Part shown: positions 1 through 64,000 of the stretch, piece by piece
How the letters are laid out: every line of letters starts with the position of its first letter
Position numbering within the stretch: position 1 is the stretch's first letter
From: Paraburkholderia nodosa
GTDB taxonomy: Bacteria; Pseudomonadota; Gammaproteobacteria; Burkholderiales; Burkholderiaceae
NCBI RefSeq assembly: GCF_001718195.1
Contig: NZ_MCNV01000002.1
Span: 124,001 to 188,000, forward strand
Direction: 5' to 3'
DNA: 64,000 bases
The notes under the pieces: model-generated
Seen by the model: the letters and a program-made list of their open reading frames with translations, nothing else
Databases searched by the model: none
Told to the model about the DNA's origin: nothing
Program-made: the position numbers and the translations under genes

Positions 1-869
1 AAATTCGCAGAACCCGCAACCACGAATGCCGGGTTGCCTTGCCGATCGCCCCTATCCGTCACGATGAGCTTGTCGTGCATGATGTGCGTCTTGTCACGCG
101 GGCAGAACGTCACGACGTTGCCCAGTTCATCGACCGTGGGTTGATTGGGCGATGCAGCGGGCGCTTTGCCTTTTTCGCGAACCCGATGCGAGTCGTATAC
201 GACGGCGACATTGGCTTTGCCGTGAGCGGTTCCGAACTCCTTGAACGCCGGGATCGCCCAAAGCGGGTCGGTCAGGTGATAGACGGCTGCTGCAGCGCGC
301 GACGCGTCCTGGAATATTTCCTTGAACACGAGCTGCATATCGTTGGCGAGCCACGTACGAAGTTCAAACGCCTGTGCGGCCGGCGGCGCGGTATGCGGAT
401 CGATTCCCATCGCCTTCACTTGTCGTGCGAAAGCCTGCGAGCTCACCACCGCGCGGTTGAACCAGGTACCCACGCCGTCTTCGATATGCGCCGGTAACGT
501 GACCTCACACGAACTCGCCTCTGCGTTCAGCAGATTCAGATTGTCCGGCGTACCGACTACCGGGTAGATGGTGTACCTGAATTGCTTGCCTCTGTCGGCT
601 TCCTCGATGCGCGCGTCCCACCACATGAATTTTTGAATCGGCGCGATATTCGAAGGCGCATCGGGTTTGCCGTCCGGCACGGGCCCCTTGAACGTGATTC
701 GATTAGGGAGCCAGCTGCTCGTCTCATGGGATTTACCGTCCGGGCTAGTGAAGCCCGGGGCGCGTTCAATAGCGAAACCGAGGAAGTCGGCACGTGTCGC
801 ACCGTCCGGCCAGTCGAGCGCGAGTAAAACCAGCGTCGGGGAGAGATAGCTGCGGACCTTCGTCGACAT
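1..869 (-). CDS. Phospholipase D-like domain protein (3' end outside window)
   Basis: The reverse strand is open from an ATG at 869 to the window edge, about 289 codons, so the C-terminus is missing. Near the end it carries an HKD-type catalytic motif, HDKLIVTD (H265, K267, D272), followed by AGSANF, the usual HxKx4D...GSxN arrangement of the phospholipase D superfamily. Members hydrolyse or transfer phosphodiester bonds in lipids or nucleic acids; the substrate here cannot be read. No signal peptide is evident. Only one HKD motif is visible; a second, if present, would lie beyond the edge. The first ~260 residues are not a family I recognise. It runs away from the GntR relic at 993-1202. The family call is fairly sure, the function open. 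Confidence 0.8.
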   Translation of the reverse strand, partial: MSTKVRSYLSPTLVLLALDWPDGATRADFLGFAIERAPGFTSPDGKSHETSSWLPNRITFKGPVPDGKPDAPSNIAPIQKFMWWDARIEEADRGKQFRYTIYPVVGTPDNLNLLNAEASSCEVTLPAHIEDGVGTWFNRAVVSSQAFARQVKAMGIDPHTAPPAAQAFELRTWLANDMQLVFKEIFQDASRAAAAVYHLTDPLWAIPAFKEFGTAHGKANVAVVYDSHRVREKGKAPAASPNQPTVDELGNVVTFCPRDKTHIMHDKLIVTDRGDRQGNPAFVVAGSAN

Positions 870-902
870 CGTTCACCTCTGCTGTATTAGCCAAAGGCCC
901 CA

Positions 903-927
903 GTTTCAACCATCAGTTTGTTGAAAC
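903..927. promoter_or_regulatory. Inverted repeat upstream of the PLD-like gene
   Basis: Perfect 8-bp arms GTTTCAAC / GTTGAAAC separated by 9 bases, 34 bp upstream of the start of the minus-strand PLD-like gene. The position suits an operator or a 5' leader hairpin; which regulator would bind is unknown. Confidence 0.4.
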
Positions 928-992
928 GGTGAACGAAGCATGTTGCCTGGATGTCGTTTCGATGACGCTGCCGGGAGCCGCAATAAAGTCAC

Positions 993-1202
993 TTACTGCG
1001 GCGTGATATCTCTCTGCACCCGATGAATATGCTGCTCGACATAGAACGCCGCCGCATCGGCGTCTCCGCAGACAATGGCTTCGTAAGTCAGACGATGCTC
1101 GGCAACGTACAGCCGAATGCGAGCCGGGTCGTCAATCCCATCGTCCTTGAGTCGCTTGCACAGCGACTGGCCCATGGTCGATGCAATTTCTTCCGCGAGC
1201 GG
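993..1202 (-). pseudogene. 3' relic of a GntR-family (FCD domain) regulator
   Basis: The frame encodes the C-terminal helices of an FCD ligand-binding domain (ending VAEHRLTYEAIVCGDADAAA, then a conserved-looking HI near the end) and stops normally at 993. An in-frame stop lies at 1203-1205, and no N-terminal winged-helix sequence is found upstream, so only about 70 residues remain. It is divergent from the hydroxyproline dehydratase gene at 1462, the usual place for the GntR regulator of such genes. I infer the native repressor was lost, leaving the dehydratase under other control or constitutive. Confidence 0.65.
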
Positions 1203-1367
1203 TCATCGTGAGTTCTCGGTGCGCCTTGAGTTGTTCTCAAACATACCACTTTCGCGACCACTCCCTGCTGGCCTTGGCGGCATGTTCATGCGAAGAAACC
1301 AATTTTCCGGACCTGACGAGACTTTTTGGTCTAGTTTAAGTCCACATTGACACATTTCGTGCTATCC

Positions 1368-1379
1368 ACCACAAGTGGT
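1368..1379. promoter_or_regulatory. Short inverted repeat ACCAC-AA-GTGGT upstream of the dehydratase
   Basis: Perfect 5-bp arms around AA, about 83 bp before the start codon at 1462, with a TTGACA hexamer at 1347-1352 just upstream. Short symmetrical sites of this kind are typical GntR operators, and a GntR relic is divergent from this gene. The link is inference. Confidence 0.4.
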
Positions 1380-1461
1380 ATAGATTGGTTCCACATTGCG
1401 CCCGAGAAATGGACGGCCTGCCGGTTCCGTACGGCCAGTGAGTCAATAGCGTAAAAACATC

Positions 1462-2469
1462 ATGAAGACTACTCGCACGATAACGACCGTCGAAGTGCAT
1501 ACCGGCGGCGAAGCGTTCCGTATCGTCACCAGCGGATTGCCTCGCCTGCCCGGCGACACGATCGTGAAGCGTCGTGCGTGGCTCAAGGAAAACGCCGACG
1601 AAATCCGCACCGCGTTGATGTTCGAGCCGCGCGGTCACGCCGATATGTACGGCGGCTATCTGACCGAACCGGTCAGTCCGAGCGCCGACTTCGGCATCAT
1701 CTTCCTTCACAACGAGGGCTATAGCGACCACTGCGGACACGGCGTGATCGCGCTGTCCACCGCAGCGGTCGAGCTTGGCTGGGTGCAGCGCAGTGTTCCG
1801 GAAACGCGTGTCGGCATCGACGCTCCCTGTGGCTTTATCGAAGCCTTCGTTCAATGGGATGGCGAACACGCGGGCAACGTGCGATTCGTGAACGTCCCCT
1901 CGTTCATCTGGAAGCGCGATGTGACTGTCGAGACGCCGTCCTTCGGTACGGTGAAGGGCGACATTGCTTTCGGCGGCGCGTTTTATTTCTATACTGACGG
2001 CCAGCCACATGAGCTCGCCGTGCGCGAGTCGTCGGTCGAGGAACTCATCCGCTTCGGCGCAGAGGTGAAGGAAGCCGCGAACAAGGCCTACCCTGTCGAG
2101 CATCCCGAGATTCCCGAAATCAACCACATTTACGGGACCATCATCGCCAATGCACCGCGGCACGAAGGCTCGACGCAAGCCAACTGCTGCGTGTTCGCGG
2201 ACCGCGAAGTGGACCGCTCACCGACCGGTTCCGGCACGGGTGGACGCGTCGCCCAGTTGTACCTGCGTGGCGAACTCGGCAAAGACGAGACCCTCGTGAA
2301 CGAGTCCATTATCGGCACGGTTTTCAAGGGACGCGTGCTCGGCGAAACGACCGTCGGCGACTTCGAGGCAGTGATTCCCGAAGTCGAAGGCAACGCGTTC
2401 GTGTGCGGCTTCGCGACCTGGATCGTAGACGAGCGCGATCCGCTGACTTACGGATTCCTTGTCCGCTAG
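1462..2469 (+). CDS. trans-3-hydroxy-L-proline dehydratase (proline racemase superfamily)
   Basis: This 335-residue cytoplasmic protein has the full length of the proline racemase superfamily. The first catalytic cysteine is kept in DHCGHG (C91), but the second position is threonine in DRSPTGSG (T255), where true racemases and epimerases have cysteine. A Cys/Thr pair is the known signature of trans-3-hydroxy-L-proline dehydratases (EC 4.2.1.77), which eliminate water to give delta-1-pyrroline-2-carboxylate. That product needs a reductase; an ornithine cyclodeaminase-family ketimine reductase at 15638 could supply it. The gene stands alone on its strand, facing a GntR relic, and ends in a terminator. 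Substrate is inferred from the residue pair; family is certain. Confidence 0.85.
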   Translation: MKTTRTITTVEVHTGGEAFRIVTSGLPRLPGDTIVKRRAWLKENADEIRTALMFEPRGHADMYGGYLTEPVSPSADFGIIFLHNEGYSDHCGHGVIALSTAAVELGWVQRSVPETRVGIDAPCGFIEAFVQWDGEHAGNVRFVNVPSFIWKRDVTVETPSFGTVKGDIAFGGAFYFYTDGQPHELAVRESSVEELIRFGAEVKEAANKAYPVEHPEIPEINHIYGTIIANAPRHEGSTQANCCVFADREVDRSPTGSGTGGRVAQLYLRGELGKDETLVNESIIGTVFKGRVLGETTVGDFEAVIPEVEGNAFVCGFATWIVDERDPLTYGFLVR

Positions 2470-2498
2470 CCCCTCTTCCTCTTGGTACCTGGCAGCCC

Positions 2499-2531
2499 GG
2501 AACGCTGTGAATGAGCGTCCGCGCTTTTTTT
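2499..2531 (+). terminator. Rho-independent terminator after the dehydratase
   Basis: Stem GGAACGCT / AGCGTCC with one bulged A and a 7-base loop, followed four bases later by seven T. It lies 30 bp after the stop codon. Confidence 0.65.
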
Positions 2532-2662
2532 ACATATCGGAACATGCGAAATAACGCGCCGTTACGAAAATCGCACGGCCGTTGCACCTGTGTCCGGGCT
2601 CGCCGCCTACACTCCGAACCGTGCTCACCAGAAACGCACGACAGGTGCGAAGGAGTAGTGAA

Positions 2663-2968
2663 ATGAAAAGGACGATTCTCGGCGTGGTACTGGGCGCGGC
2701 CGCACTGGCTGCTTCGAGCGCAGCGTTTGCGCACGTCGATCTGGCCGTGGGCGTCGCACTGCCTGGCGCCGCCTACGCTCCGGCTCAGCCCGTGTACGTT
2801 GCTCCGCCGCCTGCCGCCTATGCGCCTCCTCCGGTCGCGGTGGCCTGGCGCGGCGACGACGACTGGCGCGCGCGTCAGTGGCGGGAACACGAATGGCGGG
2901 AGCACGAGCGTCGCGAACACCAATGGCGTGAGCGCGAGTGGCACGATAATGGCCGCTGGGGCTATTGA
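2663..2968 (+). CDS. Small exported protein with Pro-rich and charged W/R/E/H repeats
   Basis: This 101-residue protein starts at an ATG with AAGGAG 7 bases upstream. A typical signal peptide (about residues 1-23, ending AAFA) is followed by a Pro/Ala/Tyr/Val segment with APPP and YAPPP units, resembling PXPV-repeat proteins of Burkholderia. The C-terminal third is a highly charged repeat built on EHEWREHER- and QWRERE-like units, rich in Arg, Glu, His and Trp. It is probably periplasmic or surface associated. Repeated His/Glu could bind metal, but this is speculation. A second small exported protein follows 38 bp later, so the two may share a transcript. Confidence 0.75.
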   Translation: MKRTILGVVLGAAALAASSAAFAHVDLAVGVALPGAAYAPAQPVYVAPPPAAYAPPPVAVAWRGDDDWRARQWREHEWREHERREHQWREREWHDNGRWGY

Positions 2969-3006
2969 GCCGGTTCCAAAGCTAATATTTCACACAAGTG
3001 TTTATC

Positions 3007-3258
3007 ATGAACGTCGATAATCGAATCAGGGTGCTTGCCGCGGCGGCAACTTTAGGCCTCGCGGCAGCCAGCAGCGCACATGCCGCCGGCTGCCTCAAAG
3101 GCGCTGTCGTGGGTGGTGTAGCCGGACATTATGCGGGCCACCACGCCGTTGCTGGCGCCGTTGGCGGCTGCATCGTGGGGCATCACGTTGCGAAAAAGCA
3201 TGCGGAGGAACGGGCCGCGGAACATCAAGCCGAGCGCGCCCAGAAGCTCAACACCTGA
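3007..3258 (+). CDS. Small exported glycine-zipper-like protein
   Basis: I take the ATG at 3007; a GTG three codons earlier is possible. The 83-residue product has an N-terminal signal peptide (AAAATLGLAAASSAHA) and then a glycine-rich hydrophobic stretch with GAVVGGVAG and AGAVGG, the spacing seen in glycine-zipper segments that pack in or across a membrane. Two cysteines (C29 and C55 approx.) flank it and could form a disulfide. The tail is charged and helical (KKHAEERAAEHQAERAQ). Such proteins usually sit in the cell envelope; no function is known to me. Confidence 0.65.
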   Translation: MNVDNRIRVLAAAATLGLAAASSAHAAGCLKGAVVGGVAGHYAGHHAVAGAVGGCIVGHHVAKKHAEERAAEHQAERAQKLNT

Positions 3259-3380
3259 TTCCCGCCGGACCTTTCGCGACAGCCGCCGGGGACGCCTATT
3301 CAAGCTGTGATATCGTGGCGGCACGCGACTTGCGCTATATTCTGCTCAAGAGTTGCATTCAGAGCGAAGCACAACTAGAA

Positions 3381-3728
3381 ATGGACGAACGAAAACGCGA
3401 AAGCATCGTGGCCTATCTGCGGCGTCGGATGGCCGAATATGGTATTGAACCCGAAGATGTTGCTGCGTCAATGGCAGCAGACGCCGCGCAAATGCGCGCC
3501 GCCCGTTACCGGGATGCGGCTGGCCACACGTGGGACGGCAAGGGCGACGCCCCGCGGTGGGTGGTGCAGGCGACAAGCGCGGGGCAGTCGCTCGAGCATT
3601 TTGCAGTCGGCGAGGCGGCTGAACCTGAACAGCAATCAGTGAAAGCCCCAAGCGTGGACTGGCGACAGGACCCATTTGCCGGCAGCCGCCTGGCAAAAGT
3701 CAGAACAGAGCACTCCGGCGCCGCCTGA
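3381..3728 (+). CDS. H-NS family nucleoid-associated regulator
   Basis: Starting at ATG 3381 the product has 115 residues. An N-terminal helical segment (RKRESIVAYLRRRMAEYGI) of the oligomerisation type leads to a C-terminal DNA-binding module RYRDAAGHTWDGKGDAPRW. This matches the H-NS pattern Y-R-[x]-G-x-T-W-x-G-[RK]-G-x-x-P-x-W that inserts a Q/RGR-like loop in the minor groove; here the loop reads GKGD. It is followed by QATSAGQSLEHFAV, common in Burkholderia members. H-NS proteins silence AT-rich and foreign DNA. An upstream GTG at 3315 would add 22 residues unlike the family, so I reject it. The gene is monocistronic. Confidence 0.8.
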   Translation: MDERKRESIVAYLRRRMAEYGIEPEDVAASMAADAAQMRAARYRDAAGHTWDGKGDAPRWVVQATSAGQSLEHFAVGEAAEPEQQSVKAPSVDWRQDPFAGSRLAKVRTEHSGAA

Positions 3729-3771
3729 AAGCATGACGGGTTAAGCGCCGCCCCGGCGTTAAAGCAAAACT

Positions 3772-4410
3772 TCAGTCGAATTCGACGTCACTGTTATTGC
3801 GCAGTGCATCCAGTCGTCGAATTTGTTCCGGCAGAATCCGGCCTTGGGACAAGGCTGGCAGGTTATCGATATCAAAGAACTGAACGGCGTCGGTTTCGGC
3901 TCCGGCTATTTCCCCCGCGCGCACGATTTCCCCAAGGAAAACCAGTTTCCAGATGTGAAACACAGAAGGCGGATGCCCGTGCTTGAGCATGTCCCACACG
4001 GCCAATAGGCGAACGACGTTCACCGTGTAGCCGCTTTCTTCACGTGCCTCTTTTGCCGCGTTCTCGGCGGGCGAAACGCCCACGTCGGCCCAACCGCCGG
4101 GCAGAGACCACAAGCCGTCCACGGATTCTCGCACGAGAAGGATTTGACCGGACTGGTTGAATACGGCGCATCTGACATCGAGTTTAGGATTCGCGTATCC
4201 CGTTTCGAGAGCAAACAGCGCGGCGAGATCGCTCGTTTGCATGGACGCCATTTCCGCGAGTTGCTGATGCGCGATGCTGGCGATTTCCGTGTACCGTTCC
4301 GTGTCGAATGGGCTCGTGGCGTAGTGCAACCCCGTTTGCGCAAGTGCCAGTAGCCGGCGCGCCCGCGCGAGGCGTGCTCTCAGCGATTCGTGTTCGGCGG
4401 GCGTGGGCAT
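3772..4410 (-). CDS. Nudix hydrolase with N-terminal helical domain
   Basis: The 212-residue product starts at an ATG 10 bp after the preceding HAD gene. Residues ~10-60 match the helical N-terminal domain that accompanies one Nudix subgroup (Nudix_hydro_2, PF12535); the Nudix fold follows. The box reads GWADVGVSPAENAAKEAREE: the glycine and the metal-binding REUxEE glutamates are kept, but the conserved first Glu (five after the Gly) is Val, and the REU Arg is Lys. These enzymes hydrolyse nucleoside diphosphates linked to another group, using Mg2+ or Mn2+. Activity is likely, because the core metal ligands remain, but the Glu to Val change deserves a test. Confidence 0.85.
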   Translation of the reverse strand: MPTPAEHESLRARLARARRLLALAQTGLHYATSPFDTERYTEIASIAHQQLAEMASMQTSDLAALFALETGYANPKLDVRCAVFNQSGQILLVRESVDGLWSLPGGWADVGVSPAENAAKEAREESGYTVNVVRLLAVWDMLKHGHPPSVFHIWKLVFLGEIVRAGEIAGAETDAVQFFDIDNLPALSQGRILPEQIRRLDALRNNSDVEFD

Positions 4411-4420
4411 CAATCGCGCC

Positions 4421-5146
4421 TCACTTTTGCGCCGCGGCTTCCTGATGCGCCTTCGCAAAGTCCGCCATGCTGTTGAAGCGGAAAGCGACGTTCGGCAGCC
4501 ATCCGGAATTCATGGTCGCGCCAAAGCCCGGCTGCGAATGACGGCGGTAAATCCAGCACGACGCCGGACCAAATTCACTGGCTGGCTTGTGGTCGTGGAA
4601 AAGACTTTCGGCTGTGTGAAGGATCTTTTCCTTCTTGATGCCACGCTCACCCAGCTTCTCGAGCATGTATTCGAAGTTTCGCGGCGATGGCTTGTACGAA
4701 CCGATATCTTCCGCCGTGAAAATGGCGTCGAACGCTACTTGCAACCTTGCATTGCTGTAGCTGAAAGTTTCGTTGTCGACGTTGGAGAGTATGACCAGCT
4801 TGTAGTGCTGCTTCAGGTACTGCAACGCGGCTACGGTGTCCTCGAATACCGGCCAGTTCCGCACCGACCGCCCGTACGCCATGCACTCCTCGTGCGTGAA
4901 GGGCAGTCCCCATTCCTCGGCCAGCCGCTTGTAGACGATGGGCAGCAGCTCCTGGTATCGCTTGGCCGGCGTGTACTTCTGCTGCGACGACTCGTGTCGC
5001 GCATGGGCCTCCAGAACCTGGTCTCTCGACAGCGGCACCCTGGCCCGTTCGATCAGGGGCTTAAGGCCAGCGAAGATGCCGCTTTCCCAATCGATCAACG
5101 TGCCGTAGCAGTCGAAAGTCAGTGTGTCGAAGTCGGTCAATTCCAC
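4421..5146 (-). CDS. Haloacid dehalogenase type II (HAD superfamily hydrolase)
   Basis: The start is a GTG at 5146 with AAGGAG six bases before it, giving 241 residues. HAD motif I is DTLTFDCYGTLIDW (nucleophile D12), motif II LVILSNVDN, motif III Lys in GSYKPSPRNF, and motif IV HTAESLFHDHKPASEFG. The cap size and the CYGTLIDW form fit L-2-haloacid dehalogenase-like enzymes, which hydrolyse 2-halo acids to 2-hydroxy acids, though many such proteins are general phosphatases. The first codon directly follows the stop of a decayed GntR gene, and the Nudix gene follows 10 bp downstream, so the original operon was gntR-HAD-nudix. Confidence 0.85.
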   Translation of the reverse strand: MELTDFDTLTFDCYGTLIDWESGIFAGLKPLIERARVPLSRDQVLEAHARHESSQQKYTPAKRYQELLPIVYKRLAEEWGLPFTHEECMAYGRSVRNWPVFEDTVAALQYLKQHYKLVILSNVDNETFSYSNARLQVAFDAIFTAEDIGSYKPSPRNFEYMLEKLGERGIKKEKILHTAESLFHDHKPASEFGPASCWIYRRHSQPGFGATMNSGWLPNVAFRFNSMADFAKAHQEAAAQK

Positions 5147-5148
5147 GG

Positions 5149-5429
5149 TTACTCCTTTCGGAAGTGCATGGCGGCGATTGCCTCGAGGAAGCGTTTCTGG
5201 AAAGCATCGACTGTTCGCGCGTAAGCTTCTCGGCCAGATCGGTGTCCTTACGCGCAACCGCGACGATGATCTCCCTTGTTCCGCTGGTCAATAACTCGGC
5301 ACCTCACTGTCGGCCGCTTCCTTTGGGCTGTCAACCAGGCGGTTGCCCTTACGTGGAGCGCTTCGTCGAGCTTGCACAGGCGCTCGCGTAACGGGACACG
5401 CGCGGCGCCTCATGAACCGCGCGAAATTC
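5149..5429 (-). pseudogene. Frameshifted C-terminal half of a GntR (FCD) regulator
   Basis: Reading backward, recognisable FCD-domain pieces lie in different frames: EFRAVHEAPRV, then ERLCKLDEALHV, then TREIIVAVARKDTDLAEKL, then DAFQKRFLEAIAAMHF with a normal TAA at 5149-5151. Each change of frame needs a small indel, and the N-terminal DNA-binding half is absent because the aminotransferase gene ends at 5428. The order and spacing of the pieces match FCD helices. This is the dead upstream partner of the HAD gene. Confidence 0.7.
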
Positions 5430-6657
5430 AGACAGGTGCCGACGTGACGTCCGCCGTTCGCGTGGCGTGCGTGGCCCGCTTCAAACGCGTCACGCCTTCG
5501 CGAATCTCATCGACGTTCGGCGCCGCAAACGAAAGGCGCAGCGACGCGGTGTCGGGCTCGTCAGCGAAGAACGCCTTGCCGGGAACGAAAATCACCTTGT
5601 TGGCAATCGCATTCGGCAAGAGCGCATCGATCGCCACACCCGGAATGCGCGCCCACACGAACATGCCGCCTTCGGGCTGATGAAACGCGATCTCGTCGCC
5701 GAATTGCGCGCGCAAGCCATCGCAAAGCGCTTCGCACTTGCGTTGATACGCCTGCGTGATGTGCGGAAGGTGCCGTTCGAGCGAGCCCGCCGCCAGGTAG
5801 TGCGCGGCGATAGCCTGAGTCCACGGCGTACTGCACAGGTCGACGGTCTGCTTGGCGATCACGCAGCGCCGCGCGATTTCAGCGGGCGCAATAGTCCAGC
5901 CTACGCGCAAGCCAGGCGCGACGACTTTCGAAAGACTCGAGAAGTGCACGAGCCAATCGCGTGCTCCCTGCACCTCGCTTGCCAGCGCCAGCATCGACGG
6001 CACCGCGTTGCCAGCGAAACGCAGATCGCCGTACGGATCGTCTTCGACGATCACAAAGCGGTACTGAACGGCGAGACGCAGGAGCGCAACGCGCCGCTCG
6101 CGTGTGAGCGTGGCCCCGGTGGGATTCGCGAAGGTCGGCACCGTGTACAGCAACTTGGGCCGGACGATCGCGCCCGAAGCAAGCTGCGCGGCGAGTACGT
6201 CCACGTCGAGACCGTCGCCGTCGACAGGCACCGTCACGACATGCGCCTGCTGGAGCCTGAGCGCCTGCAGCGTGGCCGGATAGGCGGGCTGCTCGGTCAA
6301 GGCCGTGTCGCCCGGATTGAGCAGCACGCGCAACAAGAGGTCGAGGCCTTGCTGTGACCCCGTGGTGACGAGCATCTCCTCAGGAGCGCAGGTCACACCG
6401 CGGCGCGCCATCAGCGCGAGCAGTTGCGTCTTCAATTCGGGCAAACCGTCGGTCGGGCCATATTGCAGACAGCGCGTGGAAGCCTGCCATGCCTGGGCCG
6501 CTGCCGCCTGCAGTCCATCGGCATCGAACAGGTCGCTGGCCGGGTAGCCCCCAGCGAAGGAAATCATGCCTGGTTCTCCCAGGTACTTGAAAAGCTCGCG
6601 AATGGGCGAACCAGCGGGATGCTGAAAGGGTGCGGTGAATTCGTACATGGCGGACAT
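5428..6657 (-). CDS. PLP-dependent aminotransferase, 2-aminoadipate type
   Basis: I choose the ATG at 6657 (product MSAMYEF..., 409 residues). It is a class I/II fold-type I aminotransferase of the LysN/MocR-C-terminal kind. Visible features are the substrate-loop start PIRELFKYLGEPGMISFAGG, the NPTG motif (TFANPTGATLT), the PLP ring-binding EDDPYGDL, the Schiff-base lysine K244 in SLSKVVAPGLRVGW, and a C-terminal Arg in ASLRLSF. Family members transfer the amino group of 2-aminoadipate (or aromatic and branched amino acids) to 2-oxoglutarate. Beside an AmaB-like dehydrogenase and a 2-oxoadipate enzyme, conversion of 2-aminoadipate to 2-oxoadipate is the best guess. No DNA-binding domain is attached. 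A 48-bp repeated element lies 64 bp upstream. Confidence 0.85.
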   Translation of the reverse strand: MSAMYEFTAPFQHPAGSPIRELFKYLGEPGMISFAGGYPASDLFDADGLQAAAAQAWQASTRCLQYGPTDGLPELKTQLLALMARRGVTCAPEEMLVTTGSQQGLDLLLRVLLNPGDTALTEQPAYPATLQALRLQQAHVVTVPVDGDGLDVDVLAAQLASGAIVRPKLLYTVPTFANPTGATLTRERRVALLRLAVQYRFVIVEDDPYGDLRFAGNAVPSMLALASEVQGARDWLVHFSSLSKVVAPGLRVGWTIAPAEIARRCVIAKQTVDLCSTPWTQAIAAHYLAAGSLERHLPHITQAYQRKCEALCDGLRAQFGDEIAFHQPEGGMFVWARIPGVAIDALLPNAIANKVIFVPGKAFFADEPDTASLRLSFAAPNVDEIREGVTRLKRATHATRTADVTSAPV

Positions 6658-6720
6658 GGAGTCGATGGCGGTTAAGCGCGGCAACGGACAAGCTTCGATT
6701 GTGGTCAGCCCTCACGGGCA

Positions 6721-6768
6721 CATCAAACGAAATCTAATCACCACGTCATGCGGTTTGCTCATCAAGCC
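6721..6768 (-). promoter_or_regulatory. 48-bp upstream repeat, copy A
   Basis: This sequence is the same at 45 of 48 positions as 11155-11202. Both copies sit upstream of minus-strand genes of the catabolic island: this one 64 bp before the aminotransferase start, the other 133 bp before the periplasmic binding protein. Conservation this high in non-coding DNA suggests a shared promoter plus activator site. I cannot name the regulator. A terminator for the upstream gene ends just beside it. Confidence 0.7.
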
Positions 6769-6777
6769 GTCGCGCAA

Positions 6778-6803
6778 TAAAAAAGCCCGCTGAAATCGCG
6801 GGC
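6778..6803 (-). terminator. Rho-independent terminator of the FAD oxidoreductase gene
   Basis: On the minus strand, stem GCCCGC / GCGGGC with a 7-base loop is followed by a run of six T. It lies 37 bp after the stop codon at 6841 and separates that transcription unit from the aminotransferase promoter element. Confidence 0.85.
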
Positions 6804-6840
6804 GCTACTTTGTGCGTTGTGCGGCCTGCCTGCGCCACCG

Positions 6841-8013
6841 TCACACGACGTTCTTTTCGACGATCGGCCGGTTTTCCAGCACGCGCGACCAGTCGAGCGA
6901 AGACAGATCCAGCGTCGTATACCGGCCGTTGAGGATCAGCTCGCTCACGCCGCGCCCGGTTGCCGGTCCCTGCTGAAGACCGTGCCCGCTGAAACCATTG
7001 GCAAACACGCAATTGTCGATAGCCGGGTGGTAACCAATGATGGCGTTCTGGTCGAGCACGTTGTACTCGTAATAACCGGACCAGCAGTTCTCCACACGCA
7101 GCGCCTCGAAGCCCGGCACGCGGTGCGCAAGCGTGGGCCAGATCACGTCGTCGAAGATGGCGTGATCGACTTCGTCGAGCGGCAGATCGTTGGGGTCGTT
7201 CTCCGCGCTCGGCGACGTTCCCGTGATGTACGTGTTGCCCTCGGGGCGGAAATACACGCCGGACGGATCGATCAGCAACGGGCAGGTGGTAAGCCGCGCC
7301 GGCGATGACACGTTGAAAATGCTGCGGCGGCGCGCATAAACCGGAATGTCGATGTCCATCATTTCCGCGAGCTTGCGCGCCCACGCGCCGGCTGCGTTCA
7401 CGAGCGTGTCGCACGCATGGCGTTCGCCGTCGCTCGCGATCACGTGCGTGACCTTGCGGCCACTGCGCACGACGCCGGTCACATCCGCCGGCACATAGCG
7501 CGCGCCGAGCGACTGCGCCTTCTTGCGCAGCGCCTGCACGAGGCCGTAGCCGTCGAACCACCCCTCGCCGCTGCGTCCATACGCACCGCTCGCGAGATCC
7601 TCGACGTTGAGCCAGGGAAACTTCGCGTGCAGCGCATCGCGCGACATGAGTTCGATGTCGGCACCAAGGCGCGTTTGCAGCGCGTGATTCTCGCGCAGCG
7701 TCGCATCGCCGGCTTCGGTGGCGAGGAAGAGATAACCGCCCTCGTGCAGATCGATCGACGGGCGGTTGCCGTTCACTTCGAGCCGCTCGCCAATGCCGCG
7801 CAGAAACTCGATGCCGAACAGCGACATCTGGATCGACAACGGCGTGGAAAACTGCTGCCGGATCGACGCGGCCGAAAGCGCCGACGACGAGCGCGCATAA
7901 CTCGGGTCGCGCTCGAACACGGTCACGGAAACCGTTGGGTCGGCTGCGCGCAGAAAGTAAGCAATAGAACTACCGATTACCCCGCCGCCAACGATAACGA
8001 CTTGAGAACTCAC
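6841..8013 (-). CDS. FAD-dependent amino-acid oxidoreductase (DAO family), probable L-pipecolate oxidase
   Basis: The GTG start at 8013 has GGAG eight bases upstream; the product has 390 residues. The dinucleotide-binding motif VVIVGGGVIGSSIAYFL opens the protein, with the acidic end of beta-2 in VFERD. DAO-family C-terminal signatures are present (GYYEYNVLDQNAIIG and NGFSGHGLQQGPATG, the latter contacting FAD). Such enzymes oxidise secondary or alpha amines such as sarcosine, glycine, D-amino acids or pipecolate. Its immediate upstream neighbour is an AmaB-like piperideine-6-carboxylate dehydrogenase 106 bp away, as for AmaA/AmaB of pseudomonads, so L-pipecolate is the likely substrate. Substrate is inference from context. 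Confidence 0.8.
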   Translation of the reverse strand: MSSQVVIVGGGVIGSSIAYFLRAADPTVSVTVFERDPSYARSSSALSAASIRQQFSTPLSIQMSLFGIEFLRGIGERLEVNGNRPSIDLHEGGYLFLATEAGDATLRENHALQTRLGADIELMSRDALHAKFPWLNVEDLASGAYGRSGEGWFDGYGLVQALRKKAQSLGARYVPADVTGVVRSGRKVTHVIASDGERHACDTLVNAAGAWARKLAEMMDIDIPVYARRRSIFNVSSPARLTTCPLLIDPSGVYFRPEGNTYITGTSPSAENDPNDLPLDEVDHAIFDDVIWPTLAHRVPGFEALRVENCWSGYYEYNVLDQNAIIGYHPAIDNCVFANGFSGHGLQQGPATGRGVSELILNGRYTTLDLSSLDWSRVLENRPIVEKNVV

Positions 8014-8119
8014 GACTTGCTCCAGATAGCGGAAAACTACAGCGCGCATGGATTGGGTTTGCGCGAATCGATCCATCGACCGGGCGCACGATGCACCCGG
8101 TCACGTACCTCAAACGCGC

Positions 8120-9619
8120 TTATTCGACGTTGAAATCGATGCCCTGTGCGAGCGGCAGCGCCGACGAATAGTTGACCGTGTTGGTCGCACGACGCATGTA
8201 AGCCTTCCACGAGTCGGATCCCGATTCGCGCCCGCCGCCCGTTTCCTTTTCGCCGCCGAACGCGCCGCCGATCTCCGCGCCGCTCGGGCCGATATTCACG
8301 TTCGCGATGCCGCAATCGCTGCCCGCGGCCGACGTGAAGCGCTCGCTCTCGCGCAGGTCCGTCGTGAATACGCACGACGACAGGCCATGGTGGGCGGCGT
8401 TGTTAGCATCGATGGCGTCGCCGAAGTCGCTGTACTTGAGGACGTAAAGAATCGGTGCGAAGGTTTCCTTCAGGACAACTTCCGTTTGCGACGGCATCTC
8501 GACAATAGCCGGGCGAACGTAGAAGCCCTTCTCGTTGCCCGCCACCGTGTGACGCTCGCCGCCGAACACCTTGCCGCCTTCGCGCTTCGCCTGCTCGAGT
8601 GCCGACTGCATGCGGGCGAACGACTGCTCGTCGATGAGCGGCCCCATCAGCGTGCCCTGCTCCAGCGGATTGCCGATCACGACCTTGCCGTAGAGCGCTT
8701 TCAGGCGCTCGACTGCCTTGTCGTACACGCTCTCGTGCACGAAGAGGCGGCGCAGCGACGTGCAGCGCTGGCCGGCCGTGCCGACCGCCGAGAACAGGAT
8801 GCCGCGCAGCGCGAGTTCGAGATCCGCTGTCGGGGAGACAATGCCTGCGTTGTTGCCGCCCAGTTCGAGCAGCGAGCGGCCGAAGCGGCGCGCGACCTCG
8901 ACGCCGACGGTGCGGCCCATTTCGGTGCTGCCCGTTGCGCTGACGATGTTCGAGCGCGGGTCCGCCACGAGCTTCGCGCCCACTTCACGGCCGCCGACCA
9001 CGAGGCTCGTGAGGCCTTCGGGCGCATCGCCGAATTCCTTCAACACGTCCTGCATGATCTTGTTGACGGCAACCGCGGTGAGCGGCGTTTTTTCCGAAGG
9101 CTTCCAGACCACAGCGTTGCCGCACACGAGCGCGAGCGCGGCGTTCCACGACCACACGGCGACCGGGAAATTGAACGCGGAAATCACGGTACACACGCCC
9201 ATCGGATGCCACGATTCGGCCATGCGGTGGCCGGGACGCTCCGAAGCAATGGTCAGACCGTAAAGCTGACGCGAGAGGCCGACCGCAAAGTCGCAGATGT
9301 CGATCATTTCCTGCACTTCGCCCAAGCCTTCCTGGAAGATCTTGCCGGTTTCCAGCGAGACGAGGCTGCCGAGCGCGCGCTTTTGTTCGCGCAGCTTGTT
9401 GCCCAGCAGGCGCACGAGTTCGCCGCGGCGCGGCGCGGGCACATTGCGCCAGGTCTTGAACGCCTCCTGCGCCTTCGCGAGCACAGCGTCGACGTCGGCC
9501 GCCGACTGGCTCGCGACGCGGCCGATCAGTTCGCCGTTGATCGGCGAATGCACGGCGATGTCGCCCGCTTCCGCGAGCTGGGAGATACCGAGATCCGAGA
9601 GGATGGAGGAGGCTTTCAT
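8120..9619 (-). CDS. amaB: ALDH7-type aldehyde dehydrogenase (L-2-aminoadipate 6-semialdehyde / piperideine-6-carboxylate dehydrogenase)
   Basis: This 499-residue NAD-dependent aldehyde dehydrogenase has the catalytic cysteine C286 in GTAGQRCTS and the general-base glutamate E252 in LLELGGNNA. The GGNNA and GQRCTSLRR forms, and FNFPVAVWSWN with KPSEKTPL, are characteristic of the ALDH7 (antiquitin/AmaB/Pcd) subgroup rather than of betaine or general ALDHs. The enzyme oxidises 2-aminoadipate 6-semialdehyde, in equilibrium with delta-1-piperideine-6-carboxylate, to 2-aminoadipate in lysine breakdown. The next gene downstream is the FAD oxidase expected to make its substrate. Two palindromes of the island's operator type (9640, 9800) lie upstream, so I expect control by the XRE-cupin regulator. 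Confidence 0.9.
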   Translation of the reverse strand: MKASSILSDLGISQLAEAGDIAVHSPINGELIGRVASQSAADVDAVLAKAQEAFKTWRNVPAPRRGELVRLLGNKLREQKRALGSLVSLETGKIFQEGLGEVQEMIDICDFAVGLSRQLYGLTIASERPGHRMAESWHPMGVCTVISAFNFPVAVWSWNAALALVCGNAVVWKPSEKTPLTAVAVNKIMQDVLKEFGDAPEGLTSLVVGGREVGAKLVADPRSNIVSATGSTEMGRTVGVEVARRFGRSLLELGGNNAGIVSPTADLELALRGILFSAVGTAGQRCTSLRRLFVHESVYDKAVERLKALYGKVVIGNPLEQGTLMGPLIDEQSFARMQSALEQAKREGGKVFGGERHTVAGNEKGFYVRPAIVEMPSQTEVVLKETFAPILYVLKYSDFGDAIDANNAAHHGLSSCVFTTDLRESERFTSAAGSDCGIANVNIGPSGAEIGGAFGGEKETGGGRESGSDSWKAYMRRATNTVNYSSALPLAQGIDFNVE

Positions 9620-9639
9620 AGGTAGAATCCCTTAAAAAA

Positions 9640-9653
9640 TTTCCGATACGAAA
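9640..9653. promoter_or_regulatory. Operator-like palindrome TTTCCGATACGAAA
   Basis: An imperfect member of the TTTCC-N4-GGAAA family, 20 bp upstream of the amaB-like start, so within the promoter or leader. A further half site TTTAGGAAA lies at 9663-9671. Its reverse strand resembles the site before the XRE regulator gene. Confidence 0.5.
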
Positions 9654-9771
9654 CATTGCTACTTTAGGAAACTATACACGCGCAATTTTGCGGCGACAAC
9701 ACGAAAATCGACGGGAATTTCGCCATGCCGCGTGTACCGCTTCCGCCCGGCTTTGCGCCATGAAAATGGCA

Positions 9772-9792
9772 TGTGCCCGCACTGCGGGCACA
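9772..9792. other. Perfect GC-rich hairpin in the amaB upstream region
   Basis: Arms TGTGCCCGC / GCGGGCACA with a 3-base loop. It lies between the binding-protein terminator and the amaB start, so it may be a second terminator or an attenuator in the amaB leader. No T run follows on either strand. Confidence 0.5.
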
Positions 9793-9799
9793 CCTTTGT

Positions 9800-9813
9800 T
9801 TTCCTATTGGAAA
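9800..9813. promoter_or_regulatory. Operator-like palindrome TTTCCTATTGGAAA
   Basis: It differs at one central base from the perfect palindrome at 14274-14287 and is flanked by TTG and CAA, extending the symmetry. It lies 180 bp upstream of the amaB-like start. Confidence 0.6.
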
Positions 9814-9822
9814 CAATGCATT

Positions 9823-9845
9823 GGGCGCCGGCAGTGCCGGCGCCC
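9823..9845 (-). terminator. Strong hairpin terminator of the binding-protein gene
   Basis: Two perfect 11-bp arms, GGGCGCCGGCA and TGCCGGCGCCC, around a single base, 25 bp beyond the stop at 9871. No T run follows, as is common for hairpin-only terminators in this group of bacteria. Confidence 0.65.
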
Positions 9846-9870
9846 TTCAAGGTAGCAGAGGCGTGTGATC

Positions 9871-11022
9871 TCAGTCCGCGGTTCGCGTCGTGACCGGCAC
9901 CCACGCCACGTTCTTGACCTGATACAGCGTCGAACTCGGGCTCTTCAGGTCGCCCTGGGCGTTGAAAGCGATCTTGCCCGTAATGCCGTCGTAGTTCGTG
10001 GCCTTGAGCGCGGCGTTGAACTGCGCGGGCGTCGCCGAGCCGGCCTTCTCCATCGCCGTGATCGCGACCCACGCCGCGTCGTAGGCGAACGGCGCGTAGG
10101 CGAGCATGTCGATGCCGTACTTCTGCTTGAACTTCGCCTCGAAGCCCCTACCCTTGGGCAGCGTGCCGAGCGGCTGGCCGTATTCCCACACCGAAGCGCC
10201 ATCGGCGGAATCGCCGGCGAGCTTGATGAAGTTCGCGTCCATGACGCCGCCGCCCGCGAGGAATTGCGCTTTCAGGCCAAGCTGGCGCATGCGCTTGACG
10301 ATCATGGCGGCCTGCGCGTCGAGGCCGCCGAAGAACACGAGATCCGGATTCGTGCGCTTGATGCTCGTGAGCTGGGCGCTGAAATCCACCGCCTTGTCGT
10401 TCGTGAACTCGCGCGCGACGATCGTGCCGCCGCTTGCCTTCACGGCCTTCTCGAACTCGTCGGCTTCACCCTGGCCGAAGGCCGTGCGGTCGTCGATGAT
10501 GGCAATGCGTTTCGCCTTCGTCACTGTCGCCGCATAGTTGCCCGCGTTGCCTGCGTTTTGCGAGTCGGTGGCGATCACGCGGTAGATGGTCGGCGCGCCG
10601 CTTTGCGTGATGGCCGGGTTGGTGGCGGCCGGCGTGATCATCGGAATGCCCGCCTTCGCATAGATCTTCGAGGCCGGCAGCGTCGTGCCCGAATTGAAGT
10701 GGCCGATCACGACGGCCACGTTGTCATCCACGAGTTGCTGCGCGACCTGCACGCCGATGCGCGGATCGCTCTGGTCATCCTGCGAGTCGATCACGAACTT
10801 GACCGGCTTGCCGCCGATGGTGGGATGCGCGGCGTTGGCTTCGTCCACGGCCAGACGCACGCCGTTCTCGATGTCCTTGCCATACGCTGCCCCGCCGCCC
10901 GTAAGCGGGCTGGCCACGCCGATCTTCACGACCATTTCCTGCGCGCTCACCGCGCCGGCAACCAACATCAACGACGCTGCGATCGCGCAGCCACGACGAG
11001 AAGCGAGGAAACGAGGAGACAT
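9871..11022 (-). CDS. Periplasmic branched-chain-type amino acid binding protein (LivK family)
   Basis: The ATG at 11022 gives 383 residues, starting with a signal peptide that ends AGAVSAQ (about residue 28). The mature part begins VVKIGVASPLTGGGAAYGKD, the opening of type I periplasmic binding proteins, with later landmarks VVIGHFNSGTTLPAS, AAATNPAIT-like PAATNPAIT and YGITGKIAF-like YDGITGKIAFNAQGD. These proteins capture Leu/Ile/Val or other amino acids and amides for a Liv-type ABC transporter. No permease or ATPase genes are nearby, so it must use a transporter encoded elsewhere. Given the island, a lysine-pathway compound is a possible ligand (inference). Copy B of the 48-bp repeat lies 133 bp upstream. 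Confidence 0.9.
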   Translation of the reverse strand: MSPRFLASRRGCAIAASLMLVAGAVSAQEMVVKIGVASPLTGGGAAYGKDIENGVRLAVDEANAAHPTIGGKPVKFVIDSQDDQSDPRIGVQVAQQLVDDNVAVVIGHFNSGTTLPASKIYAKAGIPMITPAATNPAITQSGAPTIYRVIATDSQNAGNAGNYAATVTKAKRIAIIDDRTAFGQGEADEFEKAVKASGGTIVAREFTNDKAVDFSAQLTSIKRTNPDLVFFGGLDAQAAMIVKRMRQLGLKAQFLAGGGVMDANFIKLAGDSADGASVWEYGQPLGTLPKGRGFEAKFKQKYGIDMLAYAPFAYDAAWVAITAMEKAGSATPAQFNAALKATNYDGITGKIAFNAQGDLKSPSSTLYQVKNVAWVPVTTRTAD

Positions 11023-11154
11023 GCGATATTCCTTCGGTATCTGGAGCCGGCACGTGATGCGTTCGAATGGTCGCGCGGACCTTCGGCGCACTGGATTCGT
11101 CCCGCGATGCCGAGCGGCGGGACGTAAGCGGATTGTCGGCAGCCGTGCAGGCGG

Positions 11155-11202
11155 CATCAAACGAAATCTAATCACCACGTAATGCGCTTTTCTCATCAAG
11201 CC
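11155..11202 (-). promoter_or_regulatory. 48-bp upstream repeat, copy B
   Basis: Same as copy A (6721-6768) at 45 of 48 positions, in the same orientation relative to the downstream minus-strand gene (the LivK-family protein). The three differences are single substitutions in the middle and right part. Probably a common regulatory region. Confidence 0.7.
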
Positions 11203-11434
11203 CGTCCACGCGGGGAATACGGCAAGGCGTGACGCGGCCCCGCTGGCATTGGGAAATACCCGATAACGCCGATATGCCCCCTCTGCGTGGATGTCATGCG
11301 GGCCCGGATCGGGCACACGCCAGCCCTTGCGCCGTCTGGGTTTGCGTCAGAAATCATCAACTTCGGGGCGATCGATTTACTTAGCCATGCTTGTTAATTG
11401 CTGGATGGCGCGCCAAACGTCGCGCGATACGCAA

Positions 11435-11453
11435 ATGTTATTATCGGAAACAT
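11435..11453. promoter_or_regulatory. Operator-like element before the XRE regulator gene
   Basis: The element reads ATGTTATTATCGGAAACAT; its outer arms ATGTT / AACAT pair and its reverse strand contains TTTCCGATA, shared with the 9640 site. It lies about 53 bp upstream of the regulator's start, as expected for autoregulation. Confidence 0.5.
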
Positions 11454-11506
11454 AGAGTACGATACGAACCATCAGCGAACCACCAGCGAACACCCCGAGT
11501 TCCCGA

Positions 11507-12130
11507 ATGGAAACCCCGTCCCTCAAGGCCGCCGAGAATGCTTCGGCGGAGCTGGGCAAGCGCGTCAAGGCGGCCCGGCTGAAGCACGATTACACGCTCG
11601 AGGCCGCCAGCCGCGTGTGCGGCGTGTCGCGCTCCACGCTCTCGAAGGTGGAAAACGGCGTCATGTCGCCGACGTTCGACGTGCTGCAGAAGATCGTTCA
11701 CGGTCTGAAGATCGACCTCGGCGAACTGTTCGGCTCTGCGCCCAGGCCGCGCGCGAGCGGACGCCGCGCGCTCACCCGCAAGGGCGATGGGCAACAGCAT
11801 TCAGCAGGCTGTTATCAGATGGAGTTGCTGGCGACGGAACTCGCCCACAAGGCGATGCACCCGTTTCGCATTCGCGTGACGGCGCACTCGCTCGACGAGT
11901 TCACGGAATGGGGCCGGCATGAAGGCGAGGAATTTCTCTTCATATTGAGCGGCTCGGTGTGTCTCTACTCCGAGCTTTACGCACCGACACATCTCGAAAC
12001 CGGCGACAGTCTCTATTTCGACAGCCGCACGGGGCATGCGGCCGTCTCCACGAGCGAAGAGGACGCCGAAGTCCTCTGGCTCATCAACGAACCGCACCCG
12101 GACACGCAGGACGGCGCGCCGGGCGTTTGA
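11507..12130 (+). CDS. XRE-family transcriptional regulator with C-terminal cupin domain
   Basis: The 207-residue protein has an N-terminal helix-turn-helix (about residues 14-72: GKRVKAARLKHDYTLEAASR ... SRSTLSKVENGVMSPTFDVL) and a C-terminal cupin (about 115-200, with GRHEGEEFLFILSGSVCLYS and LETGDSLYFDS). This architecture is that of sensors such as PuuR or SutR that bind a small amino-acid-derived ligand in the cupin barrel and regulate its catabolism. It sits inside the lysine-type island, and palindromes of one type occur before it, before the amaB-like gene and before the D-amino-acid dehydrogenase gene. I infer that it represses or activates all three. The start has no strong ribosome site. 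Confidence 0.85.
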   Translation: METPSLKAAENASAELGKRVKAARLKHDYTLEAASRVCGVSRSTLSKVENGVMSPTFDVLQKIVHGLKIDLGELFGSAPRPRASGRRALTRKGDGQQHSAGCYQMELLATELAHKAMHPFRIRVTAHSLDEFTEWGRHEGEEFLFILSGSVCLYSELYAPTHLETGDSLYFDSRTGHAAVSTSEEDAEVLWLINEPHPDTQDGAPGV

Positions 12131-12140
12131 TCCTTCATGC

Positions 12141-13166
12141 TTACGCGGCGTTCGCGGTCATCTTGAAGATTCCCGTGGCGTTACCCGCATCGAAGCGCAG
12201 ATCGGTCTGCCAGCGCCGCGTGACCTGATCGAACGTGCGCTTGCGCGTGATGAACTCGTAGAACGAGCCCGGCACCTCGCGCGTCACACGTTGGCCGTCC
12301 GCCGCGCGAAACTCGCGCGTCACGGTGTCGGCTCGATAGGCCGTCTGAAACACGCGGCCCGAGCGCGAAGTCTCGACGCTGGGCTTCATCGGGCGCCCCT
12401 TGGCCTTCTCGTCGTCCGAAAGCTGAAATACGTCTTCCACGCGGTCGGTCGCGTGATTGAAGGCGTTGCCTTCCGTCGCGATCCATGCCATTTCCGCCGA
12501 TTCCTGCAGCAATGTCTCGTAGTCCGAAATAGATGGCACGTCGTGCTGTCGTGCGAATGCACCGACGATCACGGGCAGCAGTTGCAGCGCCGCGTCGAGC
12601 GGCAGCGAGCCGTCGCGTTCCAGTTCGGAGAGCTGCGCCACGGCCAGCGGCGTAAGCGGATCTTTCGATGCGCCCACCACGTTCGTCACGGCTTGCTGGA
12701 ACGCCGCCGAAAAGCGCTCGGGGTGCAGCTCGCTCACGAAGAACTGCGCGATCTCGTCGGGTGCGTCTTCGTGGGCGTAGGCGCGCCCCGTCATGCCGAG
12801 CTTGTCCAGCGGATAGCGGCCATTCAGGCGAAAGCCGAGCGGCCGCAGAATGCGCGTGAACGCCGCTTCGCCGGGCGGCAGCGCGCCGTTCTGTGCCCAG
12901 CGCACCGTGCGCAACGCGCCATGGTCGAAGTACACCGCACCGCCCTGCGCCACCGTGTCGTTCGTGTACGTGCGGCCGTTGGGAGAGCGTTCCAGCAGGT
13001 CTTCGAACAGCGCCATGTTCATCGCCTGGGCGAGTTCGGCACGCGTGACGGTGCCGCTTTCCCAGTCGCCGAGCATCGACGGAAAGTTCAGCGTTGCAAA
13101 CAGGGTTTCAGTTTTCTCGCGGCCCAGCAGCGCGGACAACAAGCGTTCTACGTTCGAATTGCGCAT
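12141..13166 (-). CDS. hglS: DUF1338 2-oxoadipate dioxygenase/decarboxylase (2-hydroxyglutarate synthase, HglS/YdcJ family)
   Basis: From ATG 13166 the product has 341 residues. DUF1338 enzymes are Fe(II)-dependent and convert 2-oxoadipate to D-2-hydroxyglutarate and CO2, a late step of lysine catabolism. Candidate metal ligands are H82 (YFDHGALRT), H238 (NAFNHATDRV) and E304 (PGSFYEF). Their spacing, 156 and 66, closely mirrors the His-His-Glu triad I recall for the Pseudomonas putida enzyme (H70, H226, E294). The protein is shorter than the ~450-residue E. coli/Pseudomonas forms. An upstream ATG at 13208 is possible but adds an unlike N-terminus. It is divergent from a LysR gene, its likely regulator, and converges with the XRE gene. 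Confidence 0.85.
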   Translation of the reverse strand: MRNSNVERLLSALLGREKTETLFATLNFPSMLGDWESGTVTRAELAQAMNMALFEDLLERSPNGRTYTNDTVAQGGAVYFDHGALRTVRWAQNGALPPGEAAFTRILRPLGFRLNGRYPLDKLGMTGRAYAHEDAPDEIAQFFVSELHPERFSAAFQQAVTNVVGASKDPLTPLAVAQLSELERDGSLPLDAALQLLPVIVGAFARQHDVPSISDYETLLQESAEMAWIATEGNAFNHATDRVEDVFQLSDDEKAKGRPMKPSVETSRSGRVFQTAYRADTVTREFRAADGQRVTREVPGSFYEFITRKRTFDQVTRRWQTDLRFDAGNATGIFKMTANAA

Positions 13167-13321
13167 CACCAATCTCACAGGAAACGACCGCCTGGCGGCA
13201 GTCATCAAAGGGGCCTCTGGCCATCGGTTTCGGCCAGCTATACGTAAAACGCATTATTCAAATGGTTGCGCACCGCGTAAAGCGAGTTTAAATTGTCACT
13301 TGATGAGTTTCTGGAATCACC

Positions 13322-14233
13322 ATGCGCAAGTTCAAGATCCCGAATATCGGCGCGCTGACGGCCTTCGAAGCCGCGGCGCGGCACGAGAGCTTCACTCACG
13401 CCGCCAAGGAGCTGTTCCTCACCGAAAGCGCGGTCTCGCGCCAGATCGCCACGCTCGAATCGAATCTCGGCGTGCGCCTGTTCGTGCGCGCCAAACAGCG
13501 GGTCGTGCTCACGCGCGCGGGCCGGCTCTATAGCACCCAGGTGCGGCGTGCGCTCGAAAACCTCGATCGCGACACGCTCTCCATCATCGCGCACGGCAGC
13601 GGCGGCGGTTATCTGGAGCTCGCCGTGCTGCCGACCTTCGCGTCCGAATGGCTGCTTCCGCGCCTCAAGGACTTCTACGATCGCACGCCCGACGTGCGCG
13701 TGAACATGGGCGTGCGCACCGAGACGTTTTCGTTCGAGGAGTCGCATTTCGAAGCCGCGATCCACTACGGCAAGCCGACCTGGCCCGGCACGTCCTCCGA
13801 CTTTCTGTTCGGCGAGGAAGTGGTGCCCATCTGTTCTCCGTCACTGCTTGCGCGCCCCGTCAAGAAGGCGCACGAACTGCTCGCCTACCCGCTGCTGCAC
13901 TCCACCACGCGCCCCGACGCCTGGACGCGGTGGTTCTCCGACCTCGGCGTGGAAGACAACGCCACCATGCACGGCGTGCGCTACGAACTGCACACGATGC
14001 TGATCGCCGCGGCCGCCGCCGGCCTCGGCGTGGCGCTCGTGCCGAAGTTCTTCGTTGAAGGCCAGCTCGAGCGGTTCGGCGTCGTCATTCCGTTCGAAGC
14101 CCCTGCTATTGCCGATGGCGGCTACTACTTCGTCTATCCCACCGAACTCAGCCACGGCAAGCCACTCGAGATGTTCCGCGCGTGGCTGCTCGAGCAGGCG
14201 AGCGCCTACAACGCTTCGCAAGAGCAACGCTGA
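13322..14233 (+). CDS. LysR-family transcriptional regulator (GcvA-like)
   Basis: This 303-residue protein has the LysR winged helix at the N-terminus (ALTAFEAAARHESFTHAAKE ... SAVSRQIATLE) and a periplasmic-binding-like effector domain. The PNIGALTAFEAAARHESFT opening and the HSTTRPDAWTRWF segment place it in the GcvA subgroup, which often regulates amino-acid metabolism. It is divergent from the hglS-type gene with 155 bp between starts, the classic LysR arrangement, so hglS is its likely target and 2-oxoadipate or a precursor the likely co-inducer (inference). Confidence 0.88.
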   Translation: MRKFKIPNIGALTAFEAAARHESFTHAAKELFLTESAVSRQIATLESNLGVRLFVRAKQRVVLTRAGRLYSTQVRRALENLDRDTLSIIAHGSGGGYLELAVLPTFASEWLLPRLKDFYDRTPDVRVNMGVRTETFSFEESHFEAAIHYGKPTWPGTSSDFLFGEEVVPICSPSLLARPVKKAHELLAYPLLHSTTRPDAWTRWFSDLGVEDNATMHGVRYELHTMLIAAAAAGLGVALVPKFFVEGQLERFGVVIPFEAPAIADGGYYFVYPTELSHGKPLEMFRAWLLEQASAYNASQEQR

Positions 14234-14273
14234 TCGGCGGGTCGAGTACGCGTGATATACGATCAGAAAAAAG

Positions 14274-14287
14274 TTTCCTATAGGAAA
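14274..14287. promoter_or_regulatory. Perfect 14-bp palindrome TTTCCTATAGGAAA
   Basis: The best copy of the island's operator family, 48 bp upstream of the D-amino-acid dehydrogenase start at 14336. It probably overlaps the promoter of the dehydrogenase-ketimine reductase operon. The XRE-cupin protein is the likely ligand. Confidence 0.65.
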
Positions 14288-14335
14288 TAGTTGAGTTAGC
14301 ATCGGACCAAATCACTTCTTCGTCGCGAGACTGAC

Positions 14336-15577
14336 ATGGAAGATGTCGTCGTCATCGGTGCAGGCATCATCGGGGTCTGCGCCGCGCTCAATCTGGCGCA
14401 GCGTGGCATGCGCGTGCATATCGTCGACAGCGCGCCGCCCGGTTCGGGCTGCTCGTTCGGCAACGCGGGCCTGATCGCGGTCGATCACGTCGCGCCGCTC
14501 GCGAGCCCCGAGACGATGGCCGGTCTGCCCCGCATGCTGCTGCGCCGCGACAGCCCGCTGCGCCTGCACAAACGCAGCCTGCCGCGCATGGCGCCGTGGG
14601 TGCTGGAGTTCGCCGCGCAGGCGCAGCGCCCGCGCTTTCGGCGCAACACGCGTGCGCTCGCGAGTCTCGTGACCGGTGCGGCACAGGCCTGGCGTCGTCT
14701 GCTCGATCAGCACATCGCCGCCGACCTCTTTCGCGACATCGGCTCGCTCTACGTGTTCGAGCAACCCGTTGCGCACGCAACGGAACGCGCGCAACTCGAT
14801 CTGCTCGACCGGCACGGCGTGCGCTACGTGAATCTCACAGCGGAGCAGGTACGGCGCGACTATCTACCGTCGCTCACGCCGCATATCAGCCATGCCCGCT
14901 ACTTTCCCGGCATGGCCTCGGTCACGAATCCGCAGCAGGTCGTCGAGCGCATTTTCGAGGCGGCGCTCGCAGCGGGCGCGAGATTCACGCGCGCAGCCGT
15001 CGATGCGTTGCGCGCCCTCCCCGATGGCCATATCGGCGTCACGCTGAGCGGCGCGACGCACCCAGCCGCCAAGGTGCTGATCGCAGCCGGCTCGCGCAGC
15101 GCCGAACTTGCAGAGCAACTGGGCGCCAGGATTGCGCTGACCAACGAGCGCGGCTATCACGTGCAGCTCGGCGCGCCCTCGCAAGACACGCTGCGCGTGC
15201 CCGTGAGCTTCGTCGAGCGCGGCTTCACCTGTAACCCGATGGCGCAAGGCATCCGGCTTGCCGGCACCGTCGAACTCGGCGCGCGCGGCGCACCCGACTG
15301 GCGCCGCGCCGACATGCTCGCCACGCAATTCCAGACGCTCTTTCCCGGCGCACGCGCGGCGCAGGTCGCAAGCCGCTGGTACGGCGAGCGCCCCACGCTG
15401 CCCGACTATCTGCCGATGATCGGCGAGATGCGCGGCGCACGGAACGTGTTCGTCGCGACCGGCCATCAGCATCTGGGCCTCACGCTCGGGCCGCTCAGCG
15501 GCGAACTCGTCGCACAATTGATGGCGCGCGAGACGCCCGCCGTCGATCTCGCGCCGTTTCGCATCGACCGCTTTTGA
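14336..15577 (+). CDS. D-amino-acid dehydrogenase (DadA-like FAD enzyme)
   Basis: The 413-residue product opens with the FAD motif VVVIGAGIIGVCAALNLAQRG and continues with GCSFGNAGLI, typical of DadA. C-terminal signatures GERPTLPDYLPMIG and GHQHLGLTLGP match D-amino-acid dehydrogenases, membrane-linked enzymes that turn D-amino acids into 2-oxo acids and pass electrons to the respiratory chain. The next gene, 60 bp on, is a cyclic ketimine reductase, so a substrate whose oxo acid cyclises is likely: D-lysine (to delta-1-piperideine-2-carboxylate), or a D-hydroxyproline. The rest of the island favours D-lysine (inference). A perfect palindrome lies just upstream. Confidence 0.85.
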   Translation: MEDVVVIGAGIIGVCAALNLAQRGMRVHIVDSAPPGSGCSFGNAGLIAVDHVAPLASPETMAGLPRMLLRRDSPLRLHKRSLPRMAPWVLEFAAQAQRPRFRRNTRALASLVTGAAQAWRRLLDQHIAADLFRDIGSLYVFEQPVAHATERAQLDLLDRHGVRYVNLTAEQVRRDYLPSLTPHISHARYFPGMASVTNPQQVVERIFEAALAAGARFTRAAVDALRALPDGHIGVTLSGATHPAAKVLIAAGSRSAELAEQLGARIALTNERGYHVQLGAPSQDTLRVPVSFVERGFTCNPMAQGIRLAGTVELGARGAPDWRRADMLATQFQTLFPGARAAQVASRWYGERPTLPDYLPMIGEMRGARNVFVATGHQHLGLTLGPLSGELVAQLMARETPAVDLAPFRIDRF

Positions 15578-15637
15578 GGCCGGCGGCAGTACTCACGCCG
15601 CCACACCCACGCATCATTCATCAGGAGAGAAGATTCG

Positions 15638-16546
15638 ATGGAGCCCATCGCGATTTACGACGCAACCGCCACGGCGCGACTGCTCGACTTCGGCGTGTTG
15701 CTCGACGCCCTCGCCACGGCCGCGCAGGATCACGACGCGGGCCGCATTCACGCGCCCGTGCGCACGGGCGTGCCGCTCAAGGGCAACGGCGTCATGCTTT
15801 CGATGCCCGCCAGCGCCGACGATATTGCCATCCACAAGCTCGTGAGCGTGTGCCCGGCCAACACGGCGCTCGGCATGCCGACCATCTTCGGCGCGGTGAC
15901 GGTGTGCAACGGCGCGACGGGTCAGCCGGAGTTCATCCTCGACGGCCCGACCGTCACCGGGCGCCGCACCGCGGCGCTGTCCATGCTGGGCGTGCGCCTC
16001 TTTCACCCGGGCGCGCCGCGTGCATTCCTGGTCATCGGCACCGGACAGCAGGCGCGATTTCATGCCCAGGCGATCGGCCAGCTGTATCCGTCGGCGACGC
16101 TCTACGTGAAAGGCCGGACCGAAGCGTCCGAACAGGCGTTCCGCGCCCACTTCGCGCAGGCTGGCGTGGACGTGACGCCCGCGCACGGTGCGGCTCCGAA
16201 AGAAGTCGACGTCGTCATCGCCGCGACAACGAGCAAGACGCCCGTGTACGACGAAGCGGCACGCAAGGACCGGCTCGTGATCGGCGTGGGCGCCTTCACG
16301 CCGGACGCGGCGGAAATCGCCCAGGAGACGGTGCGTGCGAGCTGCGTGTTCGTCGACGATTTCGCAGCCGCGCGCGAAGAAGCCGGCGACCTGCTGCAGG
16401 CAGGCGTCGACTGGGCGAACGTGCGCACGATCGGCTCCGCTGTAACGGACGGCGCGGCACATGACGGCGGTCCGGTGCTGCTGAAGACCGTCGGCAGCGG
16501 CGCCTGGGATCTCGCCGCGTGCCGCGTGGCCCGGCAAATGCGCTGA
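15638..16546 (+). CDS. Ornithine cyclodeaminase-family cyclic ketimine reductase (piperideine-/pyrroline-2-carboxylate reductase)
   Basis: This 302-residue protein belongs to the ornithine cyclodeaminase/mu-crystallin family. Visible are the substrate arginine-type lysine region KLVSVCPANTALGMPTIFG, GPTVTGRRTAALSML, and the nucleotide motif FLVIGTGQQARFHAQAI. Members without cyclodeaminase activity reduce delta-1-pyrroline-2-carboxylate to proline or delta-1-piperideine-2-carboxylate to L-pipecolate with NAD(P)H. Following a D-amino-acid dehydrogenase and sharing an island with pipecolate-oxidase and AmaB-like enzymes, it most likely makes L-pipecolate from D-lysine. It could also serve the hydroxyproline dehydratase product from the gene at 1462. 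AGGAG precedes the ATG. Confidence 0.82.
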   Translation: MEPIAIYDATATARLLDFGVLLDALATAAQDHDAGRIHAPVRTGVPLKGNGVMLSMPASADDIAIHKLVSVCPANTALGMPTIFGAVTVCNGATGQPEFILDGPTVTGRRTAALSMLGVRLFHPGAPRAFLVIGTGQQARFHAQAIGQLYPSATLYVKGRTEASEQAFRAHFAQAGVDVTPAHGAAPKEVDVVIAATTSKTPVYDEAARKDRLVIGVGAFTPDAAEIAQETVRASCVFVDDFAAAREEAGDLLQAGVDWANVRTIGSAVTDGAAHDGGPVLLKTVGSGAWDLAACRVARQMR

Positions 16547-16618
16547 CCCGAACACGCGGATTAGAATCGCATCGACCGCGCAGCACGATCCCATCCGAGA
16601 CCCAAGGCAAACGGCACC

Positions 16619-17698
16619 ATGACGACGAGCGCTCCCCAACCCGCCGTGAAAGTCCTGCGCGGCGATGTCATCGAAACCACGCATATCGCCCACATTGCCG
16701 TGGTCGACGCTCAGGGCCGCCTGCTCTACGCGCTCGGCGACCCGCATCGCATGACGCTCGTGCGCTCGGCGGCCAAGCCCGCGCAGGCGCTCGCCGTGGT
16801 CGAAACCGGCGCGCTCGAGCGCTTTGGCTTCGACGACGCCGATCTCGCGCTCATGTGCGCCTCGCATAGCAGCGAGGACCGCCATATCGAGCGGACGCGC
16901 GCGATGCTCGCCAAGGTGTCTGCTTCGGAATCGGACCTGCGCTGCGGCGGCCATGTGCCGATCTCCGACGCCGTCTACAAGGCGTGGATCAAACGCGACT
17001 TCACGCCGGGCGCGGTGTGCAGCAATTGCTCGGGCAAGCACGCGGGCATGCTGGCCGGCGCCCGCGCCATCGGCGCGGTGCTGGCCGATTACCATCTGCC
17101 TTCACACCCCTTGCAGCAACACGTGAAGCGGGTCGTGGCCGAGGTTTGCGATCTTCCCGAGACGGGCGTCGAGTGGGGCATCGACGGCTGCAATCTGCCC
17201 ACGCCCGCCTTCCCGCTCGACCGGCTCGCCCGCCTGTTCGTGAAGCTCGCCGATGCGCAGGACCACGCGGCCTTGCCGGGCTCGGCCGCGGCCGATGCGC
17301 GCTCGCAGGCGCTCGCCCACATCTATCGCGCCATGACGTCGTATCCGGAACTCGTGGCGGGCGAAGGCCGCTTCTGCACGACGCTCATGAGCGCGTTCGA
17401 AGGCGCGCTCGTCGGCAAACTCGGCGCGGCGGGCAGTTATGCGATTGGCGTGCGCGCAAGCGCGGCGACCGCAACGCATACGGGCGGCCCGGCATTGGGT
17501 ATCGCGGTGAAGATCGAGGACGGCGATTTGACCGCGCTCCATGCCACCGTCGTGGAAGTGCTCAGACAACTGGGCATTGGCACGCCACAACAGCTGGCAC
17601 AACTAAGCAAATTCGAAGCCCCGCGCATCGTCAACACGATGGGCGTCGAGACGGGTTGCGTCGCGCCGCAGTTCTCACTCGAGCGCGTCGCTTCGTAG
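16619..17698 (+). CDS. L-asparaginase II (Rhizobium AnsA-type, PF06089)
   Basis: The 359-residue protein belongs to the thermolabile asparaginase II family found in rhizobia, unrelated to the E. coli fold. Family landmarks are VRSAAKPAQALAVVETGA with the S-x-x-K pair (S50, K53), CASHSSEDRH, and CSNCSGKHAGMLA with the second Ser/Lys, plus the conserved cysteines that bind zinc in the rhizobial enzyme. It hydrolyses L-asparagine to aspartate and ammonia in the cytoplasm; there is no signal peptide. It follows the ketimine reductase by 72 bp on the same strand and may be co-transcribed, with a strong terminator after it. A second, periplasmic asparaginase of a different fold lies at 48984. Confidence 0.85.
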   Translation: MTTSAPQPAVKVLRGDVIETTHIAHIAVVDAQGRLLYALGDPHRMTLVRSAAKPAQALAVVETGALERFGFDDADLALMCASHSSEDRHIERTRAMLAKVSASESDLRCGGHVPISDAVYKAWIKRDFTPGAVCSNCSGKHAGMLAGARAIGAVLADYHLPSHPLQQHVKRVVAEVCDLPETGVEWGIDGCNLPTPAFPLDRLARLFVKLADAQDHAALPGSAAADARSQALAHIYRAMTSYPELVAGEGRFCTTLMSAFEGALVGKLGAAGSYAIGVRASAATATHTGGPALGIAVKIEDGDLTALHATVVEVLRQLGIGTPQQLAQLSKFEAPRIVNTMGVETGCVAPQFSLERVAS

Positions 17699-17713
17699 CC
17701 AGCACAAAATGAG

Positions 17714-17738
17714 GGCGCGGGCTTTGCAAGCCCGCGCC
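17714..17738. terminator. Bidirectional hairpin terminator
   Basis: Perfect 11-bp arms GGCGCGGGCTT / AAGCCCGCGCC around TGC, between the convergent asparaginase (ends 17698) and debranching enzyme (ends 17744). Confidence 0.75.
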
Positions 17739-17743
17739 AAGAC

Positions 17744-20023
17744 TCACAGCAACGCCACGACTTTCACGTCGCTGCGATCGGCCGATGCCACCACCTTGCC
17801 GTCCACACGGCGGAACATGAGCGTCACCGTATTCTTGCCCACACGCAGATCGTCCACTTCCAGCCAGTCGATGCCTTCGGGCAGCATGGGCTGCTCGACA
17901 CGCACCTCGTTGCGCGCCGCGTCGATCGTCACGCCAAGACACGCTTCGAGCATCATGAACGGCGAGCCCGCGGCCCAGGCTTGCGGCAGGCAGGCCACCG
18001 GATACGCGGTGGGCGGCTCGCCGCGCCGGCGCGGGAACCCGCAGAACAGTTCGGGCAGACGCATGTCGAAGGTCACCGCAGCCTCGAACAGCGCCTGCAA
18101 GAGGCGCACTGCTGCCGCCTTGCGGCCATAGCGCGCGAGACCGCGTGCGCAAAGCGCGTTGTCGTGCGGCCAGACCGAGCCATTGTGGTACGCCATGGGA
18201 TTGAAACGCGCCTGGCCCGCCGCGAGCGTACGCACGCCCCAGCCCGTGTGAAACAGCGCCGATTCGAGCACTTCCGCCACGGCGCGGCCGCGCTCCTCCT
18301 CGGGCAGCCCGAAGGCGAGCAGATGTCCGGCGTTCGACGCGAGCACGCGGCACAGATCGCCGTGGCCATCGAGCGCAATGCCGTAGAAGTCCGACTCCGG
18401 CATCCAGAACTTCTCCTCTACGCAGAGGCGGATTTTGGCGGCGCGTGCGGCGTAGCGCGCTGCGTCTTCGATCTGGCCGCGATGCGTGGCGAAGCGCGAC
18501 ATCGTTTCGAATGCAGCGCTCGCATATGCCTGCACTTCGACGAGCGCAATCGGGCCATCGGGGAAACGGCCGTCCGCGTGGAATACAGAGTCATGGCTGT
18601 CCTTCCAGCCCTGGTTCGCGAGCCCGCCCTCCGATTCGCGCCGGTAGTCGAGCAGACCGAGTTTATTGCGGTCGCATACACCTGCGACCCAGGCCGCCGC
18701 ACGCTCCAGCGCCGGCCATAACTCGTCGATCAGCGAAACGTCGCCCGTGCGTTCGACATAAGCGCCCGCCAGCACGACGAAGAGCGGCGTGGTGTCCACC
18801 CCGCCGTAGTAGAGCGCAAACGGCACTTCGCCTGTGGCGGCCATCTCGCTCTTGCGCATTTCGTGCATGATCTTGCCGACCGCCGCGTCGCGGAACGCCG
18901 AATCCTCGCGCGCCTGATGTTCCGCGAGAAAACGCAGCACGCCCTGCGCGAGCGCGGGCGTGAGCCACAGCGTCTGCAGCGAGGTGATGACCGCGTCGCG
19001 GCCGAACGGCGTGGAAAACCATGGAATGCCCGCATACGGATACGGGCCGGTCGGCAGGTCGGTGGTGAGCAGACCGAGGTCGGCGATCGAGCGGTTGATC
19101 CACGCATTGAAGAGCGGATTGCTCGAACGCAAGTGCGCCGCCGCCCGGCGGCGTTCGCGCATCACGATATGCGAATCCACCAGCGCGGCGCGCTGAGCGG
19201 CGCGGCCCACGCGCTGCTCCTGCGAGTCCGCGAGGCAATGCGGCGGCTGGAAGATGCCCGCGCTCTGTGTGCCGGGCGCGGCGCCGGGCATGGCCTCGAC
19301 TTCGATCGCCACCGTGAGATAGATCGAGACGCAGGCCTGCGCGGGCAGATCGACCGTGAAGTCGGCGCGATCGGCGAGGAGTTTGTTCGGCGTGGGCGAG
19401 AACTCGATACGCACGCGCCGCGCAACCTTGTCGAGGCCGACGTATTCGAGCCGGACCTCGCCGTCTTCGACTCGCGGCGGCATGAGCGTGCCGCGTTTTT
19501 CGCGCTTCAGGCCGCGTACTTCGAACATGTCGCGGAAGTCGCTCGCGAACGAGATGGAAAGCGGCACCACGGCGTCTTCCGTGCCGTAGTTTGTGAGCTC
19601 GATGGCCTCGGTCATCATCGTGCCGGAGAGCACGCGCTCGCGCTGCACGTGAATCACGCCTTCGGGCGTGGTACTGCCGCCGAGCGGCGGCAGCGGACGA
19701 TTGGTCAGGTGGGCCGTGAACACGGCGTTGTCGCTGCTCACGCTGCCCGAGAGCAGTGAGGGCACGCGTCCGCCGAAAGTGAGGCGCAGCGACGAGAGCA
19801 CACGCGTGTCGTTGACGAACAGGCCGTCGTCGATGCCGGTGATGTCGCCGAGCGGATCGTTGACGATGAAGGTGCCGCCCGACTTCAGCACATGCTGGTC
19901 GGCGCTCGCGACCTCCGGCGTTTCGGGCGCGATGAACGCGCTGTCGGTTTCCCGCGTGTCCTGGTCGGGATGATCCACGCCGCTTGAGCGCGTGACGCCG
20001 CCGAGTGTTTCAGGATCCTGCAT
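17744..20023 (-). CDS. Amylo-alpha-1,6-glucosidase / glycogen debranching-type glycoside hydrolase
   Basis: The ATG at 20023 is preceded by AGGAGG, giving 759 residues. The first ~300 residues are the beta-rich N-terminal domain of bacterial debranching-like enzymes (SGGTFIVNDPLGDITGIDDG, LFVNDTRVLSSL), and the rest is an (alpha/alpha)6 catalytic barrel with GIPWFSTPFGRDAVITSLQ, YYGGVDTTPLFV, LANQGWKDSHDS and NGSVWPHDNAL. The family removes alpha-1,6 branches or related glucosides; several members are used in trehalose or glycogen turnover. No glycogen operon is adjacent. Cytoplasmic, as no signal peptide is seen. Confidence 0.85.
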   Translation of the reverse strand: MQDPETLGGVTRSSGVDHPDQDTRETDSAFIAPETPEVASADQHVLKSGGTFIVNDPLGDITGIDDGLFVNDTRVLSSLRLTFGGRVPSLLSGSVSSDNAVFTAHLTNRPLPPLGGSTTPEGVIHVQRERVLSGTMMTEAIELTNYGTEDAVVPLSISFASDFRDMFEVRGLKREKRGTLMPPRVEDGEVRLEYVGLDKVARRVRIEFSPTPNKLLADRADFTVDLPAQACVSIYLTVAIEVEAMPGAAPGTQSAGIFQPPHCLADSQEQRVGRAAQRAALVDSHIVMRERRRAAAHLRSSNPLFNAWINRSIADLGLLTTDLPTGPYPYAGIPWFSTPFGRDAVITSLQTLWLTPALAQGVLRFLAEHQAREDSAFRDAAVGKIMHEMRKSEMAATGEVPFALYYGGVDTTPLFVVLAGAYVERTGDVSLIDELWPALERAAAWVAGVCDRNKLGLLDYRRESEGGLANQGWKDSHDSVFHADGRFPDGPIALVEVQAYASAAFETMSRFATHRGQIEDAARYAARAAKIRLCVEEKFWMPESDFYGIALDGHGDLCRVLASNAGHLLAFGLPEEERGRAVAEVLESALFHTGWGVRTLAAGQARFNPMAYHNGSVWPHDNALCARGLARYGRKAAAVRLLQALFEAAVTFDMRLPELFCGFPRRRGEPPTAYPVACLPQAWAAGSPFMMLEACLGVTIDAARNEVRVEQPMLPEGIDWLEVDDLRVGKNTVTLMFRRVDGKVVASADRSDVKVVALL

Positions 20024-20242
20024 TGCGTGCCTCCTGGGTGCCATGCAAAGGGTTACGGTACGGTTCGCTTGCGGTTGATTGTAGTGGCTTCGGCGCACGC
20101 GTTGGGCGAATGCGCAAAGAACGGCCGAAAGATACGCGCGAAATGAGTGGCAAATCGCAGTGCGGAGCAAGGAACGTGCGCGGAAAAAATTGCGGGCGCC
20201 GGCACGACGTAACGTGCGGGCGCCCGTGTAGGCAATGCGCTC

Positions 20243-20262
20243 GCGCGCCGGAAGCGGCGCGC
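20243..20262 (-). terminator. Hairpin after citrate synthase
   Basis: Perfect 8-bp arms GCGCGCCG / CGGCGCGC with a GAAG loop, 10 bp beyond the gltA stop at 20273. No T run follows. Confidence 0.5.
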
Positions 20263-20272
20263 GCCGTGAGGA

Positions 20273-21574
20273 TCAGCGTTGCGAAATCGGCTTCGCGACG
20301 CGCGGCGTTTCGCCGATGAACAGCTGACGCGGACGGCCGATTTTCTGCTCGGGGTCGGCGATCATTTCGTTCCACTGCGCGATCCAGCCCACCGTGCGCG
20401 CCATCGCGAAGATGCAGGTGAACATCGAGGTCGGGATGCCCAGCGCGCGCTGCACGATGCCCGAGTAGAAGTCGACGTTCGGGTACAGCTTGCGCGACAC
20501 GAAGTATTCGTCTTCCAGCGCGATCTTTTCGAGCTGCATGGCGAGCTTGAAGAGCGGATCGTCGTGCAGGCCGAGTTCGTTCAGCACTTCGTAGCACGTT
20601 TCGCGCATGAGCTTCGCACGCGGGTCGTAGTTCTTGTACACGCGGTGGCCGAAGCCCATCAGCTTCACGCCCGAGTTCTTGTCCTTCACCTGCTCGATGA
20701 ACTTCGGGATGTTATCGACCGAGCCGATTTCTTCGAGCATATTCAGCGCGGCTTCGTTCGCACCGCCGTGCGCCGGGCCCCACAGGCAAGCGATGCCCGC
20801 GGCGATACACGCGAACGGATTCGCACCCGACGAACCGGCCAGACGCACAGTAGACGTCGAAGCGTTCTGCTCGTGGTCGGCGTGAAGGATGAGAATGCGG
20901 TCGAGCGCGCGCACGAGCACATCGTTGACCTTGTACTCCTCGCTCGGCGCGGAGAACATCATGCGCATGAAGTTCGCGCTGTACGACAGGTCGTTCTGCG
21001 GATACACGAACGGCTGGCCGATCGAGTACTTGTACGCCATGGCGACGAGCGTCGGCAGCTTCGCGATCATACGGATCGCCGACACCTCACGATGCTCCGC
21101 GTTGTTGATGTCGAGCGAGTCGTGATAGAACGCGGACAGCGCGCCGACCGCCGCCACCAGAATCGCCATCGGATGTGCGTCACGGCGGAACCCCCGGAAA
21201 AAGAAGTGCATCTGCTCGTGAACCATCGTGTGGTTCGTCACCGAGGCCACGAATTCGTCCTTCTGCTGCTGCGTGGGCAGCTCGCCCTTGAGCAGGAGGT
21301 AGCAGCTTTCGAGGAAGTCGGCGTTTTGCGCGAGGTTGTCGATCGGGTAGCCGCGGTAGAGCAGCTCGCCCTTGTCGCCGTCGATATAGGTGATCGCCGA
21401 GTTGCACGACGCCGTGGACATGAAGCCCGGGTCATACGTGAACATGCCGGTCTGGCCGTACAGCTTGCGGATGTCGATCACGTCCGGGCCCTGGGTGCCC
21501 TTGTAGACCGGCAACTGCACGCCTTCAGCGTGGCCGGGGATCGTGAGCGTGGCGTGTGTCTTCGAATCGATCAT
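20273..21574 (-). CDS. gltA: Citrate synthase
   Basis: This is a full-length (433-residue) hexameric type II citrate synthase, condensing acetyl-CoA and oxaloacetate in the TCA cycle. Active-site signatures are [28 protein letters not shown] (catalytic His) and a downstream Asp in [10 protein letters not shown]. The N-terminal region [20 protein letters not shown] matches the Burkholderia enzyme closely. No sdh genes are next to it, unlike the usual sdhCDAB-gltA order of this group, so it may be a second copy. AAGGA precedes the ATG at 21574. Confidence 0.95.
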
Positions 21575-21842
21575 TGTGTGTCCTTGAATTGCTGTCACAT
21601 CGCAATACTTCGCGCATAACCTCGCGCAACAGGACGCAGCCGCCGGAATGGCCGGCATCGCTGCGACCGCTTGCCGCATTCTACGGCGCGGTGCAGCATC
21701 GATTGATAGCGCAGCCAGCAACAATCCCTCTTCAACGCCGCAACACTGCGAAGCTTGCGGCTTCCTTAACGCCGATTCCTGCAACAATATTTTGCTCTTG
21801 CAGCGCAACATGTCGCACCCCATCTTTGCGATACTGCTTGAC

Positions 21843-21868
21843 ATGCAAGGGTTTTCCATTACTTGCAT
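21843..21868. promoter_or_regulatory. Inverted repeat ATGCAAG-N12-CTTGCAT in the gltA upstream region
   Basis: Perfect 7-bp arms in the 372-bp gap between divergent gltA (start 21574) and the 133-residue protein (start 21947). A TTGACA hexamer (21838-21843) overlaps its left edge and reads toward the right-hand gene. The rest of the gap shows no gene and no other clear structure. Confidence 0.4.
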
Positions 21869-21946
21869 TTTGTAATCCAGCCTGATCTCACGGGCGGCCG
21901 TTTTCACCGCCACACGCGCTTAAAGCAAAACGTAAGGAAGCAACAG

Positions 21947-22348
21947 ATGAACATCTCGGTCGACACCCTGTTCGCAGAAGACGAACAAGCAGAGGGCGCC
22001 GTTGTCACGGCACTCAATCACCAGGACATCGTGGTCGCACTGTCGGCCGCGCTCGCCAGCGAACGCGTGGCCGTGCTGCACATGCTGTATCCGCGCACCG
22101 ACGCGCGCACGCACCGCAGCCTCGATCACCTCGTGGACGCGCTCAACGGCCACGGCCTGCACCAGGTCGCCCGCCTCGTTTCGCAGGAAGCGCACTATCT
22201 CGTGTTCAAGGATCCGGTGAAGGCATGGAAGGCCTTTCACGAAATCCGCAACGATTCGCTCGCGATCGGCGTGCACCTCTACTACGCGGGCCTCGTCGGC
22301 GAGGCGGCCGAGCACAAGCTCGACGCCCACGCGCACGGTCGCGACTAG
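21947..22348 (+). CDS. Conserved hypothetical protein, 133 residues
   Basis: The start ATG has AAGGAAG eight bases upstream. The product is a soluble, mostly helical protein without signal peptide: an acidic N-terminus (DTLFAEDEQAE), then ALNHQDIVVALSAALASERV, and a His-rich tail (EHKLDAHAHGRD). I do not recognise a family or catalytic motif. Base composition and codon use match neighbours, and a strong terminator follows, so it is a real gene. It is divergent from citrate synthase, so shared control is possible. Confidence 0.7.
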   Translation: MNISVDTLFAEDEQAEGAVVTALNHQDIVVALSAALASERVAVLHMLYPRTDARTHRSLDHLVDALNGHGLHQVARLVSQEAHYLVFKDPVKAWKAFHEIRNDSLAIGVHLYYAGLVGEAAEHKLDAHAHGRD

Positions 22349-22387
22349 GCGAGAGTCCTTCGGGCTACGGTATTTCTCGCAGCAACG

Positions 22388-22423
22388 AAAAGGGGCGGCC
22401 GCATCGCGTGGCCGCCCCTTTTT
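22388..22423. terminator. Bidirectional rho-independent terminator
   Basis: Perfect 13-bp arms AAAAGGGGCGGCC / GGCCGCCCCTTTT with a 9-base loop and a T run on both strands, between convergent genes ending at 22348 and 22447. Confidence 0.9.
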
Positions 22424-22446
22424 CGCATCGCGTGAATCAGCGCGCG

Positions 22447-23292
22447 TCAGCGCCCGTGGCCGCTCACGAAGCGGTCGATCAACTCGTTGAACGCCGCGGG
22501 CCGCGCCAGATTCATCCCATGCGATGCGCCCGCCACACTCGCGCGGCGCGCATCGGGCAGCCAGGCGTCGAGCGCGGCCACGGCCCGATGAAACACTTCC
22601 GGGCTCAGTTCGCCGTCGATCAACAGCACGGGGCATTGCACCTCGGCGGCTTGCTCGCGCGAATACCCAGGCAGCGGATCCTGAAACTGCGGCCCAAGCG
22701 TGTGCGCGTTGTCGGTGGCCATGCGGCGAAACCCATGTGTGCTCTTCGCCCAGAAGCCGGGCCGGCTCACCGAATCGACGAACAACTCCAGCCCCGCGTC
22801 CACCTGGCCCGACTCGATCAGCGCCACGGCGCGGGCGCGCAGCGCATTGACGTTCTCGGGCAGCGTGGCGAGCGTCTGGCCCGGCTGCTGGACCGGCCCG
22901 CCAGGATCGGCGAGCGTGAGCGTGCGCACGTGCTGCGGATGGCGCCGCGCGAACTGGAACGACACGAGGCCGCCGCGCGAATGCCCGATCACATGCGCCG
23001 GGCCGGCGCCCAGGGCATCGACGAACGCCGCAAGCTCATCCGCATGCTGCCGCCAGCTGAACGGCAGGCCGCGTGCCGCCTCCGCGGCGGGCCAGTAGTG
23101 CGTGAGACTCACCGAGACACAGCGATACTGCTGCGCGAGGCCGGCCAGCTGCGGCTGCCAGTAGCGGTAGTCGCAAAGCGAGCCGTGCACGAAGAGAAGA
23201 AGTTCGCCCGCGCCTCGTTCGACATAGGGCATGGGCAGGCCGCCGGGCAGTTCGATGAACGTACCGGGGGCCGGAAAGGCGGCTGGATTCAC
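22447..23292 (-). CDS. Alpha/beta hydrolase
   Basis: From a GTG at 23292 the product has 281 residues; a later ATG at 23233 would cut the first strands of the fold. The fold shows the oxyanion loop LLLFVHGSLCDYRYW, nucleophile elbow VIGHSRGGLVSF (Ser), the acid in LLIDGELSPEVF and the catalytic His in VAGASHGMNLARP. The substrate cannot be told: esterases, lactonases and C-C hydrolases share these features. It ends against a strong terminator. The upstream ribosome site is weak, so the start is uncertain. Confidence 0.8.
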   Translation of the reverse strand: MNPAAFPAPGTFIELPGGLPMPYVERGAGELLLFVHGSLCDYRYWQPQLAGLAQQYRCVSVSLTHYWPAAEAARGLPFSWRQHADELAAFVDALGAGPAHVIGHSRGGLVSFQFARRHPQHVRTLTLADPGGPVQQPGQTLATLPENVNALRARAVALIESGQVDAGLELFVDSVSRPGFWAKSTHGFRRMATDNAHTLGPQFQDPLPGYSREQAAEVQCPVLLIDGELSPEVFHRAVAALDAWLPDARRASVAGASHGMNLARPAAFNELIDRFVSGHGR

Positions 23293-23468
23293 GGCTGGAC
23301 GATGTGGAGACAACGGGACAGCGGCGCATTGCAACGGACAACGGCCTACGGGCAGTCCATCGCGGCGCACGCCGGCAAAGTGGCGTATTGTCCCATGCCC
23401 GCGGCGCCAACAGCGGTCAAGCCGGCGCCCTCGCGAAGCGGCCTTGCCTCGTGCGCCGGCTTGGGCCG

Positions 23469-24524
23469 TTATTCGACCATTTCGAAAGCGTGCTCGCTCA
23501 TGAGCGAGGCCGCCGCGCCCGCGCCGCGCACCGCGCAGGTGAGCGGCTCGTCGGCCACGCGCACCGTCACGCCAAGTTCGGCGGCCAGGCACTGGTCGAG
23601 CCTGCCGAGCAGCGAACCGCCGCCCGTGAGCACGATGCCGCTATCGGCGATATCGGTGACGAGTTCGGCGGGCGCCGTCTCCAGCACCTGCCGCACCGTG
23701 TTGATCACCACGCGCAGCGGCGCGGCCAGCGCGTCCACCACGTCGTGGCTCGTGATCTCGACCGTGCGCGGCAGACCGTCTTCCATGCTGCGTCCGGTCG
23801 CGCGGATGCGCTCGATGGGCTCGCCGTAGAGCGCGCAGCCAATCGTCTTTTTCACGTGTTCCGCGGTCTGGTCGCCCAGCACGACGCCATAAAGCGTGCG
23901 CACATGATCGACGATGGCGCGGTCGAACTGGTCGCCGCCCACGCGCACCGAACCGCTGCACGCCACGCCGCCCAGCGCGACGATGCCCACTTCCGTCGTG
24001 CCGCCGCCGATATCGACGACCATCGAGCCCGTCGCCGCGTGCACCGGCAAACCCGCACCGAGCGCCGAAGCCAGCGACTCGCCGATCAGGTTCACGCTCG
24101 CCGCGCCTGCCGCGAAGGCCGCCTCGCGAATCGCGCGGCGCTCGACGCGCGTCGCGCCCGCCGGCACGCACACCGTGAATGCCGCACGGCGGCCGAGCAG
24201 ACGGCGCGGCTGCGCCATCGCCACGAAGCGGCGCATCATGTGTTCGGCAGCGGAGAAATTGGCGATCACGCCGTGCGAGAGCGGCCGAACCGTCTCCATA
24301 TTGGCCGGGGCGCGGCCAAGCAGATCCTTCGCCTCGCGGCCCACCGCGGCCACCGTCGTCTCGCTCGCCCCCGCGCGCCGTTCGAAGCAGACCACGGAGG
24401 GCTGGTTCAGCACGATGCCCTTGTCGGCGGTGTAGATGAGCGTGTTGGCCGTACCGAGATCGAGCGCCACGTCCTGGCGGAACAGCCTTTTGGAAAAAAT
24501 GGATTGCGGCTTGGCTCGGGCCAT
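23469..24524 (-). CDS. MreB-like actin homologue (solitary paralogue)
   Basis: The 351-residue product is a full-length MreB/FtsA-type actin-fold ATPase: phosphate-1 loop VALDLGTANTLIY, connect-1 INLIGES-like VNLIGESLASALG, phosphate-2 SMVVDIGGGTTEVGIV and adenosine motif GIVLTGGGSLLGRLD. MreB polymerises under the membrane and guides rod-shaped wall growth. There is no mreC, mreD, mrdA or rodA beside it, so this is not the canonical locus; some motifs are degenerate compared with typical MreB (for example RRAAFTVCVPAG). A specialised paralogue is likely. N-terminal KRLFRQ may serve in membrane contact. Confidence 0.85.
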   Translation of the reverse strand: MARAKPQSIFSKRLFRQDVALDLGTANTLIYTADKGIVLNQPSVVCFERRAGASETTVAAVGREAKDLLGRAPANMETVRPLSHGVIANFSAAEHMMRRFVAMAQPRRLLGRRAAFTVCVPAGATRVERRAIREAAFAAGAASVNLIGESLASALGAGLPVHAATGSMVVDIGGGTTEVGIVALGGVACSGSVRVGGDQFDRAIVDHVRTLYGVVLGDQTAEHVKKTIGCALYGEPIERIRATGRSMEDGLPRTVEITSHDVVDALAAPLRVVINTVRQVLETAPAELVTDIADSGIVLTGGGSLLGRLDQCLAAELGVTVRVADEPLTCAVRGAGAAASLMSEHAFEMVE

Positions 24525-24875
24525 ATTGGTCTGAAGTTCGGTTCTTTTTGGCGACCCGGCAGACGACGCGCCGCCGGATGGCATTCCCGATGGCGGCCTC
24601 GTCCAGGCAGCGCGAACCAGCCGCGCGCCGGGCGGAACGGGCCTACGCGGCCCATAAGGTCGCGGCGACTCCCCGTATTAACGGCCGCGACCGGCGCGAA
24701 CTTTAGCCGGTCCAAAAACAACTGCCTAGGTTATGCGGAAAATATGGCCGAAATACGACACTACGGGCTTATGCCACTGCCAATTCGTACCGATTTGGCC
24801 CGCCGATGCCGGCCGATACATGCTGATTAACGGGGACCGACCTCGTCCCCGCCAGCGACCGGATCGGTCTCGCGA
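24525..24875. other. Intergenic region upstream of the MreB-like gene
   Basis: 351 bp without a gene. It holds one clear structure, an inverted repeat with perfect 9-bp arms GGTCGCGGC / GCCGCGACC at 24658-24692 (17-base loop), which could be a terminator or leader hairpin. The MreB promoter should lie here. Confidence 0.5.
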
Positions 24876-25526
24876 TTAGCCGCGCGCGAGCGCGCGCACC
24901 AGGGCGTCGCGCCCAAGCATGACGCCCTGCGGCGTGATCGTGTGGCCGACGCCCGGCAGCGCGAAAGCGGTGACCGCGAAGCCCGCGTCGCTGAACGCGG
25001 CGGCGGCGCGCTCCAGTTCGCTCGCCGGAATCACTTCGTCGTCCTCGCCGTGCACGAGCGTGAGCACCGTGCGGCTTTTCGCGACCACGGGCGTAACGAG
25101 CCGGCCCGCATACGCGACCACGGCCGCCGCGCCCGCCGCCTGTGTGGCCACGTGGTACAGCGACATGATCGAGCCTTGCGAGAAGCCCACCAGCGCGAGC
25201 GCGTCGTGACCGAGCCCCCAATGGGCGAGTTCGGCGGCGAGCCGCCGCTCGAACACCTGCGAGGCGGCAACGACGCGCGCCTCGCGATTGGTCTCGCTGA
25301 TGTCGCGCAGGCTGAACCACTGGCGTCCGCCGAAGCCGCCGTCGAACGGCTCGCTGCCGTCGAGCGACGAGAACGCGACGCCCGGCAGCGCGTCGCGCCA
25401 CACGTCGGCGAGCGGCGTGAGGTCCTGTGCGTTGCTGCCTACCCCGTGCAGCAGCACGACGAGCGCGTGCGCGGCGCCATCGGCCGGCGCCAGACGCCAG
25501 CCCCCTTCGAATGCTTCCCAGCTCAT
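24876..25526 (-). CDS. Carboxylesterase / phospholipase (alpha/beta hydrolase, PF02230)
   Basis: GGGGAGG stands seven bases before the ATG at 25526; the product has 216 residues, normal for the family. Motifs are the oxyanion loop ALVVLLHGVGSNAQDL, nucleophile LVGFSQGSIMSLY (Ser), acid VHGEDDEVIPAS and His in ALPGVGHTITP. Members hydrolyse short acyl esters or lysophospholipids in the cytoplasm. It appears monocistronic, diverging from the drug exporter at 25803. Confidence 0.88.
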   Translation of the reverse strand: MSWEAFEGGWRLAPADGAAHALVVLLHGVGSNAQDLTPLADVWRDALPGVAFSSLDGSEPFDGGFGGRQWFSLRDISETNREARVVAASQVFERRLAAELAHWGLGHDALALVGFSQGSIMSLYHVATQAAGAAAVVAYAGRLVTPVVAKSRTVLTLVHGEDDEVIPASELERAAAAFSDAGFAVTAFALPGVGHTITPQGVMLGRDALVRALARG

Positions 25527-25802
25527 GGTCGGACCTCCCCTGTACTGACGATCGTATTGTGTGTCCAGCGCACGCATTTTGCGCGGCGCGCGGCAGGCGC
25601 AAGGATACGCTCGCCGCGCTACGCGTGTACGAAAGACTCCATTTCCCGGCGTTACATAAAGCCGCAACGGCAGCCCGATCGCGCGCGAAAGCCATTCGCA
25701 AGCCCCATGACCCTGCGCCGCATGGGGATGCTCCGCGGCTGGCGATGACAAAAGGCGATTACAGGTATCCTGTGCCGCAAACCGAATACGCGGAGAACAC
25801 GC

Positions 25803-27371
25803 TTGAATCAGCCCGCCGCATCATCGGCGCCGCCCGCGCCGCCGCCGCTCCAGGGAGGCAGTCTGGTCCTCGGCACTATCGCGGTCTCGCTCGCGACCTT
25901 CATGAACGTGCTCGACACGTCGATCGCCAACGTCGCCATTCCGACCATCTCCGGCGACATGGGCGTTTCCGTCGACGAAGGCACATGGGTCATCACCGTG
26001 TTCGCGGCGGCCAACGCCGTTTCCATTCCGCTGACCGGCTGGCTCACGCAGCGTTTCGGCCAGGTGCGCCTGTTCGTCACCTCGATCCTCTCGTTCGTGC
26101 TGGCGTCGTGGCTGTGCGGCATCGCGCCGACCCTGCCGTTTCTGCTCGTCGCGCGCGTGCTGCAAGGCGCCGTGGCCGGCCCGCTCATTCCGCTTTCCCA
26201 GGCCGTGCTGCTCGGATCCTGGCCGAAAGACAAATCGTCCACCGCGCTCGCCTTCTGGGCGATGACCACGACCGTCGGCCCGATCGCGGGACCGGCGCTC
26301 GGCGGCTGGATCACCGATAGCTACAACTGGTCGTGGATCTTTTACATCAACATTCCAGTGGGCCTCTTCGCGGGCTTCGTCACGTGGACGATCTATCGCA
26401 ACCGCGAGTCACCCACGCGCAAGCCGCCTATCGACATCGTGGGCCTCGGTCTGCTCATCACCTGGGTTGCTTCGCTGCAGATCATGCTCGACAAGGGCAA
26501 GGACCTCGACTGGTTCAACTCGCCGGTGATCGTGACGCTCGGCATCCTCGCGCTCATCAGTTTTGCGTTTTTCCTCGTGTGGGAGCTGACCGAGGAGCAC
26601 CCGATCGTCGATTTGCGTTTGTTCGGACAACGTAACTTCCTCGGCGGCACGATTGCGATTTCAGTGGCGTACGCGGTGTTCTTCGGCAATCTGGTGCTGC
26701 TGCCGCAATGGATGCAGGAGTACCTCAACTATCGCTCGGTGGACGCAGGCCTCGTGACCGCGCCGCTCGGCGTGTTCGCGGTGATCCTGTCTCCGGTCGT
26801 GGGGCGCCTGTTGCCGCGCTCCGACGCGCGCATCATCGCGACGATCGCGTTCGTGATGTTCGCGGGGGTGTTCTACATGCGTTCGCAGTACGTGATCGAA
26901 ATCGATACCTTCCATCTCGTGCTGCCCACGCTGCTGCAAGGCATCCCCATGGCGCTCTTCTTCGTGCCGCTCACCGCGATCATTCTCGCGGGCCAGCCGC
27001 CGAGCCGCGTGCCGGCGGCGGCTGGCCTCTCGAACTTCGTGCGCGTGTTCTGCGGCGCAGTGGGCACCTCGATCGCGACCAACGCCTGGAACAACCGCAC
27101 GATCCTGCATCACGCGCGACTCACGGAACAAGCCTCGGTCAACAACCCGACTTTCGTGCAGGCGATGGACCAGACCCAGAAGGTGCTGAATATGAGCGAG
27201 CCCTCCGCACGCGCGCTGTTCGACTTCCAGCTCACCACGCAGGCCGCCATGATGGGCCTGAACGACATTTTCCATATCTCGGCGATCATCTTTCTCGTGA
27301 TCATTCCGCTCATCTGGATCACGAAGTCGACGAAGGGCGGCGCAGGCGGCGGCGCAGCAGGGGCGCATTGA
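25803..27371 (+). CDS. DHA2-family MFS exporter (EmrB/QacA type)
   Basis: A TTG start with GGAG upstream gives 522 residues and about 14 transmembrane segments. Family signatures are the motif-C-like LDTSIANVAIPTISGD, TWVITVFAAANAVSIPLTGWL and GPALGGWITDSYNWSWIFYINIP. EmrB/QacA proteins expel drugs, detergents and weak acids by proton antiport from the inner membrane, often with an EmrA adaptor and TolC-type pore. No adaptor or pore gene lies next to it, so any partner is elsewhere. Substrate unknown. Confidence 0.9.
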   Translation: MNQPAASSAPPAPPPLQGGSLVLGTIAVSLATFMNVLDTSIANVAIPTISGDMGVSVDEGTWVITVFAAANAVSIPLTGWLTQRFGQVRLFVTSILSFVLASWLCGIAPTLPFLLVARVLQGAVAGPLIPLSQAVLLGSWPKDKSSTALAFWAMTTTVGPIAGPALGGWITDSYNWSWIFYINIPVGLFAGFVTWTIYRNRESPTRKPPIDIVGLGLLITWVASLQIMLDKGKDLDWFNSPVIVTLGILALISFAFFLVWELTEEHPIVDLRLFGQRNFLGGTIAISVAYAVFFGNLVLLPQWMQEYLNYRSVDAGLVTAPLGVFAVILSPVVGRLLPRSDARIIATIAFVMFAGVFYMRSQYVIEIDTFHLVLPTLLQGIPMALFFVPLTAIILAGQPPSRVPAAAGLSNFVRVFCGAVGTSIATNAWNNRTILHHARLTEQASVNNPTFVQAMDQTQKVLNMSEPSARALFDFQLTTQAAMMGLNDIFHISAIIFLVIIPLIWITKSTKGGAGGGAAGAH

Positions 27372-27478
27372 CCCGAAAGGTCGAGTCAGGGCGCGCAATG
27401 AAGCCGTGGCGGTAAGCGCGAGCCGCTACAATCGCGGGACCGCGGCGGGCGCTCTGCCGCGATTGCCTGGCTCCCTCC

Positions 27479-28405
27479 ATGAATCACACGTTCGACTACA
27501 CGCCCATCCTCGACGCCATCCATCGCGACCTGCAGCCGTATATCGGCACGGGCCGCGTTGCCGACTACATTCCCGAACTCGCCACGGTGCGCGCCGATCA
27601 CTTCGGCATGGCCATCGTCACGGTGGACGGCCAGGTGTACCGCACCGGCGACGCCGATGTGCGCTTTTCCATCCAGAGCATTTCGAAGCTGTTCGCCTGC
27701 ACGCTCGCGTTCCAGCTGCTCGGCGACGTGCTCTGGCAGCGCGTGGGCCGCGAGCCTTCGGGCACGGCATTCAACTCGCTCGTGCAGCTCGAATTCGAGG
27801 CGGGCAAGCCGCGCAACCCGTTCATCAACGCGGGCGCGCTCGTCGTGACCGACGTGCTGTGCCGCCGCTTCGTGCAGGCGGAAACCGCGCTCGTCGATTT
27901 CATGCGGCGCCTCTCGGGCGAGCCCGGCATCGGCTACGACCTGCGCGTCGCGCAGTCGGAACTCGCGCACGCCGAACGCAATCGCGCGATGGCGCATTTC
28001 ATCGCAAGCTTCGGCAACCTGGAGATGCCCGCCGATACCGTGATCGACGCGTATTGCCGCCAGTGCGCGATCTCGATGAGCTGCGTGGAACTGGCGCGCG
28101 CGGCACTCTTTCTGGCCAACGGCGGCGTCTCGCCCGCGAGCGGCGAACCCGTGCTCGACGCAAGTTCGGCCAAGCGCCTTTCCGCGCTGATGCTGACCTG
28201 CGGCACCTACGACGCGGCCGGCGACTTCGTGTACCGCGTCGGTTTGCCCGCGAAGAGCGGTGTGGGCGGCGGGATCATCGCGGTGCTGCCCGGCGAATTC
28301 GCGGTGTGCGTGTGGTCGCCGGGCCTCGACGCGACGGGGAATTCGCTGGTCGGCTCGCTGGCGCTGGAGTGGTTGACGACGCGCACCGGGCGCTCGATTT
28401 TCTGA
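27479..28405 (+). CDS. glsA: Glutaminase A (serine-dependent)
   Basis: The 308-residue product is a typical bacterial glutaminase with the beta-lactamase-like fold. It hydrolyses glutamine to glutamate and ammonia. The catalytic S-x-x-K pair is S67-K70 in RFSIQSISK, followed by the conserved GREPSGTAFNSL, KPRNPFINAGALV and VGGGIIAVLPGEFAVCVWSP. It is cytoplasmic and appears monocistronic, 107 bp after the exporter. With two asparaginases and an aspartase in the same window it adds to a local theme of acidic amino-acid amide use, but without shared regulation that I can see. Confidence 0.95.
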   Translation: MNHTFDYTPILDAIHRDLQPYIGTGRVADYIPELATVRADHFGMAIVTVDGQVYRTGDADVRFSIQSISKLFACTLAFQLLGDVLWQRVGREPSGTAFNSLVQLEFEAGKPRNPFINAGALVVTDVLCRRFVQAETALVDFMRRLSGEPGIGYDLRVAQSELAHAERNRAMAHFIASFGNLEMPADTVIDAYCRQCAISMSCVELARAALFLANGGVSPASGEPVLDASSAKRLSALMLTCGTYDAAGDFVYRVGLPAKSGVGGGIIAVLPGEFAVCVWSPGLDATGNSLVGSLALEWLTTRTGRSIF

Positions 28406-28461
28406 GGCTGGGGTAAACGTCATCCGGTCAGCATCCGCAAGCCCTGCGTGACGACACAGCC

Positions 28462-29182
<721 letters not shown>

Positions 29183-29186
29183 CCGC

Positions 29187-29732
29187 TTAAGCCGTCGCCG
29201 AGACCAGCCCCGTGGTCTTGCCGCTCGCGACCATCAGCTGCGCCAGCGAAGTCTGCACGCTCGCCAGTTGCGACGCGATCTGGCTGACCTGGCTCGCGTC
29301 CGATTGCGACGCCGAGCTCAACGCGCTCTGCGCATTCTGGATCTGCGCCTTGATCTGGCTGACCTCGCCCGAGTTCGAGCCTTGCGCCGCGGCGCTGGAT
29401 GTCTGCGACGACACCTGTGCGAGTTGCGCCTGAAGCGACGCGATGAGCGCGTTCAATTCGTCGACTTCGCTCGAAGACGAACTGCTGGAGGATGCCGCTG
29501 CGCCTCCACCGCCGCCGCCCGACTTCGAAGACGCCGAAGTGCTCTGCGTCGAAGTCGACGTGGTGCCGCTGCTGGGTGTGCTCGTCGAGGAACTCGTCGT
29601 GCTGCTGTCATTCGAGTTCGACGATGCCGCGCCCGAGGAAGCGCCGTTGCCTGCGCCGCTCGTCGAAGCCTGCGTGCCGCCGCCGTAGGCGGTCGTCGTG
29701 GTCGTCGTCGCGGTAATGGGTTGAATCTGCAT
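29187..29732 (-). CDS. Low-complexity Ser/Thr-rich protein with coiled-coil C-terminus (FlxA-like)
   Basis: The 181-residue product has an N-terminal half dominated by Ser, Thr, Gly and Ala, including a run of eight serines and a six-Gly run, and a C-terminal half of regular heptad type (EVDELNALIASLQAQLAQVS; QIKAQIQNAQSALSSA). This layout resembles FlxA-like proteins, small coiled-coil proteins associated with the flagellar regulon in enterics. No signal peptide or flagellar neighbour is present. The hydrophilic repeats make slippage and length variation likely. Function unknown. Confidence 0.6.
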   Translation of the reverse strand: MQIQPITATTTTTTAYGGGTQASTSGAGNGASSGAASSNSNDSSTTSSSTSTPSSGTTSTSTQSTSASSKSGGGGGGAAASSSSSSSSEVDELNALIASLQAQLAQVSSQTSSAAAQGSNSGEVSQIKAQIQNAQSALSSASQSDASQVSQIASQLASVQTSLAQLMVASGKTTGLVSATA

Positions 29733-29865
29733 GGAATCTTTCTCGCCGTAAGTCAGGGGCTGCGCAGCGCTGCCGAATAACGCCCTATCCGCGTGTTATC
29801 GGCAAGCTTGACGGTTTCTTGAGCGCTGTCCGTGCCGCTTTTATCGCGGGGCGGTCGTGGCCTGC

Positions 29866-30534
29866 TTACACCATGATGTATCCGTGCCGCATGCCGAGCA
29901 TCACCGCTTCGGTGCGATTGGTCGCGCCGAGTTTGCCGAAGATGGACGAGAGGTGCGATTTCACCGTGTTGTCCGAGATGTCGAGTTGCCGGGCGATCTC
30001 CTTGTTGCCGAGTCCGTCGGCGAGCATCGCCAGCACTTCGATCTCCCGTAGCGACAAGGCTTCGAACGGTCCGCCGGTTGCCGACTGGCGCAACGGTTTT
30101 CGTCCAGCGAGCAGCCTTGCGAGGATGTCGGGCGACAGCACGCACAGGCCGGCGGCCGCCGCTTCGATGGCCGCGACGATCTCGGCGGGCGTCACGTCGC
30201 GCGACAGGATTGCCGTCGCATCCGCAGGCAGGTCGTCGAGGAGGCCGTCGCTGTCCGGGTCGTCGAGCAACAGGACTCGCGCCGGCGGCACGCGGCCAGG
30301 TTCGAACAGCGTCCTGAGCGCGTCGCTCGCCAGAGGCTCGATGTCGGCCACGACGACGTCCGGCACCGAACCGGCGAGGTAAGCGGCAAGCGCTTCGGCG
30401 TCGGCGGCGCTACCCAGGAACGCGAGCGGCGGCTGCGCATCGACGATCGCCTCGAGGCTCGCGCGCACCTCCGGCGATGCCGCGATTACCGCGACCCGCA
30501 CCGGCCCCATGGGTTCCATCGTGCCATCCGACAT
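29866..30534 (-). CDS. LuxR/NarL-type regulator with atypical receiver domain
   Basis: The 222-residue protein has a receiver-like N-terminus and a LuxR helix-turn-helix (about residues 157-215, LSLREIEVLAMLADGLGNKE and DNTVKSHLSSIFGKL). The presumed phosphoacceptor D64 is present (VVVADIEPLA), but the acidic pair at the start of the domain is missing (VAVIAASPEV instead of the usual ...DDH), and the conserved Lys of beta-5 is Arg (ILSRDVTP). Such receivers often do not bind Mg2+ or become phosphorylated. No histidine kinase is adjacent; the upstream gene, 18 bp away, is an HtrA-like protease, so the pair is co-transcribed. Confidence 0.85.
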   Translation of the reverse strand: MSDGTMEPMGPVRVAVIAASPEVRASLEAIVDAQPPLAFLGSAADAEALAAYLAGSVPDVVVADIEPLASDALRTLFEPGRVPPARVLLLDDPDSDGLLDDLPADATAILSRDVTPAEIVAAIEAAAAGLCVLSPDILARLLAGRKPLRQSATGGPFEALSLREIEVLAMLADGLGNKEIARQLDISDNTVKSHLSSIFGKLGATNRTEAVMLGMRHGYIMV

Positions 30535-30552
30535 ATCGCCGTGTCCCGGACC

Positions 30553-31491
30553 TCACCTGCATGCATGCCGTTGGGGCCGTTCGCCCACGGTGACCGTGCA
30601 CGCGTGGCGCTCGCCGCCCCGGATCAACGTGACTGGCAACGGCTGCCCGATGCCCGTCGAGCCCAGCGCGGCGTGCAGGTCACCGATGTCGCGGCAAGGT
30701 TGGCCGTCCAGTTCGATCAGCACATCGCCGATGAGCACGCCTGCCTGTTCCGCAGGACCGCCCGGCGCAAGCGAGCTGATCAGCAATCCGCTATTGAACG
30801 ACAGGTTCATTTTCTCCGCCCATGCGTTCGGCAGGCTGACCTGCTGTGTGCCGACGCCAAGGTAGCCCCGCGAGACACGTCCCTTGGCCAGCAGTTCGTC
30901 GGCGACACGCTCCACCGTCATCGCGGGAATCACCATGCCGGCGCCGCGCATCAGTCCCGACGTGCAGATGCCCACGACCTGACCGCGCATATCGGCGAGC
31001 GCCGCGCCCGAGAACCCCGGGCGCAGACCGCCGTCCAGCCGCACGAATGCGTCGAGCTGGCCGCCTCGCCACGTGCGCCAGGCACCACCCGTGCTGCCGA
31101 TCACGCCAAAATCCGCGCTGACGCCGAGTTCGTCGGCACGCGCGACGGCGAGCGCCAGATGACCCGGCTTCAGTGAGCCGGCATCGCCGGACTCGACCGG
31201 GCCCAGGTCCACGCCGTCCAGCTTCAGCACGGCGAGGTCCGTGCCCGGATCCTGGCCTGCGAGGACCGCGGCAACCGTACGACCGTCGCTCAAGGTGATT
31301 TCGATCCCCTCCTCGCGCCGGATCGTATGGGCAGCCGTCACGACGACGCCATGGCGCCAGATTACGCCACTCGACGGCATGCGATGCCGGCCATGGATTG
31401 CCACGACGCTCTGCCCGACTCGCGCGACAATGTCGGCCAGACCGTCCGAGAGAGCCATCAAAGGATTTGCGCCCGAAGATGTCGTTTCCAT
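30553..31491 (-). CDS. HtrA/DegP-like serine protease with PDZ domain, no signal peptide
   Basis: The 312-residue protein has a trypsin-like domain with a complete triad, H55 (VVTAAHTIRR), D85 (DPGTDLAVLKL) and S161 (RPGFSGAALADM), though the usual GNSGGP is changed to GFSGAA. One C-terminal PDZ domain follows (about 225-300: GYLGVGTQQVSLP, LISSLAPGGPAEQAGVLIGD). DegP-type enzymes normally act in the periplasm; here no signal peptide or anchor precedes the protease domain, so a cytoplasmic site is suggested. It is the first gene of a two-gene unit with the atypical LuxR regulator, which suggests the two act together. Confidence 0.85.
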   Translation of the reverse strand: METTSSGANPLMALSDGLADIVARVGQSVVAIHGRHRMPSSGVIWRHGVVVTAAHTIRREEGIEITLSDGRTVAAVLAGQDPGTDLAVLKLDGVDLGPVESGDAGSLKPGHLALAVARADELGVSADFGVIGSTGGAWRTWRGGQLDAFVRLDGGLRPGFSGAALADMRGQVVGICTSGLMRGAGMVIPAMTVERVADELLAKGRVSRGYLGVGTQQVSLPNAWAEKMNLSFNSGLLISSLAPGGPAEQAGVLIGDVLIELDGQPCRDIGDLHAALGSTGIGQPLPVTLIRGGERHACTVTVGERPQRHACR

Positions 31492-31620
31492 TTCACGTCT
31501 CCTGCCAGTGTGGGTTCACCATTCGTGGGTTCACAATGACAGAACGACGGGCGGCGCGCACCACCCAAATGGGTAGTCGTAGCGATGCAGATCACACGGA
31601 GTCAACGTGGGAGGAAGGCC

Positions 31621-32553
31621 ATGAGTACGCTTGCCAGATTCACATCGGGCGTCCGGTGCACGCGCCTGTGGTGGATGGCCGCGATGACCGCGGCGCTCTG
31701 TTTGCTGGGCCAGGGCGCTTTCGCGCAAGCGGACGTCAGGGCGACGAGCCTGCGCGAAAAGTACCAGAGTCTCACGCAGCAACTCGCGCAAAACCAGTTC
31801 CAGCGCCCGCTATACCTCGAATCGCAGGAGTTGCCTTCGGCACTCAAAGGGGACATTTACGGTGTGGTCAACTTCCCTTTCGCGACGGTCAGCGACACGC
31901 TCAACCATCCGACTCAAGGGCCGGCCAACTGGTGCGATGTGCTGATCCTGCACTTGAACATCAAGTACTGCCATGCCTCGACCGGCGCGAGCGGTACGGT
32001 GCTCGCGGTGAATATCGGCAAGAAAACCGAGGAATCGCTTACCTCATCCTACCGCGTGCAATTCGCCTGGAACCAGGCAGTGAGCAGCCCTGATTATTTT
32101 CGCGTGGAGCTTTCCGCCGCCACGGGTCCGCTGAGTACGAAAGACTACCGGATCGTGGTGGAGGCCATACCCGTGGGCGACGATCGGACCTTTATTCATC
32201 TGACTTACGCCTACGGTTACGGCACGGCCGGCCGGCTTGCCCTGAAAGCCTATCTGGCAACGATAGGCAGCGACAAAGTCGGCTTTTCCACGACCCGCGA
32301 TCCGTCGACGAACGAAACGCGATACATCGGCGGCGTACGCGGTCTGGTCGAACGCAACACCATGCGCTATTACCTCGCCATCGAAGCGTATCTCGATGCG
32401 CTTTCCAGCCCGCCCAATGGCCGCCTCGACAAACGCCTCACCAAGTGGTTCGATGCCACCGAGCAGTATCCGCGCCAATTGCACGAGGTCAGCCGCGCCG
32501 ACTACATGCAAATGAAGCACAACGAATATCAGCGTCAGCAGATCGCGCAGTAG
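31621..32553 (+). CDS. Exported hypothetical protein, 310 residues
   Basis: GGGAGGAAGG precedes the ATG at 31621. A signal peptide (to about GQGAFAQA, residue 33) leads to a mature protein of mixed alpha/beta sequence without repeats. Two cysteines in the WCDVLILHLNIKYCHAS segment could form a disulfide. Landmarks such as LKGDIYGVVNFPFATVSDTL and DDRTFIHLTYAYGYG suggest a START-like or lipid-binding barrel, but I cannot confirm this. Located in the periplasm or outer membrane by inference. It is divergent from the HtrA-like protease with 129 bp between starts. Confidence 0.7.
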   Translation: MSTLARFTSGVRCTRLWWMAAMTAALCLLGQGAFAQADVRATSLREKYQSLTQQLAQNQFQRPLYLESQELPSALKGDIYGVVNFPFATVSDTLNHPTQGPANWCDVLILHLNIKYCHASTGASGTVLAVNIGKKTEESLTSSYRVQFAWNQAVSSPDYFRVELSAATGPLSTKDYRIVVEAIPVGDDRTFIHLTYAYGYGTAGRLALKAYLATIGSDKVGFSTTRDPSTNETRYIGGVRGLVERNTMRYYLAIEAYLDALSSPPNGRLDKRLTKWFDATEQYPRQLHEVSRADYMQMKHNEYQRQQIAQ

Positions 32554-32738
32554 TGCGCGTATGAGCCCGTGCGGCGCACGGGCGTTACGGCGCAGATTTT
32601 CCACACTCCCGCTGCGCTCGCCCGTTGGACGAAGGCCGCCGACGCCTGCTCCACGAGCGCCGCGTTTTGCTGCGTCGCTTCGTCGATCTTGCGTGGCGGC
32701 AAACGCCTCCGTGACGTCGGATGAAACAGCCGCCGGAA

Positions 32739-33359
32739 TCAGTAGCGCGCGAGCTGGCTGCCGTTGACCTGTACGCGATCGCCTGGGCGCAGGTCGCCGG
32801 GTGTCGGCACGTTGAACGCGCGGGTCGAGCCGTCGCTCAACTGCACGTCGATCTGGAATCCTGCGGGCTGGCCCATCTGCTGGCCGATCCGGTTGCCTGC
32901 ATAGGCTCCCCCGAGCGCGCCGATGACGGTCGCCGCGTCGCGGCCGTGGCCACCGCCGACCTGATTGCCGAGCACGCCGCCAACCAGCGCGCCGACCACG
33001 GTTCCGGCGATGCCCGAAGCACCCGTGGCGTTGCTCAACGGCCGGATGCTCGAGATCGTGCCGTACTGCGTACCGTATTGGTTGCCGTATTGCGGGTTGT
33101 ACTGCGCACCGTACTGACCGTTGCTTTGCGAGTCATACGGCTGTTGCGGCGCAGGCGGCGGTGCGTAGGCGGGTTGCTGCACGGTGCCCGGTTGTGCGTA
33201 AGCGGGCTGGCCGTACGCAGACGCCGCCGGTGCTGCATATTGGCCCTGGTAGCCTTGCTGCGCGCCGTACTGCGAGTAGCCCGGAGCAACGCATGCGGAC
33301 AACGAAAGACTGGCTGCAGCGACAAGCGCGGCGGTGAGGGCGGACTTGGTAGAGAGCAT
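32739..33359 (-). CDS. Glycine-zipper (17-kDa surface antigen type) outer-membrane lipoprotein
   Basis: The 206-residue product starts with a lipoprotein signal whose lipobox is LSAC, so it is lipid-anchored. A Gln/Tyr/Pro/Gly-rich linker with YGQ and YGTQYG units follows, then a glycine-zipper segment IAGTVVGALVGGVLGNQVGG ... GALGGAYAGNRIG, and a C-terminal domain with DGSTRAFNVPTPGDLRPGDRV. The zipper and C-terminal domain match the Rickettsia 17-kDa antigen/SlyB family, thought to stabilise the outer membrane. The tandem YG-rich linker is unusually long. Translation starts at ATG 33359. Confidence 0.85.
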   Translation of the reverse strand: MLSTKSALTAALVAAASLSLSACVAPGYSQYGAQQGYQGQYAAPAASAYGQPAYAQPGTVQQPAYAPPPAPQQPYDSQSNGQYGAQYNPQYGNQYGTQYGTISSIRPLSNATGASGIAGTVVGALVGGVLGNQVGGGHGRDAATVIGALGGAYAGNRIGQQMGQPAGFQIDVQLSDGSTRAFNVPTPGDLRPGDRVQVNGSQLARY

Positions 33360-33571
33360 GGACGTCACGGTGGGTTCGCATTGCCGCCGCTGCGGGCACG
33401 ACAAGCATGAGGAGGAGTGGCGATTGCGCGGCAGTATAAGCAAAGCCCGCCCGGACGTCCGCTGCGCGCGGGTAACAACGTGTAAAGTTCGTTGCCGGAT
33501 GAATGGCGGCGCGCCGAGCGCGGTGCCATTCATCCGTTGGAATCAAGCTGGCGCCGGATTCCCCGAAAGTT

Positions 33572-33871
33572 TCAATGCAGGGTTTGGACGCTGCCGATGG
33601 TGTCGGCACCCGCATCTTCGGACGCGGCCTGTTCGATGATCGCGCAGCGGAAATCGAACTTGACGCGAAGGATCGCGGATTCGACCCGTGCGTCGCCGCG
33701 ATGGCCCTTCAGGCGAGTATCGATCGCCTCCTCGACGGCGAGAATCGCCTGCTCGATACTCTCCGGATCGTCGCTGTCGAAGCCAACCTCGACCTCTATG
33801 CTCTCCAGCAGGTTCAACGCGGTTGCAATGTCTTCGGAAGCGACGAATAGCGTCTCGGCGTTCTCTCTCAT
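33572..33871 (-). CDS. Small acidic hypothetical protein, 99 residues
   Basis: GGAGGG stands seven bases before the ATG, which makes this a convincing gene. The product is acidic and helical, with no signal peptide or membrane segment: ATALNLLESIEVEVGFDSDD and ESIEQAILAVEEAIDTRLKG suggest a helical bundle. I recognise no family. It may be a cytoplasmic regulator or a small partner protein, but nothing in the context decides it. Neighbouring genes are unrelated. Confidence 0.55.
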   Translation of the reverse strand: MRENAETLFVASEDIATALNLLESIEVEVGFDSDDPESIEQAILAVEEAIDTRLKGHRGDARVESAILRVKFDFRCAIIEQAASEDAGADTIGSVQTLH

Positions 33872-34120
33872 CTACCCTCCCCGTTGGATTGTCCAGCTCA
33901 ACAGACAGCTGCGAGTTGCACGTCTATCGTTGCACATCCGGAACAAATCTGCCGGCGACGACGGCCGATGTTGGGTTCGAAACAACGGAAGGGTTGCCGT
34001 CCACCGTGAAGCGAATAGAATCGAAGGTTCCAGCCGATAGCGTAAAGGCAATCGACCCGGCTTCGGGCGCGGTTTCGACCTGCTAGACTGGAAGTTCCCC
34101 CGCGAACCATGGAGGGAATC

Positions 34121-34309
34121 ATGACGACTGTCTACGTGGTAAAGACTGGCGAGCAGTACCTCTGCTGCGCAGAGGACGGCGATATCGGCATGGCGCCGGA
34201 GATTGGCGGGGCCAAGTCCTTCGTCTCATACGAGGAAGCCGAAAAGGCGGCGTCCGAGCACGCCGACCCCGGATACGAAATCGTCGCCGTCAGCGTTGCC
34301 ACACACTGA
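34121..34309 (+). CDS. Small hypothetical protein, 62 residues
   Basis: GGAGGG precedes the ATG at 34121. The product is soluble: TVYVVKTGEQYLCCAEDGDI, then KSFVSYEEAEKAASEHADPG and YEIVAVSV, a beta-alpha-beta pattern. The vicinal cysteine pair (C15-C16 approx.) is notable. No family recognised; the gene lies alone between a 99-residue protein and an epoxide hydrolase. Confidence 0.55.
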   Translation: MTTVYVVKTGEQYLCCAEDGDIGMAPEIGGAKSFVSYEEAEKAASEHADPGYEIVAVSVATH

Positions 34310-34333
34310 CGCGCAAGGCGGCTCCGCCTCGCC

Positions 34334-35365
34334 TTACCGGAACTTGCCAGCCGGTGCTTTCGGCTGGCTTTCGGCTGCGCCGCCGGCCAGCGCGTGAACC
34401 GATCCGGCGAGGAAGTTCAGGATGAATTCGTTCACCTCGTCGGGACGCTCTTGTTGCACCCAGTGACCCGCCTTCGCGATGAGATGCTTCTTCCATAGGT
34501 TGGGAACGTTGCTCTCCAGCGCGTCGTAGTCCTTCGCGGCCATTTTCACGACGCCGTCCAGCTCTCCCGCGAGAAAGAGCGTCGGTTGCATGATCCGGGC
34601 GCCGTCGAGAAAGCTGGTGAGCGCCCAGTTCCGGTCGATATTCCGATACCAGTTGATTGGCCCGCGAAACCCGCTGCGCTCGAACTGAGCGACGAAATAT
34701 TGCAGATCCGCTTCGGTCAACCATCGCGGAAGCTCATCGGGCAACGTGAGGTTGTCCACGAGTCGAGTCGATTTGGGAAAGATCGCGAAGTTGGCCGGCT
34801 GTCCTTTCACCACCGGGTCTCCCGACGCCGAGTAGAGAATGCCAAGCATCGAGCGACGGACATCTTCTTCCAGTTCACGCTCGATGCGTCCCGGCAACTG
34901 AAAATAGTCCTGATAGAAGTGACACTCCTGCGTGATCTGCGCAAAGCGCACCGATGGGCGCACCGGACGTCGAGGCATGTAAGGCACGCTCAGCAGGCCG
35001 AGAACGGGAAACAGGTCGGGGCGCAGCAACGCTGCGTAAGCAGCGACAGCGGCGCCCCAGTCATGTCCGATCAGAATCGCCTGCTCTTCACCGAGCGCCT
35101 TGACGAGGCCAACGAGGTCGCCGACCAGGTTCAGAATGTCGTAAGCTTCGATCGCTTCCGGGGCGTCGGTGAGCCCATATCCGCGCTGGTCCGGCGCAAC
35201 CGCGCGATAGCCCGCAGCCGCCAGCGCATCGATCTGCCAGCGCCACACGTACCAGGACTCCGGCCAGCCGTGGCAAAGCAGCACGAGCGGGCCCGTGCCT
35301 CTTTCGACGTAGTGCATGCGGATGCCGTTGACGTACGCGAACTTCTCCTGGAAACCTTTCATCAT
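34334..35365 (-). CDS. Soluble epoxide hydrolase (alpha/beta hydrolase)
   Basis: The 343-residue protein has the epoxide hydrolase form of the alpha/beta fold: HGWPESWYVWRWQIDAL (the HGxP oxyanion motif), nucleophile D102 in LIGHDWGAAVAAY in place of serine, cap-domain tyrosines in CHFYQDYFQLPG and NWYRN that would hold the epoxide oxygen, the acid in LAGELDGVV, and His in AKAGHWVQQERP. It opens an epoxide to a vicinal diol. The substrate is unknown. The start (MMKGF) has no strong ribosome site; it could begin one codon later. Confidence 0.9.
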   Translation of the reverse strand: MMKGFQEKFAYVNGIRMHYVERGTGPLVLLCHGWPESWYVWRWQIDALAAAGYRAVAPDQRGYGLTDAPEAIEAYDILNLVGDLVGLVKALGEEQAILIGHDWGAAVAAYAALLRPDLFPVLGLLSVPYMPRRPVRPSVRFAQITQECHFYQDYFQLPGRIERELEEDVRRSMLGILYSASGDPVVKGQPANFAIFPKSTRLVDNLTLPDELPRWLTEADLQYFVAQFERSGFRGPINWYRNIDRNWALTSFLDGARIMQPTLFLAGELDGVVKMAAKDYDALESNVPNLWKKHLIAKAGHWVQQERPDEVNEFILNFLAGSVHALAGGAAESQPKAPAGKFR

Positions 35366-35692
35366 GGAGTCGACCTCGTCTCACGCGGTGGGAAAGCGCC
35401 TGGCGGTCATTGTGAATGCAGTACCGCAATGCTTCAACCACATCAGTCGTTTTGAGCGTGAGCCGGATATCAAGGATCGACGCGTGCCGTGCGGCCCTCC
35501 CCCCACGCAATGACGCTCAGGTAACCGGCGTGTCCATGTCGACGCACCGCACGAAATCGACGTGCAGGCGTCGATTAGCGCACCGGTCATGTCGACGACC
35601 TCCGGGGGCCGTACGGCGGCGAAACGCAGACGCTCTTTACGTCAACCGGCCAGTCTTCTTCGTCCTAGAATTCCTTTCAGGGGGGAGGCGAC
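35366..35692. other. Intergenic region without recognisable gene
   Basis: 327 bp between the divergent epoxide hydrolase and BamE-like genes. No reading frame resembles a protein and I find no convincing repeat. Promoters of both flanking genes should lie here. Confidence 0.5.
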
Positions 35693-36235
35693 ATGAAGCG
35701 CGAAGTGGTCACTGGCCTGCTGTGCGGCGCACTACTCGCCGGCTGCGTGACGGCCGGCGTCGAGGTCAGGCCCGAACAGATGGCGAACTTCAGGCACGGT
35801 GTGACGACGCTGCAGGACGTGATCGTCGCGCTCGGCCCGGCGTCGGTCGAGACCGCGTTGGACGACGGCTCGACGCTGCTCGTCTACACATACGTGACGT
35901 CGCGTCCGCACCCGGAAAGCTATATCCCCTTCATCGGCTCGCTGGTCGCCGGCGCCGACACACACTCGTCGGCGGCCGTGTTTCTGTTCGATTCGCACGG
36001 TCTTCTCAAGGGCGCCAACAGCACGGGCTCGAACGTCGGCACGGGCATGACCGCGGCCCATAGCGCGGAGCCCCGAGCGCCCGTGCCGGTTTCCGACGCG
36101 CCCGTTGTTGGCAAGGGCGTCCCGCCGCCCGCCGTTCAGACCGCCCAGCCGACGCCCGAAGAAGACGCCGCGCCCGCGTCGCAAATGCCTGGCGAACCGC
36201 TGGAAATCAACGTTCAGCCGGCTCCCGTCGAATAG
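35693..36235 (+). CDS. BamE/SmpA-like lipoprotein
   Basis: GGGGGGAGG precedes the ATG. The 180-residue product has a lipoprotein signal (lipobox LAGC) and then a BamE-like fold: FRHGVTTLQDVIVALGPAS followed by the strand TLLVYTYV resembles the SmpA/OmlA domain. The last third is Pro/Ala/Glu-rich and disordered (PAVQTAQPTPEEDAAP). BamE proteins assist beta-barrel assembly; short relatives of this sort occur widely with unknown roles. A fadD relic starts 10 bp after its stop. Confidence 0.75.
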   Translation: MKREVVTGLLCGALLAGCVTAGVEVRPEQMANFRHGVTTLQDVIVALGPASVETALDDGSTLLVYTYVTSRPHPESYIPFIGSLVAGADTHSSAAVFLFDSHGLLKGANSTGSNVGTGMTAAHSAEPRAPVPVSDAPVVGKGVPPPAVQTAQPTPEEDAAPASQMPGEPLEINVQPAPVE

Positions 36236-36245
36236 CCATATCCCA

Positions 36246-36413
36246 ATGTCAAACTTGCCCTGGCTTTCGCAATATCCTGCTGGCGTTGCGGCCGACGTCG
36301 ACCTCGACGACTACCCCTCGATGGCAGCCCTGCTGGAACAGGCCGTCGCGCGCTTCGGCGACAGGATCGCCTTTCAAGGCGCGCGGAGTACCCGTCCAGT
36401 TCGCGATAAGTGA
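36246..36413 (+). pseudogene. 5' relic of a long-chain acyl-CoA synthetase (FadD-like)
   Basis: The frame starts MSNLPWLSQYPAGVAADVDL and continues PSMAALLEQAVARFGDRIAFQ, the characteristic N-terminus of Burkholderia AMP-forming acyl-CoA synthetases, then hits an unrelated sequence and stops at 36411-36413, after about 55 residues of an expected ~560. The next native segment is present but inverted (next feature). The adenylation motifs are absent, so there is no enzyme. Confidence 0.75.
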
Positions 36414-36432
36414 GATTCACGCCGAACTGATG
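36375..36432 (-). pseudogene. Inverted fragment of the same FadD-like N-terminus
   Basis: On the minus strand this stretch reads HQFGVNLTYRELDGYSARL, which is the segment that in AMP-binding synthetases follows the DRIAFQ of the plus-strand fragment (typically FG-x-x-LTYRELDxxSxxL). So about 58 bp appear to have been flipped in place, or a small duplication inverted, at a junction near 36375-36380. The assignment rests on recognition of the motif, not an alignment. Confidence 0.55.
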
Positions 36433-36719
36433 CGGCGACAATGGCGAGACCGGTTGGTGAATGAAATCTGACTTTTCCGCCGCCGAAGAACCAAACCATT
36501 CGAAAAACGACGTTGTCTTGCCCTCCCGCGACAGCACCAGTCCGATGTCGCTTCCAGCGCGTCACCCTGTCGGCTTCGTTCTAGGAGCGACATTTCTGGT
36601 CGCATTAACTGTGCAAATCATTACCGTGCGACTTCAGCGTTAAAACCGCTCGCCTCCCATGGCTTCACCATTCGGGGTGATACGCACGTTTTATTCAACG
36701 CACAAGGGACGGCCAGATC
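36414..36719. other. Gene-free gap after the fadD relic
   Basis: Its first ~20 bases are the tail of the inverted fragment. The rest contains short open frames that I cannot link to any family. The promoter for the MHS transporter at 36720 should lie at its right end; the base composition is more AT-rich than in flanking genes. Confidence 0.4.
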
Positions 36720-38081
36720 ATGAAAGCGTATCAGCCCAAAGTGGACCCAAAGACGCTTCGCAAGGTGATCGTTGCCGCTGCGGTTGGCAATTTCGTCGAA
36801 TGGTTCGACTTTGCCGTTTATGGATTTCTGGCGACCCTGCTGACTCGCCAGTTCTTTCCGAATGGCGACCCGGCGATCGCGTTGATGAAGACCTTCGCGG
36901 TGTTCGCCGTCGCCTTTGCATTCAGACCGCTCGGCGGGGTCTTCTTCGGCGTGGTGGGAGACCGGGTGGGCCGCAAGAAAACGCTCGCCCTGACCATCTT
37001 GATCATGGCAGGGGCAACAACGGTCATCGGCTTCCTGCCGACCTACGCATCGGTCGGCATGCTCGCCCCCTTGCTGCTCGCAATCGTGCGCTGCGTGCAA
37101 GGTTTTTCCGCCGGCGGCGAATACGCCGGCGCCTGCGCGTATCTGATGGAACATGCGCCTAAGCACCAGCGCGCGCGATACGGGAGCTTTCTTCCGGTCT
37201 CCACGTTCCTGTCGTTCGCGAGCGCCGCAGTCGTGGCGTCGGGACTGGACGCCGTGCTGTCGCCAGAGGCGATGAGCAATTGGGGCTGGAGAATCCCGTT
37301 CATCGCCGCGGCGCCTATCGGTCTGGTCGGACTGTATCTGCGCACGCGCCTTGGTGAAACGCCATCGTTTGCCGCAGTCGAACACGATCACGACCTCGCT
37401 CATGCCCCGCTGCGCGAAACGCTCAGGACGCAGGCAGGCGCGATCGTGCGCCTGGGTGCCTTCGTGTCCGTGACTGCGCTCTCCTTCTATACGTTCACGA
37501 CCTATTTCGCGACGTATCTGCAGGTCGTCGGTCATCTGAGCCGGGCCAACGCGTTATTGGTCACGGTCTTCGCACTCGTCTTCGCCGCGGCCATCTGCCC
37601 GCTCGCCGGCCTCTACTCCGATGCCGTGGGAAGACGAAAAACGGTCTTCACGGCATGCGCCATCCTGATCGCGGCGGTGTACCCCTCTTTTTCACTGGGA
37701 GGCTCAGGGGATTTTCGTTCCGCGATTGCTGGCGCATGCATGCTTGCGCTCGGCGCGGTCCTGTCGGGTGTGGTCACGGCAGCACTGCTCTCCGAAATCT
37801 TTCCGACCCGCACCCGTTACACCGCTTCGGCGATCACCTACAACCTGGCCTACACGATCTTTGGCGGCACGGCGCCGCTTGTCGCCACCTGGCTGATCGA
37901 GTCGACGGGTAACAGCATCTCGCCCGCTTACTACCTCATCGCCGTCTCGCTGCTGGCACTGGTTGGCGGGTTGTCCTTGCCGGAAACGTCGCGGATTTCG
38001 CTCGACGATCCCCCGCATGAAGGTGTACCGGAACGCGTTGCGGCGCGAGGTCTGCAAGACGCACCGCACAATTCAGTCTGA
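36720..38081 (+). CDS. MFS metabolite:H+ symporter (MHS family)
   Basis: The 453-residue product has 12 predicted membrane segments and the MHS signatures AAVGNFVEWFDFAVYGF, GGVFFGVVGDRVGRKKTL and RCVQGFSAGGEYAGACAYL. MHS carriers import organic acids or osmolytes (for example citrate, 2-oxoglutarate, proline/betaine) with protons across the inner membrane. The substrate cannot be set by sequence reading. It stands alone between the fadD relic and the SulP gene, with which it converges. Confidence 0.9.
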   Translation: MKAYQPKVDPKTLRKVIVAAAVGNFVEWFDFAVYGFLATLLTRQFFPNGDPAIALMKTFAVFAVAFAFRPLGGVFFGVVGDRVGRKKTLALTILIMAGATTVIGFLPTYASVGMLAPLLLAIVRCVQGFSAGGEYAGACAYLMEHAPKHQRARYGSFLPVSTFLSFASAAVVASGLDAVLSPEAMSNWGWRIPFIAAAPIGLVGLYLRTRLGETPSFAAVEHDHDLAHAPLRETLRTQAGAIVRLGAFVSVTALSFYTFTTYFATYLQVVGHLSRANALLVTVFALVFAAAICPLAGLYSDAVGRRKTVFTACAILIAAVYPSFSLGGSGDFRSAIAGACMLALGAVLSGVVTAALLSEIFPTRTRYTASAITYNLAYTIFGGTAPLVATWLIESTGNSISPAYYLIAVSLLALVGGLSLPETSRISLDDPPHEGVPERVAARGLQDAPHNSV

Positions 38082-38098
38082 CGTGAACCCTCCGCTGC

Positions 38099-40327
38099 TC
38101 AGTAGGCCGCACGCAGGGCCTCCGTGGCCAAGGCAAGGCGCGACGCAATGACCTTCACCAGAAAGCGATGAAACTGCTGGGCGGCCACGGGGTCGTCCCG
38201 CTCGAGCGCAACGAGCGCCGCCAGCGACAACCTGCGCACCCGCGTCGGCGCCTCGGCGAACACGTCCGCGCTGCGCGGCTGCTGCGTGTATACGGCCATT
38301 TCCCCGATGACCGTGCCCGGCAGGCAGGCGCGCACCCGCACCGACCGCCCGTTGCCGAGCGGCAGCGAAACGGCGAGCCGCCCGCGCTCGATGAGGTACA
38401 GCGCGTCGCCCGGGTCCCCGCGAAGAAACAGCGCCTGGCCCGCCTGCAGATCCTGCACTTCGAGCCGCGTGGAGAGCGTGTTCAGCGCGCTGGCCGTGAA
38501 ATGCGGCGCGAGCAGTGAATTGAGGTCGTCACCGGGTTTCGGCGCGAGCGCGCTCGACGCGAGCAGCTGGTCTTCGACCCATTCCAGGCCCGCATCGAGC
38601 GTGTCGAATTCGCGAATACGCAGATTGAGCGTGCCGGTTTTCGTCAGCAGATCGCGCGAGCGCGACGGCAGCGCGGTCAGGATCAGGTCCGCGTCCGTCG
38701 CCGCGCAGAGCTGCCGCAGCTTGACGAAGCTGATCGACACCGACGCGTCGATGCCCTGGGTCGCCGCGAAATCAAGTACAACGAATCGAACCCGCACCGG
38801 AGTGCGCGCGGCGAGGCGCTCCCGTATGCGCTGGAGGATCGAATTGGCCGTGCCGAAAAAGAGAAACCCTTGCAGGCACATGCCGCACACCTGCGCGCCG
38901 AGCCCGCGCAACGCTTCGGTCTCCTCGATGTTGCGCTCGACATTCGAGGTCCGGGTGCGCAGGTCGAACGCCATGCGAATGCAGCTCACGCGGCCGTAGA
39001 GCAGCGTGAACATCACGCACGCGGCAATCACGCCCGCGCCCACGCCGATGAGCACGCCCCAGCCCGCGATCGTGCAGAGAATGACGGGCACGAGCAGATA
39101 CTCGTACCAGGCGAGCTTCGCCCAGGCGCCGACCACCCACTGCACGATGAGGCGCAGCCCCATGAAAAGCTGGAGGCCGACGAGCACCGGCACGGGAAAG
39201 AGCGCGACAAAACCGGGCGACGCGGCCAGCACGACGAGGCATGCGAGCGAGGCGAACACGCCCGCCAGCCGGCTCGTCGCGCCCACGCGCGCGTTGAGCA
39301 TCGAGCGATTGAACGACTGATAACCGACCATGCCGCCCAACAGACCGCTCGCGAGATTGGCGAGGCCCGCGGCCCGCAGCTCGCGATTGAGGTCGACTTC
39401 CTCGCCCGTCGCCGCGCCGATCGCCGTCGAATTCATCAGGATCGTGACGGCCGAAACCGAGGTGACCACGAGGCTCTCCGGAAGGTGTGCGGCGATCGCC
39501 GTCCAGTCGATGCCGCCCTGCCCGAGCTGCGCGCGCAGGTGCAGCTCCGGTAGCCCGGTGAGCCGCAGCGCAGCGCGCGGCAGCAGCAGGCCCATGGCGC
39601 GCGCGTCGTCGATCGACAGGCCCGCGGCACGCAGCAAAACGTAGAAGAGCACAATGCCGAAGGCCAGCGTGAGCGGCAGCGCGGCAACGTGCTTCCAGTT
39701 GCGCATCAGGATCGTGGCCAGCACGCCGACGACGAGCGCGGGCAACCATGCGAGCCAGTGGAGATGCGTCAGCAACGCGAGCGTGCGCCATTGCAGCGGC
39801 TCGCCCGTCATGACGCGAAACGCGCCGGCGAGCAGCAGATAGCCCGTGCCGGCGAGGAAACCGCCGAGGACCGGGTAAGGCAGGAACTGCAGCGAGCGGC
39901 TGCGCTTCGACGACCCGATTGCGTAGAGCACGACGCCGGTCACGAGCGAGCAAAGCGCGATGGCGATCAGCACAGTGAGCAGCAGCGTTTGCGGCGAACC
40001 GCCATCCGCCCGCACGCTGCTCGCGACGCCTGCCGCCACGCCCGCAAGAAACGCCGCCGCATTGCTGTCGGGGCCGCCGATGTTCAGGCGCATCGAACTC
40101 GTCAAGGCGATCACGAGCGCGGTGACGACACAGCTGACGAGCGCGGTGGGCACGCCGAGCATGGCGTAGCGGGCGAGATCGGCGCTGAAGATCAGCGTGC
40201 CGAGGCTCATCGCGTAGCACAGCATGACGAGCGCCGATACCGCGCCGGCCGCCAGATCGCCGGGCAGCGCCGCGATGCGCGAGCGCGGCGGGACGTCGGC
40301 GACAGTAACGGTCTTGCCCGGCTTCAC
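38099..40327 (-). CDS. SulP-family anion transporter with STAS and cyclic-nucleotide-binding domains
   Basis: A GTG start gives 742 residues. Residues ~20-430 form the SulP membrane core (about 12-14 segments; LNIGGPDSNAAAFLAG, YPVLGGFLAGTGYLLL, SGLLGGMVGYQSFNRS). A STAS domain follows (about 470-590, VVLDFAATQGIDASVSISF), and a cNMP-binding domain ends the protein (about 610-730), whose phosphate-binding cassette IGEMAVYTQQPRSA keeps the Glu and the Arg used to hold cAMP. SulP carriers move sulfate, bicarbonate or dicarboxylates. The direct divergent neighbour is an adenylate cyclase, so cAMP gating of transport by a locally made signal is likely (inference). Confidence 0.9.
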   Translation of the reverse strand: MKPGKTVTVADVPPRSRIAALPGDLAAGAVSALVMLCYAMSLGTLIFSADLARYAMLGVPTALVSCVVTALVIALTSSMRLNIGGPDSNAAAFLAGVAAGVASSVRADGGSPQTLLLTVLIAIALCSLVTGVVLYAIGSSKRSRSLQFLPYPVLGGFLAGTGYLLLAGAFRVMTGEPLQWRTLALLTHLHWLAWLPALVVGVLATILMRNWKHVAALPLTLAFGIVLFYVLLRAAGLSIDDARAMGLLLPRAALRLTGLPELHLRAQLGQGGIDWTAIAAHLPESLVVTSVSAVTILMNSTAIGAATGEEVDLNRELRAAGLANLASGLLGGMVGYQSFNRSMLNARVGATSRLAGVFASLACLVVLAASPGFVALFPVPVLVGLQLFMGLRLIVQWVVGAWAKLAWYEYLLVPVILCTIAGWGVLIGVGAGVIAACVMFTLLYGRVSCIRMAFDLRTRTSNVERNIEETEALRGLGAQVCGMCLQGFLFFGTANSILQRIRERLAARTPVRVRFVVLDFAATQGIDASVSISFVKLRQLCAATDADLILTALPSRSRDLLTKTGTLNLRIREFDTLDAGLEWVEDQLLASSALAPKPGDDLNSLLAPHFTASALNTLSTRLEVQDLQAGQALFLRGDPGDALYLIERGRLAVSLPLGNGRSVRVRACLPGTVIGEMAVYTQQPRSADVFAEAPTRVRRLSLAALVALERDDPVAAQQFHRFLVKVIASRLALATEALRAAY

Positions 40328-40514
40328 GTGAATTCCCGGTGGAATGCGCGAGGCGCGATGGGGAGCGATCCAGTATCCGTCCGCGCCGGAAAGCCTGTCA
40401 AACGCCGTACGCGGCCCGTGGCGCGCGCCTACACTGGAAATTCACCGGCACGATCCCCCGACGGGCTCGGGGCGGTTCGCATCAGGCAACCGGCATCGCA
40501 TCCAGGCGGCGAAC

Positions 40515-43500
40515 ATGGATATTGAGCAATGGCTGCACGCCCTGGGACTCGAGCAGTACGCGCAAGCGTTCGCGGCTAACGACATCGATCTCTCGCTGCT
40601 CGCGCAGCTGACCGACGCGGATCTGCGGGAACTCGGCGTGCAGTCGCTCGGCCACCGCAAGCGCATCCTCGCTGCCGCCGCGCCGAACCCGCCAGCCGCG
40701 GCTTTGCCCGTGGCGCAAACGGCGGTCGCCCCCCACGCGCTGGAGATCCCCGCGGACGAACGCCGGCAGGTCACCGTCCTGTTTGCCGATCTCTGCGGCT
40801 TCACCGCGCTTTCGCGTACGCTCGATCCCGAGGAGGTGCGCGCGCTGATCGGCCGCTTCACGGCGCTCGTCGACGGCATCGTGCTCGCCTGGGGCGGGAC
40901 GACGGACAGGCATATCGGCGACGCGGTGATGGCACTGTTCGGCGCGCCGCGCGCGCACGAGACGGACACGCTGCGCGCCGCGCGCGCGGCGCTCGAGATC
41001 CATGAGGCGCTGACGCCATTGAGCCTGCAGGCGGCACGCACGTTGCAGGCCCATATCGGCATCGCGAGCGGCGAAGTCGTCGCCGGCGCGCTCGGCTGCG
41101 TCGACGCGCGCGACTACACCGTCACCGGCAGTCCGGTGAACCTGGCCGCGCGCCTGCAGGTCGCGGCGGCGGCCGGCGAGACCTGGCTCTCCGATGACGT
41201 GGCGCGCGCGCTCGGCGACGCCGCCGTCTGCGACGCGCTCGGCGAGCAGTGCTTCAAGGGCATCGACACGCCGGTGCGCGCATGGCGGCTGCGCGCGATT
41301 TCGAGCGACCCGGCGAGCGAATCGGCGAAGACGGGTCAGAGCCTTTTCGTCGGACGCGAGGCCGAGCTCGAGCAGTTTCACGGTATCGTCCGCGCGTGCG
41401 TCGCGAGGCGGGCCGGCCACATCGTCCATGTGCGCGGCGAAGCGGGCATCGGCAAGACGCGTCTCGTCGACGAGATGCGCCGCCATGCGCAGTCGCAGGG
41501 CTTCGAGATCCATCGGGGCCTCGTGCTCGATTTCGGCGTGGGCAAGGGGCAGGATCCCGTGCACACGATCGCCGGCAGTCTGTTCGGTCTGCCGGCCGGC
41601 GCATCGAGCGACGCGCGGCGCGCCGCCGCCGCGCGGTTCGCCGCTGAAGGCAGCCTCGAGGCCGGGCAGCATGCGTTCCTCCACGACCTTCTCGACCTGC
41701 CGCTCGCGGACGAATGGCGAACCGTCTACGACGCCATGGACCACGGCGCGCGCAAGCGCGGCAAGCAGGCGCTCGCCGCGAGACTGACCGGCGACGCCTG
41801 CAGGCGGGCCGCCACGCTGATCGTCGTAGAAGACCTCCATTGGGCCGAGCCCGAAATGCTCGACTATCTCTCGGCCTTCGCCTCGGGCATCGCGAACGGC
41901 CCGGGCCTGCTCGTGACGACCTCGCGCGTGGAAGGCGACCCGATCGATGCGGCGTGGCGCGCGCGCTGCCGCGACATCCCGTTCGCGACGATCGACCTCG
42001 GGCCCTTGCGCCAGGACGAGGCACTGAGCCTCGCAGGCAACTTCATCGACGCGACGCAACGGGTCGCGCTCGCCTGCATCGAGCGCGCGGGCGGCAACCC
42101 GCTGTTCCTCGAGCAGCTCTTGCGCAACGCCGAGGAAGGCAGCGGCAACGCCGTGCCAGGTTCGATCCGCAGCCTCGTGCTCGCGCGGATGGACCGGCTC
42201 GCGCCGCGCGACCGTCTGGCGTTCCAGGCGGCTGCCGTGATCGGGCAGCGGTTCGGCATCGCGTTGTTGCGACGGCTCATCGACGACCCCGGCTACGTCT
42301 GCGACGGCCTGCTCGCCAATGCGCTCGTGCTGCCGGAGGGCGAAGAGTTTCTGTTCGCCCACGCGCTGATCCAGGAGAGCGCCTATTCGACGCTGCTGCG
42401 TGCGCGCCGACGCGAGTTGCACCGCTGCGCGGCCGACTGGTTCGCGCACGGCGACCCCACGCTGCACGCCCAGCATCTCGACCGCGCCGAGGACGAACGC
42501 GCGCCGCAAGCCTACCTGGCCGCCGCGCTCGCGCAGCGCACGGCGCACCTGCTCGAGGCCGCGCTGCGCCTCGCCGAGCGGGGCCTCGAGATTGCCCAGA
42601 GCGAGACGGACCGCCACAGCCTGAGCTGCTGCAAGGGCGAACTGCAGCGCGACCTCGGCGACATCGCGGGATCGATCGCGACCTGGCGCGCGGCGCTCGC
42701 AGCCGCCCCCGACGACGCCAGTCTGTGCCGCTGCCAGCTAGGACTCGCCGAAGGCCTGCGTGTGAGCGAAGGCCTCGACGAAGCGCTGGACCTGATCGAG
42801 GCTGCGCAGCGGATCGCGGAGCGCGATGACCGGGTGGCCGAACTCGCGAGCCTTCACTATCTGCGCGGCAACATCTACTTCCCGCTCGGCAAGATCGATG
42901 CCTGCAGCACCGAACACGAACGCGGGCTCGACTATGCGCGGCGCCTCGGCCTGCCGGAGGCCGAGGCCCGCGCGCTCGGCGGCCTCGCCGATGCCGCCTA
43001 CGCGCAGGGGCGGATGCGGACCGCGCACCGCCATTTCAGCGATTGCGTGGCGTTGAGCCGCGAGCACGGGTGCGGCCGGATCGAAGTCGCCAATCTGTCG
43101 ATGCAGGGCTTCAGCCGCATCTACCTGAACGAGCCGCGGCAGGCGCGCGAAGACGCCGTTGCCGCCGTGCGCGCCGCCGCGTTGATCGGGCAGCCGCGCG
43201 CGCAATTGCTGGGCGAGACGCTCGGCGTGTTCGCCTGCTACGAGCTAGGCGATATGCCGGCTACGCAGGTCCATCTGGAGCAGGAAAAGCGCGTGATCCG
43301 GCAATTGGGCGCGCGCCGGTTCGAAGCGCAGAACCTGGAAATGCAGGGACGTGTCTGGCTCGCCGATGGACGCCGCGGCGAAGCCGTCGATGCGCTGCGC
43401 GAGGCGCTTGCGATCTCGCGCGAGGTCGGCACGCAATTCTCCGCGCCGAAGAATCTGAGCGCCCTCGCCCGCGCGGTCGACGAGCATGACGAGCGCACGC

Positions 43501-43829
43501 GCCTGCTCGCAGAAGGCGCGGACCTGCTGCGCCTCGGCACGGTCGGCCACAACCATCTCTGGTTCTACCGCGACGCGATCGAGGCGATGCTGGCGGCCCG
43601 CGATCCGGCCGGCGTGCTGCGCTACGCGAGCGCATTGGAGGACTACACGCGGCACGAACCGCTGCCCTGGGCCGAGCTGTTCGCGGCACGCGCACGCGCG
43701 CTAGCGCGCGTCCTGCAGGCACCCGCCGACGATGGCGCGCGAGGCGAGCTCGCGCGCGTGCGCACCGTGCTGCTGCAGACCGGCTTCCAGCAATACCTGG
43801 CTGCCGTCGATGCAGCGCTTGCTGCTTGA
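40515..43829 (+). CDS. Class III adenylate cyclase with SAM, ATPase and TPR domains
   Basis: From ATG 40515 the product has 1104 residues. A SAM domain comes first (1-55, LHALGLEQYAQAFAANDIDL), then a class III cyclase domain (83-260: VTVLFADLCGFTALSRTLD and HIGDAVMALFG with metal Asp92 and Asp136), an AAA/STAND-type ATPase with Walker A GEAGIGKT and WAEPEMLDYLSAF, and a long TPR-like C-terminus. The substrate pocket has Arg132 where Lys is usual, and Thr202 (DYTVTG), the threonine of class IIIb cyclases, which are often bicarbonate-stimulated. The layout resembles mammalian soluble adenylate cyclase. It is cytoplasmic and is divergent from the SulP-cNMP transporter with 187 bp between starts. 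Confidence 0.88.
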   Translation: MDIEQWLHALGLEQYAQAFAANDIDLSLLAQLTDADLRELGVQSLGHRKRILAAAAPNPPAAALPVAQTAVAPHALEIPADERRQVTVLFADLCGFTALSRTLDPEEVRALIGRFTALVDGIVLAWGGTTDRHIGDAVMALFGAPRAHETDTLRAARAALEIHEALTPLSLQAARTLQAHIGIASGEVVAGALGCVDARDYTVTGSPVNLAARLQVAAAAGETWLSDDVARALGDAAVCDALGEQCFKGIDTPVRAWRLRAISSDPASESAKTGQSLFVGREAELEQFHGIVRACVARRAGHIVHVRGEAGIGKTRLVDEMRRHAQSQGFEIHRGLVLDFGVGKGQDPVHTIAGSLFGLPAGASSDARRAAAARFAAEGSLEAGQHAFLHDLLDLPLADEWRTVYDAMDHGARKRGKQALAARLTGDACRRAATLIVVEDLHWAEPEMLDYLSAFASGIANGPGLLVTTSRVEGDPIDAAWRARCRDIPFATIDLGPLRQDEALSLAGNFIDATQRVALACIERAGGNPLFLEQLLRNAEEGSGNAVPGSIRSLVLARMDRLAPRDRLAFQAAAVIGQRFGIALLRRLIDDPGYVCDGLLANALVLPEGEEFLFAHALIQESAYSTLLRARRRELHRCAADWFAHGDPTLHAQHLDRAEDERAPQAYLAAALAQRTAHLLEAALRLAERGLEIAQSETDRHSLSCCKGELQRDLGDIAGSIATWRAALAAAPDDASLCRCQLGLAEGLRVSEGLDEALDLIEAAQRIAERDDRVAELASLHYLRGNIYFPLGKIDACSTEHERGLDYARRLGLPEAEARALGGLADAAYAQGRMRTAHRHFSDCVALSREHGCGRIEVANLSMQGFSRIYLNEPRQAREDAVAAVRAAALIGQPRAQLLGETLGVFACYELGDMPATQVHLEQEKRVIRQLGARRFEAQNLEMQGRVWLADGRRGEAVDALREALAISREVGTQFSAPKNLSALARAVDEHDERTRLLAEGADLLRLGTVGHNHLWFYRDAIEAMLAARDPAGVLRYASALEDYTRHEPLPWAELFAARARALARVLQAPADDGARGELARVRTVLLQTGFQQYLAAVDAALAA

Positions 43830-43866
43830 GGCATGCATCCGGCCGAACACGCTTCGCCCAGGGCGT

Positions 43867-44652
43867 TCATTCCTTGTGCTCTTTGCGGAACGCAGCCTCG
43901 CCTGCATCCGATACCTCGACCCACTTCTTGTCGGGCGGCGCGTCTGCGGCGTAGCTGTCGTGCCAGTTCCACCACTTGTAGGTTGGGGTCTGGGGATAGC
44001 CCTCGGGCGAGTCCTCCCAGAGCTCCTGGCGACCCAGCGGCGTCATGTCGAGGTAGTTCCAGGTGCCCCCCATCTGTTCGTCGCCGCGATTGTTGATGAA
44101 GTACGTACGGAATACGCGCTCGCCATCGCGGTAGAACACGTTCGTGCCGTGCCACTCGTCGACACCGAAGTCGGCGTCGAAGCTGTCCGTAATGGTGAAC
44201 CATGGCATCTGCCAGCCCATGTGCGCCTTCAGTCGCGCGATGTCGGCCTGAGGCGCACGCGAGACGAAGACGAGCGTCGTGTCGCGGGCGTTCAGGTGAG
44301 CGACGTGGGCGACCTGATCCGCCACCATCGAGCAGCCCCGGCAGGCATGCTCGGGCCACCCGAACACGCCCGGTTCGAAGAAAGCGCGGTAGACGATCAG
44401 TTGACGCCGGCCGTCGAACAGATCCAGCAGACTGAGCTTGCCCGCGGGACCTTCGAATGCGTAGGCCTTCTCCACCGCCATCCAGGGCATTCGCCGGCGC
44501 TCGGCGGCCAGGGCGTCTCGAGCCCGGGTCAGCGCCTTTTCCTTTACTAACAACTGCTGGCGCGCTGCTTCCCACGCTTGCGATGAGACGACCGGTGGAG
44601 TGGCCATGGCGGGCTGGCCGCCTTTCCTTCCGTTTTCGGCTGATGAACTCAT
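43867..44652 (-). CDS. DUF899 thioredoxin-like protein
   Basis: GGAGG lies upstream of the ATG at 44652; the product has 261 residues. It matches the DUF899 family: EKALTRARDALAAERRRMPW, the thioredoxin-like core with GWPEHACRGCSMVADQVAHV (Cys-x-x-Cys), HLNARDTTLVFVSRAP and the conserved end NYLDMTPLGRQE. Such proteins are common in Proteobacteria and Actinobacteria and are thought to be dithiol or peroxide related, but no activity is established to my knowledge. It is monocistronic and converges with the cyclase gene. Confidence 0.85.
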   Translation of the reverse strand: MSSSAENGRKGGQPAMATPPVVSSQAWEAARQQLLVKEKALTRARDALAAERRRMPWMAVEKAYAFEGPAGKLSLLDLFDGRRQLIVYRAFFEPGVFGWPEHACRGCSMVADQVAHVAHLNARDTTLVFVSRAPQADIARLKAHMGWQMPWFTITDSFDADFGVDEWHGTNVFYRDGERVFRTYFINNRGDEQMGGTWNYLDMTPLGRQELWEDSPEGYPQTPTYKWWNWHDSYAADAPPDKKWVEVSDAGEAAFRKEHKE

Positions 44653-44842
44653 GGCTTTTGCGACCTCCTGAATAGGGCAAATTCCTGCGGCGCGATCGCG
44701 TCCGCTACGCGTCGCTCATTGGGTGACGTGAGTAGTTTGCTACCGGGAATCGGAAGTTGGGAGTAACAAGTGTGGCGGTATTTCGAGGGCGTGCTGAGTG
44801 CGGTCGCCGGGCCGGGTCCAGGTTGCCTCAATCCAGGGTCGA

Positions 44843-46258
44843 TTACCTCGGCTCGAATACCGGGTACGAGGCCGTATCGATCAGCGACAGGGTATCGTCG
44901 CGCGAAAGCAGCCCGGATTCGTCGAGAATCTGAACGAGTGGCCGACCTTGCGCAACCGACTGTCGCGCCAGCTTGCTGACACGAGCATATCCAAGCTTCG
45001 GCACGAGCGCTGTGGCCACAGCCATCGAGTCCATCAGGTGTCGCTCATTGCATGCACCGTCGGCGGTGATGCCGGCGATACACTTCTGCGTGAACCTCTC
45101 GATGCCGTTGGTCAGCAGCATGATGCTGTCGAACACACGGGAGGCCACTACGGGCTCGAAGTGATTGATTTCCAGTTCTCCATACTGAACCGCCTGAGCC
45201 ACTGCGACATCATTGCCGATAACGGCAAAGCTCAACTGGATCATCGCCATCGGCAGCACAGGATTCACCTTGCCCGGCATGATCGACGAGCCGGCCTGCG
45301 CCTCCGGCAAGCGCAACTCCCCAATTCCGCCCACGGGACCGGAGGAGAGCACCGTCAGGTCCGATGCAATTTTCGCAATGGACGCCGCACAGGTGCGAAG
45401 CTCACCCGAAACGCGCGAGAACACGTCCATGTTCTGCATCGCGTCGAACGAGTTTGCCGGCGCGACATAGTCGACGCTTGCGATATCCGCGAGGTGCCGG
45501 TAGACCGCAGTTCGATACCCGGCCGGTGCACCAAATCCCGTACCGATAGCCGTACCACCGAGCGGCAGCGTACGCAGCTTGTCGCGAACCGCCATCAGTT
45601 CTTCCGCGAGACGTCGTGTGAGCGACGCGTAACCGCCGAAAAGCTGACCGAGACGCATCGGCTGCGCATCCTGCAGACAGGTACGGCCGAGGTGAAGGAC
45701 GTCGGCAAACTCGATAGCCTTCCGATCGAACTGCGCAGCCAGTTTTTCCACTTCCGCAATGAGCGGTCCGAGCATTGCGTAGGTCGCAATCTTCAGCGCA
45801 GCGGGATACACGTCGTTCGTGGACTGCGAGCGGTTGACATGATCGTTGGGATGGATCACGTCGTACGAGCCCGGAGCGTGACCCAAAAGCTGCTGCGCCC
45901 GATTGGCGATCACCTCGTTGAAGTTCATGTTCGTCGACGTTCCACCCGAGCCCTCGAGCAGATCGACGATCAGTGAGTCACGAAACTTGCCTTCGATGAT
46001 TTCCTGACACGCGCGGCTGATTGCGTCGCATTGTTCCGGCGTGGTGACATCGGTGTCCCGGTTCGCGAGCGCGGCCGCCCATTTGCACTGCGCGAAAGCC
46101 ACCGCGAACGCCGGGTAGTGAGCAATGCTGAGAGGAGAAACCGTCAGATTGTCGACGCCCCTCACCGAGTTGACGCCATACAATTTCTCGACCGGAATTT
46201 CGACTTCACCAACGTAATCGCGTTCGGTACGCGTTTCAGCTTTGGCTTGACTGTTCAT
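44843..46258 (-). CDS. aspA: Aspartate ammonia-lyase (aspartase)
   Basis: The ATG at 46258 has AGGAAC upstream and gives 471 residues, the normal aspartase length. Family motifs include EGSGGTSTNMNFNEV, PNDHVNRSQSTNDVYP, the signature loop GSSIMPGKVNP with the catalytic serine, and the fumarase/aspartase fold throughout. It deaminates L-aspartate to fumarate and ammonia. It is the last gene of a four-gene operon after asparaginase, an MFS carrier and a LysR regulator; its start overlaps the regulator's stop by 23 bp, so translation is coupled. Aspartase rather than fumarase is chosen from the asparaginase in the operon and from aspartase-like sequence. Confidence 0.92.
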   Translation of the reverse strand: MNSQAKAETRTERDYVGEVEIPVEKLYGVNSVRGVDNLTVSPLSIAHYPAFAVAFAQCKWAAALANRDTDVTTPEQCDAISRACQEIIEGKFRDSLIVDLLEGSGGTSTNMNFNEVIANRAQQLLGHAPGSYDVIHPNDHVNRSQSTNDVYPAALKIATYAMLGPLIAEVEKLAAQFDRKAIEFADVLHLGRTCLQDAQPMRLGQLFGGYASLTRRLAEELMAVRDKLRTLPLGGTAIGTGFGAPAGYRTAVYRHLADIASVDYVAPANSFDAMQNMDVFSRVSGELRTCAASIAKIASDLTVLSSGPVGGIGELRLPEAQAGSSIMPGKVNPVLPMAMIQLSFAVIGNDVAVAQAVQYGELEINHFEPVVASRVFDSIMLLTNGIERFTQKCIAGITADGACNERHLMDSMAVATALVPKLGYARVSKLARQSVAQGRPLVQILDESGLLSRDDTLSLIDTASYPVFEPR

Positions 46259-47252
46259 TTGAGTTCCTGTTTCCAATATCAATCAGTTGTTCAATTTCCT
46301 GACCGAGAGCCTTTTTCACTCGCGGGAGGAACGATGTTTTGATCACTTCGGACGCCGTGTCGCATGCATCTTCGAAAAACGCGCTGTATTCGTCGCGCCG
46401 CGCTACCAGATACAGCGACCGTTCGAGGCCGAGTCTGTCGACAACGTGGCGAGTCACTCCATCCGCGTAAGCCGCGCCCTGAAGCAGACACATCGGCGAG
46501 GTCACGGCCCAGCCGATGCCTTCGGCCACCATCGATGTCAGCGCGTCGGCGTTGTCGAGCTCGAGCCTCGTCGGCGTACGCACTTCAATTCGACGCAGAT
46601 AGCGCTCGATCTGCATGCCGACCTGCGATTTGCGGTTAAAGCGCACGATGGGCAATGCGTCCGCCAGGGCCCGGATGTCCTCCACGGTGCGGACCGACTT
46701 GCGGAAATCCCGCGGCGTGATGACAAAGTACTTCTCGGAGAGGAGCCGGAAGCGAACTACGTCATTGGCGTCGATCAACGCGTCGCTCGTGACGATGAGG
46801 TCCAGGTCGCGCCGCAGCAGCGCCTCGCCTTGCTGCGGGCTCAATCCCGTACGGATCGACAGTTGCGATACCTTCTCCAGCAGCCGCTTCGTAAGAGCCG
46901 AGCCGCAGGTAGCCGCGAACGAGTCGACAAATCCGATGCGAAGATCAGGCTTGATGCCGCGCCCCGCTTCGACGACCTGGGCCTTCAGATTGGCGATCTC
47001 CTCGCTAAGTACCGCTCCGCGGTTCCTCAATGCGATGCCGTATGGCGTCAATGCGAGCGGACGGGTCGTACGATTGACCAGCACGACCCCCAGTTCGTCT
47101 TCCAGCTGGCGGACGATCTGCGAGACACCCGATTGGGAAATGCCCATGCGTGCGGCCGCCCCGGACATGCTGCCTTCCTCCGCCACTGCGACGAAGACCT
47201 GCACCGCATACATATCGATCGGCTTGGTGAACGACACGATGGACTCTCCCAT
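46236..47252 (-). CDS. LysR-family regulator of asparagine/aspartate use
   Basis: From ATG 47252 the product has 338 residues; upstream codons are also open. The N-terminal winged helix (YAVQVFVAVAEEGSMSGAAA, ISQSGVSQIVRQLEDELGV) and the effector-binding domain are complete. Unusually for a LysR gene it is not divergent from its targets but lies inside the operon, 61 bp after the MFS gene and overlapping aspA, so it would be made together with the enzymes and could form a feedback loop. A LysR-type dyad lies upstream of the operon at 50180. Confidence 0.88.
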   Translation of the reverse strand: MGESIVSFTKPIDMYAVQVFVAVAEEGSMSGAAARMGISQSGVSQIVRQLEDELGVVLVNRTTRPLALTPYGIALRNRGAVLSEEIANLKAQVVEAGRGIKPDLRIGFVDSFAATCGSALTKRLLEKVSQLSIRTGLSPQQGEALLRRDLDLIVTSDALIDANDVVRFRLLSEKYFVITPRDFRKSVRTVEDIRALADALPIVRFNRKSQVGMQIERYLRRIEVRTPTRLELDNADALTSMVAEGIGWAVTSPMCLLQGAAYADGVTRHVVDRLGLERSLYLVARRDEYSAFFEDACDTASEVIKTSFLPRVKKALGQEIEQLIDIGNRNSNEQSSQS

Positions 47253-47313
47253 AGTTACTGTCAGCAGACGTTGCCACGAGTGCGCCAACGTGGGAGCGTC
47301 ACACGCCAGGCCT

Positions 47314-48693
47314 TCAGTGGCGATGTCCCGCTGTATGCAGGCTCACGTTCGGTGCGCCGTCCGCCGCCGGCTCGTTGCTGCCCTGACCAGAACCCATATC
47401 CGAAAGACTCTCTTTGCCGGTTTCCGGTGCGAACAAATGACAGAACACGCCGCCGAACACCAATACGGCCACGCACACGCCGAGCGCTGCGTGAATGCCA
47501 ACCTGTTGCGCGGCCACGGGCAGAAGAAACGTACTGATCGCGGAACCGAAGCGGCTGGAGGCAACGGCGAGCCCGACGCCTGACGCGCGCAGGTGGGTCG
47601 GGAAAAGCTCTGGCGGATAGACGAATTCGAGGTTCGCGGCGGCCGAGAGAATACAGGCGAAAATGCCAAATGCGAGGATTGTGCCGAGCGGACCGAATCC
47701 GGCGTAGGCGAGCACCGCCAGTCCGATCGCTGCGAGATAGAAGCTACCAATGAGAAACGCGCGGCGCGAGAGTCTGTCGACGATTAGCAATCCAAAGATT
47801 GCTCCGGCGAACAGCAGCACGTTATAAACGAGTCCGCCGACAAAGCCGTCCTTGACCTGCAAGGCTTGCAGTACCTTCGGCGAAAAGGTACCGAGCGCAA
47901 AGTATGGAATGACCTGGCACGTGTAGAACACGCAGCCGACCAGGGTGTTCTTTCTCCAACGGGCCGAGAGCAGTTCCGACCACGCACCACGACGTTGCTC
48001 GGGCGCGGCTGTCGGTGCGGGCAGAATGGTCTCCGCACCGAACTTTGCACGGATGATCTTCAGTGCCTCGTCCTTCCGGCCGCGCTTCATCAGCCACATG
48101 GGCGACTCGGGTACGCCGAGCCGGAACGGGAGAATGAGCAGTGCCGGCAGTCCACTCGCAGCCAGCATGATCCGCCAGGCGTCGGGGCCGATATCGCGAA
48201 TGGCAAAGCCCGCGAGATACGCGCAGACGTAACCCGCTGCCCAGGCTGCTGCGAGCACACTCAGGAGACGGCCGCGATAGCGGCGTGGGGAAAACTCGGT
48301 GACGAGCGATTTGCTTACGACGTAGTCGGCGCCGAGAATCAAACCAAGCAGCACGCGCAATACCAGCAGCTGGGTCGGCGACGTCACAAAGAATTGCGCT
48401 GCAGAAATCGCCGCAAACAGCAGCATGTCGAAGGCGAAAATGGTGCGCCGACCATATCTGTCCGCCACGGGCCCGGCAAACATGCTGCCAAAAAACAAGC
48501 CGGCAAGGGACGCCGCACCGAGTGCGCCCATCCAGAGCGCGTTCAGGTGCAGCGCTCCCGCCGCCATGCTCACCGCGATGCCGATGATGCCCAGCACGAA
48601 ACCGTCGCTGAACTGTCCGCCTGTGCCGCTGAACGCCACGCGCAAGTGGAAACCGCGCAACGGAACGTCCTCCATCAATATCGGCTTGCTCAC
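47314..48693 (-). CDS. MFS transporter, probable aspartate/dicarboxylate carrier
   Basis: A GTG start with AGGAGACG upstream gives 459 residues and 12 membrane segments. It belongs to the sugar-porter-like MFS branch: GPVADRYGRRTIFAFD, PRRYRGRLLSVLAAAW, PESPMWLMKRGRKDEALKI and FPTHLRASGVGLAVASSRFG. Members take up sugars, aromatic acids or other metabolites with cations. Placement between a periplasmic asparaginase and an aspartase suggests it imports aspartate released outside, but this is inference from context only. Confidence 0.85.
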   Translation of the reverse strand: MSKPILMEDVPLRGFHLRVAFSGTGGQFSDGFVLGIIGIAVSMAAGALHLNALWMGALGAASLAGLFFGSMFAGPVADRYGRRTIFAFDMLLFAAISAAQFFVTSPTQLLVLRVLLGLILGADYVVSKSLVTEFSPRRYRGRLLSVLAAAWAAGYVCAYLAGFAIRDIGPDAWRIMLAASGLPALLILPFRLGVPESPMWLMKRGRKDEALKIIRAKFGAETILPAPTAAPEQRRGAWSELLSARWRKNTLVGCVFYTCQVIPYFALGTFSPKVLQALQVKDGFVGGLVYNVLLFAGAIFGLLIVDRLSRRAFLIGSFYLAAIGLAVLAYAGFGPLGTILAFGIFACILSAAANLEFVYPPELFPTHLRASGVGLAVASSRFGSAISTFLLPVAAQQVGIHAALGVCVAVLVFGGVFCHLFAPETGKESLSDMGSGQGSNEPAADGAPNVSLHTAGHRH

Positions 48694-48983
48694 TTTCGTC
48701 TCCTGGACTCTGGTTGTCAGCGAGGCGCCTGCCTGCGCCTTCTGAAACCAGTGTAGGGACTCGGATTCAAGAAAACAGCATATCCGGTGTCAGTATCAGC
48801 AACTCTAATACTATGTCACGCGGAGGTTGAAGTGGAGCAGTTCAACGTACGCCAACCGGTCGAGGCTCGAGCCGGGTGCGGCTTCGGGCCTCATGGAACG
48901 ACATGCGGCGCGGCGGTGTGCTTGGGCAGCACCGTCGCGCCTGAACGAATCATCTTCACCGGCCCTGAGCCGGCAAAAGCGAT

Positions 48984-50072
48984 TCAAAACTCGTGGAGCA
49001 TTGCCTGGATACTCGCCGGATCTTTGGTCGTCGTCAGCGCGAGCATCAGCAGAATGCGGGCCTTTTGGGGGTTCAGATCGTCACCGAGAAGACCCACATA
49101 GGCCGGATCTTCCGGTATGAAGCCGCCCCCTGTGCGGGAAGAGCGGACCACAATCACCCCCTGGGCGATCGCCTTCTTGATGGACGGAAGAGTGAGAAGC
49201 GATTCGCTGCCTGCTCCAACGCCTGCGACGACAATGCCCTTTGCTCCGTGCGCGACTGCGGCGTCGTAGATGTAGCCGCCGTCATTCTGATAGCCGTAGA
49301 CAATATCGACTTCCGGCAGAGAATCGAGTTTCGACACGTCAAATGGCGTTGCAGTGGTATTGCGTTTCAGCACGGACGTCTCGAAGTGGGGAACCTCGTC
49401 CACCAGCGTGCCCAGGTAGCCGGCGTCGTTTCCCTTGAACGTATCCGGTGTCGTGCCGTTGGTCTTCGTGGTGTAGCGAGCCGAGCCGATCCGGTCGTTC
49501 AGCACGATCATGACGCCGTGGCCGCGCGCCTCCGGCGAGGCCGCAACCGTGACTGCCTGCAGGAGGTTGCTCGGACCATCGGCGCTGATGGCCGTCGACG
49601 GACGCATCGATCCGGTGACTACCACGGGCTTGTCGCTCTTGACGACGAGATCGAGAAAATAGGCCGTTTCCTCGAGGGTATCGGTGCCGTGAGTCACCAC
49701 GACACCTGCGATGTCCGGCTGAGCGAGAAGCTGATTCACGCGCTTCGCCAGTTTCAGGAGGATATCGTTGGTGATGTTCTCACTCCCGACATTCGAAATC
49801 TGTTCGCCGGACACCTGTGCAATCTTGCCCAGTGACGGGACTGATTTGAGAAGCGCATCGGCCGTCAGGACGCCGGGCTTGTAGCCCGTCGTCTGCGTCT
49901 CACTGCCCGCGGTACCTGCGATCGTGCCGCCGGTTGCCAGCACCGCTACGTGGGGCAGTTTATCGGGGGATGTGGATTGCGCCATGGCCGGGGCCACTGA
50001 GAACAGGCAGAGTGCAAGCCCGGCTAGAAGCCGGCCTAAGTCGTTGCTCATATGAGCGCGGTTGTGTTTCAC
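48984..50072 (-). CDS. ansB: Type II L-asparaginase, periplasmic
   Basis: The GTG at 50072 has GGAGAC seven bases upstream; the product has 362 residues. A signal peptide (about 1-31, ending APAMA) marks export. Catalytic threonines are T50 in VLATGGTIAGT and T130 in VVVTHGTDTLEETAYF, next to D131; the SMRPSTAISADGP segment with the Lys-containing loop is also typical. It hydrolyses asparagine (often also glutamine) to aspartate and ammonia in the periplasm at high affinity. It heads the operon with MFS carrier, LysR and aspA, and a dyad symmetric site lies 108 bp upstream. Confidence 0.93.
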   Translation of the reverse strand: MKHNRAHMSNDLGRLLAGLALCLFSVAPAMAQSTSPDKLPHVAVLATGGTIAGTAGSETQTTGYKPGVLTADALLKSVPSLGKIAQVSGEQISNVGSENITNDILLKLAKRVNQLLAQPDIAGVVVTHGTDTLEETAYFLDLVVKSDKPVVVTGSMRPSTAISADGPSNLLQAVTVAASPEARGHGVMIVLNDRIGSARYTTKTNGTTPDTFKGNDAGYLGTLVDEVPHFETSVLKRNTTATPFDVSKLDSLPEVDIVYGYQNDGGYIYDAAVAHGAKGIVVAGVGAGSESLLTLPSIKKAIAQGVIVVRSSRTGGGFIPEDPAYVGLLGDDLNPQKARILLMLALTTTKDPASIQAMLHEF

Positions 50073-50179
50073 GGGATGTCTCCAGATTGGAAGAGTGAAA
50101 CTCTGGATAGCCATCGAGATTGGCGTATCGCTGAAGACGAGTGTAGTGACACATTCAGGAAATCAAATCAGGCACGGGC

Positions 50180-50201
50180 TATCATTAAGGAAACTGATAG
50201 T
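50180..50201. promoter_or_regulatory. LysR-type dyad CTATCA-N10-TGATAG upstream of ansB
   Basis: Perfect 6-bp arms containing ATC-N12-GAT and the T-N11-A-like spacing of LysR boxes, about 108 bp upstream of the ansB start. Likely bound by the LysR protein encoded inside the operon. Confidence 0.5.
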
Positions 50202-50353
50202 GCGGTGCACGGAAGATGAAGATGTGCGCATTCCCCGCGCTGCTCGCGCATGCGTAGTCTCGACGCACAAAAAACAGCTGCGTTGCGCCCAAGCGGTCTT
50301 TGAAGCCCTCGTGCGATCCCCTGATGTCCAGGAGAAATGTATTTTCTCGAACG

Positions 50354-50878
50354 CTAAAGCAATCGCCCCTCTGGAGATGACATCGAAAGGCGGTGGATGA
50401 TGGCGTCGACGGCCTGCTCGACAGAAACGTTAGCTGTGTCGACAACGAGATGCTCAGATTCCCATGCTTCATATTGGCGTTCAAGCACGCTCTTCCACGT
50501 CGGCAGCTTGTGGCCCGGAATATCGGCTCGCCGTCCCTCGACCCTCAAACGGTGCGTCGTCGTATCAGAACAAACCAACTCAATCTCGAAGATTTGAACA
50601 CCGGCTTCGAGCGCGACACTTCGCCAGGCGCTACGCGTCATATGCAACGCGTTGACCGAGTCGGCGACGACGGTCAAACCAAGGCGCAAATTATCTTTCG
50701 CAACTCCATATCCGGCCAGATATCCGGCAGGTCCGATATCCGCCGCTGCGCCCGCGGCCTCGATGAATGCCTGTTCCAACGTATCGATGCGCAGATAGAC
50801 CGCGGCCAGTTTGCGAGCAAGTGTTTGCGCTATGGTTGTTTTTCCGGTGCCCGGTAGTCCCCCGAAGGCAATCAGCAT
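50354..50878 (-). CDS. P-loop kinase-like ATPase (AAA/APS-kinase type)
   Basis: From ATG 50878 the 174-residue product starts with the Walker A motif MLIAFGGLPGTGKTT. Downstream motifs such as VYLRIDTLEQAFIEAAG and CSDTTTHRLRVEGRRADIPG match small P-loop kinases annotated as AAA proteins or chloramphenicol-phosphotransferase-like/APS-kinase-like. The lid Arg-rich segment (HRLRVEGRR) is consistent with phosphotransfer. The substrate is unknown; a role in modifying a small metabolite or antibiotic is possible. Its neighbours give no context. Confidence 0.8.
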   Translation of the reverse strand: MLIAFGGLPGTGKTTIAQTLARKLAAVYLRIDTLEQAFIEAAGAAADIGPAGYLAGYGVAKDNLRLGLTVVADSVNALHMTRSAWRSVALEAGVQIFEIELVCSDTTTHRLRVEGRRADIPGHKLPTWKSVLERQYEAWESEHLVVDTANVSVEQAVDAIIHRLSMSSPEGRLL

Positions 50879-51177
50879 TTTCGACGCTCTCAATATTCGA
50901 ATATTGGCTGATTGTCGCAGGATTTCTGTCGCGACTTTCAGTGTCCGCTCCTGGCGGATCTCCGCTACCCGCCGCAGCTCAGGCGTGACGGTCGTCGTGC
51001 GGCACACCCGCGGCCGTGGACCCCGACAATTTGCAGACAGTGTCAGGACTATCCGTGACGCGGAGGTAATACCTTGCGAGCGGGCGTTGAGAGCCCGAGC
51101 AAGCGAGGGGCCGGCGTCTGTCGGGAGTGCCATCGCTCCCGGCCCGCTTTCGAAGTGCCGGTACCTGAGGTGTTGAA

Positions 51178-51363
51178 TCAGTTGTCGTCGCTTCTGGACG
51201 GAAGATGCTCGTGAGGCTCGGGCTCTGCCGCGTCGGCGTCAGGAAGGTCGTCTGGGGCCGGATTTTTCAGGCCCTTTGGATCGGGCTGCCGCGTTGTGCC
51301 GGCGGAGGTTGGCGCGGGGTTGAGGGGGGTGCCGGTCGGCTCACTGGATGGATTCGACGTCAT
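51178..51363 (-). CDS. Small acidic, Pro-rich hypothetical protein
   Basis: From ATG 51363 the product has 61 residues rich in Pro, Asp, Glu and Ser (PSSEPTGTPLNPAPTSAG, PDADAAEPEPHEH) with no hydrophobic core, so it would be disordered. GGGG lies upstream. Such short acidic disordered proteins are common in Burkholderia and sometimes stress-induced; nothing more can be said. Confidence 0.5.
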   Translation of the reverse strand: MTSNPSSEPTGTPLNPAPTSAGTTRQPDPKGLKNPAPDDLPDADAAEPEPHEHLPSRSDDN

Positions 51364-51572
51364 GATGTGCCCCTGCGCTGATGAATACATCTCCCGATCA
51401 TGATAGTACGCCTGGTCGCCTTAAGCCGATGCCCCGATTCCGGTTGGACTTACTGGCTTTGCCAATCTTTGGCCATCGCCCGACGAATGAGCGGCGGCAC
51501 AGAGTCGCTCAGCGACCGTTGCACTGCCTGCTCGATGGAATTGCCAGATCCAGTGAGACGATTCCTGCGACC

Positions 51573-51965
51573 TCAGCGTGCCACCGGGGACAGCGTGTTG
51601 GCGTCGCGGGCCAGAAGCCAGCGGCCATCGGGCTGTTTGCGGTATAGGGTCATCCGATGACCGGCCAGCTCCGTTGCTTCTCCGCCGGCGCGCGGTGTCA
51701 CAGATAAGGAATCCCGGCACAGTGTGTAGGCGAATTCGCCGGCGATCACGACCTCTTCCAACTCGCTGATGCAGCGGATCCGGGATTGTTGGTGGGCGGT
51801 CGAGAAGCCGACGTGGAATCGCTCCCGACCGATGGGCGCTCGACCCGGATTCAAAAACACGACATCGTCCGCCATCAAGGTGAGCAAGCGGACAAGATCG
51901 CCCGCGTTGACTGCATCAATCCAGGTTGTGTGCACCTCACGAATAGCGCGTTCATCGGATCCCAT
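51573..51965 (-). CDS. SnoaL/SgcJ-like nuclear transport factor 2 fold protein
   Basis: GGAGG stands before the ATG at 51965; the product has 130 residues, the usual size of this alpha+beta barrel. RAIREVHTTWIDAVNAGDL, RLLTLMADDVVFLNPGRAPI and RDANTLSPVAR match the SgcJ/EcaC-type family with the conserved N-terminal helix, the DDVVFL strand and the W-L-A-R-D end. Members may be enzymes, such as isomerases or cyclases, or ligand-binding proteins. Function open. Confidence 0.8.
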   Translation of the reverse strand: MGSDERAIREVHTTWIDAVNAGDLVRLLTLMADDVVFLNPGRAPIGRERFHVGFSTAHQQSRIRCISELEEVVIAGEFAYTLCRDSLSVTPRAGGEATELAGHRMTLYRKQPDGRWLLARDANTLSPVAR

Positions 51966-52053
51966 CTGGAACCTCCATGCCAAAACAGTTCGATTACGAC
52001 GACCATCAGGGCGTCGGTCAGCATCGATCGCCATCCAGGTCGAGAGCGCGGCA

Positions 52054-52389
52054 TTATCCGAGGCTGTCGAACTTCCCGGTCTGAGGATAAATGGTTTCGC
52101 TGCGATTCAGCATGCCGATGAACTCCTCGATCTTGCCCACCGGTGTTGCGGGCTTTTTGGCATTCTGCATCCGAAACAGGATAGCGTAGCGGTTGCGGGC
52201 GACGAGGACGCCTGCTTGCCCGGTCACCATCAACTTCCGGGCGAGCCTGCCGTTATAAGGGTGCAGCAAACCGAAGGGCACGGCCCCTTCTTCTTTCAGG
52301 GTCATGTCGACGCACTCAAGCGTCAGCCAGCAGCCAGTACGGCTCGCGCAAGAAACGGGGCCGGACGTGAGTAAACCGCAGACAATCAT
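52054..52389 (-). CDS. Hypothetical protein, possibly exported
   Basis: A 111-residue open frame with a plausible short hydrophobic N-terminus ending GPVSCASR. The body (LKEEGAVPFGLLHPYNGRLA, VLVARNRYAILFRMQNAKKP) looks like real protein, but there is no ribosome site and no family. It is divergent from the GNAT gene. I include it with low confidence; if the start is the internal Met at VDMTLKEEG, the protein is cytoplasmic and about 83 residues. Confidence 0.35.
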   Translation of the reverse strand: MIVCGLLTSGPVSCASRTGCWLTLECVDMTLKEEGAVPFGLLHPYNGRLARKLMVTGQAGVLVARNRYAILFRMQNAKKPATPVGKIEEFIGMLNRSETIYPQTGKFDSLG

Positions 52390-52456
52390 CAGCAGTGTTG
52401 AGCCGGCATGGCTTCATACTTTCGCGCCGCGCGGGCTCCCACTCCCGAGCATCCTG

Positions 52457-52963
52457 ATGGCCACAAAGTCGAGCCCCGTTCTAATTCGCCCGACCTCGGA
52501 AGAAGACTGGCAAATCTTGAAGACGGTCCTCCTTGCCGCGCTGCTTGACAGCCCAACGGCGTTCGGTCTGAATTACGCCACCGCGGCTGCGTATAGCGAG
52601 CAGCAATGGCGCGAATGCGCTTCAGGTCAGACGCAGCCGCAATATCTGGTAGCCATGGTGCAAGGGCAAGCAGTCGGTCTTATCGGCGATGCGATAAGCC
52701 GCACGCGCGAATACAACCTGATTGCCATGTGGGTTCATTCGAAGTGCCGGGGTTTGGGAATTGCAAGTCGCCTGGTCAACGCAATCCAGGCGCGCGCGAT
52801 TGAACGCGGACAGCGAAGAGTCGTGTTGAGAGTCTCGCCAGACAACGCCCGCGCTGTAGGTCTCTATCGCCGACATGGTTTCCGGTTCTTGCCCGAACGA
52901 GAAGCGCTAGCCAATCAGCCCGGCATCAGCGTGCAGAAAATGGAATGGAATAGCGGTGGCTGA
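52457..52963 (+). CDS. GNAT-family N-acetyltransferase
   Basis: From ATG 52457 the product has 168 residues. GNAT motif A is IAMWVHSKCRGLGIASRLV, with the acetyl-CoA pyrophosphate loop R-G-L-G-I-A, and motif B LRVSPDNARAVGLYRRHGF is also clear. The enzyme would acetylate an amine, such as an amino acid, aminoglycoside or protein N-terminus; the acceptor is unknown. An earlier start at 52304 is open but would run through the upstream region of the divergent frame and adds no homology. Confidence 0.88.
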   Translation: MATKSSPVLIRPTSEEDWQILKTVLLAALLDSPTAFGLNYATAAAYSEQQWRECASGQTQPQYLVAMVQGQAVGLIGDAISRTREYNLIAMWVHSKCRGLGIASRLVNAIQARAIERGQRRVVLRVSPDNARAVGLYRRHGFRFLPEREALANQPGISVQKMEWNSGG

Positions 52964-53200
52964 CTGTCGGTGCGATATCTCACCGAGAGGGTTCAGACAG
53001 GCAAAACCGGGGATGGAAACGCCCTTGCCGGATTCGCGGCTCATCGGGTCAGCCGGCGTGCAGATGACTCGATCCTTGCGCTAGTATGGAAGGGCAAAAA
53101 GATGCATCGAAGACAGCGCGCCGGCCCGGTGCTGACGTCACCTGCCCGCTTTGCCCTGCTATTCAGCCGCTAGCATCGCCGCGTTCAGACGGAGGTCGAC

Positions 53201-53428
53201 ATGAACGAACAATCCGTGCTCGGTATCATCCATGCGCAGGAACTACTGATGGTGTCCCTCATCCGCGTACTCCCGCCCGACGAGCGGCGCAAAGTTTCCG
53301 AGGAGTTCCACCGCCAGGTCGAGCTAGCCGAAGCGCCGCATCTGAGTGACGGCCATCACCGCGAGATGACCGAAGCGTTCAAGGCGCATATCCGCAAGCT
53401 GTCGATCTTGCTGGCATCGTTGAGTTGA
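53201..53428 (+). CDS. Small hypothetical protein, 75 residues
   Basis: GGAGG lies seven bases before the ATG. The product is helical and soluble: QSVLGIIHAQELLMVSLIRV, PDERRKVSEEFHRQVELAEA and a terminal helix. This looks like a small helical-bundle protein known mostly from Burkholderia. No motif suggests an activity. Its coding character is supported by the ribosome site and regular codon use. Confidence 0.65.
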   Translation: MNEQSVLGIIHAQELLMVSLIRVLPPDERRKVSEEFHRQVELAEAPHLSDGHHREMTEAFKAHIRKLSILLASLS

Positions 53429-53660
53429 TCGGGCCGACGTTCGCGCCACCGTCAACAGCCACGAAACGCGCCCGTCATGCACTGACCGTCGCCGCGTTCG
53501 CCCGGGCGTGGCGAGCCACGCCCGATCCAATGCGCCATGCCCCGTGGTTGTATCATTCACTAGCTCTTCTGGTCTCCCCATTGGCAATCGGACTACGTCG
53601 CTAGCTTTTTCAACGCGACAAGCTGCCTGAAACATCCACCGAACCAGCTGAGGTACCGCC

Positions 53661-54482
53661 GTGAAATGCAACCTGCTATTTCTGCTCCTCGCCCTTGCCG
53701 CATGCTCGCAAATACCCGACGCGCAAAGCCCGGCGCCTTCAACGAGCGCGTCGACTGCTGCCGGCGCGAGCGCGGTACCGGCGATCGAACCTGGGATCCT
53801 CAGTCAGTATCACTGGCAACTCAGCGACGCGTTTGACAGCAAAGGCATGCGCATTGATGCGTTGTTTGCCAGTGCAGAAAAGCCCGTGCAACTGGACTTC
53901 AGCGCCGACCGGCTAAACGTAGTCAATAGCTGCAACAATATGGGCGCCAGTTACAGTGTCAAGAAAGGACGGCTGCAGATTGGCCAGATGGTGAGCACCA
54001 TGATGGCTTGCCCTGACGCCGCTCGCGCCGCCCTCGACGACGCCATTGCCAGGCGCCTGCATGGCAGCCTCGACGTGAGCCTGCTGGCCCGTGGCGACAC
54101 CCCCCGCATGCAACTGGTTACGGATAGCGGCGACACGCTGACATTTATCGGCGTGCCCACTGCTCAGACCCGTTTCGGCGGCGCGGGTGAAACGACCTTC
54201 CTCGAAGTGGCCGCGCAATCGGTGCAGTGCCACCATCCGCTCATTCCGGACAAGCAATGTCTGCTGGTGCGTGAGCGCCACTTCGACGAGCACGGTTTGC
54301 CAACCGGAACACCTGGCGCATGGCAACCGCTGTATCAGGAAATCGAAGGCTATGCCCATACGCCTGGAATGCGCGATGTACTGCGCGTCAAGCGCTATAC
54401 CATCAAGAACCCGCCCGCCGACGGACCAGCGATTGCGTACGTGCTGGACATAGTGGTTGAATCGGAAAAGGTGGAGAACTAG
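53661..54482 (+). CDS. Lipoprotein with META and DUF4377 domains
   Basis: The 273-residue product has a lipoprotein signal (LLALAAC lipobox). Residues ~45-165 form a META domain (HslJ-like: YHWQLSDAFDSKG, LDFSADRLNVVNSCNNMGAS, IGQMVSTMMACPD), and the C-terminus is a DUF4377 domain with two cysteines (VQCHHPLIPDKQCLLVRERH). META proteins such as HslJ are involved in heat or novobiocin tolerance; DUF4377 proteins are envelope proteins of unknown role. Probably in the outer membrane, monocistronic. Confidence 0.85.
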   Translation: MKCNLLFLLLALAACSQIPDAQSPAPSTSASTAAGASAVPAIEPGILSQYHWQLSDAFDSKGMRIDALFASAEKPVQLDFSADRLNVVNSCNNMGASYSVKKGRLQIGQMVSTMMACPDAARAALDDAIARRLHGSLDVSLLARGDTPRMQLVTDSGDTLTFIGVPTAQTRFGGAGETTFLEVAAQSVQCHHPLIPDKQCLLVRERHFDEHGLPTGTPGAWQPLYQEIEGYAHTPGMRDVLRVKRYTIKNPPADGPAIAYVLDIVVESEKVEN

Positions 54483-54552
54483 CTTTCCCGACCCGTCAGT
54501 TTCAGCACTCGGCCTTTCACCACCGGCATCCCACCCGGATCAGTCGGGCTAG

Positions 54553-54744
54553 TCCTGCGCAATCCACCACAACCGCGCAGGCAAGTTCGACGATGGTGAC
54601 GAGCCCTACCGCTCCCGGGTGCTGCAACGCGTGATCGCCAGGGGCATCCTCCCCAACGGCACCAAGCTGTCCCCGCTGGATTCTCTTCCCCCAGATGTTG
54701 CGAATCCGGCGGATTACAGGGCACTCAGTCGAGCGGCACGGTGA
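54553..54744 (+). pseudogene. Possible relic of an unidentified gene
   Basis: Right after a stop codon, the plus frame reads AIHHNRAGKFDDGDEPYR, then RVLQRVIARGILPNGTKLSP and DSLPPDVANPADYRALS to a stop at 54742-54744. It has the feel of a real protein end, with no start codon and no ribosome site, and it overlaps the last 20 bp of the convergent AroE-like gene. I do not recognise the family. Low confidence. Confidence 0.3.
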
Positions 54745-55561
54745 GGCGGTCGATGACCGCGGCCGTCAACGGCCGCACGCCGCGCCACCATGCAAAGGCT
54801 TCGGCCGCCTGTTCGACCAGCATGCCCACGCCGTCGGCGACACCGTGTACGCCGGCGTTGCGCGCGAGCCGCAGGAACGGCGTGAGCCGCTTTCCGTACG
54901 CAAGTTCGTAGGCAGTGCCCTCCGGGCTGAACACGCCCGGAGGGACGGGTGGCAGGTCGCCCGTCAAGCTTGCGGACGTCGCGTTGACCACAAGGTCGAA
55001 GCGGCCTCGCGTCGCGAGATCACTATAGCCGCACGCGCGTAAGCCCGTACCGCGCGAGCCGACCTGGGCGACCAGCGCGCAGCCTTTGGACACATCGCGG
55101 TTGGCGACGACCAGTTCGGCGGGCCCCGCGGCGAGAAACGGCAGCAGCGCGCCGCGCGCTGCGCCGCCCGCGCCGAGCATCAGCACGCGTTTGCCGGCAA
55201 GCGGGACGCCAAGATTGACTTCGATATCGCGCAACAAGCCAATGCCATCGAAATTCTCGGCAACGATCCGGCCGCTCTCGAACTTGAGCGCATTGGCGGC
55301 ACCCGCCAGTGTCGCACGCTCGCTGCGCGCGTCGGCGAGCGCGAAGGCCTTGAGCTTGAACGGTGCGGTGACGTTCATGCCCTTGCCGCCATCCGCAGCG
55401 AACTGGCGCACGGCCCTCGCGAAGCCATCGTCAGGGTCGAGCGGACCTTCGATTGCGACGTAGGACATCGCCTGTTGCGTCGCTTCGGCAAACAGGCGGT
55501 GAATCAAGGGTGATTTCGTGTGTCCGATCGGGTGGCCGATCACTGCATACGGGTCAGTCAT
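54725..55561 (-). CDS. AroE-like shikimate dehydrogenase family protein
   Basis: This 278-residue protein has the shikimate/quinate dehydrogenase fold: YAVIGHPIGHTKSPLIH at the N-terminus, the catalytic lysine K69 in NVTAPFKLK with D105, the nucleotide motif MLGAGGAARGALL and NATSASLTGDLPPVP. Two substrate-site positions differ from housekeeping AroE: the first Ser of HSKSP is Thr (T15), and the conserved Thr of NTDG is Phe (ENFDG, F104). The bulky Phe suggests another substrate. It is the last gene of a catabolic operon, 6 bp after the CoA-transferase stop, so a private step in that pathway is likely; biosynthetic aroE should lie elsewhere. Confidence 0.88.
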   Translation of the reverse strand: MTDPYAVIGHPIGHTKSPLIHRLFAEATQQAMSYVAIEGPLDPDDGFARAVRQFAADGGKGMNVTAPFKLKAFALADARSERATLAGAANALKFESGRIVAENFDGIGLLRDIEVNLGVPLAGKRVLMLGAGGAARGALLPFLAAGPAELVVANRDVSKGCALVAQVGSRGTGLRACGYSDLATRGRFDLVVNATSASLTGDLPPVPPGVFSPEGTAYELAYGKRLTPFLRLARNAGVHGVADGVGMLVEQAAEAFAWWRGVRPLTAAVIDRLTVPLD

Positions 55562-55567
55562 GGTGTC

Positions 55568-56779
55568 TCACTTCGCGTAGAGAACGCCTTCGCATTGCAT
55601 CGCGTCGATCTCGGCAGCGGAAAAGCCGAGCGATTGCGCGACCTCCGTGTTGTGCTGCCCGAGATCCGGCGCGACGTCGCGAATGGTCGTGTCGCAATCA
55701 GAAAAGCGGAAAGGCAGGTTGGGCAAACGCAGCGTTCCATAGCGCGGGTGATGCTGCTCGACCACCATGCCGCGCGCCTGGATCTGCGGATCGTCGAGCA
55801 CCTCGTCGATGCGCTGCACCTTTGCGCAAGGCACATCGATGCCATCCATCAGTTCGAGCACCTGCGCGACGGGCCGCGCGGCGACCCACGGCTGCACGAC
55901 AGACAGAATCGCCTGCCGGTGCGTGTTGCGGCCGACGCTATCGTAGAAGCGCATATCGCTGCCGAATCCGGCGGGCCCGCCGTGCGTTTCGATCAGCGCG
56001 GCGAGGCGCTTCCACGCGTCGTCCACCTGTGCCGCGATCACGAGGTCGCCGTCCGCGGCGCGAAACACGCCATAGAGCGTCGAGGTCGGCATGTCGTGCC
56101 CCGTCTGCTCCGGCAGCACGCCTCGAAGCGTGTAGCACTGCACCGCGTATTCGTGCATCGAGACGAGCGTGTCGTAGAGCGCCATGTCGATATGCTGGCC
56201 GCGGCCGCTCTTCGCGCGTCCGAGCAGCGCCGCGTTGATCGCCGCCACCGCGTGAATGCCCGTGTACATGTCGCCGAGCGAAATGCGCAGCAACGGCGGC
56301 GGCTCGCCCGGCGTGCCCACCATCTGCATGATGCCGCTCTTCGCCTCCGCGATCAGCCCGAATCCGGCGCGATGCGCGTCGGGGCCGGTATGGCCGTATG
56401 CCGAGATCGAGCAATAGACGAGGCGCGGATTGCGTGCGGATAACTCGGCGTAGCCCAGTCCGAGCTTGTCCAGCGCGCCGGGACGGTAATTCTCGACGAA
56501 CACATCCGCCGAATCGCACAAGCGGCGCATGAACTCCTTGCCGCGCGCATCTTTCATGTTGACGCTGACGCCGCGCTTGCCCATGTTCAGTTGCAGGAAA
56601 TAGCCGCTTTGCTGGCCGTCCAGCACGGTCGCGTGCTGGCGTCCTGGGTCACCGCTGCCCGGACGCTCGACCTTGATGACTTCGGCGCCGAGCGCAGCGA
56701 GACAGCGGCCGACGTAGGGACCGGCGAGGAAGTGGCTGTAGTCGACCACGCGAATGCCTTCGAGAGGACGGCCCTGCAT
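55568..56779 (-). CDS. CaiB/BaiF-family (class III) CoA-transferase
   Basis: From ATG 56779 the product has 403 residues. The motifs are GIRVVDYSHFLAGPYVGRCL, ALGAEVIKVERPGSGD, the catalytic aspartate D170 in LRISLGDMYTG, and AEIDAMQCEGV at the end. Class III enzymes move CoA between acids through an Asp-linked intermediate, activating compounds such as oxalate, carnitine, mesaconate or aromatic acids. Here the operon also has a MaoC hydratase and AroE-like and PanE-like reductases. A 1-nt stop/start overlap (TGATG) couples it to the MaoC gene. Confidence 0.9.
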   Translation of the reverse strand: MQGRPLEGIRVVDYSHFLAGPYVGRCLAALGAEVIKVERPGSGDPGRQHATVLDGQQSGYFLQLNMGKRGVSVNMKDARGKEFMRRLCDSADVFVENYRPGALDKLGLGYAELSARNPRLVYCSISAYGHTGPDAHRAGFGLIAEAKSGIMQMVGTPGEPPPLLRISLGDMYTGIHAVAAINAALLGRAKSGRGQHIDMALYDTLVSMHEYAVQCYTLRGVLPEQTGHDMPTSTLYGVFRAADGDLVIAAQVDDAWKRLAALIETHGGPAGFGSDMRFYDSVGRNTHRQAILSVVQPWVAARPVAQVLELMDGIDVPCAKVQRIDEVLDDPQIQARGMVVEQHHPRYGTLRLPNLPFRFSDCDTTIRDVAPDLGQHNTEVAQSLGFSAAEIDAMQCEGVLYAK

Positions 56780-57237
56780 CAGTACGCTCCCGGCCGACGC
56801 GGCACCATCAGACGATGTTCGCCGCGCTGAACCACCTGGTCGTCCTGATTGATCAGTTCGGAGGGCAGCACGACGATGCCCCAGCCAGGGCGGCTGTTGC
56901 TCGGCCGCATGGCGCCGACGCGAAATTTCACGTGCAACACATCGTCGACCTTGATTGGCAGCAGAAAATCCCACGTCCACCCGAGCGACATACCGGGCAG
57001 AAAGCGATAGTCGCTCTGTGTCTTGAGGCCGTCGGCAATCGACAGACCGAAAAGCCCGTGCGAGACCAGGCAGCCGAAGTGGCTCGCTTTGGCGTATGCC
57101 TCGTCCACATGCACGGGCGTATGGTCGCCCGTGAGGTCGGCGTAGGCGAGGATGCGTTCCTTCGTCACGGTGTAGCTGGGGCTCACGCACTCGTCGCCTT
57201 CGCGGGCGTCGTCCCAGTACTTCTCGATGATCGTCAT
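56779..57237 (-). CDS. MaoC-like (hotdog) dehydratase
   Basis: The 152-residue product is a single hotdog domain with the hydratase signature: YADLTGDHTPVHVDEAYAKA (the Asp/His pair of (R)-hydratases, D-x-N/H-x-x-H) and FGCLVSHGLFGLS. Such enzymes add water to enoyl-CoA thioesters. It is placed next to a CoA-transferase, so it probably acts on the CoA ester formed there. The ends NSRPGWGIVVLPSELINQ and GEHRLMVPRRPG resemble mesaconyl/itaconyl-type MaoC proteins, only weakly. A stop/start overlap links it to the CoA-transferase. Confidence 0.88.
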   Translation of the reverse strand: MTIIEKYWDDAREGDECVSPSYTVTKERILAYADLTGDHTPVHVDEAYAKASHFGCLVSHGLFGLSIADGLKTQSDYRFLPGMSLGWTWDFLLPIKVDDVLHVKFRVGAMRPSNSRPGWGIVVLPSELINQDDQVVQRGEHRLMVPRRPGAY

Positions 57238-57239
57238 GC

Positions 57240-57632
57240 TTACGCCTCCGCGCGCGGGTTGATGGTCAGCGCCTGCGCGACACAGGACGCGGGTTTGGCT
57301 TGAATCAGTTCGACGGCGAGGCCGCCGGGCAGACGCAGCCAGTTGCGCCCTTGCGGCATTTCGCTGACGTCAAAGGCATGGGCCGCCGCCAAAGCGGCTT
57401 CGAGGTCTTCGCACATGACGCCCAGATGCGCGAGGCGCCCTTCGGGGCCATCGTGTTGCGGCGCATGAATGAACTGAAGACCGCCGAGCGTCCAATACTG
57501 GCGCGGCGCGTCGACGGTGCCGTCGACTTCGCGCATGGTCATGCCGAGCACGTCTTCGAAGAAGCGGATATGCCAACGGATGTCGTTCACCCAGATCGCG
57601 ACATGCTCCAGGTAAGCCTTCGAGCCGCTCAT
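57240..57632 (-). CDS. VOC-family (glyoxalase/bleomycin resistance type) protein
   Basis: The 130-residue product has the two beta-alpha-beta units of vicinal oxygen chelate enzymes: LEHVAIWVNDIRWHIRFFED with a metal His, and LGVMCEDLEAALAAAHAFD with Glu-containing AVELIQAKP. The family includes dioxygenases, epimerases and lyases that use a divalent metal. Its stop is 2 bp from the MaoC start, and its start overlaps the reductase stop by four bases (ATGA). Role in the pathway unknown; epimerase or lyase is possible. Confidence 0.82.
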   Translation of the reverse strand: MSGSKAYLEHVAIWVNDIRWHIRFFEDVLGMTMREVDGTVDAPRQYWTLGGLQFIHAPQHDGPEGRLAHLGVMCEDLEAALAAAHAFDVSEMPQGRNWLRLPGGLAVELIQAKPASCVAQALTINPRAEA

Positions 57633-58579
57633 GCCGTCGTCTCCTTGCGCGCTTCATCGGCCATCGCGCGCTCGATGCCCTTGATGCAGGCCACCAGCGT
57701 CGCGTTGACGGGCGTCGGCACGCCGAGCCGTTGTCCCCAGCGCACCACCGAACCGTTGATGAAATCGATCTCGGTGACCGAGGCTTTTTCGAGGCTTTGC
57801 AGCATCGACGTCTTGAACGCCGGAGACAGACCTGCGGCCGCGAGTGTCCAGGCCTGCTCGGGGTCCGTCATCGAGAGCCTGATGCCGGCCGCCTGTGCCG
57901 CCGCGATTGCCTCGGATACGGCCGCGAGGGCCGTCGCTTTCAGCAGCGGCTCGTCATAGAGCTGGCCGTAAGTGAGGCGCGTAATGCCGGTAATCGCGCC
58001 CGTAGCGACGTTGACGAGCAGCTTGTCCCACATCGTGCCCATGATGTTGTCGCTGACGATGGTCAGCAGCCCCGCTGCGTTGAAGGCCTCGGCGATCGTC
58101 TTCGCACGGCGCGTGAGTTGGCCATCCAGTTCGCCGATATACGTCGCCTTGCCGGTGACACCCGACTGGATACGCCCCGGACCGCGCAACACGCCGCCCA
58201 CATACGTCTTGCCCGCCAGCACGCGCTCGCGGCCCACGATATCGGCGAGCACGTCTTCATGCCCGAGGCCGTTCTGCAGCGACAGCACGAGCGTATCGGG
58301 CCCGATCAGCGCGAGTGCGCCGCGCATCGCCGCGTCGGTGTGGAAGGACTTGACCAGCACGATCACCACGTCGGCTGCGCCGATTTCGCTCGCCTGGGTC
58401 GCGGCGCGCACTGCGATGCGCCGCGTGCCTTTGTCGTCGTCGACCTGCAGACCGTCGCGGAGCATCGTTTCGACATGGACGGGCGAACGGTCCAGCAGCC
58501 AGGTTTCGTGGCCACCTTCCGTGAGTGCGGCGCCGATCGCGCAACCTAGTGCACCGGCGCCGAGAATTGCAATCTTCAC
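57629..58579 (-). CDS. 2-dehydropantoate 2-reductase family (ApbA/PanE-like) oxidoreductase
   Basis: A GTG at 58579 with AAGGAG before it starts this 316-residue protein. The NADP motif is KIAILGAGALGCAIGAAL; family landmarks are VKSFHTDAAM, LSLQNGLGHEDVLA, TYVGGVLRGPGRIQ and the catalytic lysine in MGTMWDKLLVNVATGAI. Housekeeping PanE makes pantoate; here, as the first gene of an operon for CoA-ester metabolism under a divergent LysR, it more likely reduces another 2-oxo acid or oxidises a 2-hydroxy acid. The pathway remains unidentified. Confidence 0.88.
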   Translation of the reverse strand: MKIAILGAGALGCAIGAALTEGGHETWLLDRSPVHVETMLRDGLQVDDDKGTRRIAVRAATQASEIGAADVVIVLVKSFHTDAAMRGALALIGPDTLVLSLQNGLGHEDVLADIVGRERVLAGKTYVGGVLRGPGRIQSGVTGKATYIGELDGQLTRRAKTIAEAFNAAGLLTIVSDNIMGTMWDKLLVNVATGAITGITRLTYGQLYDEPLLKATALAAVSEAIAAAQAAGIRLSMTDPEQAWTLAAAGLSPAFKTSMLQSLEKASVTEIDFINGSVVRWGQRLGVPTPVNATLVACIKGIERAMADEARKETTA

Positions 58580-58645
58580 AGGGTTTCTCCTTGACGTATA
58601 GGCACACGATAGGAGTCGCCGCTCATATCGACAATGCAATGACTA

Positions 58646-58659
58646 CAATGACGTCATTG
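58646..58659. promoter_or_regulatory. Perfect 14-bp palindrome CAATGACGTCATTG in a divergent promoter region
   Basis: It lies in the 106-bp gap between the divergent LysR gene (start 58686) and the PanE-like first gene of the operon (start 58579). Such perfect dyads are the expected operator of the LysR protein; a related ATTGTAGTCATTG repeat precedes it. Confidence 0.7.
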
Positions 58660-58685
58660 CGCCAGACAATAATGCTCGCTACGCC

Positions 58686-59591
58686 ATGATGCCGACCGAT
58701 TTGCCTGATCTGAAGCTGCTACAGCTGTTCGACCTTCTGTATGACGCGCGCAGCGTCACGCGCGTTGCCGGGCAACTGGGGCAAAGCCAACCCACCATCA
58801 GCATCTGGCTCGGGCGCCTGCGTGAGTATCTGCAGGACCCGCTTTTCATCCGCACCCCCGGCGGCATGGCGCCGACCCCGCAGGCCGATGCGCTGATCGG
58901 GCCTTGCCGCGAGATTCTCGAATCGCTCAGGCGCTTCGCCGCGTGGGAGATCACGTTCGATCCGGCGACCGCGCAGCGGCGCTTTCGCATCTGCATGACG
59001 GACGCGAGCCACATCACGCTGCTGCCGAGACTGCTCGCGCACGTACGCGCCCAGGCGCCCGGCATCCGGCTCGAGGCAGCGGGAATCGACGGCAACACGG
59101 AACGGGCGCTGGAGTCGGGCGAAGCCGATCTGGCTATCGGCTATGTGCCCTGGCTAAGCGGCGGCATCTACCAGCAACAGCTTTATCAACAGAATTGGGT
59201 GTGTCTGACGAATCGGCACCATCCGCGCGTTCGCGCGCGGCTCGGTTTGAAGCAGTACCGCTCGGAGGGACACGTCGCGATCGAATCGGGCACGGGTGCG
59301 CAATTGCTCGAACAGGCGCTGGCGCGCGAGCGGATCGAGCGTGACGTCGTGCTGCAGCTGCCCGGGTTCCTGGGGCTCGGCACGATCGTCCAGACAACCG
59401 ATCTGATTGCCACGCTGCCTCGCCACATTGGCGAAACCCTGGCGCAGGCCAACGATCTGGCAGTCCATTCGTGCCCGATTCCCGTGGATGGTTTCGCCGT
59501 CCGACAACATTGGCATGCCCGGTATCATCACGAGGCCGGGAATCGCTGGCTGCGTGGCGTGGTCCTTCAGCTGTTTGGAGTGTCGCCGTGA
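58686..59591 (+). CDS. LysR-family regulator of the adjacent catabolic operon
   Basis: The 301-residue product has the LysR winged helix (LKLLQLFDLLYDARSVTRVA, SQPTISIWLGRLREYL) and an effector domain with FRICMTDASHITLLPRLLA. The N-terminal LPDLKLLQLFDLLY form puts it near NahR/LinR-type activators of aromatic and related acid catabolism. It starts 106 bp from the operon it most likely controls, with a perfect palindrome between. The inducer would be the pathway's substrate, which is unknown. Confidence 0.9.
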   Translation: MMPTDLPDLKLLQLFDLLYDARSVTRVAGQLGQSQPTISIWLGRLREYLQDPLFIRTPGGMAPTPQADALIGPCREILESLRRFAAWEITFDPATAQRRFRICMTDASHITLLPRLLAHVRAQAPGIRLEAAGIDGNTERALESGEADLAIGYVPWLSGGIYQQQLYQQNWVCLTNRHHPRVRARLGLKQYRSEGHVAIESGTGAQLLEQALARERIERDVVLQLPGFLGLGTIVQTTDLIATLPRHIGETLAQANDLAVHSCPIPVDGFAVRQHWHARYHHEAGNRWLRGVVLQLFGVSP

Positions 59592-59732
59592 AAATGACAC
59601 TAAGGCGCCGTCGATCCGGCAGCTCTCTCGACCCGTGACGGGACGACATCTGCGCCGACACGGCGTATCGAGGCCCGATGCGATTTCATGGAATCATCGT
59701 GCGGACCTTCACACAACCTGAGGAGCGACACG

Positions 59733-60020
59733 ATGGCGACCTATATTGTCTTCACGAAGGAAAGCACGCAGGATCAGAGTGAGCTCGATATCTACCAAAG
59801 CAATGTGGGTGCGACCTTCAAAGGTCATCCGGTCAAGATTCTCGCTGCCTACGGACCACAGCAGGTTCTCGAGGGCGAAGCGCCCGAGGGTGTCGTGATA
59901 GTAGAGTTTCCGTCGACTGAGGCTGCGCGTGCGTGGTACGACAGCCCGGCGTATCAGGAAGCCGCGCAGCACCGCTTCAAGGGCGCGCGCTATCGCGCCG
60001 TTCTTGTCGAAGGCGTGTGA
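59733..60020 (+). CDS. DUF1330 family protein
   Basis: GAGGAG precedes the ATG; the 95-residue product is one ferredoxin-like domain of the DUF1330 family: YIVFTKESTQDQSELDIYQS, ILAAYGPQQVLEG and VIVEFPSTEAARAWYDSPAY. These small dimeric alpha+beta barrel proteins resemble YciI and EthD and may be involved in catabolic steps, though activities are unproven. It follows the LysR gene on the same strand after 141 bp. Confidence 0.85.
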   Translation: MATYIVFTKESTQDQSELDIYQSNVGATFKGHPVKILAAYGPQQVLEGEAPEGVVIVEFPSTEAARAWYDSPAYQEAAQHRFKGARYRAVLVEGV

Positions 60021-60023
60021 CAA

Positions 60024-60168
60024 TCTCGACGTAACCATCGATGTGCATGCGCTCGCCTGCCATCGCGATGAGCTGCCCTCGTTCGCGGATTCCGATGTAG
60101 TTGCCCGTCTCGTGCGTGCGTCTGGCGAAAGGACCTCGCCCTGTATAGCGTTGCACGAGCCGCCACAT
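60024..60168 (-). pseudogene. Internal fragment of a GNAT acetyltransferase
   Basis: The minus frame reads YTGRGPFARRTHETGNYIGI, then RERGQLIAMAGERMHIDGYV, matching a GNAT subgroup where a GPFA-R-TH segment precedes the strand LIAMAGERM and a GYTEVSAVCTHP motif that is missing here. No start, no acetyl-CoA loop. A dead fragment. Confidence 0.5.
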
Positions 60169-60368
60169 TGCGGTCTCCGCGGGCTGGAGACATTCGAAAT
60201 GAATTCTTCGCTGCGCCTGCCACGAAAGCGTCAGTAGCCGTCGCGTAGTAAACGAGCGAAATCACGTCAGTCATTTGCCCACCCATCGCCGCCAGCACGT
60301 CGCGAATATTCTCGAGAACCTTGCGCACCTGTAACGCACCGAACGGCGACCAGACATCTGGAAGATTC
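60169..60368 (-). pseudogene. RidA-family relic
   Basis: The minus frame reads VRKVLENIRDVLAAMGGQMT, then DVISLVYYATATDAFVAGAA, which fits the RidA/YjgF consensus (the VLENI..L.A.G and DV....Y.TD region) for imine deaminases. The N-terminal strands and the conserved Arg-containing C-terminus are missing; the frame then runs into the GNAT fragment. Part of a decayed stretch of at least two genes. Confidence 0.5.
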
Positions 60369-60400
60369 ACGTTGGGCGCCGCCTGCGCGGCGCCCAACGT
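60369..60400 (-). terminator. Strong hairpin terminator of the GH92 gene
   Basis: Perfect 14-bp arms ACGTTGGGCGCCGC / GCGGCGCCCAACGT around CTGC, three bases beyond the stop at 60403. No T run. Confidence 0.75.
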
Positions 60401-60402
60401 AT

Positions 60403-63342
60403 TCAAGGCGCTGCCGCGATACCGAACACATGCAACTTGCCTTCGCTGGACTGCCTTGGCAATGTCACGCTCGCCACCAGCTTGCCTGGTGTCAGCGGCA
60501 CCGACTGCGCAAACAGATAAGTCTTGACGCCGTCGGTCGAACCGTTGCCGCCATTGCGATACCCGGTGGTCAACGCGATCGGGTCCACCGGAGCCGCGCT
60601 GCCTCCATTGAGAGTCCAGTCGTCAAAGGCGAGCGTGAACGGCGTGGTCGTCCCATCGGTATAGGTCACGAGCGCGGCTCCCGAGCCTGGGCCGTTGTTG
60701 GCCGAACCCAGCAGAACCAGCGAGTGACCGGTCGTCCCGGGCGGCATCGCAATCGTCTGTCCTACCGCCACCGCGTTATCGAGCGGTCCATTCGACAGAA
60801 CGAAGCTTGCTCCGCCGACAACGAACGGCTTGCCCGGCGCCGCGCCGGCCGCAGCCAATGCAGTCGACGAGTAGCTGAACAGAGAGCCGTCGAAGTCCGA
60901 ACCGAGGCCGTCGGTGTCGGTGCTGCCGTCGGCGCTGATGCCGTGGTTGTTGAAAGCATCCGCCACGTTGCGCGCGACCGGCACCCCGTAGGACGGAGGC
61001 GCATCGGCCGGGTTCGCGCCCCACTGCGAAGGTGACGAACCCATCGCAAAGTTCAGCGTCGCGCCATTGGCGAGTGCGTCAACTTCCAGCCAGGAACGAT
61101 TGTGAGCGCTGCCATTGACGGTGAGCCCCTGCACATAATTCGCGCTGGGCGCGCCGGGTGCATTGATGCGCAACGTCTTGCCGTTGCCGAGATGAACGAC
61201 GATCGAGGAGAATTGCGGGCTGCCGATCGCAAAGCCCCCGGCGCCCGGGATCTCCGGATAAAGGCCCAGCGCGCCCCACACATACCAGCCCGACACGGCG
61301 CCCAGGTCGTCATTCCCGGGCAAACCGTTCGGCCCCGTGCCAAAGGCGCTCGCCATGATCTGCTGGACGACATTCTGCGTGCCCGATGGCGAACCTGCCC
61401 AGTTATACAACCAGGGCACCTCGAAGGTCGGCTCGTTGCCCATATAGAAGTTGGGCAGCGTCGTCCCCGCATTCAGCACGGTAAAGAACGTGTTCAGCCG
61501 CGAGACCACCGGCGTATTTCCGCCCAATTGCGCGAACAAGCCAGTCGGGTTGAACGGCACCATCCATGTGTACTGCTCAGCGTTGCCCTCCACGTAGTTG
61601 TCGGTGCTGCCCTGGTTCTCCGGAATCCACGTGCCGTCGGAGTTGCGTCCGGCAATAAGAGGCGGCGTCAGGGAAGTGTTGAGCAGGTTCTGCCAGTAGC
61701 CCGAGCGGCTACGCAGCATTTTCTGGATCGCCGTGTTGCCCAGTGCTCCGGCAAACTGTGAGATCGCGAAATCGCTGCTGCCGTACTCCAGCGTGGACGA
61801 AGCCTGCCCCCATTCACCGTTCGTGATGTAGCCGAACTGTAGATAGCTGGCGCGCCCGCCGTTGGTCGTCACGCCGTTGCAGGCGGTGCCGGGAATGTTG
61901 GCCATCTGGATCATATGCCTCAAGGCGCCCGCCGTATCGAACTTGCGCGCACCGAAGGCATACGCGCCCGCCACGATAATCGAGCCGGCGTCGCCCGGCA
62001 TCACGCCGTCTTCGACGTTGTCATTCACCCAATGTGGAATGGCCCCGCACTGATCCGCATCGTTGACGAGCGACTGCGCCATATCGCTCGTTTCCTCAGG
62101 AAACAGCGTGGCGTTGAGCGGTATCAGCGAACGATAGATGTCCCAACCCGAAAAGCTGGTGTACTGCGCAGCATGGCCAGCGCTGACCTGATGGACCTTC
62201 TGGTCGAAGCCGATGTATTGGCCATTCACATCGCTGAATACGCTCGGTGCCCATGATGCGTGATAGAAGGCCGTGTAGAACTTCGTCAACGCCGTGGTAT
62301 CGCTACTGCTCACCTGAATGGTGTTGAGGCGCTGATTCCATATCGCATCGGCAACCTTCTTGACGCCATCAAAATCCCATGAAGGATTTTCTGCCTGGAG
62401 ATTATTTTTGGCGTTTGCGACGCTCACATATGAAATGCCGATTTTCATCAATACTGTGGCGCCTTTTCCGAAATTCATCACGGCAACGCCATTGTTAAAG
62501 GATGATGTCTTTACAAATGGCTGACTGAACTCCGCATAGAAGTACACCGGAACATTCGTTGAATTACCGCAAAAGTGGCCCCCCGTGGTACTGCCCGAAA
62601 TGGTTCTCGCGTCGACCTGCGCGACCGAACCGGCCACGTTCGTCTGCGTGTTTGTATACGTCGTGTTGAGCACGAGCGTCGAAGGCTGATTGTCAGGATA
62701 CGTGAAGCGTCCAAAGCCGGTACGCAGGGTTGCAGTCAACTCGACCTTCACCTGGTTATCGAGCAGTACCGCATAGGCGCCCGCTACCGACTTCTCGTTG
62801 GTATGGCTAAACGTCTGCGCGAGCGGCCTGGTGGCATCGAGCGTCGGCATGACGGGGAATTCGCCGTCATTTCCCGAACAACCGGCACCGCTCATATGTG
62901 TGAGACTGAAACTCTGGATCGAGCCGATGTCGTAGTAGTAACCGGCCGGCGAACCGGGCTCCGCGCTGTTCGAGGGAGCCGAGGTGGTATTCGTATCGGG
63001 TGCCCACTGCACCATGCCGTTCGGCAGGCCCGCCGCGGGTACGACACTGCCAGCCTGCCCTGCTGGCACGGGGTTGGGAGAGTTGCTGGCCAACGTGCCG
63101 ATCAGCGGGTTGACATACCGCGTCAATTGCAGGGTGCCATGATCGGAAACGGGAATTTGCTCGGCGGCAGCGACAGCCGCGTTCGCACTGCGGGAACCGG
63201 TACTGGAACTAACCTGAGCTGCTGCCTTAAGCTGGTCAGCCGCGACAGCGGCAGAGCCGGACTGGCCTGGACTATCTCCTCCACAACCCGCCAAAGAACC
63301 AATGATGATCGTGGCGGCCGCAAGACGGCGTAAATCTATCAT
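60403..63342 (-). CDS. GH92 alpha-mannosidase, secreted lipoprotein, with extra C-terminal domain
   Basis: GGAGAC precedes the ATG; the 979-residue product has a lipoprotein signal with lipobox LAGC. GH92 hallmarks are VNPLIGT near residue 80, YYYDIGSIQSFSLTHMSGAG, GGWDIYR-like SGWDIYRSL, NVEDGVMPGDAGSI, NEPTFEVPWLYNWAG and NDDLGAVSGWYVWGALGLYP, which hold the catalytic acid/base and calcium sites. GH92 enzymes are Ca2+-dependent exo-alpha-mannosidases, mostly acting on fungal or host glycans. The last ~170 residues (from about DADGSTDTDGLGSDFD) are beta-rich and resemble a carbohydrate-binding domain. Flanked by AT-rich DNA and relics, it may have been acquired. Confidence 0.88.
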   Translation of the reverse strand: MIDLRRLAAATIIIGSLAGCGGDSPGQSGSAAVAADQLKAAAQVSSSTGSRSANAAVAAAEQIPVSDHGTLQLTRYVNPLIGTLASNSPNPVPAGQAGSVVPAAGLPNGMVQWAPDTNTTSAPSNSAEPGSPAGYYYDIGSIQSFSLTHMSGAGCSGNDGEFPVMPTLDATRPLAQTFSHTNEKSVAGAYAVLLDNQVKVELTATLRTGFGRFTYPDNQPSTLVLNTTYTNTQTNVAGSVAQVDARTISGSTTGGHFCGNSTNVPVYFYAEFSQPFVKTSSFNNGVAVMNFGKGATVLMKIGISYVSVANAKNNLQAENPSWDFDGVKKVADAIWNQRLNTIQVSSSDTTALTKFYTAFYHASWAPSVFSDVNGQYIGFDQKVHQVSAGHAAQYTSFSGWDIYRSLIPLNATLFPEETSDMAQSLVNDADQCGAIPHWVNDNVEDGVMPGDAGSIIVAGAYAFGARKFDTAGALRHMIQMANIPGTACNGVTTNGGRASYLQFGYITNGEWGQASSTLEYGSSDFAISQFAGALGNTAIQKMLRSRSGYWQNLLNTSLTPPLIAGRNSDGTWIPENQGSTDNYVEGNAEQYTWMVPFNPTGLFAQLGGNTPVVSRLNTFFTVLNAGTTLPNFYMGNEPTFEVPWLYNWAGSPSGTQNVVQQIMASAFGTGPNGLPGNDDLGAVSGWYVWGALGLYPEIPGAGGFAIGSPQFSSIVVHLGNGKTLRINAPGAPSANYVQGLTVNGSAHNRSWLEVDALANGATLNFAMGSSPSQWGANPADAPPSYGVPVARNVADAFNNHGISADGSTDTDGLGSDFDGSLFSYSSTALAAAGAAPGKPFVVGGASFVLSNGPLDNAVAVGQTIAMPPGTTGHSLVLLGSANNGPGSGAALVTYTDGTTTPFTLAFDDWTLNGGSAAPVDPIALTTGYRNGGNGSTDGVKTYLFAQSVPLTPGKLVASVTLPRQSSEGKLHVFGIAAAP

Positions 63343-63709
63343 GGCTGTCTCCTGAGTATCACTACGCGTATCTGGCTTTCTTTAGTTATCCTGTTTATCC
63401 ATGTGGCATGTGGTATCTGGCTGGAAGTCATGCTATACGAGACATTTGAATCGCGTCAATTGATTATCCGTTGGCGTTTTGTGTTTATCAGAAATTACTA
63501 AACAAGTGATTTCATGACGCAACTTCACGTGTTAGTCGCTGCGCATAATCGGTCCAACATGCAGGAGCATGTGTTCACATGCGACGACGACTGAGTTCAG
63601 TCGTGTCATATTTTCACGCAACCGCGCATTTTCGCTAAAAGTGCCCGAACGGTGGCAGGAACACTCGATGCGCGGCGTTCTCATCAACCCCAAAGGCAGG
63701 AGCGAGAGC
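63343..63709. other. AT-rich divergent intergenic region
   Basis: 367 bp between the GH92 and cupin genes, clearly lower in GC than the coding flanks, especially 63355-63560 (TTTAGTTATCCTG, TCAATTGATTATC). No gene-like frame or perfect repeat is seen. It probably holds both promoters and may be a target for H-NS-type silencing (inference). Confidence 0.5.
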
Positions 63710-64000
63710 ATGATTGAACCTACTGACTTTCTGGCCATGACGACTGCACTACGCGACGGTTATCGCAATGAGGTCGTCACGACGGTCAACGATCACGACA
63801 TTCACGTCAGCGTGATGGAGGTGCCGTACTTCTGGCATTTTCATCCCGACTCCGATGAGACGTTCATCGGAATCGAGGGCGTATTGCTCATTGACTTTGA
63901 AGAAGGGACAACGGAGTTGCGCGCGGGTCAGTTGCTGACCATCCCCGCAGGCGTGCGCCACCGCACGCGCCCGGGCGGTGCACGCTCGATCAACTTGACG
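63710..64000 (+). CDS. Cupin-domain protein (3' end outside window)
   Basis: AGGAGCGAGAG precedes the ATG at 63710; 97 codons are present and the frame is open to the window edge. The sequence is a small cupin barrel: motif 1 FWHFHPDSDETFIGIEG with metal ligands H43, H45 and E50, and motif 2 LRAGQLLTIPAGVRHRTRP with the final His. Small cupins bind a metal and act as isomerases, dioxygenases or sensors. Function cannot be read; probably most of the protein is included. Confidence 0.85.
   Translation, partial: MIEPTDFLAMTTALRDGYRNEVVTTVNDHDIHVSVMEVPYFWHFHPDSDETFIGIEGVLLIDFEEGTTELRAGQLLTIPAGVRHRTRPGGARSINLT

Follow-up and report, generated by a model that had tools for sequence, protein, structure and literature searches.

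The stretch of Paraburkholderia nodosa DNA that was analyzed (64,000 nucleotides, called the window below) contains two divergently oriented open reading frames, which were found as described in an earlier note made from the sequence. The minus strand gene encodes a SulP-STAS transporter with a C-terminal cyclic nucleotide-binding domain, and its neighbor is predicted to encode a multidomain adenylate cyclase. The features of the locus are:

38099..40327, minus strand: SulP-STAS-cNMP transporter gene (742 aa, GTG start)
38204..38452, minus strand: cyclic nucleotide-binding domain (CNBD, cNMP_binding), aa 626-708 (Pfam PF00027, E 4.8e-16)
38255..38308, minus strand: complete phosphate-binding cassette IGEMAVYTQQPRSADVFA, aa 674-691 (match to the strict PROSITE-type pattern)
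38624..38875, minus strand: STAS domain, aa 485-568 (Pfam PF01740, E 4.9e-9)
39131..40264, minus strand: SulP/SLC26 transmembrane domain, aa 22-399 (Pfam PF00916 Sulfate_transp, E 2.1e-33)
40328..40514, no strand: divergent intergenic region common to both genes, non-coding
40372..40401, minus strand: predicted sigma-70-type promoter of the transporter gene (TTGACA, 18 nt, GATACT; 10/12 match)
40515..43829, plus strand: predicted SAM-cyclase-AAA-TPR adenylate cyclase gene (1104 aa, ATG at 40515)
40512..40676, plus strand: SAM domain, aa 57-111 in the Pfam listing (PF00536, E 2.8e-17)
40752..41261, plus strand: class III cyclase catalytic domain, aa 137-306 in the Pfam listing (PF00211 Guanylate_cyc, E 4.6e-21)
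41346..41897, plus strand: AAA_16 ATPase domain, aa 335-518 in the Pfam listing (PF13191, E 9.1e-15)
41436, plus strand: Walker A motif GEAGIGKT of the AAA_16 domain
41817, plus strand: Walker B motif LIVVED of the AAA_16 domain
42642..43418, plus strand: TPR region (Pfam TPR_12, TPR_11, TPR_2)

The transporter has the domain order of the SulP/SLC26 family, a Sulfate_transp transmembrane domain (116 bits, Pfam cut-off 23.2) followed by a STAS domain (36.3 bits, cut-off 22.6). Its AlphaFold model (mean pLDDT 84.7) matched SLC26 structure entries with Z scores of 30-41, and the transmembrane domain matched BicA with Z 41.0 (21% identity) and SLC26Dg with Z 39.6. With 88.1 bits the protein stayed below the cut-off of the sulP sulfate permease family TIGR00815 (380.45). 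The top PDB sequence match of the CNBD was a protein kinase A chain. Within its cassette E676 is the ribose residue and R685 the phosphate residue, and both were invariant, together with S686 and A687, in 31 orthologous rows. The cAMP-binding cassette is thus as intact as the note had judged it to be.

The 57 codons ahead of position 40515, which belong to a longer frame starting at 40344, showed no in-frame conservation. Therefore, 40515 is likely the true start of the cyclase rather than 40344, and for the same reason the region 40328..40514 was regarded as non-coding. The residue numbers of the note (R132, D136, T202, N209, and R213) proved to be correct when counted from ATG 40515. The catalytic residues are D92 and D136 for the metals, R132 at the Lys position, T202, N209, and R213; position 132 varies in the 31 orthologous rows and the others are invariant. 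The orthologues were 69-95% identical over the full length. The residue set is that of class III adenylate cyclases, and the base-site Lys is replaced by Arg in the P. nodosa clade only. The presumed oddity of Arg132 is therefore a clade-specific change, with Lys in 13 and Arg in 18 of the 31 rows. An inactivating effect was rejected, because the change is conservative and all else is intact. T202 is the Thr at the Asp/Thr position that characterizes class IIIb, as the note had stated, and the nearest solved structures of the domain were 2w01, 3r5g (CyaB), and 1wc0 (CyaC). The proposed layout of the soluble adenylate cyclase (sAC) was recovered for the AAA and TPR part; tandem cyclase domains are missing, and because the protein has one cyclase domain and a SAM domain the likeness is only partial.

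The 10/12 match of the transporter promoter compares with 0.1 expected by chance, and both hexamers were conserved in close orthologues. The intergenic region 40328..40514 contained no match to the CRP site TGTGA-N6-TCACA, and in the 64-kb window such matches were below chance expectation; Rfam and tRNA scans yielded no matches. A search of the P. nodosa genome found a single class III cyclase (PF00211), the neighbor of the transporter; class I enzymes (PF01295) are absent. There were three CYTH matches (class IV), and enzymes of this class could be further cAMP makers in this species. A full phosphate-binding cassette was present in only one of the 12 cNMP-domain matches of the genome, namely that of the transporter, and the best CRP-like protein that was checked reached 55 bits, compared with a CRP cut-off of 266.

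In 146 Paraburkholderia genomes the transporter and the cyclase were each found 64 times, with both genes in 63 genomes, the transporter alone in one, the cyclase alone in one, and neither in 81. The adjoining gene was a cyclase for 57 of the 64 transporters (56 divergent). Co-occurrence and conservation of the neighborhood in relatives had been named in the note as a check, and these counts answer it positively. In a sample of 30 genomes a cyclase adjoined 13 of 14 SulP-cNMP genes and 0 of 80 other SulP genes. The p-values for co-occurrence and linkage ignore shared ancestry. None of the 14 genomes of the sample that lack class III cyclases had a SulP-cNMP gene, and a class III cyclase was present in 43 of 43 genomes that carry SulP-cNMP genes, mostly unlinked ones. 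The genes flanking the pair vary between genomes, while the transporter and the cyclase remain together, and therefore the pair travels as a cassette. The two genes are a real, intact, and strongly conserved pair.

Several genomes have kept both genes, yet in unlinked positions, and for the displaced cyclases of unlinked orthologues a second neighbor gene in common was not found. Duganella, Herbaspirillum, and one Caballeronia clade have a SulP-cNMP gene without a cyclase within about 7 kb, and the same is true for nearly all of the 24 distant proteobacterial SulP-cNMP genes, some of these genes lying on short contigs. A linkage across Proteobacteria in general was rejected, because a profile search detected a cyclase near only one of the 24 distant homologues. 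Linkage was strong within the Burkholderiaceae and was also seen in Polyangium.

The cyclase partner itself has been exchanged. In eight genomes the orthologue is replaced by a SAM-cyclase of 42-45% identity, at the same divergent place in seven of them. CHASE2-cyclases occur in tandem with SulP-cNMP paralogues in Caballeronia, Trinickia, and Burkholderia, and one was also found near a distant proteobacterial SulP-cNMP homologue. In Polyangium a SulP-cNMP gene is preceded by an sAC-like AAA-TPR protein with two cyclase domains. The cyclase domain is the only part that all alternative partners have in common, and the tree requires 11 partner changes. The catalytic letters D-K/R-D-T-N-R were preserved in nearly all partners; the alternative partner of Paraburkholderia monticola has the degenerate residues DQDAIR.

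In bacteria, cAMP is mostly regarded as an input to transcription via CRP. The locus points instead to a membrane transporter that a dedicated cyclase controls directly and allosterically, and we consider it probable that the two genes form a signaling cassette in which the cAMP of the cyclase gates the SulP-STAS transporter. The soluble SAM-cyclase-AAA-TPR protein would integrate a cytosolic signal, probably a nucleotide state or a partner sensed via the AAA and TPR parts, and would then make cAMP, while the SAM domain may cluster the enzyme. The cAMP would bind to the C-terminal CNBD of the adjacent transporter and alter the transport rate through the STAS domain. We infer cAMP as the product of the cyclase, its binding by the CNBD, a gating of transport by this binding, be it on or off, and an anion as the substrate. 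The core idea of the note, that the cAMP of the neighbor acts on the transporter tail, is strongly supported at the sequence level by the conserved pairing, the replacement of partners with retention of the cyclase domain only, the intact catalytic and cAMP-pocket residues, and the failure to find any other class III or any class I cyclase in the genome. A precedent is SLC9C1, in which cAMP gates through a CNBD and an Arg-to-Gln exchange in the cassette abolishes gating; some CNBDs, on the other hand, escape cyclic-nucleotide regulation (PMC6052114). For the yeast SulP protein Vsb1, which has a similar C-terminal fold, the authors of the study favored oligomerization over ligand binding (PMC13160679).

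It is less probable that the pair was co-inherited without direct gating. In that case the cAMP of the cyclase would enter a general pool, and the CNBD would have a structural role or a different ligand. The dimerization role that is favored for the C-terminal domain of Vsb1 (PMC13160679) and the unlinked pairs of several genomes would fit this unlikely alternative, but the invariant cassette of the transporter, its absence from all other cNMP domains of the P. nodosa genome, the preservation of only the catalytic domain during cyclase replacement, and the lack of linkage of the 80 other SulP genes argue against it. Signal flow could also be reversed: the transporter would then serve as a transceptor and regulate the cyclase according to its ion occupancy, with cAMP acting elsewhere. 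The divergent arrangement and the protein-interaction domains SAM and TPR of the soluble cyclase are consistent with this, but the cAMP receptor domain sits on the transporter itself, CHASE2-type partners without SAM or TPR are also in use, and the best CRP-like protein that was checked is far below the CRP cut-off, which makes it very unlikely. That cGMP rather than cAMP is the messenger is hardly to be expected: CNBDs and class III enzymes can accept either nucleotide and the K132R exchange is an unusual base-site residue, but the sister clade and nearly all partners preserve the Lys-Thr pair that is typical of adenylate cyclases, P. nodosa retains T202, and the cassette of the transporter has Arg-Ser-Ala, while cGMP sites often carry Thr at this place.

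The note had further proposed a loop in which bicarbonate, as the anion carried by the transporter, activates the class IIIb cyclase, whose cAMP in turn acts back on the transporter. T202, the SulP fold that includes BicA, and the nearest solved relatives, a group with known bicarbonate responders, point in this direction. However, the transporter reached 42.3 bits against an NCBIfam BicA equivalog cut-off of 880, and in a profile alignment T295 stands where BicA, SLC26Dg, and AtSULTR4 have their TM8 carboxylate. The sAC switch residue Arg176 corresponds to the catalytic N209, and Lys95 to R132, judging from their distances to the metal Asp and Arg416 (PMC12250328; table in PMC12867704). In addition, CHASE2 cyclases replace the soluble cyclase beside the same transporter family, and no carbonic anhydrase or other bicarbonate gene was seen among the Pfam-checked neighbors. 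Thr202 alone is an insufficient pointer to bicarbonate activation, and in non-mammalian animals it is pH, not bicarbonate, that regulates sAC (PMC12867704). With the TM8 carboxylate and the arginine switch missing and with CHASE2 sensors among the partners, the loop is unsupported and improbable.

Returning to the cAMP-gated transporter, no published account of a SulP-cNMP/cyclase pair was found in the open-access literature searched. The chances appear even that the locus represents a modular bacterial class of cAMP-gated SulP transporters with dedicated cyclases, in which the sensor part (SAM-AAA-TPR, CHASE2, or tandem sAC) is exchanged and the transporter with its cAMP link is retained, and which would be the main cAMP target in some species including P. 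nodosa. The SLC26/SulP family includes human disease genes and prestin, and, if true, the cassette would provide a bacterial model of cyclic-nucleotide gating for this family.

Among known systems, BicA, an Na+/HCO3- SulP transporter, resembles the transporter in its transmembrane fold but has no cNMP domain, and its TM8 Asp258 is Thr295 in P. nodosa. The class III catalytic domain with Thr is shared with sAC/ADCY10, CyaC, and CyaB, and the AAA and TPR region with sAC. Unlike sAC, which has tandem C1-C2 domains, the P. nodosa cyclase has a single cyclase domain and an N-terminal SAM domain, and R132 and N209 stand in place of the bicarbonate-site residues Lys95 and Arg176; the Polyangium partner has two cyclase domains. 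LtnT, a SulP nitrate transporter of Synechococcus elongatus, is similar by description in its C-terminal domain, and to our knowledge it has no cyclase partner. It is named as the only earlier report of such a domain in a transporter (PMC13160679). Yeast Vsb1/Ygr125w combines SulP, STAS, and a C-terminal jelly-roll domain needed for its function (PMC13160679), but it mediates vacuolar transport of cationic amino acids, which requires Asp223 and Tyr227 (Tyr38 and Leu42 in P. nodosa, placed by eye without the Vsb1 sequence), and it lacks a cyclase pairing. The locus parallels the sperm pairing of a CNBD transporter and a soluble cyclase, as SLC9C1 (sperm sNHE), likewise a secondary transporter, is gated by cAMP through a C-terminal CNBD (PMC6052114) and works together with sAC. 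SLC9C1 is, however, an Na+/H+ exchanger of an unrelated transport family with a voltage sensor and without STAS, and its pairing with sAC is a cellular one rather than a gene cassette.

The cyclase pair consists of two divergently oriented genes, for which the following features were recognized:

38099-40327, minus strand: SulP-STAS-cNMP transporter of 742 residues, in which a SulP transmembrane domain and a STAS domain precede a cyclic-nucleotide-binding domain at the C-terminus
40401-40372, minus strand: sigma-70-like promoter of the transporter, TTGACA-18-GATACT, conserved in sister species
Divergent from the transporter, plus strand: protein with SAM, class III cyclase, AAA_16 and TPR domains (Pfam)

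The longest frame of the cyclase opens at 40344. This is probably not the real start, because the 57 codons ahead of 40515 are out of frame in the close orthologues compared, and conservation starts at the ATG at 40515. When counting begins at this ATG, the residue numbers R132 and T202 used in the earlier note are correct.

The distribution of the two genes was analyzed in 146 congeneric genomes, with genes in the relatives' loci called by frame and profile. The transporter and the cyclase were each present in 64 genomes; both occurred in 63, each occurred alone in one, and 81 had neither. In 57 genomes the gene next to the transporter was a cyclase, namely the divergent orthologous cyclase (49 genomes), another divergent SAM-cyclase of about 44% identity (7 genomes), or a SAM-cyclase of the latter type on the other side of the transporter (one genome, G029). 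In four genomes the transporter and the next conserved gene had no cyclase between them, and an orthologous cyclase was located elsewhere in the genome. Every SulP gene was compared in a 30-genome sample, with cyclases marked by the PF00211 domain. This domain was found within about 1 kb of 13 of the 14 SulP-cNMP genes and within 6 kb of none of the 80 other SulP genes. A class III cyclase was found in all 14 sampled genomes with SulP-cNMP, while none of the 14 sampled genomes devoid of a class III cyclase had a SulP-cNMP gene. The Fisher values for linkage and co-occurrence (5e-15 and 8e-7) overstate the significance, because the species are related. At least one class III cyclase was present in 43 of 43 further SulP-cNMP genomes, in most of which SulP-cNMP was unlinked, and distant SulP-cNMP genes were mostly unlinked to cyclases.

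In the P. nodosa genome (8.6 Mb, 99.99% complete) the cyclase of the pair is the only PF00211 cyclase, and class I cyclases were found neither in this genome nor in any of 30 genomes from the genus. The genome also encodes three CYTH proteins; most members of this family are triphosphatases, but class IV cyclases belong to it as well. Twelve cNMP-domain matches were obtained, including a peptidase-ABC exporter (two), two thioredoxin-reductase-like proteins, a Crp-like regulator, a protein weakly matching FliG and the transporter, and only the transporter has a complete cassette. The C39-peptidase ABC exporter (L208:171-3239; C2:489500-494500) has two N-terminal cNMP domains with cassettes outside the strict pattern.

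Parts of both genes look functional, judged from their sequences. In 31 orthologous rows G675, E676, R685, S686 and A687 of the transporter cassette are invariant, and the full motif 674-IGEMAVYTQQPRSADVFA matches the strict cyclic-nucleotide cassette pattern of the PROSITE type. The AlphaFold model of the transporter has a mean pLDDT of 84.7; its first 590 residues match SLC26/SulP structures, the best match of the membrane part being BicA (Z 41.0, rmsd 2.8, 364 residues), and cAMP-bound GlxR was found among the Foldseek matches. In the cyclase D92, D136, T202, N209 and R213 are invariant in 31 orthologous rows. Among solved cyclases 2w01, 3r5g (CyaB) and 1wc0 are closest, and Arg132 is aligned with the substrate-lysine position of the latter two. 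As 18 of the orthologous rows have Arg and 13 have Lys at this position, Arg132 is, in the alignment, the state of the cyclase's own clade. Arg132 (40908-40910) and Thr204, both near the active site, co-occur in one Paraburkholderia clade, and sister species have Lys and His.

It had been proposed that an anion such as bicarbonate stimulates the cyclase and is carried by the transporter; for bicarbonate this is an unlikely reading, with no specific support. Transport of bicarbonate was not borne out: the transporter scores 42 bits, versus a BicA family cut-off of 880. In the alignment T295 stands at the position of the carboxylate that BicA, SLC26Dg and AtSULTR4 have in TM8, and N299 at that of BicA T262; together these two differences make a Na+ site of the BicA type unlikely. 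Human sAC responds to bicarbonate via Lys95 and Arg176 (PMC12250328), which correspond by spacing to R132 and N209, a comparison that is only partly informative, N209 being a catalytic residue of a homodimer. The sAC-like layout had been counted among the grounds for a bicarbonate loop; since pH, rather than bicarbonate, controls non-mammalian sAC (PMC12867704), the layout is no proof of such control. By the tests applied, the transporter is not a BicA member and the cyclase is not an sAC member.

The neighbours around the pair vary by species, while the two genes remain together; the cassette changes its location and also its partner. Paraburkholderia, Trinickia, Pararobbsia and some Caballeronia have the divergent pair. 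In Caballeronia, Trinickia and Burkholderia a CHASE2-cyclase stands in tandem with SulP-cNMP paralogues (46-52% identical), and in one genome a different SAM-cyclase takes this place; in Caballeronia terrestris (L149) a SAM-cyclase pair and a CHASE2-cyclase pair lie side by side. In three Polyangium genomes (Myxococcota; L174, L176, L177) a cyclase-AAA-TPR gene is directly upstream of a SulP-cNMP gene, the transporter being 38% identical. The one Polyangium protein scanned with Pfam (L174:3492-6785) is of the sAC type, with two cyclase domains, AAA and TPR. The Polyangium sAC-type gene has Gly at the position of sAC Lys95. On the transporter tree (FastTree; long branches) the partner state needs 11 changes. 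A class III catalytic domain is the only feature common to all partner types, and its D-K/R-D-T-N-R residues are intact in nearly all of them (two-domain Polyangium proteins read apart). This is the strongest argument from sequence for the cyclic nucleotide itself as the link between the transporter and its partners.

The pair would behave as a carrier that is gated by cAMP and has a cyclase dedicated to it. The soluble cyclase would make cAMP near the membrane, cAMP would occupy the C-terminal domain of the transporter, and this domain would act via STAS on the transport domain; the input may vary with the partner, being cytosolic for SAM-AAA-TPR and extracellular for CHASE2. A model for this control is SLC9C1, the activity of which is shifted by cAMP binding, an effect abolished by an Arg-to-Gln exchange in the cassette (PMC6052114). 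A cNMP-type domain at the C-terminus of a SulP protein has already been described for LtnT and yeast Vsb1 (PMC13160679). SAM-cyclases and CHASE2-cyclases have also been described already; a dedicated cyclase paired with a SulP-cNMP transporter was not found in the open-access literature searched.

Further observations concern related loci and the window. SAM-cyclases with the degenerate catalytic letters DQDAIR lie close to SulP-cNMP (L165/L073 and L133:3-3065); in Pararobbsia (L133) the degenerate copy is beside an intact one, with which it could form a heterodimer. In a Caballeronia clade (L141:9281-13433 and related loci) the transporter is kept without a nearby cyclase, and at L141 DUF3280, a YNCE-like beta-propeller and a TonB receptor come after it. 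At 44843-50114 of the window an aspartase/fumarase-type lyase, a LysR regulator, an MFS transporter and an L-asparaginase-like gene are consecutive, looking like an ordinary cluster for aspartate/asparagine use.
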